NCBI RefSeq assembly: GCF_002777855.1
Contig: NZ_MEIK01000034.1
Location: 124,001-188,000, forward strand
DNA from: Snodgrassella alvi
Lineage (GTDB): Bacteria > Pseudomonadota > Gammaproteobacteria > Burkholderiales > Neisseriaceae
Direction of reading: 5' to 3'
Length of the DNA stretch: 64,000 nucleotides
Below the pieces are notes generated by a model. That model saw nothing but the letters and a program-made list of their open reading frames with translations, had not been told where the DNA came from and searched no databases. Below, piece after piece: positions 1-64,000 of the stretch (its first letter is position 1; each line of letters begins with the position of its first letter). A program made the position numbers and the translations under genes.

Positions 1-206
1 ACCTTAATGGTAGGCGTTTTAGTGGAGTTCTGTAAACCGTCGTTATCAAAATTTAGTATGGCTACTGAAATGTTTTGGGTTGATGATGTGACTTAAGAAC
101 AGTAAAGTTACATTTTGGTCTACAGTGATACATTCAGAGATCTCATAGTATGTCTGTATATAAAACAGCTATTCACAATGTTTGGGTGGAAATGGCAGAC
201 TATTAT
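1..206. other. Gene-free lead-in upstream of the rpsF promoter
   Basis: I see no convincing gene here. The open frame at 150-389 on the plus strand overlaps the rpsF promoter, leader and gene start in another frame, and its product resembles nothing I recognise. The stretch probably separates rpsF from a gene beyond the window edge. Confidence 0.5.
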
Positions 207-235
207 TTGATTCTGTATGCAAAAATATTTATAAT
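207..235 (+). promoter_or_regulatory. Sigma-70 promoter of the rpsF operon
   Basis: TTGATT (207-212) and TATAAT (230-235) are separated by exactly 17 bases. This is a near-consensus housekeeping promoter and fits a highly expressed ribosomal protein operon. Transcription would start near 242, giving a leader of about 63 bases before rpsF. Confidence 0.75.
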
Positions 236-254
236 AGCTGATTTTCCAACCTTG

Positions 255-280
255 CCCTTTACACTTCGCATGGTAAAGGG
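255..280 (+). promoter_or_regulatory. Leader hairpin in front of rpsF
   Basis: CCCTTTAC (255-262) and GTAAAGGG (273-280) form a perfect 8-bp stem with a 10-base loop, just upstream of the AAGGAG ribosome binding site. Leaders of rpsF operons in many bacteria carry a structure bound by the S6:S18 complex for autoregulation. The conserved CCG element described for that motif is not evident here, so an autoregulatory role is only a possibility. Confidence 0.4.
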
Positions 281-304
281 ATTGATTAGCCACAAGGAGT
301 ATTC

Positions 305-685
305 ATGCGTCATTATGAAATCGTGTTCATTGTCCATCCGGATCAAAGCGAACAGGTCGGTGCCATGGTTGAGCGTTACAAAACCATGATTACTGATGCC
401 AACGGTAAAATTCACCGTTTGGAAGACTGGGGTCGCCGTCAGCTGGCTTACCCGATCAACAAAATTCACAAAGCACACTATGTGCTGATGAACGTTGAAA
501 CTACACCTGAAGTGATTGACGAAATTGAGACTGCGTTCCGCTTTAATGATGCGGTACTGCGTCATCTGACTGTGAAAATGGACGCAGCAGTAACTGAAGC
601 TTCTCCGATGATGAAAGACGAGAAGTCCAAGAATCTGTTAGCAGGTAACAGCACTGAAGCTACTTCAGAGCAAGCTGAAGCCTGA
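305..685 (+). CDS. rpsF: 30S ribosomal protein S6
   Basis: The 126-residue product has the S6 opening ([18 protein letters not shown]) and the [14 protein letters not shown] core, and it matches the family over its full length. The last 30 or so residues are a low-complexity acidic and Ser/Thr-rich tail, usual for S6. S6 binds S18 on the platform of the small subunit. AAGGAG at 295-300 fixes the start. This is the first gene of the rpsF-priB-rpsR-rplI operon, with its own promoter at 207-235. Confidence 0.97.
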
Positions 686-704
686 TTAATTTATTGAGGC
701 TGGT

Positions 705-1001
705 TTGCTGAATCAATTATGCCTTTGTGCTCAGATTAAAAGTCTGAATGAATTACGTTATACCCCCGCTGGTTTGCCGGTATTAACTATGTGGCTTACC
801 CATGAGTCGTGGCAGATGGAGCTACAACAGCGGTTTCTGGCGAAAATGGAAATTCAGGCAAAAGCATTAGGTGATTTAGCTGCTCACTGGCCGTATCAGC
901 CGGGTAGTATGGTGGAAATCACTGGATTTCTGAGCCAAAAAGGTATTTATCATTCCCGACCGGTACTGCATATCCAACAAATTCGCGAATATAAAGGTTA
1001 A
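705..1001 (+). CDS. priB: Primosomal replication protein N (PriB)
   Basis: PriB is a small single-stranded-DNA-binding OB-fold protein that helps PriA restart stalled replication forks. The 98-residue product has the Neisseria-type pattern RYTPAG.PVL, followed by HESWQ and ending in IQ.I.EYKG. The start is a TTG at 705, supported by GAGG at 696-699, and there is no ATG near the N-terminus. The gene lies between rpsF and rpsR, the classic PriB position, with 19- and 5-base gaps that imply cotranscription. Confidence 0.9.
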
Positions 1002-1006
1002 ACGAC

Positions 1007-1237
1007 ATGGCTCGTCAATCATTCAAACGTAGAAAATTTTGCCGCTTCACTGCGGAAGGTATCAAACAGGTTGATTATAAAGCAGTTGACTTGTTAAAAG
1101 ATTTTATTACCGAAAACGGTAAAATCATTCCGGCTCGTATTACTGGAACCAAAGCACATTATCAGCGTCAGCTATCTACAGCTGTAAAACGTGCCCGTTT
1201 TCTGGCTTTACTGCCTTACACCGATCAACATAAATAA
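1007..1237 (+). CDS. rpsR: 30S ribosomal protein S18
   Basis: The 76-residue basic protein has the S18 pattern [11 protein letters not shown] near the start and [13 protein letters not shown] in the middle, followed by the usual arginine-rich end. It pairs with S6 on the 30S platform. It starts 5 bases after priB, so it is translated from the same message. Confidence 0.97.
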
Positions 1238-1252
1238 TAAGGAAGAGTTATT

Positions 1253-1708
1253 ATGCAGATTATTTTGTTAGAAAAAGTCGGTGGCCTGGGTAATCTGGGT
1301 GATCTAGTTAATGTAAAAAACGGCTATGCCCGTAATTTTTTGATTCCTCAAGGCAAAGCACAGCGTGCCAATGCTGCCAATCTGGCTGCATTTGAAGAAA
1401 AACGCGCTGAGTATGAAGCTCATCAAGCTGCAGTATTGGCCGATGCCGAAGCACGCAAGCTGAAACTGGATGGTCAGACAATCAGCGTTGCTCAGAAAGC
1501 TGGTGTGGACGGCCGTTTGTTCGGTTCAGTTACTACTCATGATATTGCTGAAGCCATTAAAGCAGCAGTCGGTGTGGAAGTAGTGAAAGCTAATGTACGT
1601 CTGCCTAATGGTCCGTTAAAAGCCATTGGCGAATATGAAATCGAAGTAGCGCTACACAGTGATGCTGTGGCTGCTATTACGGTAACCGTTGTGGCTGCTG
1701 CTGAATAA
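1253..1708 (+). CDS. rplI: 50S ribosomal protein L9
   Basis: The 151-residue product has the L9 N-terminal domain ([19 protein letters not shown], then [14 protein letters not shown]), a long central helix of about residues 45-75, and a C-terminal domain. L9 sits at the base of the L1 stalk and binds 23S rRNA. AAGGAAGAG precedes the start. It is the last gene of the operon, followed by a strong terminator at 1739-1769. Confidence 0.97.
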
Positions 1709-1738
1709 GTATAACTGACCACACATCAGGAAAGCGTA

Positions 1739-1769
1739 AGCTGTCTGGATTATTCCAGACAGCTTTTTT
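1739..1769 (+). terminator. Terminator of the rpsF-rplI operon
   Basis: A perfect 10-bp stem (AGCTGTCTGG / CCAGACAGCT) with a 6-base loop is followed directly by a T run at 1764-1769. Confidence 0.9.
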
Positions 1770-1828
1770 GTTATAGATGGTAAAAATAGTTTAGACTGTG
1801 CATAAAGCATATATTAGGAACCATAATA

Positions 1829-2905
1829 ATGAAATACCTACTGATTACAGGTGCAGCCTTATTGCTGGCGGCCTGCCAAAGCACACAATCTATCCAGAAT
1901 AAACCAATTAAACCTGTTGTAACGGCTACTGTAACCACAGAGGCTGATGAAAAAGTGTTTGCATTAACCGATAGCGGTTTGGATTTGCTAGGCCGTAATG
2001 ATGTGAACCGCTTTATTGATAATGAGATAAAACGTGGTCACTACAGCCGCGAGCAACTGGAAAATTTTTTTCGGCAAGTACGTTATCGCCCGAGTATTAT
2101 CCGTGGCATGGATAAGCCGGGCACCTCTCAGCCGTGGTATACCTTTGTTCAGAATAATGCAAATAATGTGCGTATCACTACAGGTAACGCTTTTTGGCAG
2201 AATAATGCAGCTGTGATTCAGGAGGTTTCCAAGCGCTATGGTGTAACACCACAATTATTGGTTGCAATAGTGGGTATTGAAACCAATTATGGCGCGAGTA
2301 TGGGTTCATATCGTGTGGCGGATGCGCTGACTACCCTTGGATATCACTATCCGCGCCGTGCAGCTTATTTTCAGCGCGAGCTGGCAGAATTTTTGCAGCT
2401 GGCTTATGAGGAAAAACAGGATCCATTTAGTTTCAAAGGTAGTTTTGCCGGAGCAATGGGTATGCCGCAGTTTATGCCATCCAGTTTTCATCAATATGCT
2501 GTAGATTGGGATGGTGACGGGCATAGGGATATCTGGCGCAATGCCGGTGATACGCTGGCTTCAGTGGCCAATTATATGAAGCAACATGGCTGGCAGTCTG
2601 GTGCACCGATTGCGGTACAGGTGAGTATGCAGCCAACGCCACAATTACTACAGATTATTGATGAGCCAACTTCCCTAAAATATACTGCCGGGCAATTGCG
2701 TCAACTGGGTGTGGTGATTCCGGCGCAGATAGGCAATCAGGAAAAGGGTATTTTGTACCGGCTGGAAATGTCACCCGGTGTGTATGATTACTGGTTTGGG
2801 CTAAATAATTTTTATACGGTCTGGCAATATAATCACAGCCGGCATTATGTAGCTGCGGTGCGGCAGATTGCCAATAATCTGGCTGATGCTAATGCAAATT
2901 TATAA
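1829..2905 (+). CDS. mltB: Lytic murein transglycosylase B, lipoprotein
   Basis: This 358-residue protein has a lipoprotein signal (MKYLLITGAALLLAACQS, cysteine at residue 16), so it should be anchored in the outer membrane facing the periplasm. The SLT_2 domain covers about residues 50-345. The catalytic glutamate lies in VGIETNYG, near residue 151, and the GAMGMPQFMPSS and DGDGHRDIW patterns are typical of the family. It cleaves peptidoglycan between MurNAc and GlcNAc to give 1,6-anhydro ends. The gene is monocistronic, between the rplI terminator and the dnaX promoter region. Confidence 0.93.
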   Translation: MKYLLITGAALLLAACQSTQSIQNKPIKPVVTATVTTEADEKVFALTDSGLDLLGRNDVNRFIDNEIKRGHYSREQLENFFRQVRYRPSIIRGMDKPGTSQPWYTFVQNNANNVRITTGNAFWQNNAAVIQEVSKRYGVTPQLLVAIVGIETNYGASMGSYRVADALTTLGYHYPRRAAYFQRELAEFLQLAYEEKQDPFSFKGSFAGAMGMPQFMPSSFHQYAVDWDGDGHRDIWRNAGDTLASVANYMKQHGWQSGAPIAVQVSMQPTPQLLQIIDEPTSLKYTAGQLRQLGVVIPAQIGNQEKGILYRLEMSPGVYDYWFGLNNFYTVWQYNHSRHYVAAVRQIANNLADANANL

Positions 2906-3363
2906 TGTTTAATTTGTCACTTTGTCCAAGCTAACTGCTGAGCTAGGTAGCTTTGCGAATAAGCTAAGCTACCTTCTGAATTTTGTACCAAACCTAGAGC
3001 TACAAAGAAATGTGTTGAGCTCATTATTCCAATTGTATAAATTGATCTGAGTTGTTGGATGTAAAGCTGGTATGGGTGCAGTAAATTATGTTTCATATTT
3101 AGTATTTAATCTTCTTATGGCAATGAATTACAGAATGTAAAAAAGTCGTTTGCTGATAATGCTTGAATTCTTACTAACAGGCCTTATTAATACCATTCCT
3201 TCTAAACGATTTCTTATTGTTATCTACGATTTTTTGCTGTCTTTTATCCTAACCACTGTAGGTTGTTTTTGGTTACAATGTGGTGCCTGTCTGTGTATTT
3301 CTGACAGACAAAATTTCATTTTTTGAGTATAGATTCTGCTGTGGCTGGCGGTTGTGGACGGTT
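2906..3363. other. Intergenic region between mltB and dnaX
   Basis: There is no gene I can support. It holds a possible mltB terminator (2945-2974) and, near its end, a TACAAT element at 3274-3279 that could be the -10 box of dnaX, without a clear -35 box. Confidence 0.5.
2945..2974 (+). terminator. Possible terminator after mltB
   Basis: AGGTAGCTT (2945-2953) and AAGCTACCT (2966-2974) form a 9-bp stem with a 12-base loop. Only a short, interrupted T stretch follows, so termination may be weak. Confidence 0.45.
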
Positions 3364-5343
3364 ATGACTTATCAAGTATTGGCGCGTAAATGGCGGCCGA
3401 AAAGGTTTGCTGATTTAGTGGGGCAGGAGCATGTGGTTAAGGCATTGGTGAATGCGCTTGATAAAGGCCGTTTGCACCATGCGTATATGCTGACTGGAAC
3501 ACGAGGTGTAGGTAAAACTACCATTGCCCGTATTCTGGCTAAAAGCCTCAATTGTTTGCATGTTGAACATGGCGAACCGTGTAATCAGTGCGATTCATGC
3601 CGTCAGATTGATGCTGGACGCTTCGTTGATGTACTGGAAATTGATGCGGCCTCTAATACAGGGATTGATAATATCCGTGAGGTGCTGGAAAACGCGCAGT
3701 ATGCACCTACGATGGGACGCTATAAGGTATATATTATTGACGAAGTGCATATGCTGTCCAAAAGTGCATTCAATGCCATGCTTAAAACGCTGGAAGAACC
3801 ACCGGAACATGTGAAGTTTATTCTGGCTACAACCGACCCACAAAAAGTACCGATTACAGTATTGAGCCGCTGCCTCCAATTTGTGTTGCGTAATTTGAAC
3901 AGCACGCAGGTGTACGATCATCTGGTTTATGTATTACAGCAGGAACAGATTGATTATGAAGATGCGGCATTGCTGCTGTTGGGTAGAGTGGCTGCCGGTT
4001 CCATGCGCGATGCGCTTAGTTTGCTTGATCAGGCAATTGCAATTGGTTCTGGCAAGGTGACCGAAGCAAATGTGCGCAATATGATTGGCGCGGTGGATAA
4101 AAGCTATTTGTATGCTTTACTGGAAGCGCTGGCTACAGGTGATGGAAAAGCTTTGTTATCCAAGGCTGATGAAATGGCTAGCTGTGCAGTGGGTTTTGAC
4201 AGTGCGCTGACAGAGCTGGCTTTATTGTTACAGCGTTTAACTATTTTGCAAACAGTGCCTTCTGCCATTGCATCGGATGAACCTGAATATGCGGCTTTAA
4301 CCCGCTTTGCCGGCCAGTTTTCTGGTGAACAAATACAACTCTACTATCAATGCGCTTTACGAGGTAAAGCGGATTTACCTCTGGCACCGGATGAGAAGGC
4401 CGGGTTCGTAATGACTTTGCTGCGCATGTTGGCTTTTACACCACTTGCTGCAGTAAATACTCAACGTCTGCATGGTCAGCTTAGCGGCACTCAACTGCAA
4501 AATCCGCCGGATAGTAATCTTATGGTTGCTGAAGGACAATATTTTAAATCTGTGGAGACAGCAGTATCTGCGGATATATCGGGTAACGAAGGGGTAAGCA
4601 CTGAAGCTGAGCAAAATGTACAGGCAGAGCCCGTTACACGCGTGGAAACCAATCCAGCAGCAACATCTAGTGGTATTGATTATCAGGCAGTTCCACCTGA
4701 TGTGAATGCTCATAGATCAGCAATGGCTGATGAGGGGTTACCACCTCCGTGGGAAGATGTTCCTTCAGATTTGTCAGTTGCAGTTGATGACAATTCTATG
4801 CCACCGCCTTTGTTAACCTCTGATGAGCCTGATGTGCCTGAGCAGTTTGCTACCCTAAAGTTGGAGGCTGACTCAGGCAGCTTAGCTGTTGATCCAGCTG
4901 ATAAAACACAACCGGAAATACTTCAGAATAGTTTTCCGCCTCTAAGTGCTGAGAACTGGCCAGAAATATTAACTTTGCTGGCACACCGGCTTGGAGCTGT
5001 ACAGTTGTTCAGCCAACATTCTGCCGTTGCTGCCTATGAAGAACATACTGGTGAATTGACGATTGCGCTTGCAGAGCAGGGAGAACCGACAGCTAACCGT
5101 GAATTATTAACGCGGCTGGCTGAAACTCTTTCGGAAGTTTATAAGCGGCCGATTCGGCTGCAGACTTGCAGCTGGCAAGAACAAAGTACGCTGGAAACAC
5201 CGCAGATGCGTCAGCAGCGTCTGCATGCTGAAGCTCAGCAGCAGGCACAATCTATTCTGGAAGCGCAGCCAGCGGTGAAAATGCTAATGGATACCTTTAA
5301 CGCAAGTTGGATTCCTGAAAGCTTGCGTCTGGCTGAAGATTAA
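3364..5343 (+). CDS. dnaX: DNA polymerase III subunit tau
   Basis: DnaX is the clamp-loader ATPase that ties together the replicative polymerase. The open frame extends up to 3280, but the family start is MTYQVLARKWRP at 3364, giving 659 residues. Walker A is GTRGVGKTT (about residues 44-52), a four-cysteine zinc site follows (C..GEPCNQCDSC), and the DEVHML Walker B lies near residue 128. A proline/acid-rich linker of roughly residues 380-530 leads to the tau-specific C-terminal domain. No A-rich slippery heptamer like that of E. coli dnaX is visible, so only tau is predicted. Confidence 0.95.
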   Translation: MTYQVLARKWRPKRFADLVGQEHVVKALVNALDKGRLHHAYMLTGTRGVGKTTIARILAKSLNCLHVEHGEPCNQCDSCRQIDAGRFVDVLEIDAASNTGIDNIREVLENAQYAPTMGRYKVYIIDEVHMLSKSAFNAMLKTLEEPPEHVKFILATTDPQKVPITVLSRCLQFVLRNLNSTQVYDHLVYVLQQEQIDYEDAALLLLGRVAAGSMRDALSLLDQAIAIGSGKVTEANVRNMIGAVDKSYLYALLEALATGDGKALLSKADEMASCAVGFDSALTELALLLQRLTILQTVPSAIASDEPEYAALTRFAGQFSGEQIQLYYQCALRGKADLPLAPDEKAGFVMTLLRMLAFTPLAAVNTQRLHGQLSGTQLQNPPDSNLMVAEGQYFKSVETAVSADISGNEGVSTEAEQNVQAEPVTRVETNPAATSSGIDYQAVPPDVNAHRSAMADEGLPPPWEDVPSDLSVAVDDNSMPPPLLTSDEPDVPEQFATLKLEADSGSLAVDPADKTQPEILQNSFPPLSAENWPEILTLLAHRLGAVQLFSQHSAVAAYEEHTGELTIALAEQGEPTANRELLTRLAETLSEVYKRPIRLQTCSWQEQSTLETPQMRQQRLHAEAQQQAQSILEAQPAVKMLMDTFNASWIPESLRLAED

Positions 5344-5398
5344 TTACAATATTTGGTTTAATTTTTTCCGTTTAAATTTGAAGTAAAAGGAAGTTGCT

Positions 5399-5740
5399 AT
5401 GTTTGGAAAAGCAGGTTTAGGTGGTTTGATGAAGCAGGCGCAGCAGATGCAGGAACGCATGAAAAAGGCGCAGGCAGAGCTGGCTAATGTGGAAGTGGAA
5501 GGTGAATCTGGAGCCGGAATGGTTAAGGTAACCATGAATTGTCATTACGGGGTTAAGCGTATTCATATTGATGATACTCTGCTTGCCGATGCAGCTGAAG
5601 ATAAAGAAATGCTAGAAGATTTGATTGCGGCTGCGGTAAATGATGCAGTGCGTAAGGCTGAGGCCACTTCTTCTGAACGGATGGGGCAGTTTACGCAAGG
5701 TATGAATCTGCCTGCTGGTATGGGTGATTTCTTTAAATAA
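5399..5740 (+). CDS. ybaB: YbaB/EbfC nucleoid-associated protein
   Basis: The 113-residue product has the family pattern: a glycine-rich start ([18 protein letters not shown]), a long helix, and [15 protein letters not shown]. YbaB forms dimers that bind DNA. It follows dnaX by 55 bases, and dnaX-ybaB-recR is a widely conserved order. AAAAGGAAG lies just upstream of the start. Confidence 0.95.
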
Positions 5741-5961
5741 TTTATTACACAGGGAGGGTAATTTGGATGAGTTGCTCTTCCTTTTATCTTGAAAAATAGC
5801 ATGAATTGGCTGAACATGCGTTTGCTGCAGCTTTTTCCTTTTAGCTTTTGCCATGCTCTAATTGATTTAAATCTGAAATAAAATCAATTAAATGGCTGTT
5901 AATGCTAATTGTATATTGGCTGATAAATTAAATCTTTAGCTGCGTGTTAATGAGTAACAGA

Positions 5962-6567
5962 ATGAGCACAAAAAACACTGATGCTTTGAGCCGTTTAACC
6001 AATGCATTAAAAGTCTTGCCGAATGTGGGACCTAAAACGGCACAGCGTATGGCTTATGAATTGCTACAGCATAAGCGTGCTGGTGCGGAGGAATTAGTCG
6101 CCGCTATTCAGGCTGCTTTGTTACAGGTGCATCATTGTCGGTTATGCAATACTTTTTGCGAGGGTGAATTGTGTGCCATCTGTGCGGATAAAACTCGTGA
6201 CGCTAAGCGGCTGATGATTGTGCAGATGCCGGTGGATGTAGCCAGTATGGAATCAGCGAATTGTCATGATGGGCTGTATTTTGTGCTGATGGGACAGGTA
6301 AACCCGACACAGGGCGCAGATTTACAGGCTATAGCGCTGGATAAGCTGGTTACACGGTTACAGGAATATGAAGTAGAAGAGATTATTATTGCTACGAATT
6401 TTACAGCTGAAGGAGATGCTACGGCTTATGTCCTGTCACAGTTGCTTACGGATTTTCCAGCTAAAATTACGCGGCTGGCTCGCGGTATGCCTCTGGGTGG
6501 AGAGCTGGAGTATGTGGATGCCGGTACTCTGGCGCAGGCTGTTTATGAACGACGGAATATAAAATAA
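5962..6567 (+). CDS. recR: Recombination protein RecR
   Basis: RecR works with RecO and RecF to load RecA on gapped DNA. The product has an N-terminal HhH region (LPNVGPKTAQRMAYELL), a four-cysteine zinc finger (C..C..C..C around residues 57-72), and a Toprim domain ending in GGELEYVDAGTL. The frame opens at a GTG at 5944 and has ATGs at 5950 and 5962. I chose 5962 because MSTKNTDALSRL aligns with the usual RecR N-terminus, giving 201 residues; no start has a clear ribosome binding site. A terminator follows at 6617. Confidence 0.93.
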   Translation: MSTKNTDALSRLTNALKVLPNVGPKTAQRMAYELLQHKRAGAEELVAAIQAALLQVHHCRLCNTFCEGELCAICADKTRDAKRLMIVQMPVDVASMESANCHDGLYFVLMGQVNPTQGADLQAIALDKLVTRLQEYEVEEIIIATNFTAEGDATAYVLSQLLTDFPAKITRLARGMPLGGELEYVDAGTLAQAVYERRNIK

Positions 6568-6914
6568 ATTTTGGCAGTATTAATTCTTGATTCGTATATT
6601 GCTTATTATTTGTTGTAGCTAAAGATTGGTTTACTCTTTAGCTTTTTTTGTATTTTGATTTGAGTTTTATTTGGGCAAAATAACCCTTTTGAAAGAAGTT
6701 TTCTCAAAATAAAGCTGATAATTCTGGCATGGTGAAATAAGCAAGAATTGTTATCTAGTTAAGAATTATGGCAGGCTGAGCAATTTATTCTGCGTAAGAA
6801 AATTTGATTGTTGCAGTCTGCCGATAATGTCTTTTAATGTTACCAGTTGTTTTTCTATTTTTTTAACACTTAAGACTGAGTTAATTTAAGCCATTATTAC
6901 AGTCTATACTGGAT
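6568..6914. other. Convergent intergenic region between recR and ilvA
   Basis: It contains the recR terminator (6617-6650). I see no other gene or structured element, and no clear ilvA terminator on the minus strand. Confidence 0.5.
6617..6650 (+). terminator. Terminator of recR
   Basis: AGCTAAAGA (6617-6625) and TCTTTAGCT (6635-6643) form a perfect 9-bp stem with a 9-base loop, followed by a run of T to 6649. Confidence 0.88.
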
Positions 6915-8450
6915 TTATTTTTTGTCTGGGGTTTCACTCAGAAACAGCTGATAAGCAGCATTGTGCGTCTGTTCCTGATATAGATAACCAAGGTGTTCCA
7001 GAAATGTATGGAATTTTTCTGTATCAGAAGGAGGAATATCCAGACCCACTAATACGCGGCCGAAATCGGCACCATGGTTGCGATAATGAAACAGGGAAAT
7101 ATTCCAGTCAGATTGCATGTGCAACAGAAAGCGTTTTAATGCGCCTGGCCGCTCTGGGAACTCAAAGCTTATCAGGCGCTCATTGGCTACTTTTCCAGTG
7201 CGACCGCCCACCATATAGCGGATATGCAGTTTGGCCATTTCGTTATGGGTTAAGTCGATGGTCGGCAGGCCGTTGCTGTTTAGTTCCTGTGCAATCTGCT
7301 GTAAATCGGCGATGTCGTTACTCTGGATACCGACAAAAATATGGGCTTTCTGGTTATCCCCATAGCGATAATTGAATTCCGTAATATTGCGGTTGCCTAT
7401 CAGTTCAATAAAGTGACGGAAGCTGCCCGGTTTTTCCGGTATGGTAACAGCAAAAATACCTTCATGGCCTTCGGTCAGTTCACAACGTTCGGATACATAA
7501 CGAAGCTGATGAAAGTTCATGTTGGCACCACTTGTGACGGCTATCAAATTTTGATGCTGGCACTGATTCTTAGCGATATATGCTTTTAGGCCGGCTAGGG
7601 CAAGTGCGCCTGAGGTTTCAGTAATACTGCGAGTATCATCGAAGATATCTTTAATCGCCGCACAAATGCTGTCGGAATCGACAATGATGATGTCGTCTAA
7701 AAGGTCGCGGCACAAAGCAAATGTTTCTTCGCCCACCAGTTTGACGGCAGTGCCGTCGGCAAATAGGCCAACTTCAGATAATTCGATGCGTTTACCTGCT
7801 GCAATGGATTGTTTCATGGCGCAAGCATCTTCGGTTTCAACGCCGATTACTTTGATTTCCGGACGTACGTTTTTGATATAGGCGGCAACGCCAGCAGCGA
7901 GGCCACCACCACCGATGGCTACAAAAACTGCATCTATTGGTTTGGCATGCTGACGCAGTATTTCCATGCCGATGGTGCCTTGTCCTGCTATCACATCAGG
8001 ATCATCAAATGGTGGAATGTAGGTTAAGCCGCTTTCGGTAACCAGTTGCATGGCGTGGTTATAAGCATCGTTGTATGACTCACCGGCCAATACGACTTTT
8101 CCTCCCCTTTTTCTGACAGCATCAATTTTGATTTGTGGTGTGGTTTGAGGCATGACAATTGTTGCCTCACATCCTAGTTTTTGCGCAGACAATGCTACAC
8201 CCTGTGCATGGTTGCCAGCTGAAGCAGTAATAACCCCTTTTTTTAGAGTAGTTTTGTCCAGCTTGGCCATTTTGTTATAGGCGCCACGGATTTTAAAGGA
8301 AAATACCGGCTGTAAATCTTCACGTTTTAGCCAGATGTGGTTGTTGAGTCGGTCGGATAGGTTGGTGGCATAATCCAAAGGCGTTTCAATGGCTACATCG
8401 TAGACAGCGGCGGTGAGTATGCGGATGAGGTAGTTTGCGTGTTTGTTCAT
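6915..8450 (-). CDS. ilvA: Threonine ammonia-lyase, biosynthetic
   Basis: IlvA converts threonine to 2-oxobutanoate and ammonia, the first step of isoleucine synthesis. At 511 residues it is the long allosteric form: a PLP fold-type II catalytic domain up to about residue 325, then two ACT-like domains. The PLP lysine is K53 in SFKIRGAYN, the phosphate loop is GGGGLAAG, and the C-terminal half has the EKPGSFRHF and ERPGALKRF repeats of the two regulatory domains. Feedback control by isoleucine is expected from the family. It stands alone, transcribed away from the PBP5-like gene. Confidence 0.96.
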   Translation of the reverse strand: MNKHANYLIRILTAAVYDVAIETPLDYATNLSDRLNNHIWLKREDLQPVFSFKIRGAYNKMAKLDKTTLKKGVITASAGNHAQGVALSAQKLGCEATIVMPQTTPQIKIDAVRKRGGKVVLAGESYNDAYNHAMQLVTESGLTYIPPFDDPDVIAGQGTIGMEILRQHAKPIDAVFVAIGGGGLAAGVAAYIKNVRPEIKVIGVETEDACAMKQSIAAGKRIELSEVGLFADGTAVKLVGEETFALCRDLLDDIIIVDSDSICAAIKDIFDDTRSITETSGALALAGLKAYIAKNQCQHQNLIAVTSGANMNFHQLRYVSERCELTEGHEGIFAVTIPEKPGSFRHFIELIGNRNITEFNYRYGDNQKAHIFVGIQSNDIADLQQIAQELNSNGLPTIDLTHNEMAKLHIRYMVGGRTGKVANERLISFEFPERPGALKRFLLHMQSDWNISLFHYRNHGADFGRVLVGLDIPPSDTEKFHTFLEHLGYLYQEQTHNAAYQLFLSETPDKK

Positions 8451-8655
8451 GATTGCTTATAAAGAAGAGTCTGATTTTATTGTGCAGATTGTCTGCTTAA
8501 CGGAATTAATCAAAAATTAACGATAACGCGGCTGTTTTTTTTATGCAAGTAAATTTGCCAATATTGCTTATCTAGTGCGGTCAAATGTTTATAATATCCC
8601 GTTAAGGATTGGGTGAATGCCGGCAAAGCCGATTTTGAATGTGCTAAAAGAAAAT

Positions 8656-9804
8656 ATGAGAAATTTAATTTGTGGAATATGGGCAACGATATTGCTGGCA
8701 GTTCTGCCAATGGCGCAGGCAGTGGAATTGCCCGTGATTAATGCTGCAGCGTATGCGGTGGCGGATGAGCAAAGCGGAATGATTCTGGCAAGCCGTGATA
8801 AGGATGCTCGGATTGAGCCAGCAGCGTTGACTAAGCTGATGACGGCTTACTTAGTTTTTGATGCTTTGCAAAGTGGCAAACTGAAAGCTCGCCAGCAATT
8901 GCAGGTTTCTTCAACTGGTTGGCAGACAGACGGCAGCAGAATGTTTTTACAGCAGGGTGTGCCGGTACAGGCTGAAACAGTGGTGCAGGGTATGCTGGTG
9001 ATTTCTGCCAATGATGCGGCAATAACGCTGGCTGAAGCAGTGGGCGGCAGTGAAAAAGCCTTTGTACAGCGTATGAATACACAAGCGCAGAAAATGGGGC
9101 TGCATCATACCCATTTTATGAATTGCACCGGTTTGCCAGTACAAGGACAATACAGTAGTGTGGGAGATTTGCTGATATTAGCACAGAGACTGGTTAGTGA
9201 TTTTCCACAGTATCAAAAATGGTTTGCTAAGAAATCATTTAGTTATAACGGAGTAACGCAGTTAAACCAAAATCTGCTGTTGTTTCGCGATGATCAGGTG
9301 GATGGTCTGGCTGTAGGGTATAGTATTAATGGCGGATATAATCTGGCTGTAAGCAGCAAGCGCAATGACCGCAGTAATATTGCAGTACTCGTAGGTGCAG
9401 ACAGCAGTGAGGCCAGAGCTGCTGAAGGCAGTAAGCTATTAAGCTGGGCTCTGACTTCTTTCAATACGGTGCGCTTATATCCGGCGGGACATAAACTTGC
9501 AGATATCACAGTTTACAAGGGTGCACATCGAAAGGTGCCAGTCGGATTTTTGCGTGATACCTATGTTACTGTGCCTGCTAATGGAGCTAAAGAGCTTGTA
9601 ATTGAACTAGATGCTGTACAGCCTGTAGTGGCACCTGTGTATAAAGGACAGAATATGGGGACGTTAAAGCTTCTGGCTGGAAACCAGACAATTGCTGAAC
9701 AGCAGGTGGTAGCACTGCATAATGTGGATGAGGCGGGTTGGTTCAGTCGCTGGCTGGATAGTGTTGCTTTGTGGTGGCACAATCTTTTTCGCAAAGCAAA
9801 ATAG
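8656..9804 (+). CDS. PBP5/DacA-family protein lacking catalytic residues
   Basis: The fold is that of the D-alanyl-D-alanine carboxypeptidases: signal peptide (residues 1-22), peptidase S11 domain (about 25-270), PBP5 C-terminal domain (about 280-355) and an amphipathic tail that would anchor it to the inner membrane. Two of three catalytic motifs are lost. The SxxK box reads A57-L-T-K60, with Ala (GCG, 8824-8826) for the nucleophilic serine. The KTG box reads A219-V-G221 (9310-9318). The SxN box (S117-A-N119) is intact. The frame is otherwise undamaged, so this looks like a retained pseudoenzyme. The frame also has an upstream ATG at 8617, but 8656 gives a standard signal peptide. Confidence 0.85.
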   Translation: MRNLICGIWATILLAVLPMAQAVELPVINAAAYAVADEQSGMILASRDKDARIEPAALTKLMTAYLVFDALQSGKLKARQQLQVSSTGWQTDGSRMFLQQGVPVQAETVVQGMLVISANDAAITLAEAVGGSEKAFVQRMNTQAQKMGLHHTHFMNCTGLPVQGQYSSVGDLLILAQRLVSDFPQYQKWFAKKSFSYNGVTQLNQNLLLFRDDQVDGLAVGYSINGGYNLAVSSKRNDRSNIAVLVGADSSEARAAEGSKLLSWALTSFNTVRLYPAGHKLADITVYKGAHRKVPVGFLRDTYVTVPANGAKELVIELDAVQPVVAPVYKGQNMGTLKLLAGNQTIAEQQVVALHNVDEAGWFSRWLDSVALWWHNLFRKAK

Positions 9805-9885
9805 CTGCGCCGGTTATGAGAAAGAAGCAAGTGGCTTTTGATAGCATAAAATAGGTAAATTTTTTCAGGAACCTAACAATAATAA

Positions 9886-9910
9886 AAAACCCATCATATT
9901 GATGGGTTTT
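9886..9910. terminator. Bidirectional terminator between the PBP5-like gene and purA
   Basis: AAAACCCATC (9886-9895) and GATGGGTTTT (9901-9910) form a perfect 10-bp stem with a 5-base loop. T runs flank it on both strands, serving the two convergent genes. Confidence 0.9.
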
Positions 9911-9924
9911 TGCTTTTTACTTAT

Positions 9925-11223
<1,299 letters not shown>

Positions 11224-11253
11224 TTACCTGCTCATACTAAAGGTTGGTTATTG

Positions 11254-12405
11254 CTACAAAGGAATCAGTTGCCATTGCTGGTTTTGCCAGACAAGTTGGC
11301 GGTCGCATCCTTTAACTTCGTTGCATTCAGGAGTGTAATCAATGATGACACATTCACCGGCTGAACGCAGTTGCTCTATTTCGTTTTTTGCAGCGGGGGC
11401 ATCGTGCACGCTGACTTTTATGCCGCGTAGTTTTTCTACTGGTGGCAGATGCCCAATTAAATCTCGTAAGTCAAAACTGAATCCTGAGGCTGGGCGGCTA
11501 CGGCCAAAATATTTGCCCAATCCGTCATAGCGGCCGCCTCGTGCCAACGCATCTGGCCAGTCTTCACTGTAGGCGGCAAACAGTAATCCGGTATGGTAAT
11601 TGTCTACTCGCAGTTCGCTCAGATCGATAAAGATGCTGTTGCTAGCAAAAGCCGCACATATTTGCTGAAGCTGTTGTAGTGCTATGCTGATTTCGGGTAA
11701 GTCAGGCAATATGGTGCGGGCGGTCTGTAATACTTCTTGCGTTCCATATAGGGTGGGTAAGGCGATGAAGGCATCAATCCACTGTTGCGAAAGCTGCCAT
11801 TGCAGGACACATTTTTCAACGGCTGAGGCGTCTTTTGCCTGCATTAGCTGTAATAGTGAAGCAGCTTGCTGATCATCCAGTCCGGCAGCTTCAGCTAAAG
11901 CATAAAAAATACCGATGTGCCCCAGCGATAAGGTGGGTGCAGAAACATTAACGATAGCTAAACTTTTCAGCATTAAATCGATCAGCTCAATATCTGCATC
12001 GATACCTGCGTGGCCATATAGTTCGGCACCAATCTGTAAAGGTTCGCGAGTGCTTAGAAAGCCGTCAGGTCTTGCATGTAATACTGAACCGGCATAGCAC
12101 AGACGGTTTAGGCCGCTGTTGGCAGAAAGTAAATGTGCGTCAATACGGGCTACCTGCGGGGTGATATCTGCACGCAGACCCAGTTGCCGGCCGCTAAGCT
12201 GGTCGACAACTCGGATGGTTTTAAGAGACAAACCTTCATCAATACGGGTAAGTAAAGATTGGCTATACTCAAGCAGAGGAGGGCAGACGAGTTCGTAGCC
12301 ATGAACGCGATAAAGTGCTAACAGCTGTTCTTTGGCGCTTTCCAGCTGGCGCGCCGCAGAAGGAAGGATGTCGGCAATGTATTCGGGCAATTGCCAAGAC
12401 TGCAT
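11254..12405 (-). CDS. hisZ: ATP phosphoribosyltransferase regulatory subunit
   Basis: HisZ resembles histidyl-tRNA synthetase but lacks tRNA charging; it pairs with the short form of HisG in the first step of histidine synthesis. The 383-residue product has the class II synthetase-like regions LLEYSQSL, LGLRADITPQVARI and, near residue 290, ALARGGRYDGLG. The tRNA-binding C-terminal domain of a true HisS is missing, which supports HisZ. It lies upstream of purA on the same strand. Confidence 0.93.
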   Translation of the reverse strand: MQSWQLPEYIADILPSAARQLESAKEQLLALYRVHGYELVCPPLLEYSQSLLTRIDEGLSLKTIRVVDQLSGRQLGLRADITPQVARIDAHLLSANSGLNRLCYAGSVLHARPDGFLSTREPLQIGAELYGHAGIDADIELIDLMLKSLAIVNVSAPTLSLGHIGIFYALAEAAGLDDQQAASLLQLMQAKDASAVEKCVLQWQLSQQWIDAFIALPTLYGTQEVLQTARTILPDLPEISIALQQLQQICAAFASNSIFIDLSELRVDNYHTGLLFAAYSEDWPDALARGGRYDGLGKYFGRSRPASGFSFDLRDLIGHLPPVEKLRGIKVSVHDAPAAKNEIEQLRSAGECVIIDYTPECNEVKGCDRQLVWQNQQWQLIPL

Positions 12406-12556
12406 TGATATTCCTTACAAAATACAAGCCACACTGCAGCTGAAGCAACAGTGTGACATGGACATGAAAAGGCAGGAAAATGCTGTGCCTGTGGTCTGTT
12501 AAAACATCACTTTATCACAATTTAACGTTTTTATACCAGAGGCAATACTGGCTGGC

Positions 12557-13375
12557 TTACCATTTTACCCAGCCTGTTACCCAAGTTAGCAGGATGATGC
12601 CGCCAAATATGATTCGGTACCAAGCAAAGGGAATATAGTTTTTGTGGGCAACGAAGCGCAGTAATGCTTTGACTGCCACCAGAGCAGAAAGAAAAGCGGC
12701 AATGAAGCCAATGGCAATCAGCAGCAAATCATCGCGAGTAAATTCATTCAAATGTTTGAGCATGTCGTAGCCAGTGGCGGCAATCATCACCGGTACGGCC
12801 AGAAAAAAAGAAAATTCGGTAGCGGCTTTGCGTTCAATACCCCACATCATGCCACCCATAATGGTACTGCCGGAACGGGAGGTACCCGGAATTAGTGCCA
12901 GAATTTGTGCTAGTCCTACGACGAGGGCATCACGCGGACGCATTTCCTCTACGCTGCGTACTTTGGGTTGACAACGGGTTTGACGTTTTTCAATCCATAA
13001 AATCAATAGGCCGCCGATAACCAGTGCAGTAGCAACGGTAATGGGGTTAAAGAGGTAATGTTTGATTTGTTCGCTAAAGAGCAAACCCATGATGGCGGCA
13101 GGAATAAAGGCAATGGCAAGATTGAGAACAAAACGGTTAGTGGCTGGTTCTTTGCCGATATGCGTGATGATGTGGGCAAAGCGGTGTTTGTATTCGAAAA
13201 TAATAGCGAGGATGGCACCTAGCTGAATAGTGATATCAAATACTTCGCCAGTGGTCTGAAATTTAAGCAGGTTGCCAACAACAATTAGATGGCCGGTACT
13301 GGAAACCGGTAAAAATTCGGTTAAGCCTTCTACGATGCCCAGTATTAGAGCTTTGAGAAACAGGACAATATCCAT
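12557..13375 (-). CDS. uppP: Undecaprenyl-diphosphatase
   Basis: UppP (BacA) dephosphorylates undecaprenyl diphosphate and so recycles the lipid carrier for peptidoglycan and other glycans. This 272-residue integral membrane protein has both catalytic motifs: [14 protein letters not shown] (about residues 16-29) and PGTSRSG (near residue 164). About eight membrane segments are expected. It is preceded by dsbA on the same strand, with a long hairpin between them. Confidence 0.96.
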
Positions 13376-13418
13376 TTTATTTACTGTTCTTTATAAATTG
13401 AAGCCACAAATTCTATGC

Positions 13419-13457
13419 AAAACAATAGTGTGTTTGAGGGAAACACACTATTGTTTT
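13419..13457. terminator. Long hairpin between dsbA and uppP
   Basis: A perfect 17-bp inverted repeat (13419-13435 / 13441-13457) with a 5-base loop ends in TTTT on either strand. On the minus strand it lies directly after dsbA and probably terminates it. Confidence 0.8.
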
Positions 13458-13474
13458 AAATCACAGGCTGAAAT

Positions 13475-14170
13475 CTACCGATTTGCAGAAGCAGCTAGTG
13501 ATGCGCCTATGCTTTTTGGTAGTTTACGTGCGCTTGCAGCACGTGCGCTATTCTCATTGCGTACTTTTTCAATTAATTCATTCAGGGTTTTCATTCCTGC
13601 TGCAAATCCTTGCGGAAATTTAAGTTCGTATTTACCGCCTACAATTACAGTTGGTGTGGAGAGGATATTGTATTTTTCACCCATTTTACGCATGCTGGTA
13701 GCGGCGGCGGCATTTTCCAGACTGTTGTAAGATTTAACCAATTTTTGTCCGTCAAAGGCGGTTTGCTGTACCGCCCATTTATTGAATACTTCCGGTCGCC
13801 ATAATTCAATGTGCTTGTTGAAAATGGCGTCGAAAATCAGCGGGTCTGCCTGTAATTTCATATTGGTGCTGTTAACTGCGGCGGCGACACGGGCAAGATT
13901 GTAGTATACGTCATCATCCCAGACTACATGTACTGGACGCAGGTAGGTATCGGGGGCGAAAGATTTCATTTCCTTGAGCATATAGGGTTCAAGGTGGGAG
14001 CAATGGATACAGCTGTAGGAGAAAAATTCCAGTACTTCCACTTTGTCTTTATGTAGCTGCGGTATAGGTTTGTCCAGTACAACGTAATCTACGTTAACGA
14101 GTGAAGCATGTACTAGGCCACTGGCGAATACCAATGAAGTGGCCATGATGGCAATAATTTTTTTTAGCAT
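13475..14170 (-). CDS. dsbA: Thiol:disulfide interchange protein DsbA
   Basis: DsbA introduces disulfide bonds into periplasmic proteins. The 231-residue protein has a Sec signal peptide (about 1-22, ending VHA), a thioredoxin-like fold with active site CIHC in FFSYSCIHCSHLEPY, and the cis-proline loop STPTVIVGG. The signal has no lipobox, so the protein should be soluble. The last 20 or so residues are a Ser/Ala-rich extension beyond the usual domain. ACAGGAAA precedes the start. The SPOR-protein gene is 35 bases upstream on the same strand. Confidence 0.93.
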   Translation of the reverse strand: MLKKIIAIMATSLVFASGLVHASLVNVDYVVLDKPIPQLHKDKVEVLEFFSYSCIHCSHLEPYMLKEMKSFAPDTYLRPVHVVWDDDVYYNLARVAAAVNSTNMKLQADPLIFDAIFNKHIELWRPEVFNKWAVQQTAFDGQKLVKSYNSLENAAAATSMRKMGEKYNILSTPTVIVGGKYELKFPQGFAAGMKTLNELIEKVRNENSARAASARKLPKSIGASLAASANR

Positions 14171-14205
14171 GTTGATTTCCTGTTTTTTTATGAAAGCTGT
14201 GTAAC

Positions 14206-14916
14206 TCAGGATGCTGCTCTGGTCAGGCTATCGATATTATGTTGTTGCAGTATCTTTTTAATCTGGCCAGCTTGATTCTGGTTCAGATTGTCTGTCTGTA
14301 CACGGTATTTGGTTGTGCCGTTGACTTTAGCTGTCTGTACTGTGCTATTGATACCGAGCATCACCAGTTTAGCGCGTTGGGCATCGGCATCGGTACGATT
14401 GCTGTAGGAACCGATCTGAAGATAGACTTTATTGCCAGTATGTTGTTTTTCTGCTGCCTGCTGAGCTTTTTCCAGACTGCCGTTGCTAAGTATCTGTTCG
14501 GGGGTGACATGAGTCTTGCTACTACCTGAGGGTACTTTTTTGGGTGTTTTAGCCGGCTCTTTATGCTCTTCATTTGGTCTGGTTGTCGGTGTATGCACTC
14601 CTGTAACCTGATTTTCAATGCCCCCGATGTTTAGCGGTTCTGAGGCAGGGGGAACAGTCTGCGACTGGCTGTTTGAAGATGCTGATGCTGCACCATCGGG
14701 AATGAATGGCTGGGTTGCAGATGCGCCGTTATCTGGAGTGAGTATTTCCGGCTTTTGTGGCTCAGATGCCTCAGGGATAGCTGGTGTTTTGAAATCAGAC
14801 TTGCTTTTATTCAGGTAAAACAGGATACCGGCGATGATGGCAGTTGCTATCAATAAGCCGACGATAAAGCTGATTAACCCTTTACCTGCCTGACGAATCG
14901 GTGTGTACATATGCAT
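14206..14916 (-). CDS. SPOR-domain inner-membrane protein
   Basis: The 236-residue protein has a short cytoplasmic start, one transmembrane helix (about 13-36), a Pro/Ser/Thr-rich linker of about 120 residues, and a C-terminal SPOR domain (about 165-234, starting KVYLQIGSYSNRTDADAQR). SPOR domains bind denuded glycan strands at the division septum, as in FtsN and DedD. The architecture matches FtsN- or DedD-like division proteins, but which one cannot be told from the sequence. AAAGG precedes the ATG at 14916; an alternative ATG lies two codons on. Confidence 0.85.
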   Translation of the reverse strand: MHMYTPIRQAGKGLISFIVGLLIATAIIAGILFYLNKSKSDFKTPAIPEASEPQKPEILTPDNGASATQPFIPDGAASASSNSQSQTVPPASEPLNIGGIENQVTGVHTPTTRPNEEHKEPAKTPKKVPSGSSKTHVTPEQILSNGSLEKAQQAAEKQHTGNKVYLQIGSYSNRTDADAQRAKLVMLGINSTVQTAKVNGTTKYRVQTDNLNQNQAGQIKKILQQHNIDSLTRAAS

Positions 14917-15015
14917 GTTGAAAGCCTTTATGTTGGCATTTTATACGGCAAATTTTAATCAGGGCCGGATGCTTGTTTAGGGAAGGTGGCATCTGTTATT
15001 TTGCCCTATTTCATA

Positions 15016-16512
15016 TTATAAAGCACGGCGAAAACTTATGGCGCGCAAAATGTGCCCGTTTCCAACGTCATGGTTATCATCCATATCGGCCAGAGTTCGG
15101 GCAATACGTAATATTCGGTGAAAACTGCGGGCTGAAAGGGATAGTTTTTCGATGGCACCGGCTAAAGTCTGTTTGGCTTCGCGGCTAATGCGAGCGATGT
15201 TGTCCAGCTCGCGGTTGCTTAGCTGAGCATTAATTTTACCCTGACGCTGATACTGGCGTGCACGGGCGGTGCTGACTCGTTCGCGGATACTACAGCTGCT
15301 TTCACCGTCTGCCTGCTGAATCAAGTCACTAGCTGGCAAGCTGGGTACTTCAATAATGAGATCTATGCGATCGAGGAGGGGGCCGGAAATTTTGTTGCGG
15401 TAGCGCACTATGGCCTCAGGTGTACAACGGCATGCTCGTACTGAGTGACCCAGATAACCGCATGGACAAGGGTTCATGGCTGCTATCAGCTGGAATTTGG
15501 CCGGATAAGTTGCCTGCCGTGCTGCACGGGAAATGTGTATTTCGCCACTTTCTAAAGGTTCTCGCAGCACTTCAAGTACTTTGCGGTCAAATTCTGGTAG
15601 TTCATCCAGAAACAGAATGCCATGATGGGCCAAAGATATTTCACCTGGACGCGGGTCAGAACCACCGCCGACCAATGCAACAGCAGAGGTGCTATGATGC
15701 GGAGAGCGGAATGGACGATTTTGCTGGTATTGTTGTTGTCCGTGTGGCAACAGTGACTGTAAAGACCAAACGCTGACCAATTCAGTGGCGGTCAGTGGCG
15801 GAAGAATACCCGGAAGACGTTGTGCAAGCATGGATTTACCGGTACCGGGTGGCCCAGACATGAGCAGACTATGGCCACCAGCGGCTGCGATTTCCAGTGC
15901 CAGCCGTGCAGTTTGTTGTCCGCGTACATCGGCCATATCTGGATAGCTGATTTCGGTAGGATACTGATGTAGATGTTCGGTATTTATGGCTTTAAGTGGC
16001 TGTTCATAATTGAGATGAGCAACTACATCTGCAAGTGTCTCGGCTCCAAAGACTTGTGCTTCTGGTAGGAGAGCTGTTTGGAAAGCATTGTCTTGAGGCA
16101 GGATAAAGGCACGCTGTGCCTGCCGTGCTGCTTCCGCCATAGCGATGGCACCGCGAATAGGCCTTATTTGGCCGGATAAGCCAAGTTCACCGGCCAGCTC
16201 ATAAGTCTGTAGTGCGCTTGGATCAATCTGGCCGGAAGCGGCCAATATGCCAATGGCGATGGGTAGATCAAAACGACCAGATTCTTTGGGTAAATCTGCG
16301 GGAGCTAAATTAACGGTAATTTTTTTTGCTGGAAAATCAAACCCAGACTGAATAATAGCTGCTCTGACGCGGTCGCGGCTTTCTTTAACTTCTGTATCCG
16401 GTAATCCTACTATACTAAATGCTGGTAGACCGTTGGCCAGATGTGCTTCTACTTCTACTAATGGTGCTGCCATGCCAGCCAGTGCACGACTATATACAAC
16501 TGCCCATGACAT
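15016..16512 (-). CDS. comM: ComM/YifB-family Mg-chelatase-like ATPase
   Basis: ComM is a hexameric AAA+ helicase that helps branch migration during natural transformation. The 498-residue product has the N-terminal ChlI domain (SRALAGMAAPLVEVE), Walker A SGPPGTGKSM near residue 217, Walker B ILFLDELPEF, and the cysteine-rich MNPCPCGYLGHS segment. AAGGAAC precedes the ATG. The gene is 11 bases downstream of ubiK. Neisseriaceae are commonly competent, which fits a transformation role here. Confidence 0.92.
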   Translation of the reverse strand: MSWAVVYSRALAGMAAPLVEVEAHLANGLPAFSIVGLPDTEVKESRDRVRAAIIQSGFDFPAKKITVNLAPADLPKESGRFDLPIAIGILAASGQIDPSALQTYELAGELGLSGQIRPIRGAIAMAEAARQAQRAFILPQDNAFQTALLPEAQVFGAETLADVVAHLNYEQPLKAINTEHLHQYPTEISYPDMADVRGQQTARLALEIAAAGGHSLLMSGPPGTGKSMLAQRLPGILPPLTATELVSVWSLQSLLPHGQQQYQQNRPFRSPHHSTSAVALVGGGSDPRPGEISLAHHGILFLDELPEFDRKVLEVLREPLESGEIHISRAARQATYPAKFQLIAAMNPCPCGYLGHSVRACRCTPEAIVRYRNKISGPLLDRIDLIIEVPSLPASDLIQQADGESSCSIRERVSTARARQYQRQGKINAQLSNRELDNIARISREAKQTLAGAIEKLSLSARSFHRILRIARTLADMDDNHDVGNGHILRAISFRRAL

Positions 16513-16523
16513 GGCTTAGTTCC

Positions 16524-16826
16524 TTAGGCAGGTGAAGTGTTATTATTTTCTGCGGAAGATATTGGTTGTGCGCTGTCGGCATTGCTGTTTTGTGCCAGTA
16601 AAGCTTCCAGTGCTATCACGCGGCTTTCCAGTTCAGCCAGTTTTTCCCTGGTTTTAAGAAGAACCTGCTGCTGGATATCAAATTCTTCACGGGTAATCAG
16701 ATCCATGCGATTAAAAGCACTACCTAGCATGGATTTAACATTTTTTTCCATGTCTTTGATGGGGCTATTGCTGATGGTATCGCCGAGTTTTTCGCTGATA
16801 TCGTCAAAAAATTTTTTGCTGAGCAT
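16524..16826 (-). CDS. ubiK: Ubiquinone biosynthesis accessory factor UbiK
   Basis: The 100-residue protein has the BMFP/YqiC pattern: an amphipathic N-terminal helix, then a coiled coil with ITREEFDIQQQVLLKTREKLAELESRV. UbiK interacts with UbiJ and supports aerobic ubiquinone synthesis. It carries a Ser/Asn/Ala-rich tail after about residue 85. It is followed directly by comM, an arrangement seen in many proteobacteria. Confidence 0.9.
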   Translation of the reverse strand: MLSKKFFDDISEKLGDTISNSPIKDMEKNVKSMLGSAFNRMDLITREEFDIQQQVLLKTREKLAELESRVIALEALLAQNSNADSAQPISSAENNNTSPA

Positions 16827-16910
16827 GGCGTGAATCCTTTTGATGGCAAGGTAATCAATGTGTGTGATTGTACGGGTGAAAGCGCCGGCGATGCAATGCT
16901 TATATAGTAT

Positions 16911-17351
16911 TCAGGGGGCGGAAAATACAATATTGTAATGTTGTCCATCCAAAGTTAGGTCGCCAAGAAAATCGTTGCGTTCATCAACACATACTGGGAG
17001 CACAGCGTGATGAGCCGTCCAGAGGCCATTTCCCTGTGACTTAAAGTCTGTACGATTGAAACCCAAATCCATGTTGCGCATAGTGAAATGGATGCTAATG
17101 CGTTTAACTGATGCAGGCACCTGCCGCATAGTGATATTAAAGGGTTTGGTAACGTCTGCCGGTGGGGTGAACTGGATAATGGCACCACCAGGCAGTATGC
17201 AGCCGTTGCGTATGTTGCAGTTACTAAGTGTGCTTTGCGCATCTATACGGCTGTTTTGCCAGAATATTATGCCAATAATGAACGGTACGGCCACAATGAA
17301 TATCAGTAAGCCGATGATAACAGCTGTTGAATTTTTAGCAGGCTGGGACAT
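16911..17351 (-). CDS. Membrane-anchored protein of unknown function
   Basis: The 146-residue protein has a short cytoplasmic N-terminus, one transmembrane helix (about residues 10-32), and a periplasmic domain of about 110 residues. That domain has three cysteines, two close together (NCNIRNGC) and one in LPVCVDERND, so a disulfide is plausible. Its pattern (GGAIIQFTPP, KRISIHFTMRNMDLGFNR) looks like a beta-rich domain. I do not recognise the family. It is followed by ubiK after 84 bases, and its transcription unit is unclear. Confidence 0.7.
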   Translation of the reverse strand: MSQPAKNSTAVIIGLLIFIVAVPFIIGIIFWQNSRIDAQSTLSNCNIRNGCILPGGAIIQFTPPADVTKPFNITMRQVPASVKRISIHFTMRNMDLGFNRTDFKSQGNGLWTAHHAVLPVCVDERNDFLGDLTLDGQHYNIVFSAP

Positions 17352-17430
17352 GATGTTGGCAAAAAGTTTCAGTTTAGAATTGGTAAATGAGAATAAATAG
17401 GTAGCAGATTTTTAAATGGTATTTAATTAC

Positions 17431-18222
17431 TTATTCCAGCTCGTGGATGATGCCATGTGCACCTAGATTCATCCAATCAGGTTGCGGTGTTGTTAAACCA
17501 GTTTTCTTTTGAAAAACCATGACAGGCACACTTGAGGGCTCTTGTTGTAATAGGGTAAGCAGTAATTTTATATCATCGATACTGGATATTGGCCAGATAA
17601 TGGCAGCAGCTGACTGTGCCTGCTGCCACTGTTCACGGCTAAAGCAGATTGCCCAGATATGGTCTATAGGGTGTTGTTGTGCCAAATACTGTAATTGATT
17701 GGCAGGTGCATATATGCTGACTGCTGCGGCAATACCAGAGTGATAAGGCAGTATTTTGAGCTGCGGCTCTTGGGCAGAGACAGTGTGAAAACCGGTATTA
17801 AACTGCCCTCTCATCCTCGTAGGAATGGAAAGAGCCGCCAAAATAGGCGCATTAGCCGGTAACATGGGTGTTACTGTAAGCTTACCCGGTTGCTGCCAGC
17901 ACCAGCTTTGTTGCTCCCGAGCGCAAAGTTGTCCCCGCCATTGTCTGGCACCAATACGATAGAAATGCAGGTGAACATGGGCGTGTTCATATTTGTGAAT
18001 TTTGGTGAGCCATGGAGTGGCTTGGATGACGTCAATGCCTAGCTCTTCTTTGAATTCGCGCTGTAGGGCGGTTAAATAGGTTTCACCAGTTTCTACTTTT
18101 CCACCAGCAAATTCCCAGTAGCCGGCATATGCTTTACCTGCTGGACGGGAGCTAAGCAAAAATTCTCCTTGTGGGTTGTATAGTACGCCGGCTACAACTT
18201 CTACCAGTTTGTCGGTATTCAT
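17431..18222 (-). CDS. Nudix hydrolase with degenerate ThiE-like domain
   Basis: Residues 1-130 are a MutT-type Nudix domain; the Nudix box starts GGKVETGE and continues REFKEELGI (about residues 35-61), with all key acidic residues present. This domain type removes 8-oxo-dGTP. The rest (about 150-263) resembles the thiamine-phosphate synthase domain fused to MutT in many proteobacteria. It is short and lacks recognisable substrate-binding motifs (it ends LGAHGIIHELE), so catalysis by that part is doubtful. The start overlaps the acpS stop by 4 bases (ATGA), showing translational coupling. Confidence 0.85.
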   Translation of the reverse strand: MNTDKLVEVVAGVLYNPQGEFLLSSRPAGKAYAGYWEFAGGKVETGETYLTALQREFKEELGIDVIQATPWLTKIHKYEHAHVHLHFYRIGARQWRGQLCAREQQSWCWQQPGKLTVTPMLPANAPILAALSIPTRMRGQFNTGFHTVSAQEPQLKILPYHSGIAAAVSIYAPANQLQYLAQQHPIDHIWAICFSREQWQQAQSAAAIIWPISSIDDIKLLLTLLQQEPSSVPVMVFQKKTGLTTPQPDWMNLGAHGIIHELE

Positions 18223-18605
18223 TTAAGATACTCAGCTACGACAAATGCCACAATATAATTTTCTTCATCGGTGAGGCTGAGATGGATACGGCCGATGTTT
18301 TTTTGGCTGAGCCATTGTGCTAAGGGTTTTTCTACTATAAATTCCGGACGGCCCAGCTCATTGTGACCGATGCCAATGTTTCGAAGCGTTACCGGGCTAC
18401 GCAAACCGGTATGTACGGCTTTGGCAAATGCTTCTTTGGCGGCAAAGCGCTTTGCGAGAAATTGAACCGGCTGATTAGCTGAAGGCCATTCCAGCGCTTC
18501 TATCCGAGATAGCATTTTTTCAGCCACGGCATTGGCTCCGTAGGTTTTGCACATTTTGGCGATGCGATCGATTTTGACTAAGTCTGTACCTATGCCGTAA
18601 ATCAT
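18219..18605 (-). CDS. acpS: Holo-[acyl-carrier-protein] synthase
   Basis: AcpS transfers 4'-phosphopantetheine from CoA to acyl carrier protein. The 128-residue protein has both signature motifs: MIYGIGTDLVKIDRI at the start and FLAKRFAAKEAFAKA near residue 68, followed by IHLSLTDEENYIVAFVV. It lies 24 bases after pdxJ, and pdxJ-acpS is a common operon order. Confidence 0.96.
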   Translation of the reverse strand: MIYGIGTDLVKIDRIAKMCKTYGANAVAEKMLSRIEALEWPSANQPVQFLAKRFAAKEAFAKAVHTGLRSPVTLRNIGIGHNELGRPEFIVEKPLAQWLSQKNIGRIHLSLTDEENYIVAFVVAEYLK

Positions 18606-18629
18606 TTTGTCCCTTTTACTGCTGAAAGA

Positions 18630-19358
18630 TTAATAAGGAATACTGCGCGCACGGAAGATGGCGGCCTTCATTTGTTCGATGGCTTGGGGGAGACCGATAA
18701 AAATGGCCTGTGCAATCAATGCGTGGCCGATATTCAGTTCCTGAATAGCCAGAATTTTCGCTATGGGGGCGACGTTATGAATGTTCAGACCATGTCCAGC
18801 GTTGACGATGATACCCATTTCGCTGGCCTGATGGGCTGCTTCTTCAATACGAGCAAGCTGCAGCCTTCTCTGCTGTGGGGCGGCATCAGCATAGGCACCA
18901 GTATGCAGTTCGATAACGGGTGCAGCTACTTCGCAGCAGGCCTGTATCTGATTGCTGTCGGCATCAACAAATAAGGAAACACGAATACCGGCCGCTGTGA
19001 GCTTTTGAATATATTCTGCTACTTTATCCTGTTGCGATAATACATCTAACCCGCCTTCGGTAGTAATTTCCTGCCTTTTTTCCGGCACGATGCACACATC
19101 AGCAGGTTGAACAGCCAGTGCATTGTCCAGCATCTCCGGCGTGAGTGCCATTTCCAAATTTAAACGTGTGCTGATGGCATTTCTGACAGCAAATACATCG
19201 GCATCATGAATATGGCGCCGGTCTTCGCGTAAGTGCATGGTAATGAGGTCTGCACCATGCGTTTCAGCCAATAGTGCTGCTTCTAGCGGACTCGGGTAAA
19301 TACTGCCGCGGGCATTGCGCACGGTGGCAACGTGATCGATATTGACGCCAAGTAGCAT
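18630..19358 (-). CDS. pdxJ: Pyridoxine 5'-phosphate synthase
   Basis: PdxJ condenses 1-deoxyxylulose-5-phosphate with 3-amino-2-oxopropyl phosphate to make pyridoxine phosphate. The 242-residue TIM barrel has [17 protein letters not shown], the [15 protein letters not shown] segment, HLREDRRHI, and near the end VNAGHGLN and LNIGHALI. It sits between yfaE and acpS, all on the same strand. Confidence 0.97.
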
Positions 19359-19430
19359 GTGCTTTTACCTAGAATTGATTATGGATAGGTTACGATACTT
19401 CAGCCTTGTAGGGCTGTAAAGGAAAACGTT

Positions 19431-19748
19431 TTAATTTTGTCCAGCGGGAAATAAATCATTTTCAAAGAGGTCAGGATTGTGTTCAGGTGTATCGCTACGC
19501 AGATGGCAGACTACATGTAAATCGGTTTCTACTTTACAGCAGCAAGGCAGAATTTCTTCTGGTGCAATAAATGCCAAGGGCTGCTCTGGATAGCTTACTT
19601 GTCCGGAAAGCAGTCTGAGGCGGCACGAACCACAATAACCACTGCGACACTGGTATTCCACTTCGTGCCCGGTACGTTCCAGACCTTCCAGCAGGGTTTC
19701 GTCCTGTTGCAGAGTGAAGGTTTTGTCGCTAGTGGTGATTAAAGCCAT
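19431..19748 (-). CDS. yfaE: 2Fe-2S ferredoxin, YfaE-like
   Basis: The 105-residue protein is a plant-type ferredoxin: three cluster cysteines lie in CRSGYCGSC, the fourth in LPCCCKV. In E. coli, YfaE reduces NrdB to maintain and regenerate the di-iron tyrosyl cofactor. Its place 61 bases after nrdB strongly supports the same role here. The C-terminus continues past the ferredoxin fold by about 20 residues. Confidence 0.88.
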   Translation of the reverse strand: MALITTSDKTFTLQQDETLLEGLERTGHEVEYQCRSGYCGSCRLRLLSGQVSYPEQPLAFIAPEEILPCCCKVETDLHVVCHLRSDTPEHNPDLFENDLFPAGQN

Positions 19749-19809
19749 GTTTGGTATTATCGTATTCCGGTCAGTTCTGTCCGCTTGGTTTATTTTGGAA
19801 AGTCTGGAT

Positions 19810-20964
19810 TTATAGCTCGAAATCGCTTAAATCGTCTTCACTGAGTTCTGCGTCAATCTGGCCGACAAGATAAGAACTAACTTCTACCTCCTGTGGTGCC
19901 ACCTGAACGTTGTCAGAAGAAAGCCATGCATTTATCCAAGGTATCGGGTTTTGTTTGGCATGCTCAAAGGCTGGTGGTAAGCCGACAGCCTGCATGCGCA
20001 GGTTGGTGATGTATTCGACGTACTGACCAAGTATGTCTTTATTCAGGCCAATCATAGAACCGTCTTTAAACAAATATTCCGCCCAGTCTTTTTCCTGCAT
20101 AGCAGCACGACGGAAAAGCTGAAAGCATTCCTCTTCGGTTTCGGCAGCTATCTGTGCCATTTCAGGGTCGTCGGCGCCAGTACGCATTAGATTAAGCATC
20201 TGCTGTGTACCAGTAAGATGCAATGCTTCGTCACGGGCAATCAGTTTGATAATTTTGGCATTGCCTTCCATCAGTTCGCGTTCGGCAAAGGCGAAGGAAC
20301 AGGCAAAAGATACATAAAAACGTATGGCTTCGAGTACGTTTACGCACATCAGACACAAATAGAGTTTTTTCTTCAGTTCGTGCAGGTCGATGACTACAGT
20401 TTTACCGTTAATCTGGTGTTCGCCGACACCCAGCAGATTATAGTATTGGGTATATTCGATTAAATCATCGTAGTAGCAGGCAATTTCTTCAGCACGGGCA
20501 ATAATGTGTTTGTTTTGTACAATGTCATCAAATACGATGGATGGATCGTTGACGATATTGCGGATGATGTGTGTATAACTGCGGGAGTGAATGGTTTCGG
20601 AAAACGACCATGTTTCAATCCATGTTTCCAGCTCAGGTATGGATACCAAGGGCAGCAGAGCTACATTGGGGCTGCGGCCCTGAATGGAATCAAGTAGTGT
20701 TTGGTATTTCAGATTACTGATAAAAATATGCTTTTCATGCTCGGGTAGGTTGGCGTAGTCGATACGATCGCGCGATACGTCTACTTCTTCCGGACGCCAA
20801 AAGAATGATAATTGCTTTTCAATCAGTTTTTCAAAAATATCAAATTTTTGCTGATCATAGCGGGCGACATTTACTGGCTGACCGAAGAACATCGGTTCTG
20901 TCAGGGCGTTATTTGGTTTCTGACAGAATGTGCTGTAGTTCATTGACAGATGTTCACAGGCCAT
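19810..20964 (-). CDS. nrdB: Ribonucleotide reductase class Ia, beta subunit
   Basis: NrdB carries the di-iron centre and the tyrosyl radical needed by NrdA. The 384-residue product has the E..Y..LI patterns of the ferritin-like fold ([28 protein letters not shown]), and its acidic tail EDDLSDFEL is the NrdA-binding end. A 7-residue extension precedes the MNYSTF that usually starts the family. The ATG at 20964 has a good AAAGAG site and the one at 20943 has none, so I keep the longer form. A weak terminator-like hairpin separates it from nrdA. Confidence 0.95.
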
Positions 20965-21009
20965 GACGTTACTCTTTATTTAGTTTAATGAATGGAATGA
21001 GAAATAAAA

Positions 21010-21025
21010 GGGTGCATGAGCACCC
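21010..21025 (-). terminator. Hairpin between nrdA and nrdB
   Basis: GGGTGC and GCACCC form a 6-bp GC-rich stem with a 4-base loop; on the minus strand TTTTATTT follows. In a 66-base gap inside the nrd operon it could partly terminate or stabilise the nrdA message. Confidence 0.55.
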
Positions 21026-21030
21026 GAAAA

Positions 21031-23310
21031 TCATATTTTACATGCACCGCTGGCGCAGCCGTCATCTTGAATGCTGGTTTGCATGTCGTCGGCTCCATCG
21101 CGGGTATTCTGGTAATAGAGGGTTTTCAGGCCAAATTTATAGGCGGTAAGTAAATCTTTAATTAGTTGTTTCATCGGTACTTTCTGCCCTTCAAACCGCT
21201 GCGGGTCGTAATTGGTATTGGCTGAAATAGATTGATCGATGAATTTTTGCATAATACCTACTAAGTGCAGGTAGCCTTCATTATTTGGCATATCCCATAA
21301 TAGCTCATATTCCTCGTGCAGACGTTCGAACTCAGGCACAACTTGTTTGAGAATGCCGTCTTTGGATGCTTTTACGGATACTAGTCCGCGCGGAGGTTCA
21401 ATGCCGTTGGTGGCATTGGCAATTTGACTGGAAGTTTCTGATGGCATCAGTGCAGTGAGTGTTGAATTGCGCAATCCGTGTTTGACAATATCGGCACGCA
21501 GTGCTTCCCAGTCTAGATGAAGTGGTTCCTGACAGATTTTATCCAGATCTTTTTTGTAAGTATCAATCGGCAGTAAGCCTTGAGCGTATGTTGTATCGCT
21601 GAATTTAGGACATGCGCCCAGCTCTTTGGCCAGTTTGACTGAAGCTTTGAGTAGATAGTACTGAATGGCTTCAAAGGTGCGGTGGGTAAGACTGATGGCA
21701 GAACCATCGCTGTATTTTACGCCGTTTTTGGCCAGATAGTAGGCAAAGTTAATAACGCCGATGCCAAGTGTACGCCGGTTCATCGTGGCCAGTTCGGCCG
21801 CTTTGATTGGATACTTTTGGTAATCCAGCAGAGCATCTAACGCACGGGTAGCTAGTTCGGCCAGCTCTTCCAGCTCTTCGAGATTCTTTAGTGCACCCAA
21901 ATTGAAAGCGGATAAGGTACAAAGCGCAATTTCTCCGTCTGGATCGTTTATGTCGTTTAACGGACGGGTCGGAAGGGCGATTTCCAGACATAGATTAGAC
22001 TGACGTACCGGTGCTAGCTTAGGGTCAAATGGACTGTGGGTGTTGCAATGGTCGACGTTCTGGATATAAATGCGGCCGGTTCCAGCGCGCTCCTGCATTA
22101 ATAATGAGAATAAGTCTATAGCCGGAATACTGCGGCTATGGATGCTATCGTCTTTTTCGTATAAGGCATACAGGCGTTCAAACTCATCCTGATCGGCAAA
22201 AAAAGCATCATATAGCCCAGGTACTTCTGAGGGAGAGAATAAGGTAATATTTTCACCTTTAATCAACCGAGTATACAGCAGACGATTAATCTGCACACCA
22301 TAATCAAGATGGCGAACGCGGTTTTCTTCTACACCACGGTTGTTTTTAAGTACAAGTAGGTTTTCTACTTCTAGATGCCACAAAGGATAGAATAGTGTGG
22401 CCGCACCGCCACGTACGCCTCCTTGTGAGCAGGATTTAACTGCTGCCTGAAACATTTTGTAAAATGGGATACAGCCAGTGTGTTGAGCTTCGCCGCCCCG
22501 GATTTCGCTGCCCAGTGCACGGATGCGTCCAGCGTTAATGCCAATGCCGGCACGCTGCGATACATATTTCACGATGGCGCTGGTGGTGGCGTTGATGCTG
22601 TCTAGACTGTCATCGCATTCTATCAGGACACAAGAAGAAAATTGGCGGGTTGGAGTGCGCACGCCGGACATAATCGGCGTGGGTAGGGAAATTTTGAACG
22701 TGCTGATAGCGTGATAGAATTTTTTAACATATTCCAGCCTAGTGGCCTGCGGGTAGCGTGCAAACAGACACATAGCAACCAACATATATAAAAACTGCGG
22801 GCTCTCAAAAATTTGTCTGGTGACACGATTTTGTACCAGATATTTACCTTCCAGCTGTTTGACAGCCGCATAGGAAAAAGTTAAATCACGGTTGTGGTCT
22901 ATACAATCGTTGAGCTCATCGAATTCAGCACGGGAGTAGTCACTCAGGATATGTTCATCGTATTTGCCTGACTGAGTCAGGCTGGTGACATGATCATATA
23001 AATGGGGCGGTTCAAACTGGCCAAAAGCGATTTTCCGCAGGTGGAATATTGCCAGCCGTGCAGCCAGATACTGATAATCCGGCGTTTCGGTAGAAATCAG
23101 GTCAGCCGCAGCCTTAATAATGGTTTCGTGAATGTCGTCTGTGCGGATGCCGTTGTAAAACTGAATGTGTGAGCGCATTTCTACCTGAGATACGGATACG
23201 TTATCCAGTCCTTCAGCCGCCCAAGTAACAACTTGATGAATTTTATCCAGATTGATGTCTTCCAAACGGCCGTTTCGTTTGGTTACTTTTATATTGGCTA
23301 CCGCATTCAT
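21031..23310 (-). CDS. nrdA: Ribonucleotide reductase class Ia, alpha subunit
   Basis: NrdA reduces ribonucleoside diphosphates to deoxy forms. The 759-residue product begins with an ATP-cone (about residues 5-95), the dATP feedback site. Active-site residues are visible: the cysteine in SSCVLIECD, the NLCLEIALP radical site, and the redox partner cysteine in ALCTLSAFNLG. The C-terminal shuttle pair lies in DDGCASGACKI. Length and motifs match E. coli NrdA. It is the first gene of nrdA-nrdB-yfaE, with tandem NrdR-type boxes upstream. Confidence 0.97.
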   Translation of the reverse strand: MNAVANIKVTKRNGRLEDINLDKIHQVVTWAAEGLDNVSVSQVEMRSHIQFYNGIRTDDIHETIIKAAADLISTETPDYQYLAARLAIFHLRKIAFGQFEPPHLYDHVTSLTQSGKYDEHILSDYSRAEFDELNDCIDHNRDLTFSYAAVKQLEGKYLVQNRVTRQIFESPQFLYMLVAMCLFARYPQATRLEYVKKFYHAISTFKISLPTPIMSGVRTPTRQFSSCVLIECDDSLDSINATTSAIVKYVSQRAGIGINAGRIRALGSEIRGGEAQHTGCIPFYKMFQAAVKSCSQGGVRGGAATLFYPLWHLEVENLLVLKNNRGVEENRVRHLDYGVQINRLLYTRLIKGENITLFSPSEVPGLYDAFFADQDEFERLYALYEKDDSIHSRSIPAIDLFSLLMQERAGTGRIYIQNVDHCNTHSPFDPKLAPVRQSNLCLEIALPTRPLNDINDPDGEIALCTLSAFNLGALKNLEELEELAELATRALDALLDYQKYPIKAAELATMNRRTLGIGVINFAYYLAKNGVKYSDGSAISLTHRTFEAIQYYLLKASVKLAKELGACPKFSDTTYAQGLLPIDTYKKDLDKICQEPLHLDWEALRADIVKHGLRNSTLTALMPSETSSQIANATNGIEPPRGLVSVKASKDGILKQVVPEFERLHEEYELLWDMPNNEGYLHLVGIMQKFIDQSISANTNYDPQRFEGQKVPMKQLIKDLLTAYKFGLKTLYYQNTRDGADDMQTSIQDDGCASGACKI

Positions 23311-23355
23311 GAGTTATTCTTTCTAGCACAAGTAAAGCAGAAAAAAACAGTGACA

Positions 23356-23403
23356 ACACAAAATGTAGTGGTCAACTGTTATTCTGAACACAATATACTG
23401 GTT
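23356..23403 (-). promoter_or_regulatory. Tandem NrdR-type boxes upstream of nrdA
   Basis: ACACAAAATGTAGTGG (23356-23371) and ACACAATATACTGGTT (23388-23403) each match the NrdR consensus ACACwATATATwGTGT at 13 of 16 positions. Their centres are 32 bases apart, three helical turns, the spacing known for cooperative NrdR binding. A -10-like TATATT on the minus strand (23397-23392) lies inside the second box, so binding would block the promoter. The sites lie 46-93 bases before the nrdA start. Confidence 0.75.
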
Positions 23404-23624
23404 TTTTGCTTTAAAAAAAAGACTTGTCAAAACCGACTATATCCGCTTCTTCATAATGAATGGGTTAAGTGATGTAATGATTTTGTTGATAGACAAATGG
23501 TTTGGCTAAGTTTGGCGTGTTTTGAATTAAAGTGTAAAAATTGCTATCTATTTTTAATTTGTATTAGTTTTTTTTTATCAGCTTTTAAATCTATGCTGTA
23601 TCTGGCTAGTTTTACTAATAAAAA

Positions 23625-23677
23625 TGAAAACTGTCTAAAATATAAGCCGTGTACCACTTCACTTATTTTTAGACAGT
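23625..23677 (-). terminator. Terminator of purL-luxS
   Basis: The arms at 23630-23646 and 23662-23677 pair over about 16 bp with one bulge. On the minus strand a T-rich stretch (TTTTCATTTTT) follows. It lies just downstream of luxS. Confidence 0.8.
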
Positions 23678-23695
23678 CGTAATCGTGTTTCGCTT

Positions 23696-24202
23696 TTAGT
23701 GTTGCAATAGTGACTCATCTAGTTTCAAGTCATTGTTGTAATTAATGCTTATTTGACTGTCGAGTACTTTTTGGGCGATGGCCTTGGCTTCTTCCAATGA
23801 GTGCATAATATAGCTGCCACACTGATAACGGTTCAGTTCAGGTATCTGGTTTTGGTTGGCTACAGATAGCACATCCTGCATCGCAGCAGCCCATGCTCTG
23901 GCTACTGTGGCTTCATCTGGTGAGCCAATCAGACTCATGTAAAAGCCGGTGCGGCAGCCCATGGGAGAAATATCGATAATTTCCACATTGTTGCTGTTGA
24001 GATGATCGCGCATAAAACCAGCAAACAGATGTTCGAGTGTGTGCATGCCTTTTTCCGGCAGGATGTCCTGATTGGGGTGACAGAAGCGTAAATCAAATAC
24101 GGTAATTTCGTCCCCTTTAGGAGTAGACATGGTTTTGGCTATGCGTACTGCCGGGGCATGCATACGGGTATGGTCTACTGTAAAACTATCCAGTAATGGC
24201 AT
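23696..24202 (-). CDS. luxS: S-ribosylhomocysteine lyase
   Basis: LuxS splits S-ribosylhomocysteine to homocysteine and DPD, the precursor of autoinducer AI-2. The 168-residue protein has the zinc site HTLEH (in [11 protein letters not shown], about residues 53-58) and the partner cysteine in [10 protein letters not shown] near residue 82. It is 20 bases downstream of purL and shares its terminator, so it is probably cotranscribed with purL. The nucleosidase that makes its substrate is not in this window. Confidence 0.95.
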
Positions 24203-24221
24203 GATGTTTCCTTTGTCGATG

Positions 24222-27200
24222 TTAGCCTAAAACTTTGCGGGCACTGGCAAATAGGCGGTACCAGCCAGACATTTCTGGCCAGTTACGCGGTGCCCAGCTC
24301 ATTTGTGCGGTCTGGAAGACCCGTTCCGGATGCGGCATCATGATGGTTACTCGCCCATCCTGACTACACACACCGGCAATACCAGCCGGAGAACCGTTAG
24401 GGTTCAGCGGATAAGTATTTGTGACCTGATTGAGACCGTCTACGTATTGCAGGGCAATATCTAGCTCCGACGGCAAATCAGACTGTGGTAGATGGCTGAA
24501 ATCTGCTCGTCCTTCCCCGTGACTCACCACTACCGGTAAGCTGCTGCCGGCCATATCGGCCAAAATCAATGATGTTGATTTTGGCACGGTCACCATACTC
24601 AGGCGAGCTTCAAACTGTTCGGAAATGTTGCGGCGAAAACGTGGCCACAATTGTGCACCTGGGATTATTTCAGCTAGATTGCTCAGCATTTGGCAGCCAT
24701 TGCATACACCCAGTGTCAGCGTGTCCTGACGGGCAAAAAATTCGGCAAATTTCTGCCGCAGTTGCTGATTAAATAGAATACTTTTTGCCCATCCTTCACC
24801 GGCGCCGAGCACATCGCCATAGCTGAAACCGCCGCAGGCAGCCAGTAGCTGAAAATCTTCGAGACTCACCCTTCCAGTAAGCAAATCACTCATATGTACA
24901 TCATAAGCTTCAAAGCCAGCACGGCTGAAAGCAGCAGCCATTTCTACCTGCCCGTTGACGCCTTGTTCACGCAGTATGGCTGCTTTAGGCTGTTTGCCGC
25001 GCTGAATAAATGGCAAAGCAATATCTTCGGCCGGATCAAAGCTCAATTCAGCAAATAATCTGGGTAAATGCTCTTGTTCGAGTAAGGCAAACTCACTGTC
25101 TGCACAGTGCGGATTGTCGCGTAAGCGCTGCATGTGATAGCTGGTTTCGCTCCAGCTTTTTTGTAAATCTACGCGGTTTTCATTTAGCAGAACTGTATTT
25201 CCGTGATGTACCATCAAACGGTCAGTCGTATTGATGTGACCCAGTATGTGCAGGGCATCAGCCATACCAGCATTGGCAAAAGTCTCTTGAATGCGAGCTA
25301 AATCGGTATTGTGTATTTGAATCACTGCTCCCAGTTCTTCATTAAACAGGCAGCGTACTGCTGCATCCTGAAGTTTCTGGTTGTGACTCAGATCGTTGAT
25401 TTGCCGGATTAACGAGGCAATGTCGATGGTGACGCCGATGTGCGCTGCAAACATCATTTCAGCCAGTGTGACCACTAACCCGCCATCGCTGCGGTCATGA
25501 TAGGCCAGAATTTTCTGTTCCTGAATTAATGACTGAATAATGCGGAAAAAATCAGCCAATAGAGAGGCGGAATTGACATCGGGAGCCTGGCCAGTAAGAT
25601 TTTTCCATACTTGTTGTAAGGCGCTACCACCCATACGGCTGTGACCCTGTCCCAAATCAATTGCTAACAGTGTAGTATCGGGTATATTTTGTAGCTCCGG
25701 TGTGACGGTGTGGCAGACGTTGTTTACTGGCGCAAATGCGGTAATCACTGCTGTGAGTGGTGACACCACTCTTTTTTCCTCTCCGGTATCATGCCAGATG
25801 GTTTGCATAGAGAGAGAATCTTTACCAACTGGTATACTCAGCTTAAGTTGCTGGCACAGTGTCGATACTGCCGCCACTGTTTCATACAGACGGGCATCTT
25901 CACCAGCAAAACCACAGGCTGCCATCCAGTTGGCAGAGAGTTTGATTTTATCTAGCGTGCCAATGTCTGCAGCAGCAATGTTGGTTACTGCTTCACCGAT
26001 GGCCATGCGTCCTGAAGCAGCGCCGGAAAATAAAGCCAGAGGTGATTTTTCACCCATGCTCATGGCCTCGCCCAGCAGCGTGTTAAAGCCCATTTTTGTT
26101 ACGGCTACGTCTGCAACAGGAGTCTGGAATCGTCCTACCATCTGGTCACGATGGGTCAGTCCACCGACACTGCGGTCACCGATGGTAATTAAAAATTGTT
26201 TACTGGCTACGGTTGGCAGGCGTAATACACGGTACAGGCTTTCGCGTATGTCTAGCCTGCTGCCGTCAAAAGCTGGGATAAATTCGGTAACGGTACAATC
26301 AGTACGGGTAATTCGGGGTGGTTTGCCCAATAAGACATCTAGCGAAATATCTACCGGCAGATTGTCAAATAAATCATCGCGTAATTTTAATTGACCATCA
26401 TCAGTGGCAGTGCCTACTATAGCGAACGGACACCGTTCACGCTGGCAAATGTTTTGAAAGATAGCCAAATTTTGAGGCAATATAGCCAGCACATAGCGTT
26501 CCTGTGCTTCATTACACCAGATTTGCAGTGGGTTCAGGCCATGTTCTTCCAAGGGAATGCGGCGTAACTCAAATGTGGCACCGCGACCGGCATCGTTTAC
26601 CAATTCGGGAAAGGCATTGGATAGACCGCCTGCACCGACATCGTGAATGGATATAACCGGATTATCGGTGCCCATCTGCCAGCAGCGGTCAATAACTTCT
26701 TGTGCACGCCGTTCCATTTCTGGATTGCCGCGCTGCACGGAATCAAAATCCAGGTCGGCGTGATTAGCGCCGGTGCTCATGCTAGAAGCTGCGCCGCCGC
26801 CCAGTCCGATTAGTAATCCCGGACCGCCAAGCTGAATAAGTAATGCTCCGGCTGGAATGGTATCTTTGAAAACCTGTTGTGCCTGAATATTTCCGAGACC
26901 GCCGGCAATCATGATGGGTTTGTGAAAACCACGCATAGTGCCGCTAAATAACTCTTCAAAGGTGCGGAAATAACCCAGCAAATTGGGGCGACCAAATTCG
27001 TTGTTAAATGCTGCACTGCCTATTGGGCCATCAAGCATGATATCTAGGGCACTGCTGATGTGTGTCGGCTTACCGTACTGATTACGGCTGGCTGTGTATT
27101 GTTCCCAAGGCTGGGTAAATTCGGGGATGGAAAGGTTGGATACGCTGAATCCGCTCAACCCCGCTTTAGGACGAGCTCCTTTTCCGGTTGCGCCCTCATC

Positions 27201-28157
27201 GCGGATTTCTCCGCCCGAACCAGTGGCTGCACCAGCGAAGGGAGCAATGGCAGTCGGATGATTGTGGGTTTCCACTTTCATCAAAATGTGGGTTTCTTCC
27301 GCATTAAATTTATATTGCTGTTGTTGATTAGGCCGCGGATAGAAGCGTTCAATATTCGCACCAGTAATAATGGATGAATTGTCTTTATATGCTACCAGTG
27401 TACCTTGGGGGTGTGCCTGATGAGTAGCGCGGATTAGGCTAAACAAGGATTGCGGCTGGGTTTTGCCATCAATAATAAATTCAGCATTAAAAATTTTGTG
27501 GCGACAATGTTCTGAATTTGCTTGTGCAAACATCATCAGCTCAACGTCGCTGGGATTGCGTTGTAGCTGCTGATAATTTTCTGCCAAATAATCAATTTCA
27601 TCTGCAGACAAAGCCAAGCCCATTTGCCGGTTGGCTGTTTCCAGTGCGCTTTTGCCCTCAGCTAGTACGTCTATATAATTGAAGCTCTGTGCTGATGAGG
27701 TATGAAAAAGTTTTATTGCTTCTTTTTCTGACGTAAGCACACTTTCAGTCATGCGGTCATGCAATATTGTTTGCCATTTATCCTGTTCCTGCTGACTGAG
27801 CTGGCGTGAAAAAGAATACAGAATACCGCGCTCGATGCGTTCAATCATGCTCAGCCCACAATTGCGGGCAATATCAGTGGCTTTGGAGGACCAGGGAGAA
27901 ATGGTGCCCAATCGAGGAATAATAAGTAGCTGAGTTCCAGACAGTTCGTGGCTGCTCTGTGGTCTGGCACGCAACAGTTGTAATAATTTCTGTTGATTGT
28001 CGGATGTGATTTCGGCGGATGAAGCCACGAAATAGCGGTATTCGCTGTTTATCTGAATCTCGCAGTTCAGTTGCAGTTTTGCTGCCTGCTGTAACAGTTT
28101 TTCGATACGGAATGGTGAAAGTGCGGCCTCGCCGCACAGTGACAGTACAACTGACAT
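24222..28157 (-). CDS. purL: Phosphoribosylformylglycinamidine synthase
   Basis: PurL makes FGAM from FGAR, glutamine and ATP in purine synthesis. At 1311 residues it is the large single-chain form: N-terminal PurS-like region, linker, two AIRS-like halves ([35 protein letters not shown]), and a C-terminal class I glutamine amidotransferase with catalytic Cys in GVCNGCQML and the HGEGRA and PHPER motifs. luxS follows closely. glnB is divergent across a 165-base gap. Confidence 0.97.
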
Positions 28158-28310
28158 GATGAGGTAAGCTCACTTTGATAGTGGGTTTTGGCTGAGGCGC
28201 AATTTTACGCGAAAAACAAGAGTTTTGCTTAATTTTATGTTGTAAGGCAGTGCTGGTTTGAGTTTCAGATACGGTTATGGTAGTTTTTACTTGTGTGGAT
28301 ACAGTTATAG

Positions 28311-28661
<351 letters not shown>

Positions 28662-28681
28662 TCGCAGTCTTGAACTACAAC

Positions 28682-28736
28682 CCGTCTAAAAGCGCAGACT
28701 ATTAATAATATCTGTGCATTTAGACGGTTTATTTTT
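28682..28736 (+). terminator. Terminator of glnB
   Basis: CCGTCTAAA (28682-28690) pairs perfectly with TTTAGACGG (28719-28727), and TTTATTTTTG follows. Inner bases (GCGCAGA / TCTGTGC) can extend the stem with mismatches. Confidence 0.8.
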
Positions 28737-28745
28737 GTTTGAAAC

Positions 28746-29336
28746 TTAATGATTCAGTGACCCAGAATGCCGCCACAAGGCAAACATGATTAAACTGGCT
28801 ATAAAAAATTTAAGTAAATCAAAACCGGCAAAGGGTAGATAGCCAAGTTCTACTGCATGATAAATGCCGATATGCAGATAAAATGCCAGATAAACAACTC
28901 CAAACACAAAAATAATTTGATGTGCCAGAGCAAATGCACATAAGCCGCTGAGAAAATGCCGATCATAGCCTCGTTCAGCAGCTAGTCCAGCCAGATAGGC
29001 ACTGACAACAAATCCGTATAGGTAACCTGCAGAAGCCGATACCAGTACGTTAATGCCGCCATGGCCGCCAGCAAAAAATGGCAATCCGCATGCACCAAGT
29101 AGTAGATACTCAAGTATAGCCAAAACACCAAGCTTGCGCCCAAGGCCGGCACCGGTCAGTAATACTGCTAGTGATTGCAGGGATAATGGCACTGGCTGCA
29201 ATGGGATACTAATATTGGCGGATAAAGCCATCATTAATGCGGCGATGGTGGTGGCCAGTAGCTGGTACTGCCATCCTGTTAATGAATAGCGTTGATGAAG
29301 ATAAGGTTGATGGGTTTGAGTCAGTGTAGTAATCAT
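28746..29336 (-). CDS. bioY: Biotin transporter substrate-binding component BioY
   Basis: BioY is the membrane S-component that binds biotin. The 196-residue protein has about six membrane helices and the family pattern: ANISIPLQPVPLSLQSLAVLLTGAGLGRKLG, given here in two parts (ANISIPLQPVPLSLQ and LTGAGLGRKLG), then LLGACGLPFFAGG and TAGYLYGF-like SAGYLYGFVVSAYLAG. No bioM, bioN or other ECF energising gene is nearby, so it works alone or borrows a shared ECF module. It is separated from hslU by a terminator. Confidence 0.9.
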   Translation of the reverse strand: MITTLTQTHQPYLHQRYSLTGWQYQLLATTIAALMMALSANISIPLQPVPLSLQSLAVLLTGAGLGRKLGVLAILEYLLLGACGLPFFAGGHGGINVLVSASAGYLYGFVVSAYLAGLAAERGYDRHFLSGLCAFALAHQIIFVFGVVYLAFYLHIGIYHAVELGYLPFAGFDLLKFFIASLIMFALWRHSGSLNH

Positions 29337-29386
29337 GAAACGCCGTCGATATAATTGAGATACGGTGAAGAAATAATCAGCCAGAT

Positions 29387-29409
29387 AAAAAAAGCGGCCG
29401 CAGCCGCTT
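29387..29409 (-). terminator. Terminator of hslVU
   Basis: AAGCGGC (29392-29398) and GCCGCTT (29403-29409) form a 7-bp GC-rich stem with a 4-base loop. On the minus strand a run of T follows. Confidence 0.88.
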
Positions 29410-29419
29410 CATTGATGGT

Positions 29420-30757
29420 TTATAGTACGTATCGAGCCAGATCTTCGTCTTCGACTATATCCTGCAAACGCGCATTAACATAAGCTGCATCAATGGCGAT
29501 GTCTCCTGCAGGCGCTTCAAAGGATACTTCTTCGAGTAGCTTTTCCATAACCGTGTGCAAGCGGCGTGCGCCAATATTTTCGGTTTTTTCATTCACTTGA
29601 AAAGCAATTTCTGCAATCCGAGCAATACCATCTTCGGTAAATTGTAATTTCACATCGTCTGTTGCCAGTAAGGCTGTATATTGTTCAGTCAGATTGGCAT
29701 TTGTGCTGGTGAGGATGGCTTTAAAGTCGTCCACACTTAAATTTTTTAGTTCCACTCGAATGGGAAAGCGGCCTTGTAATTCAGGTATCAGGTCGCTGGG
29801 ACGACTGAGATGAAATGCACCAGAAGCAATAAACAGTACATGATCGGTTTTAATCATGCCATATTTGGTTTGAACGGTTGTTCCTTCCACAAGTGGGAGT
29901 AAGTCCCGCTGAACGCCCTGACGTGATACGTCGCCACCATGGCGGTTGCTGTCTGTGGCAATTTTGTCAATTTCATCCAGAAAGACAATACCGTTCTGCT
30001 CTACTGCTTTGATGGCTTGTTCACGTAATTCATCCTCGCTGATAAGTTTGGCAGCTTCTTCATCCAGCAATATCTTCATCGCTGCGCTGACTTTCATTTT
30101 CTGCGCTTTGGTTTTACCCTGACCCATGTTGCTAAACATGTCTTGCAGCTGGTTGGTAAAATCTTCCATTCCTGGAGGACCCATTACCGACATGGCTGGT
30201 GAAGGAGTGGCGGCAATTTCAATTTCAATTTCTTTATCGTCCAATTCTCCTTTACGTAACATCTGCCGGAATTTTTGACGTGTATGATTTTCCGGTTGAG
30301 CCTCCTGTGGTTCTCCTGCAAAGCCAACTGTGCGAGGAGGAGGTAGTAGCGCATCTAAAACGCGGTTTTCTGCGGCATCCTGAGCTCGGTCGCGGTTTTT
30401 TGCAATGGTCTGGCTGCGGATGTTTTTCAAGGCTATTTCAATCAAATCTCGAATGATGCTGTCTACGTCGCGGCCGACATAGCCAACTTCAGTAAATTTG
30501 GTAGCTTCTACCTTGATAAAGGGTGCATTGGCCAGACGGGCAAGACGGCGTGCAATTTCGGTTTTACCTACGCCGGTGGGGCCGATCATGAGAATATTTT
30601 TCGGGACAATTTCACTTTGTAATGGTTCGGCAACTCTGCTGCGGCGGTAGCGGTTTCTCAGTGCGACCGCTACAGCACGCTTGGCCTGATTCTGGCCGAT
30701 AATGTGTTTATCCAGTTCATGAACGATTTCGTTTGGTGTCATTACTACTGTACTCAT
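29420..30757 (-). CDS. hslU: HslU, ATPase subunit of the HslVU protease
   Basis: HslU is the AAA+ unfoldase that feeds proteins to HslV. The 445-residue product has the N-terminal motif [17 protein letters not shown], Walker [16 protein letters not shown] near residue 57, an inserted I-domain (about 110-240), Walker [13 protein letters not shown], the sensor region, and the C-terminal YVL that docks in HslV. It lies 58 bases after hslV and ends at a strong terminator. Confidence 0.97.
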
Positions 30758-30815
30758 CTTGTTCCTATCATAGGGCTGAACCGATGCTAATGATTTAAAC
30801 TATCGGTCAAGACAA

Positions 30816-31349
30816 TTATAAGGTTTCGATTGTATGGCTCTGGTTGGTATAGATGCAGATATCACCGGCAATTTCCAGTGATTTTTTAACCACCACTTCA
30901 GGTTCAAGTTCCGTATTTTCCATCAGTGCCCGCGCAGCAGACTGCGCGAATGCACCACCGGAACCAATCGCAGCAATGCTTTGTTCTGGTTCAAGTACGT
31001 CACCATTACCAGTAATCACTAAGGTATTTTTTTTGTCGGCTACAATCAGCATGGCTTCCAGTCGGCGTAAAGCACGGTCGGTACGCCATTCTTTGGCCAG
31101 CTCAATGGCAGCCAGCATCAGCTTGCCCTGATGTTTCTGTAATTTGCTTTCAAACAGTTCAATAAGTGTGAAGGCATCGGCAGTGCCGCCGGCAAATCCA
31201 GCCAGCACTTGATTGTTATAAAGTTTCCTTACTTTACGTGCAGTACCTTTAATAATAGTGTTCCCCAATGTCACTTGACCATCGCCACCGATGGCGACGT
31301 TTTCGCCGCGCCGAACGGAAATAATGGTGGTGCCGTCAAATTGTTGCAT
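30816..31349 (-). CDS. hslV: HslV, peptidase subunit of the HslVU protease
   Basis: HslV is the proteasome-like threonine peptidase. The 177-residue precursor has a 6-residue propeptide before the catalytic threonine of [20 protein letters not shown]. The conserved SerGly-type loops [14 protein letters not shown] and the end [11 protein letters not shown] fit the family. It is the first gene of hslVU, with a sigma-32-like promoter about 60 bases upstream. Confidence 0.97.
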
Positions 31350-31408
31350 GTCTTATGATCCTTTGCTGATCAACAGTCGCCATAACTGTTGGGAAAAATA
31401 ACTGCCTT

Positions 31409-31438
31409 TAAATAAGGGCGCTGATGCAGGCTTTCAAG
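31409..31438 (-). promoter_or_regulatory. Sigma-32-like heat-shock promoter of hslVU
   Basis: On the minus strand CTTGAAA (31438-31432) is followed after 13 bases by CCCTTATTTA (31418-31409). These resemble the sigma-32 consensus CTTGAAA and CCCCATnT with a normal spacer. The predicted start near 31401 leaves a 50-base leader before hslV, a known heat-shock operon in proteobacteria. Confidence 0.75.
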
Positions 31439-31530
31439 ACATCAGGATGAGAGTAAATAGGCCTAATGTATATGTCTGAAGTATGAATTACCGGATATAG
31501 CCCAAAGTTTAAGCCTGAATTTCATCAGTA

Positions 31531-31565
31531 AAAAAAACGGCAACCTCTGAGGCTGCCGTTTTTTA
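31531..31565. terminator. Terminator of the ACP-like lipoprotein gene
   Basis: The arms AACGGCA.CCT (31536 on) and AGG.TGCCGTT (to 31560) pair over about 11 bp with one mismatch and a tight loop. Runs of T flank it on both strands, so it works in the minus direction and may work in both. Confidence 0.88.
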
Positions 31566-31576
31566 AACATGGTTAC

Positions 31577-32134
31577 TTATTTTTTGTGTTTGTATACTTT
31601 TTTGGTAGTTACAGTTTTAGTAGTTCTAACAGTTTTTGTTTTTGCAGGAGCTGCAGCGACAGCAACGGTACCATTATCAACTACACAGTTTTGAGTAACG
31701 ATTTGCGGAACAATTCTTTCCTGACCATTAACAACCTGTTTGCTAGGCTGTAATAAGCCTAAAGCGCCTACTTTATCTACAGTATCGCTAGTAGCAATTG
31801 CTGTTTTCCAAGTGATACCTTCAGGAGAAACGAATGTATTGTAATTTACGTCACGCGCGTCACGCATCATCACTGGAGAAAGTTTACCCTGATAGTTTAC
31901 CTGTGCAGCCACAACGTTTTGGCCTTGTAGACCATACATTACACGTAAGTTGTTTTTAGCGTTGCCAGTACCGCAAAGGTAAGAAACTTCTTTACGTCCG
32001 TCAATCTGTACATTGGCAGTAGTAGCAGCGGCAGTTGCAGTTGATTGTGCAGCGGGGGCTTTGTGATGAGATTTGGAAGCACAACCAGTCAGTGCAAGCA
32101 TTAACAAGACAGCAGGAACTAGAACTTTTTTCAT
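31577..32134 (-). CDS. Putative ACP-like lysozyme-inhibitor lipoprotein
   Basis: The 185-residue protein has a lipoprotein signal with lipobox LTGC (Cys18). The core (about 50-155) resembles the Neisseria adhesin complex protein, a MliC-like inhibitor of C-type lysozyme: VSYLCGTG, LRVMYGLQGQ, and a late cysteine in VTQNCVV that would pair with the first. It differs from ACP in its lipid anchor, an Ala/Thr spacer after Cys18, and a strongly basic tail rich in Lys and Thr (about 165-185, ending KVYKHKK). The family call rests on pattern recognition and needs a profile search. Confidence 0.65.
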   Translation of the reverse strand: MKKVLVPAVLLMLALTGCASKSHHKAPAAQSTATAAATTANVQIDGRKEVSYLCGTGNAKNNLRVMYGLQGQNVVAAQVNYQGKLSPVMMRDARDVNYNTFVSPEGITWKTAIATSDTVDKVGALGLLQPSKQVVNGQERIVPQIVTQNCVVDNGTVAVAAAPAKTKTVRTTKTVTTKKVYKHKK

Positions 32135-32390
32135 GACAACTCCTTCAAGTATTTATGAATAAATTATTAGATAACATAAGCCATGATACTTGGCTTAGGT
32201 AAAGAAGCAATAGATGTATCTTAGTCTTTTTTAGCTAATGTAGGTTAGTATTAAAAATGACTAAATAAACGTTATCGTTACTGAGTTAATAGTACATGAT
32301 TAAAAAACTCTGCACAACTCAATGTTTTAAGAACAGAAACTATTTATCACTTTGATAAAGGTAATATTTTAATTATTATTTTACCGGCAT

Positions 32391-33209
32391 TTAATTTTCA
32401 AAATTTAACTTTGTTTGACTTGGTGTCTGTACCACGCTTCCGTTTTTAAGGTTGTAAGCTGTGAGACTTCCGCCCCATAGTGCTCCGGTATCGACACAAA
32501 CAACATTGTCTTGATGGTACAGTCCTAATGCTGACCAATGGCCAAATAAAATGGTTTTGTCTGTATTTTGTCTCGCAGGTGCTTTGAACCACGGCATTAA
32601 CTGAGATGGCATATCACCAAGCATACCTTTGTAATCAAAATCCATGGCGCCATCAACGGTAAGTGCACGCATACGTGTGAAGCTGTTAGTAATAAAACGC
32701 AGCCGTTCATCGCCATTGAGGTTGTTGTTCCAGCGTACGGGTTTATTGCCATACATACGGGCAAAAAACTCTTGCGGATTGTTTTGTAATACGGTTTCCA
32801 CTTCTACCGCTAGCCGTTGTGCCTGTTTGCAGTTCCATTCCGGCCAAATACCAGCATGTACCAGCACATAATCTTGTTCCTCACGGTAAAGAGGTTGCTG
32901 GCGTAGCCAGTCAATTAAATTTGTTCTGTCTGGGGCATTGAGAATGTCACTGATGGTGTCGCCACGCTTGAGTTTGCCATGACCGTAATGCAATGCGAGT
33001 AAATGCAAATCATGATTGCCGAGAATAGTCTGCATACAGCCATCATGCTGTTTGACCAGACGCAATGTTGCCAGAGACTGGGGGCCGCGATTGACTAAGT
33101 CACCAGTGAGCCAGATAGTGTCGGTACCGGGATTAAAATTTAGTTTATTTAGAAGCTGTTGAAATTCAGTCAGACAGCCTTGTATATCGCCAATCACATA
33201 TTGCGCCAT
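32391..33209 (-). CDS. apaH: Diadenosine tetraphosphatase
   Basis: ApaH hydrolyses Ap4A to two ADP and also removes NpnN caps from RNA. The 272-residue protein has the phosphoesterase motifs GDIQGC, GDLVNRGP and GNHDLH, then FGHWS and CVDTGALWGG. It begins after GGAGAG. ridA lies upstream on the same strand with a long hairpin in the gap. Confidence 0.96.
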   Translation of the reverse strand: MAQYVIGDIQGCLTEFQQLLNKLNFNPGTDTIWLTGDLVNRGPQSLATLRLVKQHDGCMQTILGNHDLHLLALHYGHGKLKRGDTISDILNAPDRTNLIDWLRQQPLYREEQDYVLVHAGIWPEWNCKQAQRLAVEVETVLQNNPQEFFARMYGNKPVRWNNNLNGDERLRFITNSFTRMRALTVDGAMDFDYKGMLGDMPSQLMPWFKAPARQNTDKTILFGHWSALGLYHQDNVVCVDTGALWGGSLTAYNLKNGSVVQTPSQTKLNFEN

Positions 33210-33224
33210 ATTTACTCTCCAGTT

Positions 33225-33266
33225 CGTTCAGCTACAGGCAGTCTCAATACTTGCCTGTGCTGAACG
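33225..33266 (-). promoter_or_regulatory. Long hairpin between ridA and apaH
   Basis: CGTTCAGC-ACAGGCA pairs with TGCCTGTGCTGAACG over 15 bp with one bulged T. No T run follows on the minus strand. It sits just before the apaH ribosome binding site, so it may be an RNA-processing or stability element rather than a terminator. Confidence 0.5.
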
Positions 33267-33276
33267 AGTCTGACTG

Positions 33277-33663
33277 TTATTTTTCTAAAACTAGTATAGC
33301 TTCAGCTTCTACCAGTACGCCTTTAGGTAACGCAGACACTTCTACAGCGGCACGAGCTGGATAGGGTGCAGTAAAGTATTGCGCCATAATTTCGTTGAAG
33401 GTGGAAAAATTGCTTAAATCAGTGAGATAGGCGTTTACTTTCACCAGATCATTCAGATTACCACCGGCTGCCTGTGCTACAGCCTGTAGGTTTTTGAATA
33501 CTTGATGAGCCTGCTCAGCAAAGCCACCTGCAACAACTTGCATGGTCTCTGCTACCAAGGGAATCTGTCCAGACAGATATACTGTATCCCCTACACGGAC
33601 AGCCTGCGAATATGCGCCGATAGCAGCGGGTGCCTTATCAGTATGAATAATGGTTTTGCTCAC
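33277..33663 (-). CDS. ridA: RidA family reactive imine deaminase
   Basis: RidA hydrolyses reactive 2-aminoacrylate-type imines released by PLP enzymes such as threonine dehydratase. The frame opens at 33696, but a GTG at 33663 with GGAG 7 bases upstream gives the family start (VSKTIIHTDKAPAAIGAYSQA), 128 residues. GQIPL, the arginine of PARAAVEVSALPKG and VEAEAILVL are the family signatures. ilvA in this window is a natural source of its substrate. Confidence 0.94.
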   Translation of the reverse strand: MSKTIIHTDKAPAAIGAYSQAVRVGDTVYLSGQIPLVAETMQVVAGGFAEQAHQVFKNLQAVAQAAGGNLNDLVKVNAYLTDLSNFSTFNEIMAQYFTAPYPARAAVEVSALPKGVLVEAEAILVLEK

Positions 33664-33702
33664 AATGCTACTCCTTCGTATTAAAAGGGTTGTCAAAAAA
33701 AA

Positions 33703-34902
33703 TCAGGCTTTCAGAAATAAAGCCAACAAGTCATTGAGAAAACTGCGTCCGAGTGTTGTAGGGCGCAGAAAGAATGGGTTGGCATCTAATAAGCCGCGTT
33801 TAACAGCTTCACTGATAGCTTGCTGGATTACCGACAGTGGAAGTCCGGTACGCTCATTAAACCATGCACTAGGTACACCGTCTGTTAAACGTAAAACATT
33901 AAGCATGAATTCAAATGGCAAATCCCCGGCAGCAACTGACTGGCGGCTAATGGCGCGTTGTGGTTGCTGCTGCATGCTTTGTATATAGTCTTTGGGATGG
34001 CGGCTGCGGGTGGTGCGCACAATTGACTGAGCGCTGGATATTTTACCATGTGCTCCGGCTCCGATACCGATATAGTCACCAAACTGCCAGTAGTTCAGAT
34101 TATGCTGACATTGCTGATGTGAACGGGCAAAGGCCGACGTCTCATAATGGATAAATCCGGCTTGCTTTAAAGCAGAATGCACGACTTCTTCTATATTGGC
34201 AAGGTGGTCTTCATCCGGTAATTGTGGCGGCGGGGTATGGGCAAAAGGAGTGTTAGGCTCAAGAGTTAACTGATAGGCACTGATATGCTGTAAACCAGTG
34301 GCAAGAGCAGTTTGAATATCTTCTTTTGCCTGCATAAGAGTTTGTCCGGGTAATGCATACATCAGATCTATATTTACTTTGGGAAACAGGGATAATCCGA
34401 CTTCGATAGCTCTTAATGCATCATCACGACTATGGATACGTCCCAATGTGGCTAGCTTGTCGTCAGCAAAGCTTTGTACACCAATTGACAGACGGTTAAT
34501 ACCGGCTGCAGCATACCCGGCAAAGCGTTGGCGTTCAAAGGTGCCTGGGTTAGCTTCCAGTGTTATTTCAGCAGCGGGCTGCAGATTAATGCGGGCACGT
34601 ATACCACTCAACAATTGTTCCAATGACGCAGCAGATAGAAGACTGGGCGTGCCGCCACCAATAAAGACAGTATGTACCGTCCTACCCCAGAAATAGGGAA
34701 GCTCGGCCTCAAGATCGGTAAGTAAAGCTGAAATATAAGCCCGTTCATCAAGCTCTTGTTTCAACTGATGCGAATTGAAATCACAGTACGGACACTTACG
34801 CACACACCAAGGTACATGGATATACAGGGATAAAGGAGGTAAATTTGTCAAATTGGGCGTGGCTGTCTGGTTATTGTGCAATGGTAGAGAAAACTCAGAC
34901 AT
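33703..34902 (-). CDS. hemW: HemW heme chaperone, radical SAM family
   Basis: HemW resembles coproporphyrinogen III oxidase HemN but acts as a heme chaperone. The 399-residue product has the 4Fe-4S CxxxCxxC motif in VPWCVRKCPYCDF near residue 32, the GGGTPS motif, and SIGVQSF. It lacks the extra cysteine after CxxC that marks true HemN (it has CDF). Its start overlaps the rdgB stop by 8 bases, the usual rdgB-hemW pairing. Confidence 0.92.
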   Translation of the reverse strand: MSEFSLPLHNNQTATPNLTNLPPLSLYIHVPWCVRKCPYCDFNSHQLKQELDERAYISALLTDLEAELPYFWGRTVHTVFIGGGTPSLLSAASLEQLLSGIRARINLQPAAEITLEANPGTFERQRFAGYAAAGINRLSIGVQSFADDKLATLGRIHSRDDALRAIEVGLSLFPKVNIDLMYALPGQTLMQAKEDIQTALATGLQHISAYQLTLEPNTPFAHTPPPQLPDEDHLANIEEVVHSALKQAGFIHYETSAFARSHQQCQHNLNYWQFGDYIGIGAGAHGKISSAQSIVRTTRSRHPKDYIQSMQQQPQRAISRQSVAAGDLPFEFMLNVLRLTDGVPSAWFNERTGLPLSVIQQAISEAVKRGLLDANPFFLRPTTLGRSFLNDLLALFLKA

Positions 34903-35506
34903 GCAGATTTAAACCGGATTGTTGCTTTAATTTAGTGAGTAAAATATTCAGCGCCTGCGCACGATGGCTGACACGATTTTTTTCGTCTTGACTCATTTGT
35001 GCTGCTGTGAGGTGCTGTTCGGGAAGATAAAAATGCGGGTCATAGCCAAAACCATTGTTTCCAGTTGCCGTGGATTGCCACAATCCCCGCCAGATGGCAT
35101 CAGCAATGACTGGCTGTGGATCATCTGGATGGCGTACTAGCACCAATACACAGACGTAAAATACAGTTTTATCGCTGAATGGTTGTAAGTCGGCATCCAG
35201 TTTGGCATTGTTGGCTGCATCTGATTTGGGTTCTGTACCGGCGTAGCGGGCGGAATAAACTCCAGGTGCGCCTTTTAGTGCATTGGCACAGATACCTGAA
35301 TCATCTGCCAATGCCGGTAAGCCGCTATAGCGGCTGGCATGGCGGGCTTTTGCTAAAGCATTTTCAACAAAAGTAATATAAGGTTCTGGACATTCTGGAA
35401 TATTGAATTCTGCTTGTGGCACTATTTCAATATTTAATGATTGTAGCAGACGCTTGAACTCAGTTAATTTACCCTGATTATTACTGGCAAGAACAATTTT
35501 ATTCAT
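34895..35506 (-). CDS. rdgB: RdgB/HAM1 non-canonical purine NTP pyrophosphatase
   Basis: RdgB removes dITP and XTP from the nucleotide pool. The frame extends up to 35584, but the family start is MNKIVLASNNQGKLTEF at 35506, giving 203 residues. Motifs include ADDSGICANALKGAPGVYSARYAG, given here as ADDSGICANAL and GAPGVYSARYAG, plus GFGYDPHFYLPE and SHRAQAL. It overlaps the stop of the upstream membrane-protein gene by 8 bases, and hemW overlaps its end. Confidence 0.95.
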   Translation of the reverse strand: MNKIVLASNNQGKLTEFKRLLQSLNIEIVPQAEFNIPECPEPYITFVENALAKARHASRYSGLPALADDSGICANALKGAPGVYSARYAGTEPKSDAANNAKLDADLQPFSDKTVFYVCVLVLVRHPDDPQPVIADAIWRGLWQSTATGNNGFGYDPHFYLPEQHLTAAQMSQDEKNRVSHRAQALNILLTKLKQQSGLNLHV

Positions 35507-35738
35507 GTTTAACATCTTTAGAAGATAAAGCCCGATATATTTGCTGGGCAGCACGTTCACGTAATGTGAATGCCAACGCTGCAAACTGGCCTAATGCGCT
35601 AACAAATGCGAGTAAACAGCAAATCAGCGCAATATTGCGCTGATTTTGTACCCAATAATAGCAGCCCAATATTATCCAGCCAATAAACATGAATGTACAT
35701 GATGCTAGAATAAGTAATAAAAGTTTGAATTTTGTCAT
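35499..35738 (-). CDS. Small two-helix membrane protein, array member 1
   Basis: The 79-residue protein has two hydrophobic helices (about 5-28 and 36-56) and a short basic C-terminus (LRERAAQQIYRALSSKD). Its layout resembles the products at 35899-36099 and 36826-37044: short basic start, helix, Gly and aromatic residues, short loop, cysteine-containing second helix, basic tail. I do not recognise a named family. It overlaps rdgB, so it is cotranscribed with rdgB-hemW. A duplicate of its first 57 bases lies at 36384-36440. Confidence 0.7.
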   Translation of the reverse strand: MTKFKLLLLILASCTFMFIGWIILGCYYWVQNQRNIALICCLLAFVSALGQFAALAFTLRERAAQQIYRALSSKDVKHE

Positions 35739-35898
35739 TTACGCAGGCTCAAAAACAACAGTATAGCGACAAATATGTTTTATTACTTAAAATTTAATGA
35801 TTTTGCGTTGAATCAGTTTCACGTTTTAATTCAAAAAATGTTAAAGCGTTAACTAAATACAAATCTAACAAAAGTGATGCCATTTAATACTGTAGATA

Positions 35899-36099
35899 TT
35901 AAGGTTTTTGTTTTTGTCCTAGTTTAGATAATTTCAAGCTTAATGGAATATCCACAATTAAACAAAATATACTGATAATAAAGCATACAGTGCTGTATGT
36001 TGTAAGCTGTTGCTCTTTTTGAAAAAGAAAATAGCCAGTGAAAAACGACACTATAAATACAATAAAGCTAATGCTAAGGAGAATTATTATTTTGAACAT
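35899..36099 (-). CDS. Small two-helix membrane protein, array member 2
   Basis: The 66-residue protein starts MFKIIILLSISF, has helices at about 3-26 and 35-55, and ends in KLSKLGQKQKP. It shares the overall plan of members 1 and 5 of the array, especially the YSxxCF start of helix two and the Lys-rich end. A truncated copy is at 36540-36719. Function unknown; two short helices and a basic tail suggest a membrane-inserted peptide-like protein. Confidence 0.65.
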   Translation of the reverse strand: MFKIIILLSISFIVFIVSFFTGYFLFQKEQQLTTYSTVCFIISIFCLIVDIPLSLKLSKLGQKQKP

Positions 36100-36210
36100 G
36101 GTTTTTAAATAAAATGTATAAAAGTATAAAGAAATGTTATTTAATTGAAGTTTACCTTATTTAATCTTAAAATTCCATATGTATTTTATTTTTCTAAAGT
36201 TTAGATTCTA

Positions 36211-36380
36211 GTTAGTTTTTTGTGATGTTAAGATGAGATTTCTGGCGAACATTAATCAGTTTAATGGTAAAGGGTGCAATAATAATCAATCCTGTAATAG
36301 CTATTGCAAAGCAGCACAGGCAAATACCATAAGAAATAATGGATATCTGTAAAAAAGATAGTACCCAATATAAATGCTTT
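36211..36380 (-). pseudogene. Decayed copy of the two-helix gene at 36826-37044
   Basis: The DNA closely parallels 36834-37000: GTGATGTTAAGAT against GTGATGTAAGAT, and AAAGGGTGCAATAATAA is identical in both. On the minus strand the reading frame is broken by a one-base insertion in the loop region and lacks the N-terminal helix, which is replaced by the start of the next repeat unit. No product is expected. Confidence 0.7.
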
Positions 36381-36383
36381 AAT

Positions 36384-36440
36384 AAACATGAATATACATG
36401 ACGATAGAATAATTAATAAAATTTGAATTTAGTCATTTAC
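36384..36440 (-). pseudogene. Remnant 5' end of an array member 1 copy
   Basis: The segment matches the first 57 bases of the 79-residue gene (35682-35738). A one-base loss after codon 5 puts a stop at codon 8 (MTKFKFY then TAA). It marks the junction of the tandem duplication, fused to the decayed copy at 36211-36380. Confidence 0.7.
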
Positions 36441-36539
36441 TCAGGTTCAAAAACAACTGTATAGCAACAAATTTTTTTATTACTTAGACATTAGGTGATT
36501 TTGTGTTAAATCAGTTTCACGTTTTAATTCTGAAAGATG

Positions 36540-36719
36540 TTAAAGCGTTAACTGTATACAATTCTGACAAATGTCATGCCATTTAATACTACTGATGATA
36601 AAGCATACAGTACTATATGTTGATAGCCGTTGCTCTTTTTGAAAAAGAGAAAAGCCAACGTAAAAGGACACCATAAACAGAATAAAGTTAATGCTTAAGG
36701 GAATAATTATTTTAATCAT
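36540..36719 (-). CDS. Truncated two-helix protein, copy of member 2
   Basis: An intact frame of 59 residues starts MIKIIIPLSINF and follows the 66-residue member closely as far as YSTVCFIIS. A deletion of about 85 bases then joins the gene to its own downstream spacer, replacing helix two with SIKWHDICQNCIQLTL. It may still be made as a one-helix protein, but is more likely a decaying gene. Confidence 0.5.
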   Translation of the reverse strand: MIKIIIPLSINFILFMVSFYVGFSLFQKEQRLSTYSTVCFIISSIKWHDICQNCIQLTL

Positions 36720-36825
36720 TGTATTTAAAATAAATATATAAAATCTTAAAAATTGTTATTTTAGTTTAGCTTGCCCCATGTAATTTTGAAAATTATTTTG
36801 TATTTCATTTTTTTAAAGTTTAATT

Positions 36826-37044
36826 CTAGTCAGTTTTTTGTGATGTAAGATTGGATTTCTGGCTGATTTTAATCAGTTTAATTGTAAAGGGTGCAATAAT
36901 AACCAATCCTGTAATACCAACTGCAAAACAACACAAGCTGTACCATAAGGGGTAACGGATGTCTGCAAAAAAGATGGTACCCATAATAAATGCAGCAATT
37001 ATCAGTATAGATAGAAAACTATAACTGATTATCATTTTTTTCAT
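36826..37044 (-). CDS. Small two-helix membrane protein, array member 5
   Basis: The 72-residue protein starts MKKMIISYSFLSILI, with helices at about 4-27 and 36-57 (YSLCCFAVGITGLVIIAP), and ends in a basic tail (KLIKISQKSNLTSQKTD). It is the intact form of the decayed copy at 36211-36380. Function unknown. It is the promoter-proximal member of the array on the minus strand. Confidence 0.65.
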   Translation of the reverse strand: MKKMIISYSFLSILIIAAFIMGTIFFADIRYPLWYSLCCFAVGITGLVIIAPFTIKLIKISQKSNLTSQKTD

Positions 37045-37459
37045 ATTAGTCGATTCAAGAATTTTTTAAGATAAAAACAAGTGTAGCTTATTTGCCAGCT
37101 ATTGTATCTGATGACGCTTTATTATAGATAATGGTTCTTAAAAACTTAAGATTATTGTGTTGATACTGTTTTATTTATCAAAATAATTTATAGTCACGAT
37201 TTGATTATCAAAGAGCTGCTAAAAGTATCTTACAGTATTGTTGTGCGATAGTGTTTAACTCATATTTGAAGTTTATAAAGAAAAATAATCCATATCAGGA
37301 CATTAATGTAATTAACGATATGGTTTTTTTTATATTAGGTTTGCTTAAGAGTTTCGCTACCAGAATCAAATATTGAAAAGTAAATTAAAAAAAGAAAATT
37401 TTTGTGCAAAGTAAAAAGTTTGCTAATAAAAAAGCCTGCTTTAAGCAGGCTTTTGGTTT
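37045..37459. other. Intergenic region between the small-protein array and bamC
   Basis: AT-rich; holds the bamC terminator (37430-37454) and a second hairpin, CCATATC (37290-37296) with GATATGG (37317-37323), followed on the plus strand by a run of T. I see no gene. Confidence 0.5.
37430..37454. terminator. Terminator of dapA-bamC
   Basis: AAAAGCCTGCT and AGCAGGCTTTT form a perfect 11-bp stem with a 3-base loop. On the minus strand the U-rich arm lies just after bamC. Confidence 0.88.
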
Positions 37460-38608
37460 TTATCGCAACTGCTGATCAAGTTGCTGAATCCATTTTTTAC
37501 CATCTTTACCGGTATAAGGTGTACCGTCAACATTGGCTAGACTGACGCGTGTTCCTCCATCTTTTAATGGTTGAGCCAATACCATCAAACGCGGCTGCTC
37601 TTTAGGCTGTTGCTCGCGTTCGATTTTTTTGCTGCGACCAAACATGCGGCTAAACAGCCCCGGTTTTTTGTTGGTTACAGATGAGGCTTCAGCAGCGGCC
37701 ACTTCCACAAGATAGGCATACTGGCTCTGATTTTCGCCAATAACATTTAGCCCTACGCGATCCAGTGCCAGAGCAACGCGGCGCCAGTTGCGTTCCTGTG
37801 GGCCAAGCAGATAAACACTACTGCCATCGGTTCTGGCCAAAGCGTTCTCATTGGGATTTTGCTGTTGAGCGGCTACCTGTTGCTGTACCTGTTTGGCATC
37901 TGCACCTAAATATTGCATGAAGCGTGCCAGAAATGCTGCTTCTAGTTCAGGTTCATTAGGGCGTGGCTGCCATGCGGTACTGTCACCATCTTTGCTGGTA
38001 TAGACTTCTTTCATGCCTTTCTGGCTGAAGAAGACATCAGTACCACCCTTATTGTTTCTTTCCAACCGGATGGTAAACATATCACGTTCACCACTGGAGT
38101 AAACGCCACCCAAGCCTACTTTTTCAAATATACCGCGAATGGCATCTGAAGGCAGTTTGGCCCGATTTTCAGCCCAGTTGGTCTGCATTAGGCCGATAGA
38201 TGGTTCTTCACGTTCTATAGTAAAGCCCTGCTCTTGCCAAAAAGCTTTCAATAGAGGCCATAACTCAGCAGCTTGTTTATTGTCTACCGTTAACCAACGG
38301 ATGCTGCCATCACGTTGAAAATGAATATCCGGTACTTGTGTCAATACCTGTGTATTGGCTGCGGGCTGGTTTTTGTTGTTGCGTTTGTTCAGATCACTGG
38401 CACGGACGGCACCATTAATCAGCGAGCTGCCTGGAGCACTGAAACGATTACCTTGATTGGGATCAGTCAAATCTGGCGGTACATCCAGCTGAACAATTTT
38501 TTTATTGTCTGACTGATAATCGAGTTTAGGTAGGTTTTCTTTTTTACTGGCACAAGCGGCAAGACTGGCTGCCAGCAGGGTCAGGACAACGGTTTTACTT
38601 ATATTCAT
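37460..38608 (-). CDS. bamC: Outer membrane assembly lipoprotein BamC
   Basis: BamC is an accessory lipoprotein of the BAM complex that inserts beta-barrels in the outer membrane. The open frame begins at a GTG at 38617; the ATG at 38608 gives MNISKTVVLTLLAASLAAC with lipobox cysteine near residue 19, 382 residues in all. A conserved unstructured stretch (QLDVPPDLTDPNQGNRF) that contacts BamD in E. coli is present, then two helix-grip domains. It follows dapA by about 46 bases, the E. coli dapA-bamC order. Confidence 0.92.
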   Translation of the reverse strand: MNISKTVVLTLLAASLAACASKKENLPKLDYQSDNKKIVQLDVPPDLTDPNQGNRFSAPGSSLINGAVRASDLNKRNNKNQPAANTQVLTQVPDIHFQRDGSIRWLTVDNKQAAELWPLLKAFWQEQGFTIEREEPSIGLMQTNWAENRAKLPSDAIRGIFEKVGLGGVYSSGERDMFTIRLERNNKGGTDVFFSQKGMKEVYTSKDGDSTAWQPRPNEPELEAAFLARFMQYLGADAKQVQQQVAAQQQNPNENALARTDGSSVYLLGPQERNWRRVALALDRVGLNVIGENQSQYAYLVEVAAAEASSVTNKKPGLFSRMFGRSKKIEREQQPKEQPRLMVLAQPLKDGGTRVSLANVDGTPYTGKDGKKWIQQLDQQLR

Positions 38609-38654
38609 ATCGGCCACTTTCTGTGTGTATTTTTCTGATATGGTAGGCTTATGT

Positions 38655-39530
38655 TCAGATCAAGCCGGCTTCGTGCATGGCTGCTGTTACTGTGGCCTGT
38701 CCTGCTTCAGTCAACTCCGTAATGGGAAGCCGGCATACCGGACTGATTTTACCGATCCGGGACAGTGCCCATTTAGTAGGTGCCGGACTGGGTTCGCAAA
38801 AAAGGTCGCCATGCAAACGCTGTAATTTATCATTCAGGCTTCGAGCACCGGCTATATCACCGCGTAGTGCAGCATGACACATGTCGGCAAACATTTTCGG
38901 AGCTACATTGGCTGTCACACTGATAACACCATGTCCACCGCATAATAGGAATGCCATCGCGGTAGGATCATCGCCAGAGTAAACTGCAAAATTTTCGGGA
39001 ACATGTTTAAACAGATAACAAGCACGGCCGATGTTGCCAGTGGCTTCTTTGATTCCGACAATATTGTCTATCTGAGCTAGCCGTAAAGCAGTATCCGGTT
39101 GCATATCGGCAACAGTGCGTCCTGGCACATTGTACAGAATCATCGGAATAGAAGTAGCTTCAGCTATGGTCTTGAAATGGCGGTATATGCCTTCCTGATT
39201 GGGTTTGTTGTAGTAAGGCACTACTGATAGTGTCATATCCGCACCAGCTTGCTGTGCTTCTCGAGCAAGATAAATGGCTTCGTGCGTATTATTTGCGCCT
39301 GTACCGGCAATCACTTTAATGCGTCCGGCTACGTGTTCTACAGCAGTTTTAATTACGTTTAGGTGTTCATCAACACTAAGGGTTGCTGATTCACCTGTGG
39401 TTCCTACAGCGACAATAGCGTCGGTACCGGATTCGATATGCCAGTCAATAAGCTGTTTGTATTGGTCGTAATCAATACTACCATCTGCATGCATAGGCGT
39501 TACGATGGCAACCAGGCTGCCTGTCAACAT
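38655..39530 (-). CDS. dapA: 4-hydroxy-tetrahydrodipicolinate synthase
   Basis: DapA condenses pyruvate with aspartate semialdehyde, opening the lysine and diaminopimelate branch. The 291-residue TIM barrel has GTTGESATL, the catalytic tyrosine region ILYNVPGRT and the Schiff-base lysine in GIKEATGNI. First gene of a dapA-bamC operon. Confidence 0.97.
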
Positions 39531-39753
39531 AATTCTACCCTTTACAGGAGAGCTAAAAATGTGATGATTGTAGCGTATTTTATCCCTTGATGGAAAATAG
39601 GCCGTTCATAATGTGTTTTGATAAAAGTGGTTTGCTTGAGTTAAAGATTTTATTACTCAATTGTCTGATGTAGATTAAATGTATCAGGTTAGCTTAAAAT
39701 ACGGGGCTTTATATTCGTTTTTTGCAAGTATAAAGCAAATAAGAAAGGTTGAC

Positions 39754-41148
39754 ATGGCCGATAATCCCTCTGTTGTTAAACAAGAAGAACGCTCTGATCT
39801 GGTCTATGGTCTGGAGGATAAACCTCCAGTTTTTAATGGTTTGCTGAGTGCATTAACCCATTTACTCGCTCTATTCGTACCTATGGTGGCTCCGGCTTTA
39901 GTGGTGGGCGGCGCACTGAAACTACCGGCAGATATGACTGCCTATTTGGTATCGATGTCTATGGTTGCTTCAGGTGTCGGTACGTATATTCAAGTGCACC
40001 GTTTCGGGGTGATCGGTTCTGGGCTGTTATCGATTCAATCGGTTAATTTTTCATTTGTTACTGTGATGATTGCGCTAGGACTGGGCATGAAGGAAAACGG
40101 GATGAATGAACATACCATGATTTCTACTTTATTGGGCGTCTCTTTTGTGGGCGCCTTTTTAGTAGTCGGAGCATCATGGCTATTGCCGTTTCTGAAAAAA
40201 ATTATCACTCCTACGGTAAGTGGAGTAGTGGTATTGATGATAGGCTTAAGCTTGATTCATGTCGGGATTACCGATTTCGGCGGGGGGCTCACCGCTAAAG
40301 CTAATCATACATTCGGTTCATGGCCGAATCTTGCTCTTTCTACTTTTGTTCTTTTTACCGTACTGTTATTTAACTGCTTTCGCAATGCATGGTGGCGTAT
40401 GGCAGGTATTGCGGTAGGTTTGATTTCTGGTTATGTAATCGCCATTTTTATGGGTATTGTTGATTTTTCCAATCTACATGATCTGCCGTTGATTACCATT
40501 CCAATTCCATTCAAATACGGTTTTGCTTTTGACTGGCATGCATTTATGGTAGCAGGTACCATTTATCTTCTGAGTGTATTTGAAGCTGTTGGTGATTTAA
40601 CTGCTACTGCTATGATATCCAATCAGCCGGTGGACGGAGCAGCCTATACTAGCCGCTTACGCGGTGGAGTCATGGCCGATGGCTTGGTTTCTGTAATTGC
40701 TACTGCACTTGGTTCATTACCATTAACTACATTTGCTCAGAATAATGGTGTGATTCAGATGACCGGTGTTGCATCTCGTCATGTAGGCAAATACATTGCA
40801 GTGATTTTGGTGATATTGGGCTTGTTCCCTTGGGTTGGCGCAATTTTTACCACTATTCCGAGCCCGGTTCTTGGTGGCGCAATGGTGGTTATGTTTGGTC
40901 TGATTGTTACAGCAGGTATCCGTATTATTATCACAGCTGGTATTCGCCGCCGGGAAGCAGTTATCTGTGCTACTTCTTTAGGATTGGGGTTGGGCGTAGC
41001 TTTTGAGCCGGAAGTATTTGCTCAGTTGCCTATTCTGTTTCAAAACGCGATTTGTATGGGGGGTATTGTGGCTATTATACTGAATATTTTACTGCCCCAT
41101 GATAAAAGTGAACCAGCAGTATATTTGAGTGATGATATTCCTCATTAA
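39754..41148 (+). CDS. NCS2 family nucleobase (xanthine/uracil) permease
   Basis: The frame opens at 39679, but the ATG at 39754 with AAAGG upstream gives a sensible start (MADNPSVVKQEER), 464 residues. It has about 14 membrane segments and the NCS2 signatures: the QSVNFSF region, FEAVGDLTATAMIS and QNNGVIQMTGVASR. The N-terminal YGLEDKPP and the QNNGVI motif favour the xanthine branch (XanP/XanQ-like) over uracil. Uptake of purine bases would complement the purine synthesis genes here. Confidence 0.88.
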   Translation: MADNPSVVKQEERSDLVYGLEDKPPVFNGLLSALTHLLALFVPMVAPALVVGGALKLPADMTAYLVSMSMVASGVGTYIQVHRFGVIGSGLLSIQSVNFSFVTVMIALGLGMKENGMNEHTMISTLLGVSFVGAFLVVGASWLLPFLKKIITPTVSGVVVLMIGLSLIHVGITDFGGGLTAKANHTFGSWPNLALSTFVLFTVLLFNCFRNAWWRMAGIAVGLISGYVIAIFMGIVDFSNLHDLPLITIPIPFKYGFAFDWHAFMVAGTIYLLSVFEAVGDLTATAMISNQPVDGAAYTSRLRGGVMADGLVSVIATALGSLPLTTFAQNNGVIQMTGVASRHVGKYIAVILVILGLFPWVGAIFTTIPSPVLGGAMVVMFGLIVTAGIRIIITAGIRRREAVICATSLGLGLGVAFEPEVFAQLPILFQNAICMGGIVAIILNILLPHDKSEPAVYLSDDIPH

Positions 41149-41166
41149 TTTATTTATGCTGAATGG

Positions 41167-41195
41167 AAGACTGCCTTTTTAAGGCAGTCTTTTTA
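41167..41195. terminator. Terminator between the NCS2 permease and MFS genes
   Basis: AAGACTGCCTT (41167-41177) and AAGGCAGTCTT (41181-41191) form an 11-bp stem with a 3-base loop, followed by T on the plus strand. It serves the permease gene and may also serve the convergent MFS gene. Confidence 0.88.
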
Positions 41196-41225
41196 TTATG
41201 TAAAAAATAAAACGTTATTATTAAT

Positions 41226-42623
41226 TTATTTTTCTCTGGTAAGTAGATTATCACCATCGGTAGGATGCAGACGAGCGAATATCCAGCTGGAAAGCAGGGT
41301 AAAGACGCCCAAAATAATGAAAGTGACGCGAAAGGCACTTGTGATATTTTGATGAATAAAGCTGGCTCGGCTAAGGTTTTGTAAAAGTAAGGCACCGATC
41401 GCGATACCAAAACTTAAGGCAAGCTGCTGATTAACTGCCATTAGGCTAGTACCACTGCTTACTTGATTAGGCCGCAAATCAGCCAGTGTAATGGTATTCA
41501 TACCGGTAAACTGTAATGAATTACAAGCGCCGAGTACGCACAGATGAAGCAAAATAAGCCATTGTGGGGTAGCAGCACTGATAAATGCCAGAGACATTAT
41601 AAGTATGCCGATGATACGAGTGTTCCATGCTAATGTGTTGCGGTAGCCGAAATGGTTCATTAATGGTTTCAGGAAAGGTTTGGCGAATATTGCAGCCAGT
41701 GCCAACGGCATCAGTAGCCAACCTGAATTGACCGCATCGTAGCTGAATGCAACCTGAAACAGTAAGGGTAATAATAAAGGTAAAGCACTCATACCCAAAC
41801 GACTAACAAGGTTACCGGCCAATCCGAGACGAAACGTGCGTACCAGTATCAGATGAGGTGGATACAAAGCGCGGTTGTTCTGGCGTGCATGTGCTAAATA
41901 GGCAAATAATGCACCAATTCCGGCAGCTGCCATCATACAGCCGAAAAGAATGTTATTTGCGTGAGACATGGTTTCAAAGGTCAGAGTCATGCAAAATGCG
42001 GACGCAGAGAATAAAAAGAAACCCAATCCGTCAAAATAATTAGCCGGCCGGTTAAAATCGGGCATGATGTACCATGTGACCAGTAATCCCAGCAGACCAA
42101 TTGGTACGTTTAATAAAAAAATCCAGTGCCAGCTCATATAGACGACCAGATAACCACCAATAATCGGACCTAATACTGGGCCGATAAGTGCTGGCATAAT
42201 GGCATAATTCATAACGGTAATCAGTTTAGAGCGGTCATAGGCTTGCATCATGGTTAATCGTGCTACAGGCGTAAGCATGGCACCACCTAATCCTTGAATA
42301 ATCCTAGCTAATACCAGCAGGGGTAAATTGTTGCTGGCTGCACAGAGTACTGAACCGATAATAAATATGACCATTGATCCCATGAAGAGCTTGCGGGTAC
42401 CTAATTTGTCCGATAAAAAGCCTGACAACGGCATCATGATGGCCAGCGTCAGTGCATAGGCAATAATTGCCGATTGCATATTCAAAGGCGATTGGCCTAA
42501 ATCTGCAGCCATAGAAGGCAGAGCAGTATTCAGGATGGTGGCATCCAGCTGCTGCATGAAAATTGCTATTGCTAGTAATATAGGCAAATAGCGTGAAGGT
42601 TTTGTTGTGCTAATGGTAGCCAT
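41226..42623 (-). CDS. MFS transporter, DHA2 (MdtD-like) family
   Basis: The 465-residue protein is a drug:proton antiporter-type carrier. It has the early motif LDATILNTALPSMA, motif A GFLSDKLGTRKLF, and the RIIQGLGGAML motif, then GPVLGPIIGG. About 14 membrane segments are expected. The substrate cannot be told; the closest named relative I recognise is MdtD. No regulator or membrane-fusion partner is adjacent. Confidence 0.85.
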   Translation of the reverse strand: MATISTTKPSRYLPILLAIAIFMQQLDATILNTALPSMAADLGQSPLNMQSAIIAYALTLAIMMPLSGFLSDKLGTRKLFMGSMVIFIIGSVLCAASNNLPLLVLARIIQGLGGAMLTPVARLTMMQAYDRSKLITVMNYAIMPALIGPVLGPIIGGYLVVYMSWHWIFLLNVPIGLLGLLVTWYIMPDFNRPANYFDGLGFFLFSASAFCMTLTFETMSHANNILFGCMMAAAGIGALFAYLAHARQNNRALYPPHLILVRTFRLGLAGNLVSRLGMSALPLLLPLLFQVAFSYDAVNSGWLLMPLALAAIFAKPFLKPLMNHFGYRNTLAWNTRIIGILIMSLAFISAATPQWLILLHLCVLGACNSLQFTGMNTITLADLRPNQVSSGTSLMAVNQQLALSFGIAIGALLLQNLSRASFIHQNITSAFRVTFIILGVFTLLSSWIFARLHPTDGDNLLTREK

Positions 42624-43140
42624 TGAAGCTGTTGATAACGATTATGATTTAATCCATTATAACAGAATCATGTTGTGTTCCATTAGGCAGCATTGATACA
42701 TTATCAGTTGGGTATGCCAGTATGTTGCTATGAATTATGGCTGGTAAAAGCTTTACTGCTGTCTAATATTGATGAGCTCAGATATTGATGTTGATTATTT
42801 TCAATTGATTGGTTTTATATCTATATTTAAATGTTCAAGTTATTAATAGAAAATAATTTTATTTATTTCAGATTTTTTTTCAAAAAATATATGTGTTGAT
42901 TGTATTATTAGAAAAAAATGAAAGTGTTAATTTTAAATTTCACCTAACTATATTTATGAAATTATAAAATAAGGGAATTATTACACTTGATAAGTAGGTG
43001 AAAAAAATATATTTCTATTCAGTATATTTGAAAGATAAAGTAGTCGATAACTATATTATTATCTTTTCTGATTAGAGGAATTCGGCAGCCAAAAATTAAA
43101 CCGTATAGGTGGTATCCTATACGGTTTATTCCAAGCTTGA
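42624..43140. other. AT-rich intergenic region upstream of the MFS gene
   Basis: It holds a strong hairpin terminator at the right end (43098-43127) and presumably the MFS promoter at the left. I see no gene or other structured element. Confidence 0.5.
43098..43127 (-). terminator. Terminator of the PAS-PhnD-like operon
   Basis: AAACCGTATAGG (43098-43109) pairs perfectly with CCTATACGGTTT (43116-43127), a 12-bp stem with a 6-base loop. On the minus strand it lies 14 bases after the stop, with TTTAATTTTT following. Confidence 0.88.
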
Positions 43141-43887
43141 TTACTTGCGCATGGTGTCTACAACGTCAATCATGAATTCCATTTCTTCTTCTGATAATGC
43201 AGTAAAGCCTTCAGGGAAGTTTAATGCTTTTACAATATTGGCGCCATCGGCGTCATCGGCCATTTTACAAAGCACATCTTTCAGAAGTTCAGCGTTGGAA
43301 ACTGCATCAGGATGATACAGCATAACGTGTGATACTTCGTTAATACGGCTCTTCAATAATACTTTCAGCTGATCTTTGGTGACTGAGTTGAAGCTATCAT
43401 ATACATCAGATTGGATAATTCCCACTTTTGCATGATGCCGAATTACACCAGAGGCAACCATAAGGAAATTATCTTTGCGTTTGATAACTAGTTCATCATC
43501 ACTCAGATTAGCTGGTTCTAGCAGGCGTAACCCAATGAAATTAGCATCTTCATTATTTGAAAGAGCTAATTCTACAGTTCCTTTCAGATCTTCAATTGCA
43601 TTGATGTCTGAATCAGCGGCTGCAACGATAACAATTTCGTCTGATTTATTTTTAGGTCTAACGAGCGGTAAATAACCTTGTTCACGTACGTAAGTACCAG
43701 CAGCAAAAGGGTTAACAAAAAGCATAGATACTTTTTCTTTTTCCTGATGAGCTGTGACTTCATCAAACGAAGGAGGCATGATCAGTGAAATACTCTGATC
43801 GCTTTTCTTTTGAAGGTAGTTATTGAGCAGATACCAGGTACTGAATTGGTCAGGCAAATAATCAGGTACAACCATTAAACTTAGCAT
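43141..43887 (-). CDS. Cytosolic PhnD-like substrate-binding domain protein
   Basis: The 248-residue protein has the two-lobe fold of PhnD-type ABC substrate-binding proteins: VPDYLPDQF at the start, SMLFVNPFAAGTYVREQGY, then VAAADSDINAIEDLKGTVEL. It has no signal peptide or lipobox, so it should stay in the cytoplasm, and no ABC transporter genes are adjacent. Its start is one base after the upstream PAS gene's stop, with AAGGA inside that gene's end, so the two are translated together. A ligand-sensing role is inference. Confidence 0.75.
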   Translation of the reverse strand: MLSLMVVPDYLPDQFSTWYLLNNYLQKKSDQSISLIMPPSFDEVTAHQEKEKVSMLFVNPFAAGTYVREQGYLPLVRPKNKSDEIVIVAAADSDINAIEDLKGTVELALSNNEDANFIGLRLLEPANLSDDELVIKRKDNFLMVASGVIRHHAKVGIIQSDVYDSFNSVTKDQLKVLLKSRINEVSHVMLYHPDAVSNAELLKDVLCKMADDADGANIVKALNFPEGFTALSEEEMEFMIDVVDTMRK

Positions 43888-43888
43888 A

Positions 43889-44392
43889 TTATTTTCCTTC
43901 CTGTTCAGATTTCAGCATTTCTGCATACTTCGCGCTCATTTCATTTACTTTTTCGCGGCTCGGTTTGCGACGGATTGAGCTATAGCCGATAACTTTGCCC
44001 TGACGCAGGTTGGGAATAACAGTTGCATATACCCAGTAATGACCACCGTCTTTACGCAGGTTTTTGACATAGCCATACCAGCGTTCATTTCTTTGCAAGG
44101 TAGCCCACATGTCGGCAAACGGTGCTTTTGGCATATCTGGGTGACGTAAGAGGCAGTGCGGTGCGCCGATAATTTCATCACGGGTCCAACCACTGATATC
44201 AACAAATACATCATTGGCATGTGTGATGATGCCGTCAAGATCAGTACGGGATACAATCAGTGCGCCATCAGGATAGGGAAATTCCTGATTGGTAACATAT
44301 ACTGTGGATTCCCCTTCTTGCTGATAATGTTTGATTTTATACTCTGTAGATTCGCTTTGAGGTTTTGGCTGAATCCAACGACTCATATCCAT
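43889..44392 (-). CDS. Stand-alone Aer-type PAS domain protein
   Basis: The 167-residue protein is essentially one PAS domain (about 45-150) very like the FAD-binding PAS of the E. coli energy-taxis receptor Aer: ITHANDVFVDISGW, RHPDMPKAPFADMW (R83, H84, D86) and YGYVKNLRKDGGHYWVYA (W105 just before). The residues that bind FAD in Aer are kept. The HAMP and signalling domains and membrane anchor of Aer are absent; the C-terminus is a short charged helix. It is tightly coupled to the PhnD-like gene. AAGGA lies 9 bases upstream of the ATG. Confidence 0.85.
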   Translation of the reverse strand: MDMSRWIQPKPQSESTEYKIKHYQQEGESTVYVTNQEFPYPDGALIVSRTDLDGIITHANDVFVDISGWTRDEIIGAPHCLLRHPDMPKAPFADMWATLQRNERWYGYVKNLRKDGGHYWVYATVIPNLRQGKVIGYSSIRRKPSREKVNEMSAKYAEMLKSEQEGK

Positions 44393-44824
44393 GTTAATTT
44401 GTCCTTCAATTTGGTTTAATCTGGTGAAGAATGAGTGTGCTTAATGTAAGCATTTCAGTGTTATTATGTTTTTGTAGCAGCTCTTTCTGTTTTGGTGTTA
44501 TACGTCAATTGCTGCAGAAAACTTCTGAATATGCTTTTCGGGGGCAGAGTAATCTTCGCCCGATAATTATATGCTATGCTTTAATCTAAAGGATGCTTAA
44601 AGATATTAAACTTTCTGTCATACAGTAAAACCGGTTTTTGCTTATATGAATTTGCCTGACAGCGATCAATCCTGTTTATGAAACTGGATTTAAAACAATA
44701 CTGAAAGATTAAACCAAAATTTCAGTGTTGTGCTGATTACAAAAACCGTTTTGGATAAATCGTCTATTTTGCATGTACGGAATTTAATTAGGCATGGCAC
44801 ATTTCAGGTTAAGCAGACTGAATA
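44393..44824. other. Intergenic region between the PAS and roadblock genes
   Basis: It contains a likely roadblock-gene terminator (44695-44731) and should hold the promoter of the PAS-PhnD-like operon, although I cannot place a clear -35/-10 pair. No gene seen. Confidence 0.5.
44695..44731 (-). terminator. Terminator of the roadblock gene
   Basis: ACAATACTGAAA (44695-44706) pairs with TTTCAGTGTTGT (44720-44731) over 12 bp with one wobble. On the minus strand TTTTAAAT follows. Confidence 0.65.
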
Positions 44825-45187
44825 TTAACCAAAATGATCAGCCAGTTCTTTCAATGCACGTTTAGCTTCAAACAGAATCAAACCTAATTTGGCTTCATGT
44901 GTTGTGGTGATGGTTAACAAGATGGCTTCAGATGCCTGAAACAGCAGCATATAGCCTTTATCTGTATGAATAATAGTGTTATCCAAAGAACCTTTTAATA
45001 CTTCTTTAGCAGAGCGGTTACCCAATGAAAGTAATGCCGCAGCCATGGCGCCGATTCGGTCTTCATCCATGCCACTTTGCAGTGCTGAGGCGATTGGCAG
45101 ACCGTCAGTAGAAATAACAGCAGAAGATGTAATGTCAGGTGTACTGTTTAGTGTTTTTAATACGCCTTCGATGAAATCATATTTCAT
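44825..45187 (-). CDS. Roadblock/LC7 domain protein
   Basis: The frame opens at 45274, but the ATG at 45187 with AGAGGA upstream gives a 120-residue product matching the roadblock fold: SSAVISTDGLPIASAL, a central helix with MAAALLSLG, and LLFQASEAILLTITTT. In bacteria such proteins (for example MglB) partner small GTPases or regulators of polarity and surface motility. No MglA-like GTPase is next to it in this window. A role with the neighbouring PAS and PhnD-like proteins is inference. Confidence 0.85.
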   Translation of the reverse strand: MKYDFIEGVLKTLNSTPDITSSAVISTDGLPIASALQSGMDEDRIGAMAAALLSLGNRSAKEVLKGSLDNTIIHTDKGYMLLFQASEAILLTITTTHEAKLGLILFEAKRALKELADHFG

Positions 45188-45456
45188 GAAAATTCCTCTA
45201 AAATTGACTGTAACCGTGTTAATTATAAAGATGGGTGAATTTTTTTGCAAAAAAATGTTATTAAATTTTATCAATTATCTTTATAGATAATTCTTATTTT
45301 TATTTACGATGCATTTTTTTTCTGATTTGACGTTGTATTGAAAGTAATATTCTGCAGTATTTGTTCAGTCTATTTTATCGGTCTTCAGAAACTATTTTTT
45401 ATTATAACATTATTCTAAATATGGACAGAATGCTGGATAGCTAAAAGAACATTCAT

Positions 45457-45470
45457 TTGATTTAAATCAA
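45457..45470. promoter_or_regulatory. Perfect FNR-type site upstream of the roadblock gene
   Basis: TTGATTTAAATCAA matches the FNR consensus TTGAT-N4-ATCAA exactly. A TATAAT on the minus strand at 45406-45401 would place the site near -69 to -70, close to a class I position, with a leader of about 200 bases to the roadblock start. CRP-type binding is an alternative. Confidence 0.6.
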
Positions 45471-45922
45471 TATCCGTTTTGACTTATAGTTCAATTTTGA
45501 GTTGTGTGACTACTTTGTAGAAATATAAATTTACATATCTAGTTAGCAAATGGCTTACGACTTTGTTTGCCATATTTTAATTAAATTAATATTAAATAAA
45601 ATTTATGTTCATTTATTTCAATGATTTGGTTTTTAGAGTTTGCTTTACATTCTAGTTAGGGTATGTGTTTATATAGTTTGTGACTCTTGATTTGGTTATG
45701 CTGTGAGATGTTTTAATTTTGCTGGATTTTGTACTGATTTAAATTCTAAAGTTTTGGGTAGATTTAGTCTGTATTGCATGAAGGCTCTTGCTATACAGCA
45801 TTTGTTTTAAGTTTTTTATTCGTGATGTAAGTTGATAATTGTTGAACAAGCTAATTATATTATTTTTACTATTAGCTTAATTCTTATAAATAAATAAAAT
45901 AAGCATTGATACGTATTTAACC

Positions 45923-45977
45923 ATATAAATGTAACTACAGGTTGTTATTTGTTAAAAACCTGTAGTTACATTTATAT
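45923..45977. repeat. Perfect 21-bp inverted repeat downstream of parE
   Basis: The arms 45923-45943 and 45957-45977 are perfect reverse complements with a 13-base loop. No T run follows on either strand, unlike the other terminators here. It lies about 80 bases after parE and may be a terminator, an RNA-stability element, or a small mobile-repeat remnant. Confidence 0.7.
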
Positions 45978-46056
45978 AAAACTTCATTGCTTACGGATAT
46001 GCTTTGATACAGAGTCTTATGTATTTAGGTCAAGTCGATATTGGTTATATGGTTCA

Positions 46057-48042
46057 TTATATATCGGTTTCTACTTTGTCTCCTTCTGCTTCCATCCATA
46101 CGCGTCTGGATGCTGCTTCTCCTTTGCCCATTAGTTTAACAAAGATGTTGCGGGTTTCGTTGCTGTCTTCTTCTCTAATCTGTACTTGTAAAAGGCAACG
46201 GGTATCGGGGTTCATGGTGGTGTCTTTAAGCTGATCTGGATTCATTTCTCCCAGACCTTTAAATCGACTGATACTGTAGGCACTTTCTTTAACCTTTTCG
46301 CTTTGCAGTCGATCCAGAATGGCATCTAGTTCTGCCTGATCCTGTGCATAAAGTTTACGCGCTGGTTTATTTTTACCCTGTGCGTTGACATCCACTCTGA
46401 ATAGAGGCGGCTGGGCTACGTAGATGTGTCCTGCATCAATCAGACGGGGAAAGTGGGTATAAAAGAGGGTAAGTAGTAGTACTTGAATGTGAGCACCGTC
46501 TACGTCGGCATCGGATAATATGGCGATTTTGCCGTAGCGAAGGCCGGATAAATCTGGATTATCATTTTTTCCGTGTGGGTCAACGCCAATGGCTACAGAA
46601 ATATCGTGAATTTCTGCATTGCCAAATAACTGATCGCGATGAATTTCGAAGCTGTTTAATACTTTGCCACGTAAGGGCAGAATGGCTTGGGTATTTTTAT
46701 CTCTAGCCAGTTTGGCAGAACCACCGGCAGAATCTCCTTCAACCAGAAATAGTTCATTTTCACGTATATCTTCACTTTCACAGTCTGTAAGTTTACCTGG
46801 CAAGACGGCTACACCGGATCCTTTTTTCTTTTCTATTTTTTTGGTTGAGCGCATGCGAGCCTGTGCTTGACGAATGGCCAGTTCGGCTATTTTTTTTCCA
46901 GTGTCGATATTTTGGTTCAGCCAGAGCTCTAGCGGGTCGCTGCACATAGCTGCAACCAGTTTAAGTGCATCACGGCTGGTGAGTTTGTCTTTGGTTTGTC
47001 CCTGAAATTGTGGATCCAGCAGACGGGCGGATAATACAAAAGCGACGCGGGAAAATACATCATCTGATTGGAGTTTTACACCGCGTGGCAGCAGGTTATG
47101 GTGGTTAATGAAATTATTGACGGCGTGAAAGACGGCTTGTTTGAGACCTGCCTCATGTGTGCCGCCAAGAGCTGTAGGTATAAGGTTTACATAGCTTTCA
47201 CTGGGTGCATTACCTTCTTCTACCCAGCTTAATGCATAAGCTGCACCTTCGCCTTGATTGAAATCTGTGTCATGGTTGGCGCCTAGATAGTTTTCACTAG
47301 CAAAGATAGGTGTAGCGGTCTGGCTATCTGAGAGGAGATTCAGTAAATAACTTTTTAGGCCATTCGGATAGTGCCAGTTTTGTATCTGTGCTTCATCTGT
47401 ACCATTGATATACCGAGTAAGGGTGACACTGATGCCTGGCAGTAATACTGCTTTGGCACGCAATGTGCGTTCAAGTTCAGCTATGTTGTATTGTGGGTTG
47501 TCGAAGTAATGACCGTCTGGCCAGATGCGAACTTCTGTTCCACTATCTTTGGAGGCGCATTTGCCAATTTCTGTCAGCGGCTGAATAACTTCTCCAGCGG
47601 CAAAGACGATTTGATAAATTTTGCTGTTTCTTTTAACGGTGACTTCTAATCTGGTGGAGAGGGCGTTGGTAACGGAAACGCCGACACCATGTAGTCCGCC
47701 AGAAAAAGCGTAAGCACCATCACCACTTTTTTTGTTAAATTTACCACCCGCATGAAGCTGGGTAAAAACCAGTTCGACTACGGGTACCTGCTCAGTTGGA
47801 TGTAATCCAGTTGGTATGCCTCTTCCATTATCCTTTACGGTTACTGAACCATCCTGATTTAGGATGACGTCGATGTTTTGTGCATAACCGCCAAGTGCTT
47901 CATCGGCAGCATTATCTATGACTTCCTGAATAATGTGGGTAGGGCTGTCGGTTCTGGTGTACATGCCCGGCCGTTCTTTAACTGGTGCCAGACCTTTGAG
48001 TACGGTTACGCTAGATTCATCGTAAGTTATGGATTTGCTCAT
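46057..48042 (-). CDS. parE: DNA topoisomerase IV subunit B
   Basis: ParE is the ATPase subunit of topoisomerase IV, which unlinks daughter chromosomes. The 661-residue product has the GHKL motifs VIDNAADEA, DNGRGIPTG and GLHGVGVSVTNALS, and the Toprim region with LVEGDSAGGSA and LPLRGKVLN, then SDADVDGAHI. It lacks the 170-residue insert of proteobacterial GyrB and has a ParE length. ParC is not in the window. Confidence 0.95.
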   Translation of the reverse strand: MSKSITYDESSVTVLKGLAPVKERPGMYTRTDSPTHIIQEVIDNAADEALGGYAQNIDVILNQDGSVTVKDNGRGIPTGLHPTEQVPVVELVFTQLHAGGKFNKKSGDGAYAFSGGLHGVGVSVTNALSTRLEVTVKRNSKIYQIVFAAGEVIQPLTEIGKCASKDSGTEVRIWPDGHYFDNPQYNIAELERTLRAKAVLLPGISVTLTRYINGTDEAQIQNWHYPNGLKSYLLNLLSDSQTATPIFASENYLGANHDTDFNQGEGAAYALSWVEEGNAPSESYVNLIPTALGGTHEAGLKQAVFHAVNNFINHHNLLPRGVKLQSDDVFSRVAFVLSARLLDPQFQGQTKDKLTSRDALKLVAAMCSDPLELWLNQNIDTGKKIAELAIRQAQARMRSTKKIEKKKGSGVAVLPGKLTDCESEDIRENELFLVEGDSAGGSAKLARDKNTQAILPLRGKVLNSFEIHRDQLFGNAEIHDISVAIGVDPHGKNDNPDLSGLRYGKIAILSDADVDGAHIQVLLLTLFYTHFPRLIDAGHIYVAQPPLFRVDVNAQGKNKPARKLYAQDQAELDAILDRLQSEKVKESAYSISRFKGLGEMNPDQLKDTTMNPDTRCLLQVQIREEDSNETRNIFVKLMGKGEAASRRVWMEAEGDKVETDI

Positions 48043-48079
48043 AATTTATTTCAGACTGGTGGTATTGCCAATATAGAAC

Positions 48080-48114
48080 AAATTACCGTAAAAAATTTAT
48101 TTTTTCGGTAATTT
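48080..48114. promoter_or_regulatory. Hairpin upstream of parE
   Basis: AAATTACCG (48080-48088) and CGGTAATTT (48106-48114) form a 9-bp stem, extended inward by A6/T6 pairing across one bulged T. It lies 37 bases before parE and after rppH, so it may terminate rppH or structure the parE leader. Confidence 0.55.
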
Positions 48115-48168
48115 GTTTCTGTTTTGTGCTGGGATCAGGCAGGTTAATGCCGGATGAACGAGCGGCTT

Positions 48169-48708
48169 TTATTCAGCCAGTGAATATTTATCATCGTGGT
48201 TCTGACGGTTTTGTACGAATTCAGCCCACTCCGGTAATTGATGCAGAAAACGTGACAATTCATGCAGTGCATTAAGATAGACATTGCGTTTGAATTCTAT
48301 CACTTCATCTACTGGTGCCCAGTACTGGTGCCAGCGCCATGCGTCAAATTCGGGATGGTGGGTGGCACGCAGGTGGATATCACTCTCCCGTCCGGTCAGA
48401 CGCAGCAGATACCATATCTGTTTTTGTCCCTTATAGGAACCTCGCCATTCGCGTTTAATCCAATGTGTGGGAACGTCATAACGCAACCAGTCACGTGTGC
48501 GCCCAATGATTTTGACATGATGTGGCAATAGGCCTACTTCTTCCATCAATTCGCGATACATGGCAGCTTCGGGACTTTCTCCCGGTTTGATACCACCTTG
48601 TGGAAACTGCCAAGAATGTTCGTGTACCCGTTTGCCCCAGAAAACCTCATTACGGTCGTTGGTGATGATTATCCCGACATTGGGGCGATAACCTTCTCTG
48701 TCTAACAT
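48169..48708 (-). CDS. rppH: RNA pyrophosphohydrolase
   Basis: RppH removes pyrophosphate from the 5' end of mRNA and so triggers RNase E-dependent decay. The frame opens at 48744; the family start [15 protein letters not shown] at 48708 gives 179 residues. The Nudix box is [22 protein letters not shown], seen here as GGIKPGE and RELMEEVG, and the substrate motif QFPQGG precedes it. Confidence 0.95.
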
Positions 48709-48943
48709 GGTAGTTCGCCCGATAAATAAACCGAATTTTCGCACAAATCGAGATAGGAAACCAGTTAGGATTGTTTGATGAAGAGACTGGGCTATTTGTT
48801 TAATTAAATGCTATTGGTATTTTTGTTGGTTTTATATTTTAAATGATTTATCAAACAAGAGCGAAGTAGGTAATATGTTATGTTGATTGTATATTGCAAT
48901 AGAGTCAGTATTGTATAAATTGATTATCTGGATAATTATAAAT

Positions 48944-48970
48944 CAAGCCATATTTGGTCAATATGGCTTG
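48944..48970 (-). terminator. Hairpin after the 47-residue gene
   Basis: CAAGCCATAT (48944-48953) and ATATGGCTTG (48961-48970) form a perfect 10-bp stem with a 7-base loop. Its place just past the small gene's stop suggests a terminator, though the T run is poor. Confidence 0.6.
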
Positions 48971-48991
48971 TTGTGTATTACTTAAGAACCA

Positions 48992-49135
48992 TTACTGGTG
49001 CACAGTTTCCAATAGAATAATGTTTTTTTCGTTTTCTTCTGGAATCTGCTCTTTTGTATTAACCGGCTGAGCGTGCTGGTAAAAAGCAGCACGTTTGGCT
49101 GCCTGAAAAATTTGTAATCTTCGACGATGTTGCAT
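48992..49135 (-). CDS. Small basic protein of unknown function (47 residues)
   Basis: The frame reaches up to 49183, but an ATG at 49135 has GAAAGGA 8 bases upstream. The product starts MQHRRRLQIFQAAKRAAF, a basic amphipathic helix, and ends in an acidic then hydrophobic stretch (PEENEKN, IILLETVHQ). A hairpin follows the stop. I do not recognise a family. The ribosome binding site, start and hairpin favour a real gene, but conservation is unknown. Confidence 0.5.
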   Translation of the reverse strand: MQHRRRLQIFQAAKRAAFYQHAQPVNTKEQIPEENEKNIILLETVHQ

Positions 49136-49373
49136 AGTTAAATCCTTTCTCGCTTGTCGGTGTTGTGCACCAACTGTTGTCATTAATACTGGTTTTGCAG
49201 GTGCTGCTATAAGGTGACAATGCTTATGCCTGCCTAAATATTATTATTGTGCTTTTAAATAGTTTTTGTTTTGTTATAAGAATATATTAGATATAACAAA
49301 AATTTGCAAGACAGTAAAGATGTTCTGTTTGATGATAAAAAACAGATATGGTCTGAACTTAATGATTTTGAAG

Positions 49374-49401
49374 TTATCAGGCAGCAAAAGCTGCCCGATA
49401 A
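49374..49401 (-). terminator. Terminator of the DEAD-box helicase gene
   Basis: TTATC-GGCAGC (49374-49385) pairs with GCTGCC-GATAA (49390-49401) over 11 bp with one A/C mismatch and an AAAA loop. It lies 20 bases after the stop. Confidence 0.7.
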
Positions 49402-49420
49402 ATGTGTAGATAATTAAAAA

Positions 49421-50755
49421 TTAATGCTTTGGTTGGCTGTTGCTGCTACGTCTATTTTGCTGATTGCTGCCCTGACGTCCTGCTTGGTTGCTTTGGCGTG
49501 AACGGTTGGGCTGCTGCTCATTATTATGGCGACGGCCGGCATTCCAGTTGCCGCTTTTGCCTTGGTTGCCAAATGAACGACGACCTTTATTGGCAAATTT
49601 ACTAGAACGCTTGCGAGTAGGTTCCATGCCACTGATGGTATGTTCAGGCAGTTTTCGATTGAGGTAGCGTTCTATTTTGTGTACTTTGATATACTCGTTC
49701 ACTTCAGCAAAAGTGATGGCCAAACCGGTACGACCTGCACGGCCGGTACGACCTATGCGGTGTACATAATCTTCCGCCTGTTTGGGGAGGTCGTAATTGA
49801 TTACATGCGTAATAGTAGGTACATCAATGCCTCGTGCAGCTACGTCTGTAGCGACCAGAATTTTAATTCGGCCTTTGCGTAAATCCATCAAGGTGCGGTT
49901 TCGCCAGCCCTGAGGCATATCTCCATGCAGACAGTTAGCAGAAAAACCTTTTTCGTATAGTTCGTCAGCCAGTTGTTCGGACATAGCTTTGGTGGCGGTA
50001 AAGATTACTGCTTGATCGATACTGGTATCACGTAACAAATGATCTAGCAGGCGATTTTTATGACGAATATCGTCACAATATAGTAATTGTTCATCGATTT
50101 TGCCTTGTTTTTCTTCACGGGCAATATCAATTTTCTGAGGCTGGTTGGTCAGCTTCTGCGCCAGTTTGCCGACCATGCCATCCCATGTGGCTGAGAATAA
50201 CAGGGTTTGACGTTCGGCAGGAGTGGCTGCGACGATGGTTTCGATGTCATCAATAAAACCCATGTCTAGCATGCGGTCTGCTTCGTCCAGAATAAGGACT
50301 TCCAAGCGGCCAAAATCGATGCGTCCCTGACGCATGTGATCCATTAATCGTCCAGGAGTAGCTACGATCAGGTCAATGGGACGTGCTAAGGCTCGGATTT
50401 GTTGTCCGAAGGCGGTGCCGCCCACTAAAGTAACTGTGCGCAGCCAAGGCATATTTTTGCCGTATATCTGAGCATTTTTTTCAACTTGCTGGGCAAGTTC
50501 ACGTGTGGGTGTTAATACCAGTGCCCGCGGGCCTTTGCCGGATTTTTCGCTGCGTTTAAGTAATTTTTGTAGCGTTGGCAAAAGAAAAGCAGCTGTTTTG
50601 CCTGAACCAGTCTGTGCAGAAACCATTACATCCTGATTATTAAGAACAGCGGGAATGGATTCCAGCTGTACGGGAGTTGGGGTTTCGTATCCGGCGGCGG
50701 TAAGTGCGCTGGTAATCTGTTTGTCTAAATGTAAATCTGAAAATGACAATGTCAT
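49421..50755 (-). CDS. rhlE: DEAD-box RNA helicase, RhlE-like
   Basis: The 444-residue protein has all DEAD-box motifs in order: Q motif (TPTPVQLESIP), SAQTGSGKT near residue 45, PTRELAQQ, VATPGRLMDH, DEADRMLDMGF, SATWDG, ATDVAARGIDVP and HRIGRTGRAG. A basic, Asn/Gln/Ser/Arg-rich tail follows from about residue 375. Such helicases act in ribosome assembly and RNA decay. RhlE is the nearest subgroup I recognise; the exact paralogue is less sure. Confidence 0.88.
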   Translation of the reverse strand: MTLSFSDLHLDKQITSALTAAGYETPTPVQLESIPAVLNNQDVMVSAQTGSGKTAAFLLPTLQKLLKRSEKSGKGPRALVLTPTRELAQQVEKNAQIYGKNMPWLRTVTLVGGTAFGQQIRALARPIDLIVATPGRLMDHMRQGRIDFGRLEVLILDEADRMLDMGFIDDIETIVAATPAERQTLLFSATWDGMVGKLAQKLTNQPQKIDIAREEKQGKIDEQLLYCDDIRHKNRLLDHLLRDTSIDQAVIFTATKAMSEQLADELYEKGFSANCLHGDMPQGWRNRTLMDLRKGRIKILVATDVAARGIDVPTITHVINYDLPKQAEDYVHRIGRTGRAGRTGLAITFAEVNEYIKVHKIERYLNRKLPEHTISGMEPTRKRSSKFANKGRRSFGNQGKSGNWNAGRRHNNEQQPNRSRQSNQAGRQGSNQQNRRSSNSQPKH

Positions 50756-51171
50756 GATTTTCCTTTGGTTAAACGACCAACCAAACGTGATAATCTAGTT
50801 TATCTTGTTGAAAATAGATTACTGGAAACTGTTGCTAGCTTAAGCCAAGGAGGAAAATAATATAAAGATAGCAATTGGTTGTCGTTAGCTTGTGTGTGGA
50901 TATTTTATACATCGGCGACAACCAAGTAACGAAAGCAAAGCTGCGGCTATTGGTAGATGGCGTTACATCATAAAAAAAGATTCTGGGTACGCCGGAATTA
51001 ACTCAGGTTGTAAACGATGGCTTCAAATTATTCGTTAAATTATAAGTTATTTCGGGTTTTTTAGCAACCTGATGACTAAATGGTTGTTTTAAATGCGCTG
51101 GGGATATGGTGGTTTTTTCCGTTACAATGTGGGTATTAGGTTGTTTATGGCAGATATGTAAAGTTTTATTT
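50756..51171. other. Divergent intergenic region between rhlE and rlmK
   Basis: It should hold both promoters. A TACAAT box at 51123-51128 may be the -10 of rlmK, without a clear -35. I see no gene or strong hairpin. Confidence 0.45.
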
Positions 51172-52119
51172 ATGAGTAATGATATAGGTGCTTTTGCGAA
51201 CCGTCTGGGTAAGAATATTAAACATTTGCGTAAGTGGGCTCAGCGTCAGGGGCTGGAGGCATGGCGGATGTACGACCGTGATATTCCTCAATATCCGTTT
51301 GCGGTGGATATTTATAAGGATCAGGTTCATTTGCAGGAATATGATACTGGCTGGCTGATGCAGAAGGCAGAGTATGAGGAATGGCTGGGTGGGGTGATAG
51401 AGGCGATAGAGTTCGTTACAGGACTGCCTGCAGACAATATTCATGTTAAAAGACGGGCGCGTCAGAAAGGTAAAGAGCAGTATGAAAAAACCGGTGCTGA
51501 AGGCACGGATTTTGTTATTCATGAATATGGACGTGCTTTTTGGGTAAATCTGGATAAGTATTTAGATACGGGTTTATTTATAGATCATCGTAATACTCGC
51601 AAGTTAATAGGTAATCTAGCTGAAGGTAAACGTTTTTTGAATTTGTTTGCCTATACGGGTAGTTTTACGGTTTATGCGGCCACTGGCGGAGCCATGTTAA
51701 GCGAGACAGTAGATTTGTCAAATACTTATCTGCAATGGGCGAAACGTAATTTTGAGCTAAATGGATTGGATAGTTTAAAGCATCAGATTGTGCGTGCTGA
51801 TGTGTTCCTGTATCTGCAGCAGGCGGCTGAACTGAACAAGCAGTTTGATTTAATTGTAATGGATCCGCCAAGTTTTTCTAATAGTAAGAAAATGCGAGAT
51901 ATTCTTGATATTCAGCGGGATCAGGAGAAGTTGATTGATGGGGCGATGCATTTATTGGCGCCACAGGGAGTGTTGTTTTTCTCGAATAATCTGCGGAGTT
52001 TCACATTGAATGCTGGTTTGCTTCAACGCTATATCGTTCGGGATATTTCTGGAAATACTGTACCCGATGATTTTCGCAATACACGCATTCACCAGTGTTG
52101 GGAAATCAGACATTTATAA
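51172..52119 (+). CDS. rlmK: RlmK-like 23S rRNA (guanine-N7) methyltransferase
   Basis: The protein matches the C-terminal half of E. coli RlmKL, which makes m7G2069 in 23S rRNA: FIDHRNTRKLI, the SAM motif NLFAYTGSFTVYAA, MDPPSFSNSKKM with the NPPY-like catalytic loop, and FFSNNLRSF near the end. It stands as a separate gene, without the RlmL (m2G2445) half. The frame opens at 51106; the ATG at 51172 (MSNDIGAF) gives 315 residues. Confidence 0.88.
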   Translation: MSNDIGAFANRLGKNIKHLRKWAQRQGLEAWRMYDRDIPQYPFAVDIYKDQVHLQEYDTGWLMQKAEYEEWLGGVIEAIEFVTGLPADNIHVKRRARQKGKEQYEKTGAEGTDFVIHEYGRAFWVNLDKYLDTGLFIDHRNTRKLIGNLAEGKRFLNLFAYTGSFTVYAATGGAMLSETVDLSNTYLQWAKRNFELNGLDSLKHQIVRADVFLYLQQAAELNKQFDLIVMDPPSFSNSKKMRDILDIQRDQEKLIDGAMHLLAPQGVLFFSNNLRSFTLNAGLLQRYIVRDISGNTVPDDFRNTRIHQCWEIRHL

Positions 52120-52148
52120 TTTCTGGGATATGATTACGGGAGGTGATA

Positions 52149-52763
52149 ATGATTGGCAATATACAAGTCAAGCAAATTTTGATATTGATGAGTATTCTGT
52201 GTTGTCCAGCTTTGACCCAAGCAGCGGTCATATATCATTCTGGCCATGGTGAGCGCGATATTATTGTTGATTTGCCTATTTCACGAACCACTACGATTAA
52301 TAAAACGGTACATATTGATGCCCCGGCTGGCGCAACAGTAATTTATTCTGATACGCCCGTATATCCTGCTGCTCTGCCTTATCCAGATTATCCTGAAGTT
52401 TTACCTTATCCACCTGTTTATCCTGTTTCTTCCAGTATCAGCTTGCGTCCGCTCAATAGAGTGTGTTTACGTACGAAAAGCATGGCTTCGGTATGGCAGC
52501 CTGTTTTGCTTGAAACTTGTATGGCTGGAGAAATCAGTGAGGCTATGTATTTCCATCAGGGAAAAGTATGGCTGAACAATCGTTGCCTTGCTGTTAAAAA
52601 TCATGATGTTGGAGTCGTTTCTTGTACACAAAGTAGAAGAAATAACTGGTTACTAACGGGACGCCAGCTTCGAGATAGGGATAGTAAATTATGTGTGGAT
52701 GGGGCTAACGGCTCTTTGCAATTACAACCCTGTAGTGATGCTTTTAGTCAGCAATTTCATTAG
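52149..52763 (+). CDS. Secreted protein with ricin-B-like lectin domain
   Basis: The 204-residue protein has a Sec signal (about 1-25, ending LTQAA). A short beta-rich part leads into a Tyr/Pro-rich linker (YPAALPYPDYPEVLPYPPVY), then a C-terminal domain of about 90 residues with cysteine pairs and RCLAVKN, GVVSCTQ, NNWLL, KLCVDGANG and LQLQPCSD, resembling part of a ricin-type beta-trefoil lectin. The ATG at 52149 follows GGGAGG; the GTG at 52143 overlaps that site. The lectin assignment is pattern-based. Confidence 0.65.
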   Translation: MIGNIQVKQILILMSILCCPALTQAAVIYHSGHGERDIIVDLPISRTTTINKTVHIDAPAGATVIYSDTPVYPAALPYPDYPEVLPYPPVYPVSSSISLRPLNRVCLRTKSMASVWQPVLLETCMAGEISEAMYFHQGKVWLNNRCLAVKNHDVGVVSCTQSRRNNWLLTGRQLRDRDSKLCVDGANGSLQLQPCSDAFSQQFH

Positions 52764-53217
52764 AGCTATGAATAAATTGAAAACTGCTTAAATGTATTTT
52801 GGGTTTGTGGTGTCTAATAAGGTTGACTATTAATTGCTCTGTTATTCTAATTTTGAATTTAAATTTACGGATTGTAATTGGTCATTTGTGTTTGATTTTG
52901 TAATTATGAATTGAATTATGTTAACATAATTGAAGGTAATATTATATTTGGGTTTACTTAACTTTATTCTCTGATTGGTTAAGGTAATTTATTTAAAGAA
53001 TTTTATTTTTTATAAAAAATTCTGATATTTGGCTGATATGAAGGTTTTTTGCAGTCTGCCTAGCTGCCAAGTTATTGTTTGGATAGTTTGTATATTGATT
53101 TGCTAACAGGTAAATTAGACACTGAGTAAATATAAGATCTCAATGCGGTTAGCTGTTTTGGCATAAGATTATTTTAAAATGATATTGTTTGTATTCTGAG
53201 GGTTGTTCTATACCATT
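52764..53217. other. AT-rich intergenic region upstream of purK
   Basis: No gene, clear terminator or promoter pair was found. GAGG at 53198-53201 lies too far upstream of the purK ATG to be an ideal ribosome binding site. Confidence 0.45.
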
Positions 53218-54402
53218 ATGTCTTGTTTTTCTTCCTGTATTCTGCCACCTTCAATGCTGGGCATTATGGGCGGTGGCCAGTTAGGAGCAATGTTTACAGT
53301 TGCTGCTAAAACAATGGGTTATCAGGTTATGGTATGGGATCCTGATCCTGAAGCTCCTGCTGCTCAATTTGCTGATGTGCATTTGTGCGCTGCTTTCGAT
53401 GATTCTAAAGCTTTACAGGCTATGGCTGATTGTGCGGCGGTAACGACGGAATTTGAAAATGTCAATGCTCAGTCTATGCGCTGGTTGGCACAATATACAT
53501 CTGTGTCTCCTTCTGGTGAATGTGTGGCCATTGCACAAGATAGGCAGCAGGAAAAGGAATGGATTGCTAAAGCTGGGCTGAAAACGGTACCTTATCGTGT
53601 TATTAGTGCCGAATCTGATATTGATAGCCATATTGAAGAATTATTACCAGGAATTTTGAAGACGGCGACGCTGGGCTATGATGGTAAAGGTCAGATAGCG
53701 GTTAGCACAATAGCTGAATTGAAGTCTGCTTTTGCTGAATTAGGGCAGGTGCGCTGTGTGCTGGAAAAAAAAGTAGATTTGCGTGCGGAAATTTCGGTGG
53801 TAGTGGCACGGCTTGATGAAAAGCACACGGTGTGTTTTCCGGTTGCAGAAAACCAGCATGAAAATGGTATTTTGGCATATTCGCTGGTGCCGGCTAGACT
53901 GCCTCTTTCAGTTTTACAGCAGGCTGAGCAGATGGCATGCCGGCTGGCTCAGGCCATGGAATATAGAGGGGTCATGGCAGTTGAGATGTTTGTTGTGGGC
54001 AGCAAGATGCAGCTGGTAGTGAATGAAGTGGCACCTCGGCCGCATAATTCAGGCCATTTTAGTATGGATGCTTGTATTTCGGATCAGTTTCAGCAACAGG
54101 TAAGGATAATGTGTGGTTTAAAACCGGCTGCTGCTGATTTGCTACAGCCTTGCTGTATGGCCAATATTCTTGGTGATGTCTGGCCTCCGCAAACTGAACC
54201 GAACTGGTCTGTCGTGCTGAATCATGCAACGGCATTTTTACATTTGTATGGTAAAAAACAAGTCCGTCCGAGTCGTAAGATGGGACATTTTACTGTTCTT
54301 GCGCAGGATTCTGAGCAGGCCTTGCAAATGGCTCGCGCTCTTCATCTGCGTTTGCAATCTGGCGCTCAAGAATTTTGTTCGACTGATGATAATTTATCCT
54401 GA
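53218..54402 (+). CDS. purK: N5-carboxyaminoimidazole ribonucleotide synthase
   Basis: PurK uses ATP and bicarbonate to carboxylate AIR in purine synthesis. The ATP-grasp protein has LGIMGGGQLGAMF at the start, TTEFENVN, and VNEVAPRPHNSGHFSMDA near residue 265. A TTG at 53203 also opens the frame, but the ATG at 53218 (MSCFSSCILPPSMLGI) aligns better with the family, giving 394 residues. A SulP-type transporter gene starts 24 bases downstream. purE is not in the window. Confidence 0.94.
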   Translation: MSCFSSCILPPSMLGIMGGGQLGAMFTVAAKTMGYQVMVWDPDPEAPAAQFADVHLCAAFDDSKALQAMADCAAVTTEFENVNAQSMRWLAQYTSVSPSGECVAIAQDRQQEKEWIAKAGLKTVPYRVISAESDIDSHIEELLPGILKTATLGYDGKGQIAVSTIAELKSAFAELGQVRCVLEKKVDLRAEISVVVARLDEKHTVCFPVAENQHENGILAYSLVPARLPLSVLQQAEQMACRLAQAMEYRGVMAVEMFVVGSKMQLVVNEVAPRPHNSGHFSMDACISDQFQQQVRIMCGLKPAAADLLQPCCMANILGDVWPPQTEPNWSVVLNHATAFLHLYGKKQVRPSRKMGHFTVLAQDSEQALQMARALHLRLQSGAQEFCSTDDNLS

Positions 54403-54426
54403 TGATTTGGGCTAAAGGATAATACC

Positions 54427-55971
54427 TTGGAACTGAAAAGCTTTAAGTGGCGGCCTTTTGTATGGCTGTCACATGGCTGGAAGATGCTGGGCTATGTTTT
54501 GCCGATGGCTCTTGCCTGTGCCGGTATCACCGGCTTGCCCATTTCTATGGCTCTGGCCAGCTTGTTGTGTGCGCTATTGTGCTGCCTTCTTTTTGGTGGC
54601 CGTAATAAAGTATTGCTGACGCCCGCACCGTTTTCAGCTTTGATGCTTACCGCATCGATAGCTTACTATGCCGGTGCGGTGTCGGATCGGCTTATGGTAG
54701 CGAGTATGCTGACTCTGTTTACTGGAGGCTGGTTAGTATTGCTGACAGTGATTCTGCCACGACATTGTATGAACTGGATTGCCCGTCCGGTATGGCACGG
54801 TATTGGAATGGGTATTTCCTTGACTTTGATGGTGATGCTGGCACCGATTATTCTTGGTGTAGCTGCTAATAATAGCTCATGGCTGGAGCAATGGGTGCTA
54901 CTGCTAGACTGGCATAGCTGGAACTGGCCGAGCGTGGTGCTGGCTGCTCTTTCTCTTGCTTTACTGCTGTTTTGGCGAACGCAATCTCAGCCGAAAGCTT
55001 TGTGGGTGTTGCTGTTGGTATGGATGCTCAGCCATATCTGGCCGTTTACATTGCTGGGTGTGGCTACTCCGGTACAGCAAAACTGGCAAGTTTGGATGCA
55101 AGTGAGTCTAGTACATGCAGACTGGGCTTTACTGGTATTTATGAGTGCTACGATTGCATTGTTGATTAATGTAGAAATTTGCCAATATTTACCAGATCGT
55201 TTCCGGTACAGCACGGGCCTGACTGGTTTGACTAATATTCTGTCTGCGCTGACTGGCGGTATGGTGGCCAGTGTAGGTTATGTAGATGATCAGGCTCTGC
55301 GATTAACCCGTTCGACGTTGTTGACAGCGCTGGTGATATTGTTACTGATCTATTGCTGGTCATGGTGGCGTGCAATTCCGCTGCCAGTGCTGGCTGTGAT
55401 TGCGCTTTATGCAATCTGCGTGCAGATAAACTGGAGTGAGTTGCGCTTGTATTATCGCCAATGGGGTGATTTGTTATGGTTGTGTGTTTCTGCACTGCTG
55501 ATTGTGTTGTTTGGTATCTGTGCCGGTTTATGGCTGATTATTTCTTTAGGTTTGATTGTGATGTGCTGGCATACTATTCGTCTGCGAGCATGGCCGTTGT
55601 TGCTGCCAGAAGTGCAGATTGTAGTACAGGAAGCTGTTATTACGCTGCCACAGATTTTGCTGTTTGCTAATGCCAGTAGCTTACTCCATCGTAGTTTTGA
55701 TTTGGTTCGGACATTGAAAGTACAGAAGGTTTATCTGGATGTGAGTGCAGGCTGTCATACTGATGTGACGGTATTTGTCCATTTGCAGGTGTTGGCACGT
55801 AAACTTCATCAGCAAGGTAAAACTTTATATATATGTGGTCTGAGTGAAGCGGCATGTATGGTGCTAACGGCTAAAAAATTGGATTATTTGCTGCCTGAGC
55901 AATTAAGTACGCGTGATGCTGAATCTTTATTGATCAACCCAAGCTATGCAGGTGATCCTGTAGCGGTATGA
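54427..55971 (+). CDS. SulP-family anion transporter with STAS domain
   Basis: The 514-residue protein has about 11-12 membrane helices (about 20-395) and a cytoplasmic STAS domain (about 405-505, KVYLDVSAGCHTDVTVFVHL). The early LTPAPFSALML fits the helix-3 region of SulP carriers, but overall it is divergent and its substrate is uncertain. The start is TTG at 54427 with AAAGGA upstream; the next ATG would cut the first 19 residues. It lies 24 bases after purK, which needs bicarbonate, and some SulP proteins carry bicarbonate; that link is inference. Confidence 0.75.
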   Translation: MELKSFKWRPFVWLSHGWKMLGYVLPMALACAGITGLPISMALASLLCALLCCLLFGGRNKVLLTPAPFSALMLTASIAYYAGAVSDRLMVASMLTLFTGGWLVLLTVILPRHCMNWIARPVWHGIGMGISLTLMVMLAPIILGVAANNSSWLEQWVLLLDWHSWNWPSVVLAALSLALLLFWRTQSQPKALWVLLLVWMLSHIWPFTLLGVATPVQQNWQVWMQVSLVHADWALLVFMSATIALLINVEICQYLPDRFRYSTGLTGLTNILSALTGGMVASVGYVDDQALRLTRSTLLTALVILLLIYCWSWWRAIPLPVLAVIALYAICVQINWSELRLYYRQWGDLLWLCVSALLIVLFGICAGLWLIISLGLIVMCWHTIRLRAWPLLLPEVQIVVQEAVITLPQILLFANASSLLHRSFDLVRTLKVQKVYLDVSAGCHTDVTVFVHLQVLARKLHQQGKTLYICGLSEAACMVLTAKKLDYLLPEQLSTRDAESLLINPSYAGDPVAV

Positions 55972-56052
55972 ATTCGGTTGTGATACGGGGCAGGGTTGCG
56001 ATTGTGTGGGTTTGTAAGTAACCAAGTTTTACAACAAAGGAATAGAAATATA

Positions 56053-57114
56053 ATGAGTAAATTTTGGAGTGAGAATACTAAAAGGTTGCAGCCTTATGTG
56101 CCCGGAGAGCAGCCTAAATTTTCCAATCTGGTTAAACTCAACACCAATGAGAATCCATTTGCACCATCACCTTTGGTGTTGCAAGCAATGCATGACGCGG
56201 TAAATGGGGATTTGCGTTTATACCCTGATCCGAATGCAGATAATTTTAAACAGACAGTAGCAGACTACTATGGTTTGCAAAAATCGCAAGTGTTTGTGGG
56301 AAATGGCTCTGATGAGGTGCTGGCACACGCTTTTGCAGCTTTTTTTCAAGGTAAACAGCAGTTGTTGATGCCCGATATTAGCTATAGCTTTTATCCAGTG
56401 TATTGTCAGTTGTATGATGTGAAACCGCGTGTGATACCACTGGATGCGCAGTTTGCCATTAATTCGGCAGATTACACTGGGGCAGTGGCGGGTGTGATTT
56501 TTCCAAACCCGAATGCACCTACCGGCTGTATTCTACCGCTTGCAATGATTGAAAAGATATTGCAAGCTAATCCTGATTGTGTGGTGCTGGTAGATGAAGC
56601 TTATATTGATTTTGGTGGTGTCTCTGCGGTGAAGTTGATTGCAGATTATCCTAATCTACTCGTAGTGCAGACGCTATCTAAATCACGGTCGCTAGCTGGT
56701 ATGCGAGTTGGTCTGGCATTGGGGCAGGCTGAATTGATTGAAGGGCTGGAGCGAGTAAAAAACAGTTTCAATTCCTATCCGCTGGATCGTGTGGCACAGG
56801 CGGCGGCTATTGCTGCCTTCAAGGATGATGGCTATTTTCGTACTACTTGTAAAAAAGTCATTGATAACCGTATCTGGCTGACTGAACAATTGCGGCAACT
56901 GGGTTTTGAAGTCTTACCTTCTTATGCTAATTTCGTATTTGCTTGTCACGTAGAAAAAGCTGCCGAGGAGATTGCTGTCTTTTTGCGCCAGCATGGTGTG
57001 GTGGTGCGCCATTTTCAACAAGCTAGGATTGATAATTTTTTGCGTATCAGTATTGGAACGGTTGAGCAACAGCAGCGGCTAATAACGGTGCTGAAAGAAT
57101 TACTGATGAAATAA
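56053..57114 (+). CDS. hisC: Histidinol-phosphate aminotransferase
   Basis: HisC transaminates imidazole-acetol phosphate in histidine synthesis. The frame opens at 55996, but the ATG at 56053 with AAAGGAATAG upstream gives 353 residues. Motifs are [12 protein letters not shown], the [11 protein letters not shown] loop, [10 protein letters not shown] and the PLP lysine in [14 protein letters not shown]. Some HisC paralogues act on aromatic amino acids, so the substrate is probable rather than certain. hisZ is also in this window, far away. Confidence 0.92.
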
Positions 57115-57176
57115 TGATAATTAAAAATATTGATTTATTATTTGGGTATTGGCTATTTCAGGCAGTTCGCAGGAAT

Positions 57177-58151
57177 TCAATTTAGTTCATATGAGCAAAT
57201 TTGGTAATCATCTGCCAGTGATTTAAATTCGAAGTGCTGATTGGATTTGATGATTATTTTTTTGTCTTTGGTCACAAATATGGCACCCATATATTGATGT
57301 TTTTCTAATTCTTTTAGCCCTCGTTCTACTCCCAAGCCATATAGAATTGTGGAATAGATATCCCCAGTCAAGGAGTTGTCGGAAATGATGGTGACACTTT
57401 GCAGCTCATTGTCTAAAGGGTAGCCACTCTGAGGATCGATGATGTGGTGATACAGTTTTTCATTCAGGATGAAATAGCGTTCATAAATTCCAGATGTTAC
57501 AACTGATTTATTTTGCACATGCAGAATTCCCAGCAGGCTGTCTGCGGCGGCAAACGGGCGTTTAAGTCCGATATGCCATTGCTGATTGCTGCTGAGGGGC
57601 GAGCTTCCAATGGTTAATACATTACCGCCACAGTTGATTATGGCCTGATGGATGCCATAGCTGGCTAATACCAATTTGGTTATATCTGCTATATAGCCTT
57701 TGGCAATGGCGCCTAAATCTATTTCCATGCCGGTTCTGGTCAGAAAAACAGTATGATTTTTTTCGTTTAGCTTTATTAGCTCAGGATTAGCAAGGGTCAG
57801 CCGCTGGGCAATTTCTTCAGCAGGCGGGACGCTGTGGCCGTTAAAACCGATTTTCCATAGTTTAACCAGTGGTCCAATGGCAAAGTTGAAACAGCTATGG
57901 GGGAGTAGGCTGGCCTGTTTGGCCTGACGGATTAAATCAAATACCAGTTTGCTGACTGCTACCGGCTGTGAGCCGGCAGCATGGTTGATGCTCATCACTT
58001 CTGAATGGTTTCTGTTAACCGTTAATCGTGTTTCCAAAGCTTGTATGGTTTGAAACACAGCTGACACAGCCGGCAGGTTTTCTACAAAAAGTTCTAGAGA
58101 AACTGTTGTTCCCATGAGCTGCTGGCTGTAGGTATGGCAGATTTCTGACAT
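57177..58151 (-). CDS. apbE: FAD:protein FMN transferase, cytosolic form
   Basis: ApbE attaches FMN covalently to a threonine or serine of target flavoproteins. The product (324 residues from the ATG at 58151; a TTG at 58163 is possible) has EIDLGAIAKGYIAD, SGIYERYF and HIIDPQSGYP, and the metal-site aspartate in TGDIYST. There is no signal peptide or lipobox, unlike the periplasmic ApbE that serves the Na+-NQR complex. It lies 26 bases after the flavoprotein reductase, which has a flavinylation motif, and should modify it. Confidence 0.9.
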   Translation of the reverse strand: MSEICHTYSQQLMGTTVSLELFVENLPAVSAVFQTIQALETRLTVNRNHSEVMSINHAAGSQPVAVSKLVFDLIRQAKQASLLPHSCFNFAIGPLVKLWKIGFNGHSVPPAEEIAQRLTLANPELIKLNEKNHTVFLTRTGMEIDLGAIAKGYIADITKLVLASYGIHQAIINCGGNVLTIGSSPLSSNQQWHIGLKRPFAAADSLLGILHVQNKSVVTSGIYERYFILNEKLYHHIIDPQSGYPLDNELQSVTIISDNSLTGDIYSTILYGLGVERGLKELEKHQYMGAIFVTKDKKIIIKSNQHFEFKSLADDYQICSYELN

Positions 58152-58177
58152 GGTGATGAGCAAAATAAAATCAATAA

Positions 58178-60961
58178 TTATAGGTCTTTTGCATAGGCAG
58201 CTGCCTGATCACCAGCCTGAATACCAAAAATAATAATATCGGCAATGGCGTTTCCACCGATGCGGTTACCCCCGTGTACGCCACCAGCTACTTCGCCTGC
58301 TGCGTATGCCCCTTTAATAACTTGCGCATTGGTATCCAGTACTTCTGTATTGGTGTTGATAGTAACACCACCCATGGTATGGTGGATACCTGGTGCAATC
58401 GGAATTGCATAGAATGATGGCTGGTTTAAAGGATGGCGCATGCCGGTGGTGCGGCCGAAATCTTCGTCATGCTGCTGTTCGACAAAACGATTATAGCGTT
58501 CTACCGTATTGCTGAGGGTTTCGGGATTGATATCCAGTTTTTCTGCCAGTCCAACTAAAGAATCGGCCTGTACAGCCAGTCCTTTGCCGATGTAGGTATC
58601 TGCTGCTTTGTTTTCCTGACGTATTTGCTCATCGAATAATATATAAGCATAATGATCGGTAAGGGCGATGATACTGTTGGAAACTTTATCGCGTGTGTCT
58701 AGCTCGTTGACAAAGCGTTTGCCATGCCGTGATACCAGTATGGCACCACCGCCACGTATAGATTCTGAAATCAGATAGGCAGTTTTTTGTTCGACTGTGG
58801 GATGAATCTGTATTTCATTCATGTCAACGGTACCAGCGCCGATTTTCTGTAACAGGGCAATGCCTGAACCGGTAGCGCCTTTGTGGTTGGTGGTTACAAA
58901 ATTTGCTAAGTCTGGTCGGTAATGTGTCACCATCTGCGCGTTGGCACCAAAACCACCTGTGGCAACGATGATTGCTTTGGTGCTGATGCGTTGTTCATTG
59001 CCATCTTCGTCATTCACTATTACTGCATTGATCCGTCCATCTTTTAGTTCGATATCGGTGACTGAGGTATCGAGCATCAGTTCGATACCGCGCTCATTGA
59101 TGTTTTTCAATAAGCCGCTAATCAGAAATCCGCCTACGGCCGCACCATTATTCGGACGATGGGTGCGGTCTACGCTCATGCCGCCTGTGGTTGTTAGATT
59201 GTTTAAGCGGATTCCTTTTGCGTCCAGCCAATTGATAGCCGCAGGCGCATGTTCGACAAAGTAGTGTAATAGTTCAGGATTGTTTTTGTTTTTACCGCCT
59301 TTTAGAGTTTCGTTATAGAACCATTCTTTATGGTCGGTAATGCCTGCCTGTTGCTGGAACAGGGTTTCTGCGGCGTTCATGCCGGCTGAGGCTTTATTGG
59401 TATTGCCACCGGCAATTGGCATTTTTTCAATGATGACGACAGATGCACCTTTGTCGTAAGCTTCTATTGCTGCTGCCAGTCCGGCACCACCACTACCTAC
59501 TACAACCACATCACAGGTTTTGTCGTCTCCATCACCGCCTTCAACAATGCTGGCTACTTTGTAGGAGGTGGAAATGGCTTTTGTTACAGCTTTTTTAAAG
59601 GCATCGCACTGTGATGTGGCTCCACTGATGGCATCGACATAGGGGCTGTTGGCAGCCAGAATCCGCTCTTTGATTTCGTTGAAATTGCGGACGGAAACAT
59701 GGTCTAGCTCTTCGGCATTTATCAGTGACATATCTTTGATAAAGTCCTGTCCCAGCTCTACGTTGATAACGAATTTGTTTTCGTAGTCATCGCTGACCGT
59801 CTGCTGGTAGGTGCCGGCATGGAATTTTTTGGTGTTGATTTCTCGTACCATACTATGGATGAGCGGAAAGCGCCATAAGGGCTCGGGTATGCACAGCTCA
59901 GTACGCTGATCGCTATTCATGCACAGTTGTAAATCATCGTATTGCTGTATACGATCTGCCCAATCTGGATAGGCAACGCATGCTCGTCCTGCAGCTACCA
60001 AATCATAGCCGTGTGCCATGGCTGTCTCTGCATCAGCCTTGTTTACTACATTACCTACGCCGATTACGGGTACTTTAGCCAGCGCTGCTGAACGCTGTTG
60101 AATGTATTTGTCTATTAATGGTGTTTCGTCGTCATTATCAATGATGGATGGACGTAAAGTCGCAGCCATGGAGAAATGGACATAGTCAAGACCGGTTTGT
60201 GCTAGTTTATCTAGTAGAAACAAGGAATCTTCAAAAGTAATCCCGGGTACTTCCAGCTCTTCCGGTGAGAAGCGGTAACCAATGATAAATTCTTTATTTG
60301 CATGTTCTTGTGCCATTTGCCGGCTGATTTCTAGTACCGCTAGCGGGAAACGGGTACGATTTTCACGGCTACCACCCCATTTGTCTTGTCGCTGGTTGGC
60401 ATGAGGTGAGAAAAACTGTTGAATCAAATAAGTATTGGCGCCATGAATTTCGATGCCATCGAAGCCTGCGGCTATGGCTCGTCTGGCGGCATCGCCGAAT
60501 TTGATAATCATGTCTTCCACTTCACCTGCGCTCATAGCTACCGGTACTGTGGCATTTGGTCGAGGAATAGCGATGGCACTGGGTGCTTTTGGTGTTTGGC
60601 CGCCGATAAGCTGAGGTTCCACCATGCGTCCGCCATGATAGATTTGTATAATTGCTTTAGAACCTTGTTCTTTAATAGCCGCAGCAAGCAGGCTCAGACC
60701 TTCGATACAGTCGTCGTTATGTATGCCGATGGCGCCAGGAAAAGCCGGCCCCATGGTATCGACGAACCCGCATTCCACTATAACAGTTCCGATGCTGCCA
60801 GCTCTCTGGCGGTAATATTCAATTAGGTTGTCGGTAACCGTGCCATCATAGAATCCGCAGCAGGTTGTCATTGGTGCCATGACCAGCCGGTTTTTCAGAA
60901 TGGCCCCGTTGGGTAGGGTAAGCGGATTATATAGTGGAGAAGATGGGGTATTCATACGCAT
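58178..60961 (-). CDS. OYE/FMN-bind/fumarate-reductase-type flavoprotein
   Basis: The 927-residue protein has three parts. Residues 10-345 form an Old Yellow Enzyme-like FMN barrel (HGANTYLIQQFFSP). Residues 380-470 form an FMN_bind domain with flavinylation motif DAISGAT (D443-T449). Residues 484-925 form a fumarate-reductase/FAD domain (VVVGSGGAGLAAAIEA). Catalytic positions of soluble fumarate reductase are kept: H720, R757 (NELDTRDK), H860/H861 (HHTMGG) and R900. Residues matching M375 and T377 of Shewanella Fcc3 are L730 and S732, so the acceptor may not be fumarate. There is no signal peptide. This layout matches cytoplasmic NADH:fumarate, acrylate and cinnamate reductases. Confidence 0.88.
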   Translation of the reverse strand: MRMNTPSSPLYNPLTLPNGAILKNRLVMAPMTTCCGFYDGTVTDNLIEYYRQRAGSIGTVIVECGFVDTMGPAFPGAIGIHNDDCIEGLSLLAAAIKEQGSKAIIQIYHGGRMVEPQLIGGQTPKAPSAIAIPRPNATVPVAMSAGEVEDMIIKFGDAARRAIAAGFDGIEIHGANTYLIQQFFSPHANQRQDKWGGSRENRTRFPLAVLEISRQMAQEHANKEFIIGYRFSPEELEVPGITFEDSLFLLDKLAQTGLDYVHFSMAATLRPSIIDNDDETPLIDKYIQQRSAALAKVPVIGVGNVVNKADAETAMAHGYDLVAAGRACVAYPDWADRIQQYDDLQLCMNSDQRTELCIPEPLWRFPLIHSMVREINTKKFHAGTYQQTVSDDYENKFVINVELGQDFIKDMSLINAEELDHVSVRNFNEIKERILAANSPYVDAISGATSQCDAFKKAVTKAISTSYKVASIVEGGDGDDKTCDVVVVGSGGAGLAAAIEAYDKGASVVIIEKMPIAGGNTNKASAGMNAAETLFQQQAGITDHKEWFYNETLKGGKNKNNPELLHYFVEHAPAAINWLDAKGIRLNNLTTTGGMSVDRTHRPNNGAAVGGFLISGLLKNINERGIELMLDTSVTDIELKDGRINAVIVNDEDGNEQRISTKAIIVATGGFGANAQMVTHYRPDLANFVTTNHKGATGSGIALLQKIGAGTVDMNEIQIHPTVEQKTAYLISESIRGGGAILVSRHGKRFVNELDTRDKVSNSIIALTDHYAYILFDEQIRQENKAADTYIGKGLAVQADSLVGLAEKLDINPETLSNTVERYNRFVEQQHDEDFGRTTGMRHPLNQPSFYAIPIAPGIHHTMGGVTINTNTEVLDTNAQVIKGAYAAGEVAGGVHGGNRIGGNAIADIIIFGIQAGDQAAAYAKDL

Positions 60962-61080
60962 TATCAGTTAATCAGAATCAGTCTAAAATTAGAAATAGGC
61001 GCATGGTAGCGTAAACCTTTGTACTCTTCTATTGAGCAAAAGTAGTATATATAACAATGGCATATATTAAAGATATTGTA

Positions 61081-61094
61081 TTGATGATAATCAA
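61081..61094 (-). promoter_or_regulatory. Perfect FNR-type site upstream of the flavoprotein reductase
   Basis: TTGATGATAATCAA matches TTGAT-N4-ATCAA exactly. AT-rich -10-like hexamers on the minus strand at 61048-61057 would put the site about 42-47 bases upstream of the start, near the class II activator position. It lies about 120 bases before the reductase start codon. Activation at low oxygen is predicted. Confidence 0.7.
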
Positions 61095-61431
61095 AATTAG
61101 GCGGTTAATTCTGGTAAAACTAAGCTGATTTTTGCTATGTAGATGCTCTTTCAATAGTGCTGTATTTGTGTATTTGGAAGCGTGTTTTGAAGGTTAGAAT
61201 GAACTTGGGTTGATATAAGCGGTTTGCTTTTAGGCTGACATATTTATGCGTTTGTACTTTTAGGTTTTATGGTTCAGAGATTAAGTTCGTTCTATAAAAT
61301 ATTTAAAATGTTAAATGTAATCAGTTATTTGAATGGTTTAGTTTACTTGAGATGAGAGATGCTTAACTGTTGCTGGTGTAAAACGATTGTTTGATTAACG
61401 AATATTAACATTATTATTGTAAGTGTTGAGC

Positions 61432-61461
61432 ATGACGCTGCTCGTTACGCTCGGGTACAAT
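61432..61461 (+). promoter_or_regulatory. Possible lolC promoter
   Basis: ATGACG (61432-61437) and TACAAT (61456-61461) are 18 bases apart, a plausible but weak housekeeping promoter 28 bases before the lolC ATG. Confidence 0.45.
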
Positions 61462-61489
61462 CAGTTTTTTCTATTGAAATTTTTTACTC

Positions 61490-62740
61490 ATGGCATCTCT
61501 GGAAACATGGATTGGTTTACGTTATTTACGGGCCAGGAAACGTAACGGGTTTATGTCATTCATTACCGCAGTGTCAATTGCTGGTATCGCACTCGGAGTT
61601 ACTACTTTGATTGTGGTGCTGTCGGTGATGAATGGTTTTCAAAAAGAAATTCGTAATCAGTTACTCAGTGTCGCTCCGCATGCTGAAATGGGCTTTTATG
61701 AAAATAGTCTGGATCAGCATTGGCAGGATTTGCAAAAGTTAGTACAAGGGAATCCACAGGTGGTGGGCACGGCACCCTATGTAGCGGACCAAGCTTTGTT
61801 AGCCAATGCCGGCGAGGTACGTGGAGTGCAGATTCGTGGCATTGATCCCGCACTGGAAGGTAAAGTAGTGGATTATGGTGCCGGCATGCCCAAAAATGGT
61901 TTTGCTTCACTGAAATCTGGTGAATTCGGTATTTTGTTGGGCAAGGATTTGGCAGAGGCGCTGGGTGCTAATATTGGAGACAAAATCACTGTTATCACGC
62001 CTGATGGAAATGTCACTCCCGCTGGCATGGTGCCGCGCCTGAAACAGTTTACTTTGGTAGGGGTAGTAAAAACCAAGATTTATGAAGTAGATAATACGCT
62101 GGCTTTAACCCATATTAGTGATGCTCAAAAGCTTTACCGGCTAGGAAATAATGTAAGTGGTCTAAGGTTGAAACTGGCTGACCCACAAAATGCACCAGAT
62201 GTGATTCGCAAAATTGTGCCACCTAAATTACAGAATGAAATTTGGATTCGTGACTGGACTTTTCAAAACCGCAGTTATTTTGATGCAGTACAGATGGAAA
62301 AACGCATGATGTTTATTATTTTGCTGCTAATAATTGCGGTGGCTGCATTTAATCTGGTGTCTTCATTAGTGATGGCGGTAACTGAAAAGCAGGCAGATAT
62401 TGCTATATTACGCACTCTTGGGCTTTCCCCAGCCGGTGTGATGCGTATTTTCATGATTCAGGGCGCAGTAGCCGGTTTTCTGGGTACTTTTTTCGGAACC
62501 TTGTTTGGTGTCACTCTTGGTTTGAATATTGGCCGCATTGTTGCCTTTTTTGAGCACCTAACTGGTAAACATTTGATTCCATCGCAAATTTATTTTGTTA
62601 GCTACCTGCCGTCGGATGTGGAGTTTACTGATGTTTGTACTATTGCGGTGATTTCCTTGCTACTGGCTTTTGTGGCTACGCTGTATCCGAGCTGGCGTGC
62701 TGCCAAAACTCAACCGGCGGAGGCATTACGTTATGAATAA
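61490..62740 (+). CDS. lolC: Lipoprotein-releasing ABC transporter permease (LolC/E family)
   Basis: This permease releases outer-membrane lipoproteins from the inner membrane to LolA. The 416-residue protein has one N-terminal helix (about 25-47, [20 protein letters not shown]), a large periplasmic domain (about 50-270), and three C-terminal helices ending with [20 protein letters not shown], the usual family end. Only one permease gene precedes lolD, so a single LolF-like permease may serve as a homodimer. It overlaps lolD by 8 bases. Confidence 0.92.
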
Positions 62741-63428
62741 GCTGGAATATGTGATTGAATGTGAACATGTCAGTAAAACTTATGATGATGGCCATTTACA
62801 GGTATCGGTACTGGATGATTTGAATTTCAAAATCGGGAGTGGCCGAAGTATCAGTGTGGTGGGCGCTTCCGGCAGTGGTAAATCCACTTTACTACATCTT
62901 TTGGGTGGTCTGGATACACCCAGCTCAGGCAGCATTCGCCTAATGGGGCGTGATATTACTGAGCTGAGTCAGAAAGCCATTGGTCAGCTGCGGAATCAGT
63001 ATTTGGGTTTTGTATATCAGTTTCATCATTTGCTGCCAGAGTTTACTGCGCTGGAAAACGTGATGATGCCTTTGTTGATTGGCCACATGCCCAAAGCACA
63101 GGCGGAAGAACAAGCAAGAGCTATGCTGGATAAAGTGGGTATGAAACAGCGTTTGGCGCATCGTCCTGGTGAATTATCTGGTGGTGAGCGGCAGCGTGCT
63201 GCCATTGCTCGCGCTTTGGTTACTCATCCAGCCTGTATTCTGGCGGATGAACCTACAGGAAATCTGGATCGTAAAAATGCCAGTAATGTGCTTGATATGA
63301 TGCTCGATTTGCAACATGAGCTAGGCACCAGTCTGGTAGTGGTGACCCATGATGATGAGCTTGCTGTACGTTTTGATGAGGTATTAACGGTATCAGATGG
63401 GAAATTAATACCTTTTGCAGCAAACTGA
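62733..63428 (+). CDS. lolD: Lipoprotein-releasing ABC transporter ATPase LolD
   Basis: LolD drives lipoprotein release through the LolC/E permease. The frame opens at 62670, but the ATG at 62733 ([17 protein letters not shown]) overlaps the lolC stop and gives 231 residues. It has Walker [10 protein letters not shown], the Q-loop [12 protein letters not shown], signature [15 protein letters not shown], Walker [13 protein letters not shown] and the H-loop VVTHD. Confidence 0.96.
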
Positions 63429-63463
63429 ACTGTAGGGTTAATGGCTGATGATGGTTGCAGTGT

Positions 63464-64000
63464 ATGGCAAATGAAATAACAGTGCAGGCAGGCTCTGAGC
63501 AACCCGACCATCCGGCTCTGGCGGCAATGACTCAGGTGCTGGGTGCGGTTGTTCCGGCTGAATGGGCTGTGATGCAACCTTGGGCTAATGCACTGTTGTG
63601 GGCGTTCAATCGGGGGGACAGTTATATTGTTGTCCCACGCGAATACCGGACATCTGTCCGCAATTGTCGGATGCTTGTAGGTGCAGCTGGTGCGTATACG
63701 CCATTTATTTTGCTGGATAATCATTTGTTTTCAGGCCGTATCTGGCAACTTGAACAGGATATTGCTGAGAATCTGTGGAAACGCGCAACAGTGAAATCTG
63801 TACCTTTAGATATGGAGGCTGTGGCTGTTGATCTGGCTGAGTGGTTTCCTGATGCAGACAGTGCACAACAGAGGTTTGCAGCGGCGCTGGCTCTATTACA
63901 GCATTTTGTGGTTATAAATGGCGGGCCGGGTACCGGAAAAACGACTACTGTTGCCAAAATTTTGGGATTAGTGCTCAAGCACGCATGGAAATTATCACGT
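63464..64000 (+). CDS. recD: RecBCD subunit RecD, N-terminal part (runs off the window)
   Basis: The frame stays open from the ATG at 63464 to the window end, 179 codons. The product starts MANEITVQAGSEQPDHPAL; a helical N-terminal domain leads to RFAAALALLQHFVVINGG and Walker A GGPGTGKTTTVAKIL, as in RecD-type SF1 helicases. RecD is the fast helicase of the RecBCD exonuclease. RecB and RecC are not visible here, and the motor domains lie beyond the edge. The gene follows lolD by 35 bases. Confidence 0.85.
   Translation, partial: MANEITVQAGSEQPDHPALAAMTQVLGAVVPAEWAVMQPWANALLWAFNRGDSYIVVPREYRTSVRNCRMLVGAAGAYTPFILLDNHLFSGRIWQLEQDIAENLWKRATVKSVPLDMEAVAVDLAEWFPDADSAQQRFAAALALLQHFVVINGGPGTGKTTTVAKILGLVLKHAWKLSR

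Follow-up and report, generated by a model that had tools for sequence, protein, structure and literature searches.

The DNA analyzed here (the window) is a 64,000-nucleotide stretch of a Snodgrassella alvi genome. It contains dacC, which encodes a PBP5-family protein with altered catalytic motifs and lies between an ilvA-type and a purA-type gene, both on the opposite strand. The features of the locus are as follows.

6915..8450, minus strand: ilvA-type gene, 511 aa, upstream neighbor (named by eye)
8590..8595, plus strand: TATAAT, a −10-like element 5′ of dacC (shared by all 8 core Snodgrassella genomes inspected; L001, L003–L009)
8656..9804, plus strand: dacC, PBP5-family (class C type-5) protein, catalytic motifs lost; 382 aa plus stop (translation, Pfam, structure-sequence match)
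8656..8721, plus strand: N-terminal signal sequence (by eye; helix at residues 2–16 in the predicted model)
8716..9402, plus strand: Peptidase_S11 domain, residues 21–249 (Pfam, 2e-58)
8824..8835, plus strand: SxxK site, now A57-L-T-K60 (translation and comparison with relatives)
9004..9012, plus strand: retained SxN motif, S117-A118-N119 (translation; SGN in 34 of 35 active relatives)
9310..9318, plus strand: KTG site, now A219-V220-G221 (translation and comparison with relatives)
9460..9732, plus strand: PBP5_C domain, residues 269–359 (Pfam, 9.7e-18)
9739..9792, plus strand: C-terminal helix, residues 362–379, presumed amphipathic membrane anchor (low-confidence model)
9925..11217, minus strand: purA-type gene, 430 aa, downstream neighbor (named by eye)

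The dacC frame runs without interruption and reads as an initial annotation of this DNA had described it, with Ala57-LTK at the SxxK site, A219-V-G at the KTG site and SxN kept. Pfam found the peptidase S11 and PBP5 C-terminal domains that the annotation had named. In a sequence search, the best match among solved structures was PBP5 of Pseudomonas aeruginosa (4k91, 4.6e-73, residues 26–362); in this alignment the serine of SLTK corresponds to Ala57 and KTG to A219-V-G221, and Lys60 is retained. An AlphaFold model built from a thin input alignment was of low confidence (pLDDT 63, pTM 0.52); PBP5 structures were the top matches to this weak model, with a TM score of only about 0.5. The C-terminal helix is presumably a membrane anchor, as it is in PBP5. 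From the sequence, the loss of the catalytic residues, nucleophile and KTG alike, is certain, and because they are lost, established PBP chemistry predicts loss of DD-carboxypeptidase activity. A beta-lactam-binding scaffold, one of the roles that the initial annotation had proposed, is not supported: the acylating serine and the KTG lysine and threonine are all gone, and gonococcal DacC went undetected by Bocillin labeling (PMC10269775).

The start at 8656 is common to core Snodgrassella relatives. In the window genome, translation from an in-frame ATG at 8617 would yield 395 aa (the extension being 8617–8655), and by eye a ribosome-site-like AAGGA precedes this ATG; in a genome of the same species (G072), the open frame spans 384 aa and does not reach this ATG.

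Across the family, an ilvA-type match was present within the fetched stretch at 69 of 74 dacC loci. Among the remaining five, L010 had the purA-type match only, L013 is close to the end of its contig, and neither match occurred at L036, L051 or L055. The purA-type match occurred at 10 of the 13 loci of genus code g1 and in no other fetched stretch. We take g1 to include Snodgrassella because locus L077, from S. alvi WF3-3, agrees with the g1 genome G071 in contig coordinates and dacC product. Because active and dead forms mostly share the same ilvA-type locus, they are mostly orthologues, not paralogues; these comparisons identify the window gene as the orthologue of neisserial DacC in Snodgrassella.

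Both motif changes are common to core Snodgrassella genomes

Genus code g1 comprises 14 genomes, of which 11, including the window's own, form the core set (G000, G068–G072, G074, G075, G077, G079 and G080). dacC was present in 13 of the 14, each with Ala57, and the KTG site reads A-V-G in 12 and A-T-G in one (G078). All 11 core genomes share Ala57, Lys60, SxN and A-V-G, and in all 11 the frame is intact. Loci named as S. alvi WF3-3, Nev4-2 and App4-8, S. communis, S. gandavensis and one MAG agree; these appear to be assemblies already included among the surveyed genomes and thus supply names, not independent evidence. The initial annotation had asked whether both changes extend to other Snodgrassella genomes, and they do. 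It had also raised sequencing error at the motif sites, which, together with chance, is ruled out by the presence of both changes in 11 of 11 core genomes with differing Ala codons.

Outside the core set, dacC of G076 is split into two overlapping frames (L032, 2437–3542) with motifs GALVK and AVG, apparently through decay or assembly error. G078 carries a shortened gene of 367 residues without the C-terminal helix (L014, 1483–2547) and with ALTQ, AAN and ATG at the three sites, a case of further decay in which Lys60 and the serine of SxN are also lost. dacC was not found in G073, a genome 60% complete. The role of DacC seems to be dispensable in part of genus code g1.

Selection on dacC after catalytic loss

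For eight core Snodgrassella sequences, omega of dacC was 0.097 (lnL −4227.6 versus −4589.6 at omega = 1, a rejection by 362 log units), and omega = 1 was rejected in the six groups tested. The check for purifying selection that the initial annotation had proposed thus came out positive. Values in other dead groups were 0.057 (the related G077/G079/G080, n = 3), 0.034 (G014 group, three sequences), 0.034 (G022 group, five) and 0.204 (pathogen-type, six); four active groups gave 0.061, 0.053, 0.136 and 0.077. For rpoB, omega was 0.013 in the core, 0.012, 0.020 and 0.025 in the G014, G022 and pathogen-type groups, and 0.021, 0.035, 0.099 and 0.029 in the active groups, with too few sequences for G077/G079/G080. 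The resulting dacC-to-rpoB ratio was about 7.5 in core Snodgrassella and about 8 in the pathogen-type group, against about 2.8 and 1.7 in two other dead groups and about 1.4 to 3 in active ones. Because omega relative to rpoB exceeds that of the active groups, constraint on core DacC is partly relaxed; selection on core Snodgrassella and pathogen-type DacC is real, but the constraint is weaker. A relaxed substitution pattern, which the initial annotation had named as the mark of a decaying gene, is therefore present in part, but it coexists with intact frames throughout the core and a firm rejection of omega = 1.

The strongest single observation of selection comes from the replaced residues. 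Codon 57 is GCT in seven, GCG in two (the window has GCG) and GCA in two of the 11 core sequences; codon 219 shows the same distribution (GCT 7, GCG 2, GCA 2), and Val220 is encoded by three different Val codons. At codons 57 and 219 the DNA has turned over and the non-catalytic residue has been held. Because different Ala codons are used across core genomes, Ala57 and Ala219 are themselves kept. Positions close to the motifs in sequence are still well kept: of those invariant in active sequences, 27 of 35 were unchanged in 11 dead sequences, compared with 35 of 57 in the rest of domain 1 and 14 of 20 in domain 2. The conservation seen around the cleft may have purely structural reasons. These comparisons show, at the level of substitution patterns, that purifying selection acts on DacC after catalytic loss, replaced residues included, and retention of the gene under selection is well supported. 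The proposal of a pseudoenzyme kept for a non-catalytic role accords with all of this, both motifs being lost from an intact frame in which omega is low and the two alanines persist through synonymous change.

Recurrent loss of DacC motifs in the family

We surveyed 83 genomes of the family and found a DacC orthologue in 74; in the other nine a match was either missing or weak (identity no higher than 31%, interpreted as PBP7-like), and completeness is 85% or less for four of these nine. Residue 57 is Ala in 31 and Ser in 43 (G051 counted as Ser), and the replacement of Ser57 is Ala in 31 of 31. Given that the 42 serine codons read at this position are all TCN, which lies one base from Ala, some uniformity is expected. 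Among the 43 Ser57 proteins, KTG is present in 36 and altered in seven. Lys60 has been replaced by Gln in the G058, G022 and G017 lineages as well as in G078, never with Ser57 present. Outside the family, 108 of 117 genomes searched gave a match, and the best 29 of these all have SxxK, SGN and KTG; because these best-scoring relatives retain all motifs, motif loss is the derived state.

Parsimony on an rpoB tree (73 genomes, 67 with DacC state counted) gave six changes at Ser57, three at Lys60 and 11 at KTG, and a DacC tree (75 rows, motif columns masked, those of SxN as 116–118, the motif being 117–119) gave seven, four and eight. These counts are unrooted minima whose exact number is uncertain, and they leave out the split gene of G051, whose Ser is present, at Ser57 and Lys60. 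Both trees are quick searches with many weak branches, and several dead rows are long-branched. On both, g1 groups with G081 in a single dead clade (SH-aLRT 99 on the DacC tree, 88 on the rpoB tree) whose neighbor is the active G055, which shows a single loss common to g1 and G081. Across the family, DacC inactivation seems to have arisen several separate times, with six or seven Ser57 changes by parsimony.

Grouping the dead sequences on the DacC tree ourselves, we distinguished seven lineages, two of which merge on the rpoB tree. In this list, compiled without a control, S57A occurs in seven lineages, G118A (SGN to SAN) in five, T223S in five (not the g1 core), K60Q in three and H222Y in three; A118 is present in one of 35 active sequences. 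L026 and L027 have KTG, L029 and L034 have KAG in a very similar DacC, and the serine is still present, possibly a recent step of loss. The sister genomes G018 and G009 (L023 and L043) have QTG and QIG, one with Ala57 and the other with Ser57, which suggests that in this lineage the KTG lysine was lost before Ser57.

Other carboxypeptidases, MreB and type IV pili

The initial annotation had suggested that the protein might regulate an active paralogue. This finds little to build on, as the window genome yielded no other PBP5-type protein and no Peptidase_S13 (DacB) or VanY match; what remains of the suggestion is a PBP7-like S11 protein, the only other DacC match in the genome, with SISK, SEN and KTG and only 25% identity to DacC. 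Its nearest NCBIfam model is PBP7 (254.9 bits, under the model cut-off of 294). A PF00144 protein of 439 aa is also encoded in the window genome (L161, 1438–2757, minus strand); by eye it has a signal-like N-terminus, and at 38 bits it falls far below the AmpH cut-off of 266 in NCBIfam, by which it is not AmpH.

Peptidase_S13 was likewise not found in the single-contig relatives G072 and G068, and it was present in four of the 14 g1 genomes. Since no Peptidase_S13 was found, a DacB partnership of the gonococcal type is impossible in that form in the window genome, and the apparent absence of DacB from core Snodgrassella and G058 speaks against such a partnership as the general function of DacC. 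The idea that DacC death is permitted only where DacB is present is not supported by the family: at a cut of better than 1e-30, set because four genomes matched only through their own dacC at about 1e-6, Peptidase_S13 occurs in 18 of the 29 genomes with Ala57 and in 23 of the 38 with Ser57 (the 67 with rpoB and a DacC state), a comparison that holds only six independent pairs, too few for significance either way, and in which absence is unsure for incomplete genomes.

MreB is missing in seven of 29 Ala57 and three of 38 Ser57 genomes; its presence in the other 22 Ala57 genomes and in all 14 g1 genomes does not support a general tie between DacC death and MreB loss. MreB scores in the family fall into two classes, with E values of about 1e-145 and about 1e-133, which may reflect altered elongation machinery in part of the family. 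PilQ was found in eight of nine genomes without DacC, so DacC does not appear to be required for possessing type IV pili.

Discussion

We consider it probable, on balance, that an exported PBP5-fold protein lost its DD-carboxypeptidase chemistry in the common ancestor of the genus Snodgrassella and a single sister genus and that it persists as a non-enzymatic cell-wall adaptor, acting in the envelope by binding or placing, with the type IV pilus as one plausible site. The product would be exported to the periplasm, held on the inner membrane by its C-terminal helix, and act by binding, probably positioning or restraining other enzymes of the wall around large machines of the envelope, for instance the type IV pilus. 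This role is suggested by analogy with two systems. In the gonococcus, mutating dacB and dacC together is reported to cut piliation drastically and to lower transformation by 94%, dacC mutation alone is described as having little effect on sacculus composition, and DacC has been proposed to act in complex with PBP3 (DacB) or as a scaffold for pili (PMC6365954). In Escherichia coli, the inactive PBP5-S44G disturbs shape more than the absence of PBP5, a dominant effect (PMC5596342). Because DacB was not found here, the partner of Snodgrassella DacC must be another protein; the PBP7-like protein, an M23 protein or a lytic transglycosylase are guesses at candidates. A link to the type IV pilus specifically, argued from the gonococcal analogy, is possible but doubtful. 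dacC is also listed among the N. musculi genes needed for mouse colonization, its mutants being underrepresented in mice (PMC9140248).

Other readings of the same data seem less probable to us. The dead cleft could bind pentapeptide ends uncut, shielding them or marking new wall, and the g1 core still has Lys60 and SxN along with most of the residues near the motifs, which is compatible with this. So is the stepwise climb of pentapeptides toward N. meningitidis, with tetra/pentapeptide ratios of 5.1, 2.9 and 1.3 (PMC4498754), in a species whose DacC is reported to keep only SxN (PMC6365954). The A-V-G of Snodgrassella is, however, without the KTG lysine and threonine, and stem-peptide binding is on that account unlikely. 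By established PBP structure, these two residues help bind the substrate carboxylate. Regulation of the PBP7-like protein is a narrower idea, attractive in that this protein has all three motifs and is the sole other S11 relative found in the genome, but the two proteins have diverged widely, and comparable weak second matches in genomes with active DacC (e.g., G054 and G019) indicate no special pairing; we regard it as improbable.

That the gene is simply decaying, with no function left, would account for omega being raised relative to rpoB, for the split or shortened copies in G076 and G078, and for the long branches of several dead lineages. We nonetheless find it very improbable, in view of the intact frame of every core genome, the strength with which omega = 1 is rejected, the TATAAT element found in each core genome looked at and the purely synonymous change of the replaced residues. 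Least credible of all is an enzyme still working through another nucleophile: Lys60 is retained in the g1 core, but Thr59 occurs also in the SLTK of active relatives, so that no new nucleophile is seen, KTG is lost as well, and Gln has taken the place of Lys60 itself in G078 and other dead lineages.

If the adaptor reading is taken to the level of the family, the Neisseriaceae would have made their only PBP5 a dedicated non-catalytic wall protein at least six times by parsimony, Ser giving way to Ala in every instance and SGN often to SAN. Core Snodgrassella, having also lost DacB, would be left without a recognized PBP5-, PBP4- or VanY-type carboxypeptidase, and the prediction follows that its wall should be pentapeptide-rich. 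The rise in pentapeptides toward the meningococcus, attributed in print to a change in cell shape, may then stem in part from DacC death, but in N. elongata and N. bacilliformis the deletion of yacF was by itself enough to raise pentapeptides (PMC4498754). We offer this wider synthesis as a speculation that is rather doubtful as a whole. The words dacA, dacC and carboxypeptidase are absent from the main text of PMC4498754, as are dac, carboxypeptidase, PBP5 and dacB from the main text of PMC9395523, where muropeptides were measured in 14 rods and three multicellular species.

Catalytically dead DacC and its variation among Neisseria species are already known: many species have mutated motifs, rods such as N. 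weaveri and N. elongata have an apparently functional DacC, and the dead form has been explained by partnership with DacB or by the change from rod to coccus (PMC6365954). Our literature search on Snodgrassella carboxypeptidases and penicillin-binding proteins found nothing on the dacC gene, a search on pseudoenzymes in Neisseria found no paper, and no paper among the matches listed concerned repeated DacC loss across the family. What is added here is the separate Snodgrassella loss, the number and convergence of losses in the family, the occurrence of dead DacC together with MreB, and the absence of DacB. Dead DacC recurs, also where MreB is present and in bee symbionts that lack a detectable DacB; this separates the published explanations, and Snodgrassella is a tractable, non-pathogenic system for finding what a non-cutting PBP5 does.

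Comparison with known systems

The closest known counterpart is the dead form of neisserial DacC, to which the window gene is assigned by sequence, ilvA-type locus and trees, and with which it shares an intact frame without catalytic residues. DacC of N. gonorrhoeae (NGO_0443) and N. meningitidis belongs to the same gene family and is also reported to be motif-deficient, the gonococcal protein lacking all three motifs and the meningococcal one retaining SxN only (PMC6365954). By pattern, not by name, five surveyed genomes fit the meningococcal description (G013, G017, G028, G031 and G048; ALTQ, SAN, KAG) and one fits the gonococcal (G023; ALTQ, CAN, KAG). The Snodgrassella loss is a separate event from theirs on both trees; it has left Lys60 in place and A-V-G at the KTG site, in contrast to the ALTQ and K-A-G of the meningococcal pattern, and the genetic partner of gonococcal DacC, DacB, was not found in the window genome.

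E. coli PBP5, PBP6 and PBP6b (DacA, DacC and DacD) and P. aeruginosa PBP5 are active DD-carboxypeptidases with the same two domains, and 4k91 aligns over nearly the full length, but it has the SxxK and KTG that Snodgrassella DacC has lost. Set against an active class C type-5 PBP (S11 DD-carboxypeptidase), the window protein thus has the domains and SxN and lacks the SxxK serine and KTG. The engineered E. coli PBP5-S44G is likewise a PBP5 without its nucleophile, present but inactive; that protein, however, is a laboratory mutant whose presence causes a shape defect (PMC5596342), whereas the dead form in Snodgrassella is natural and conserved.
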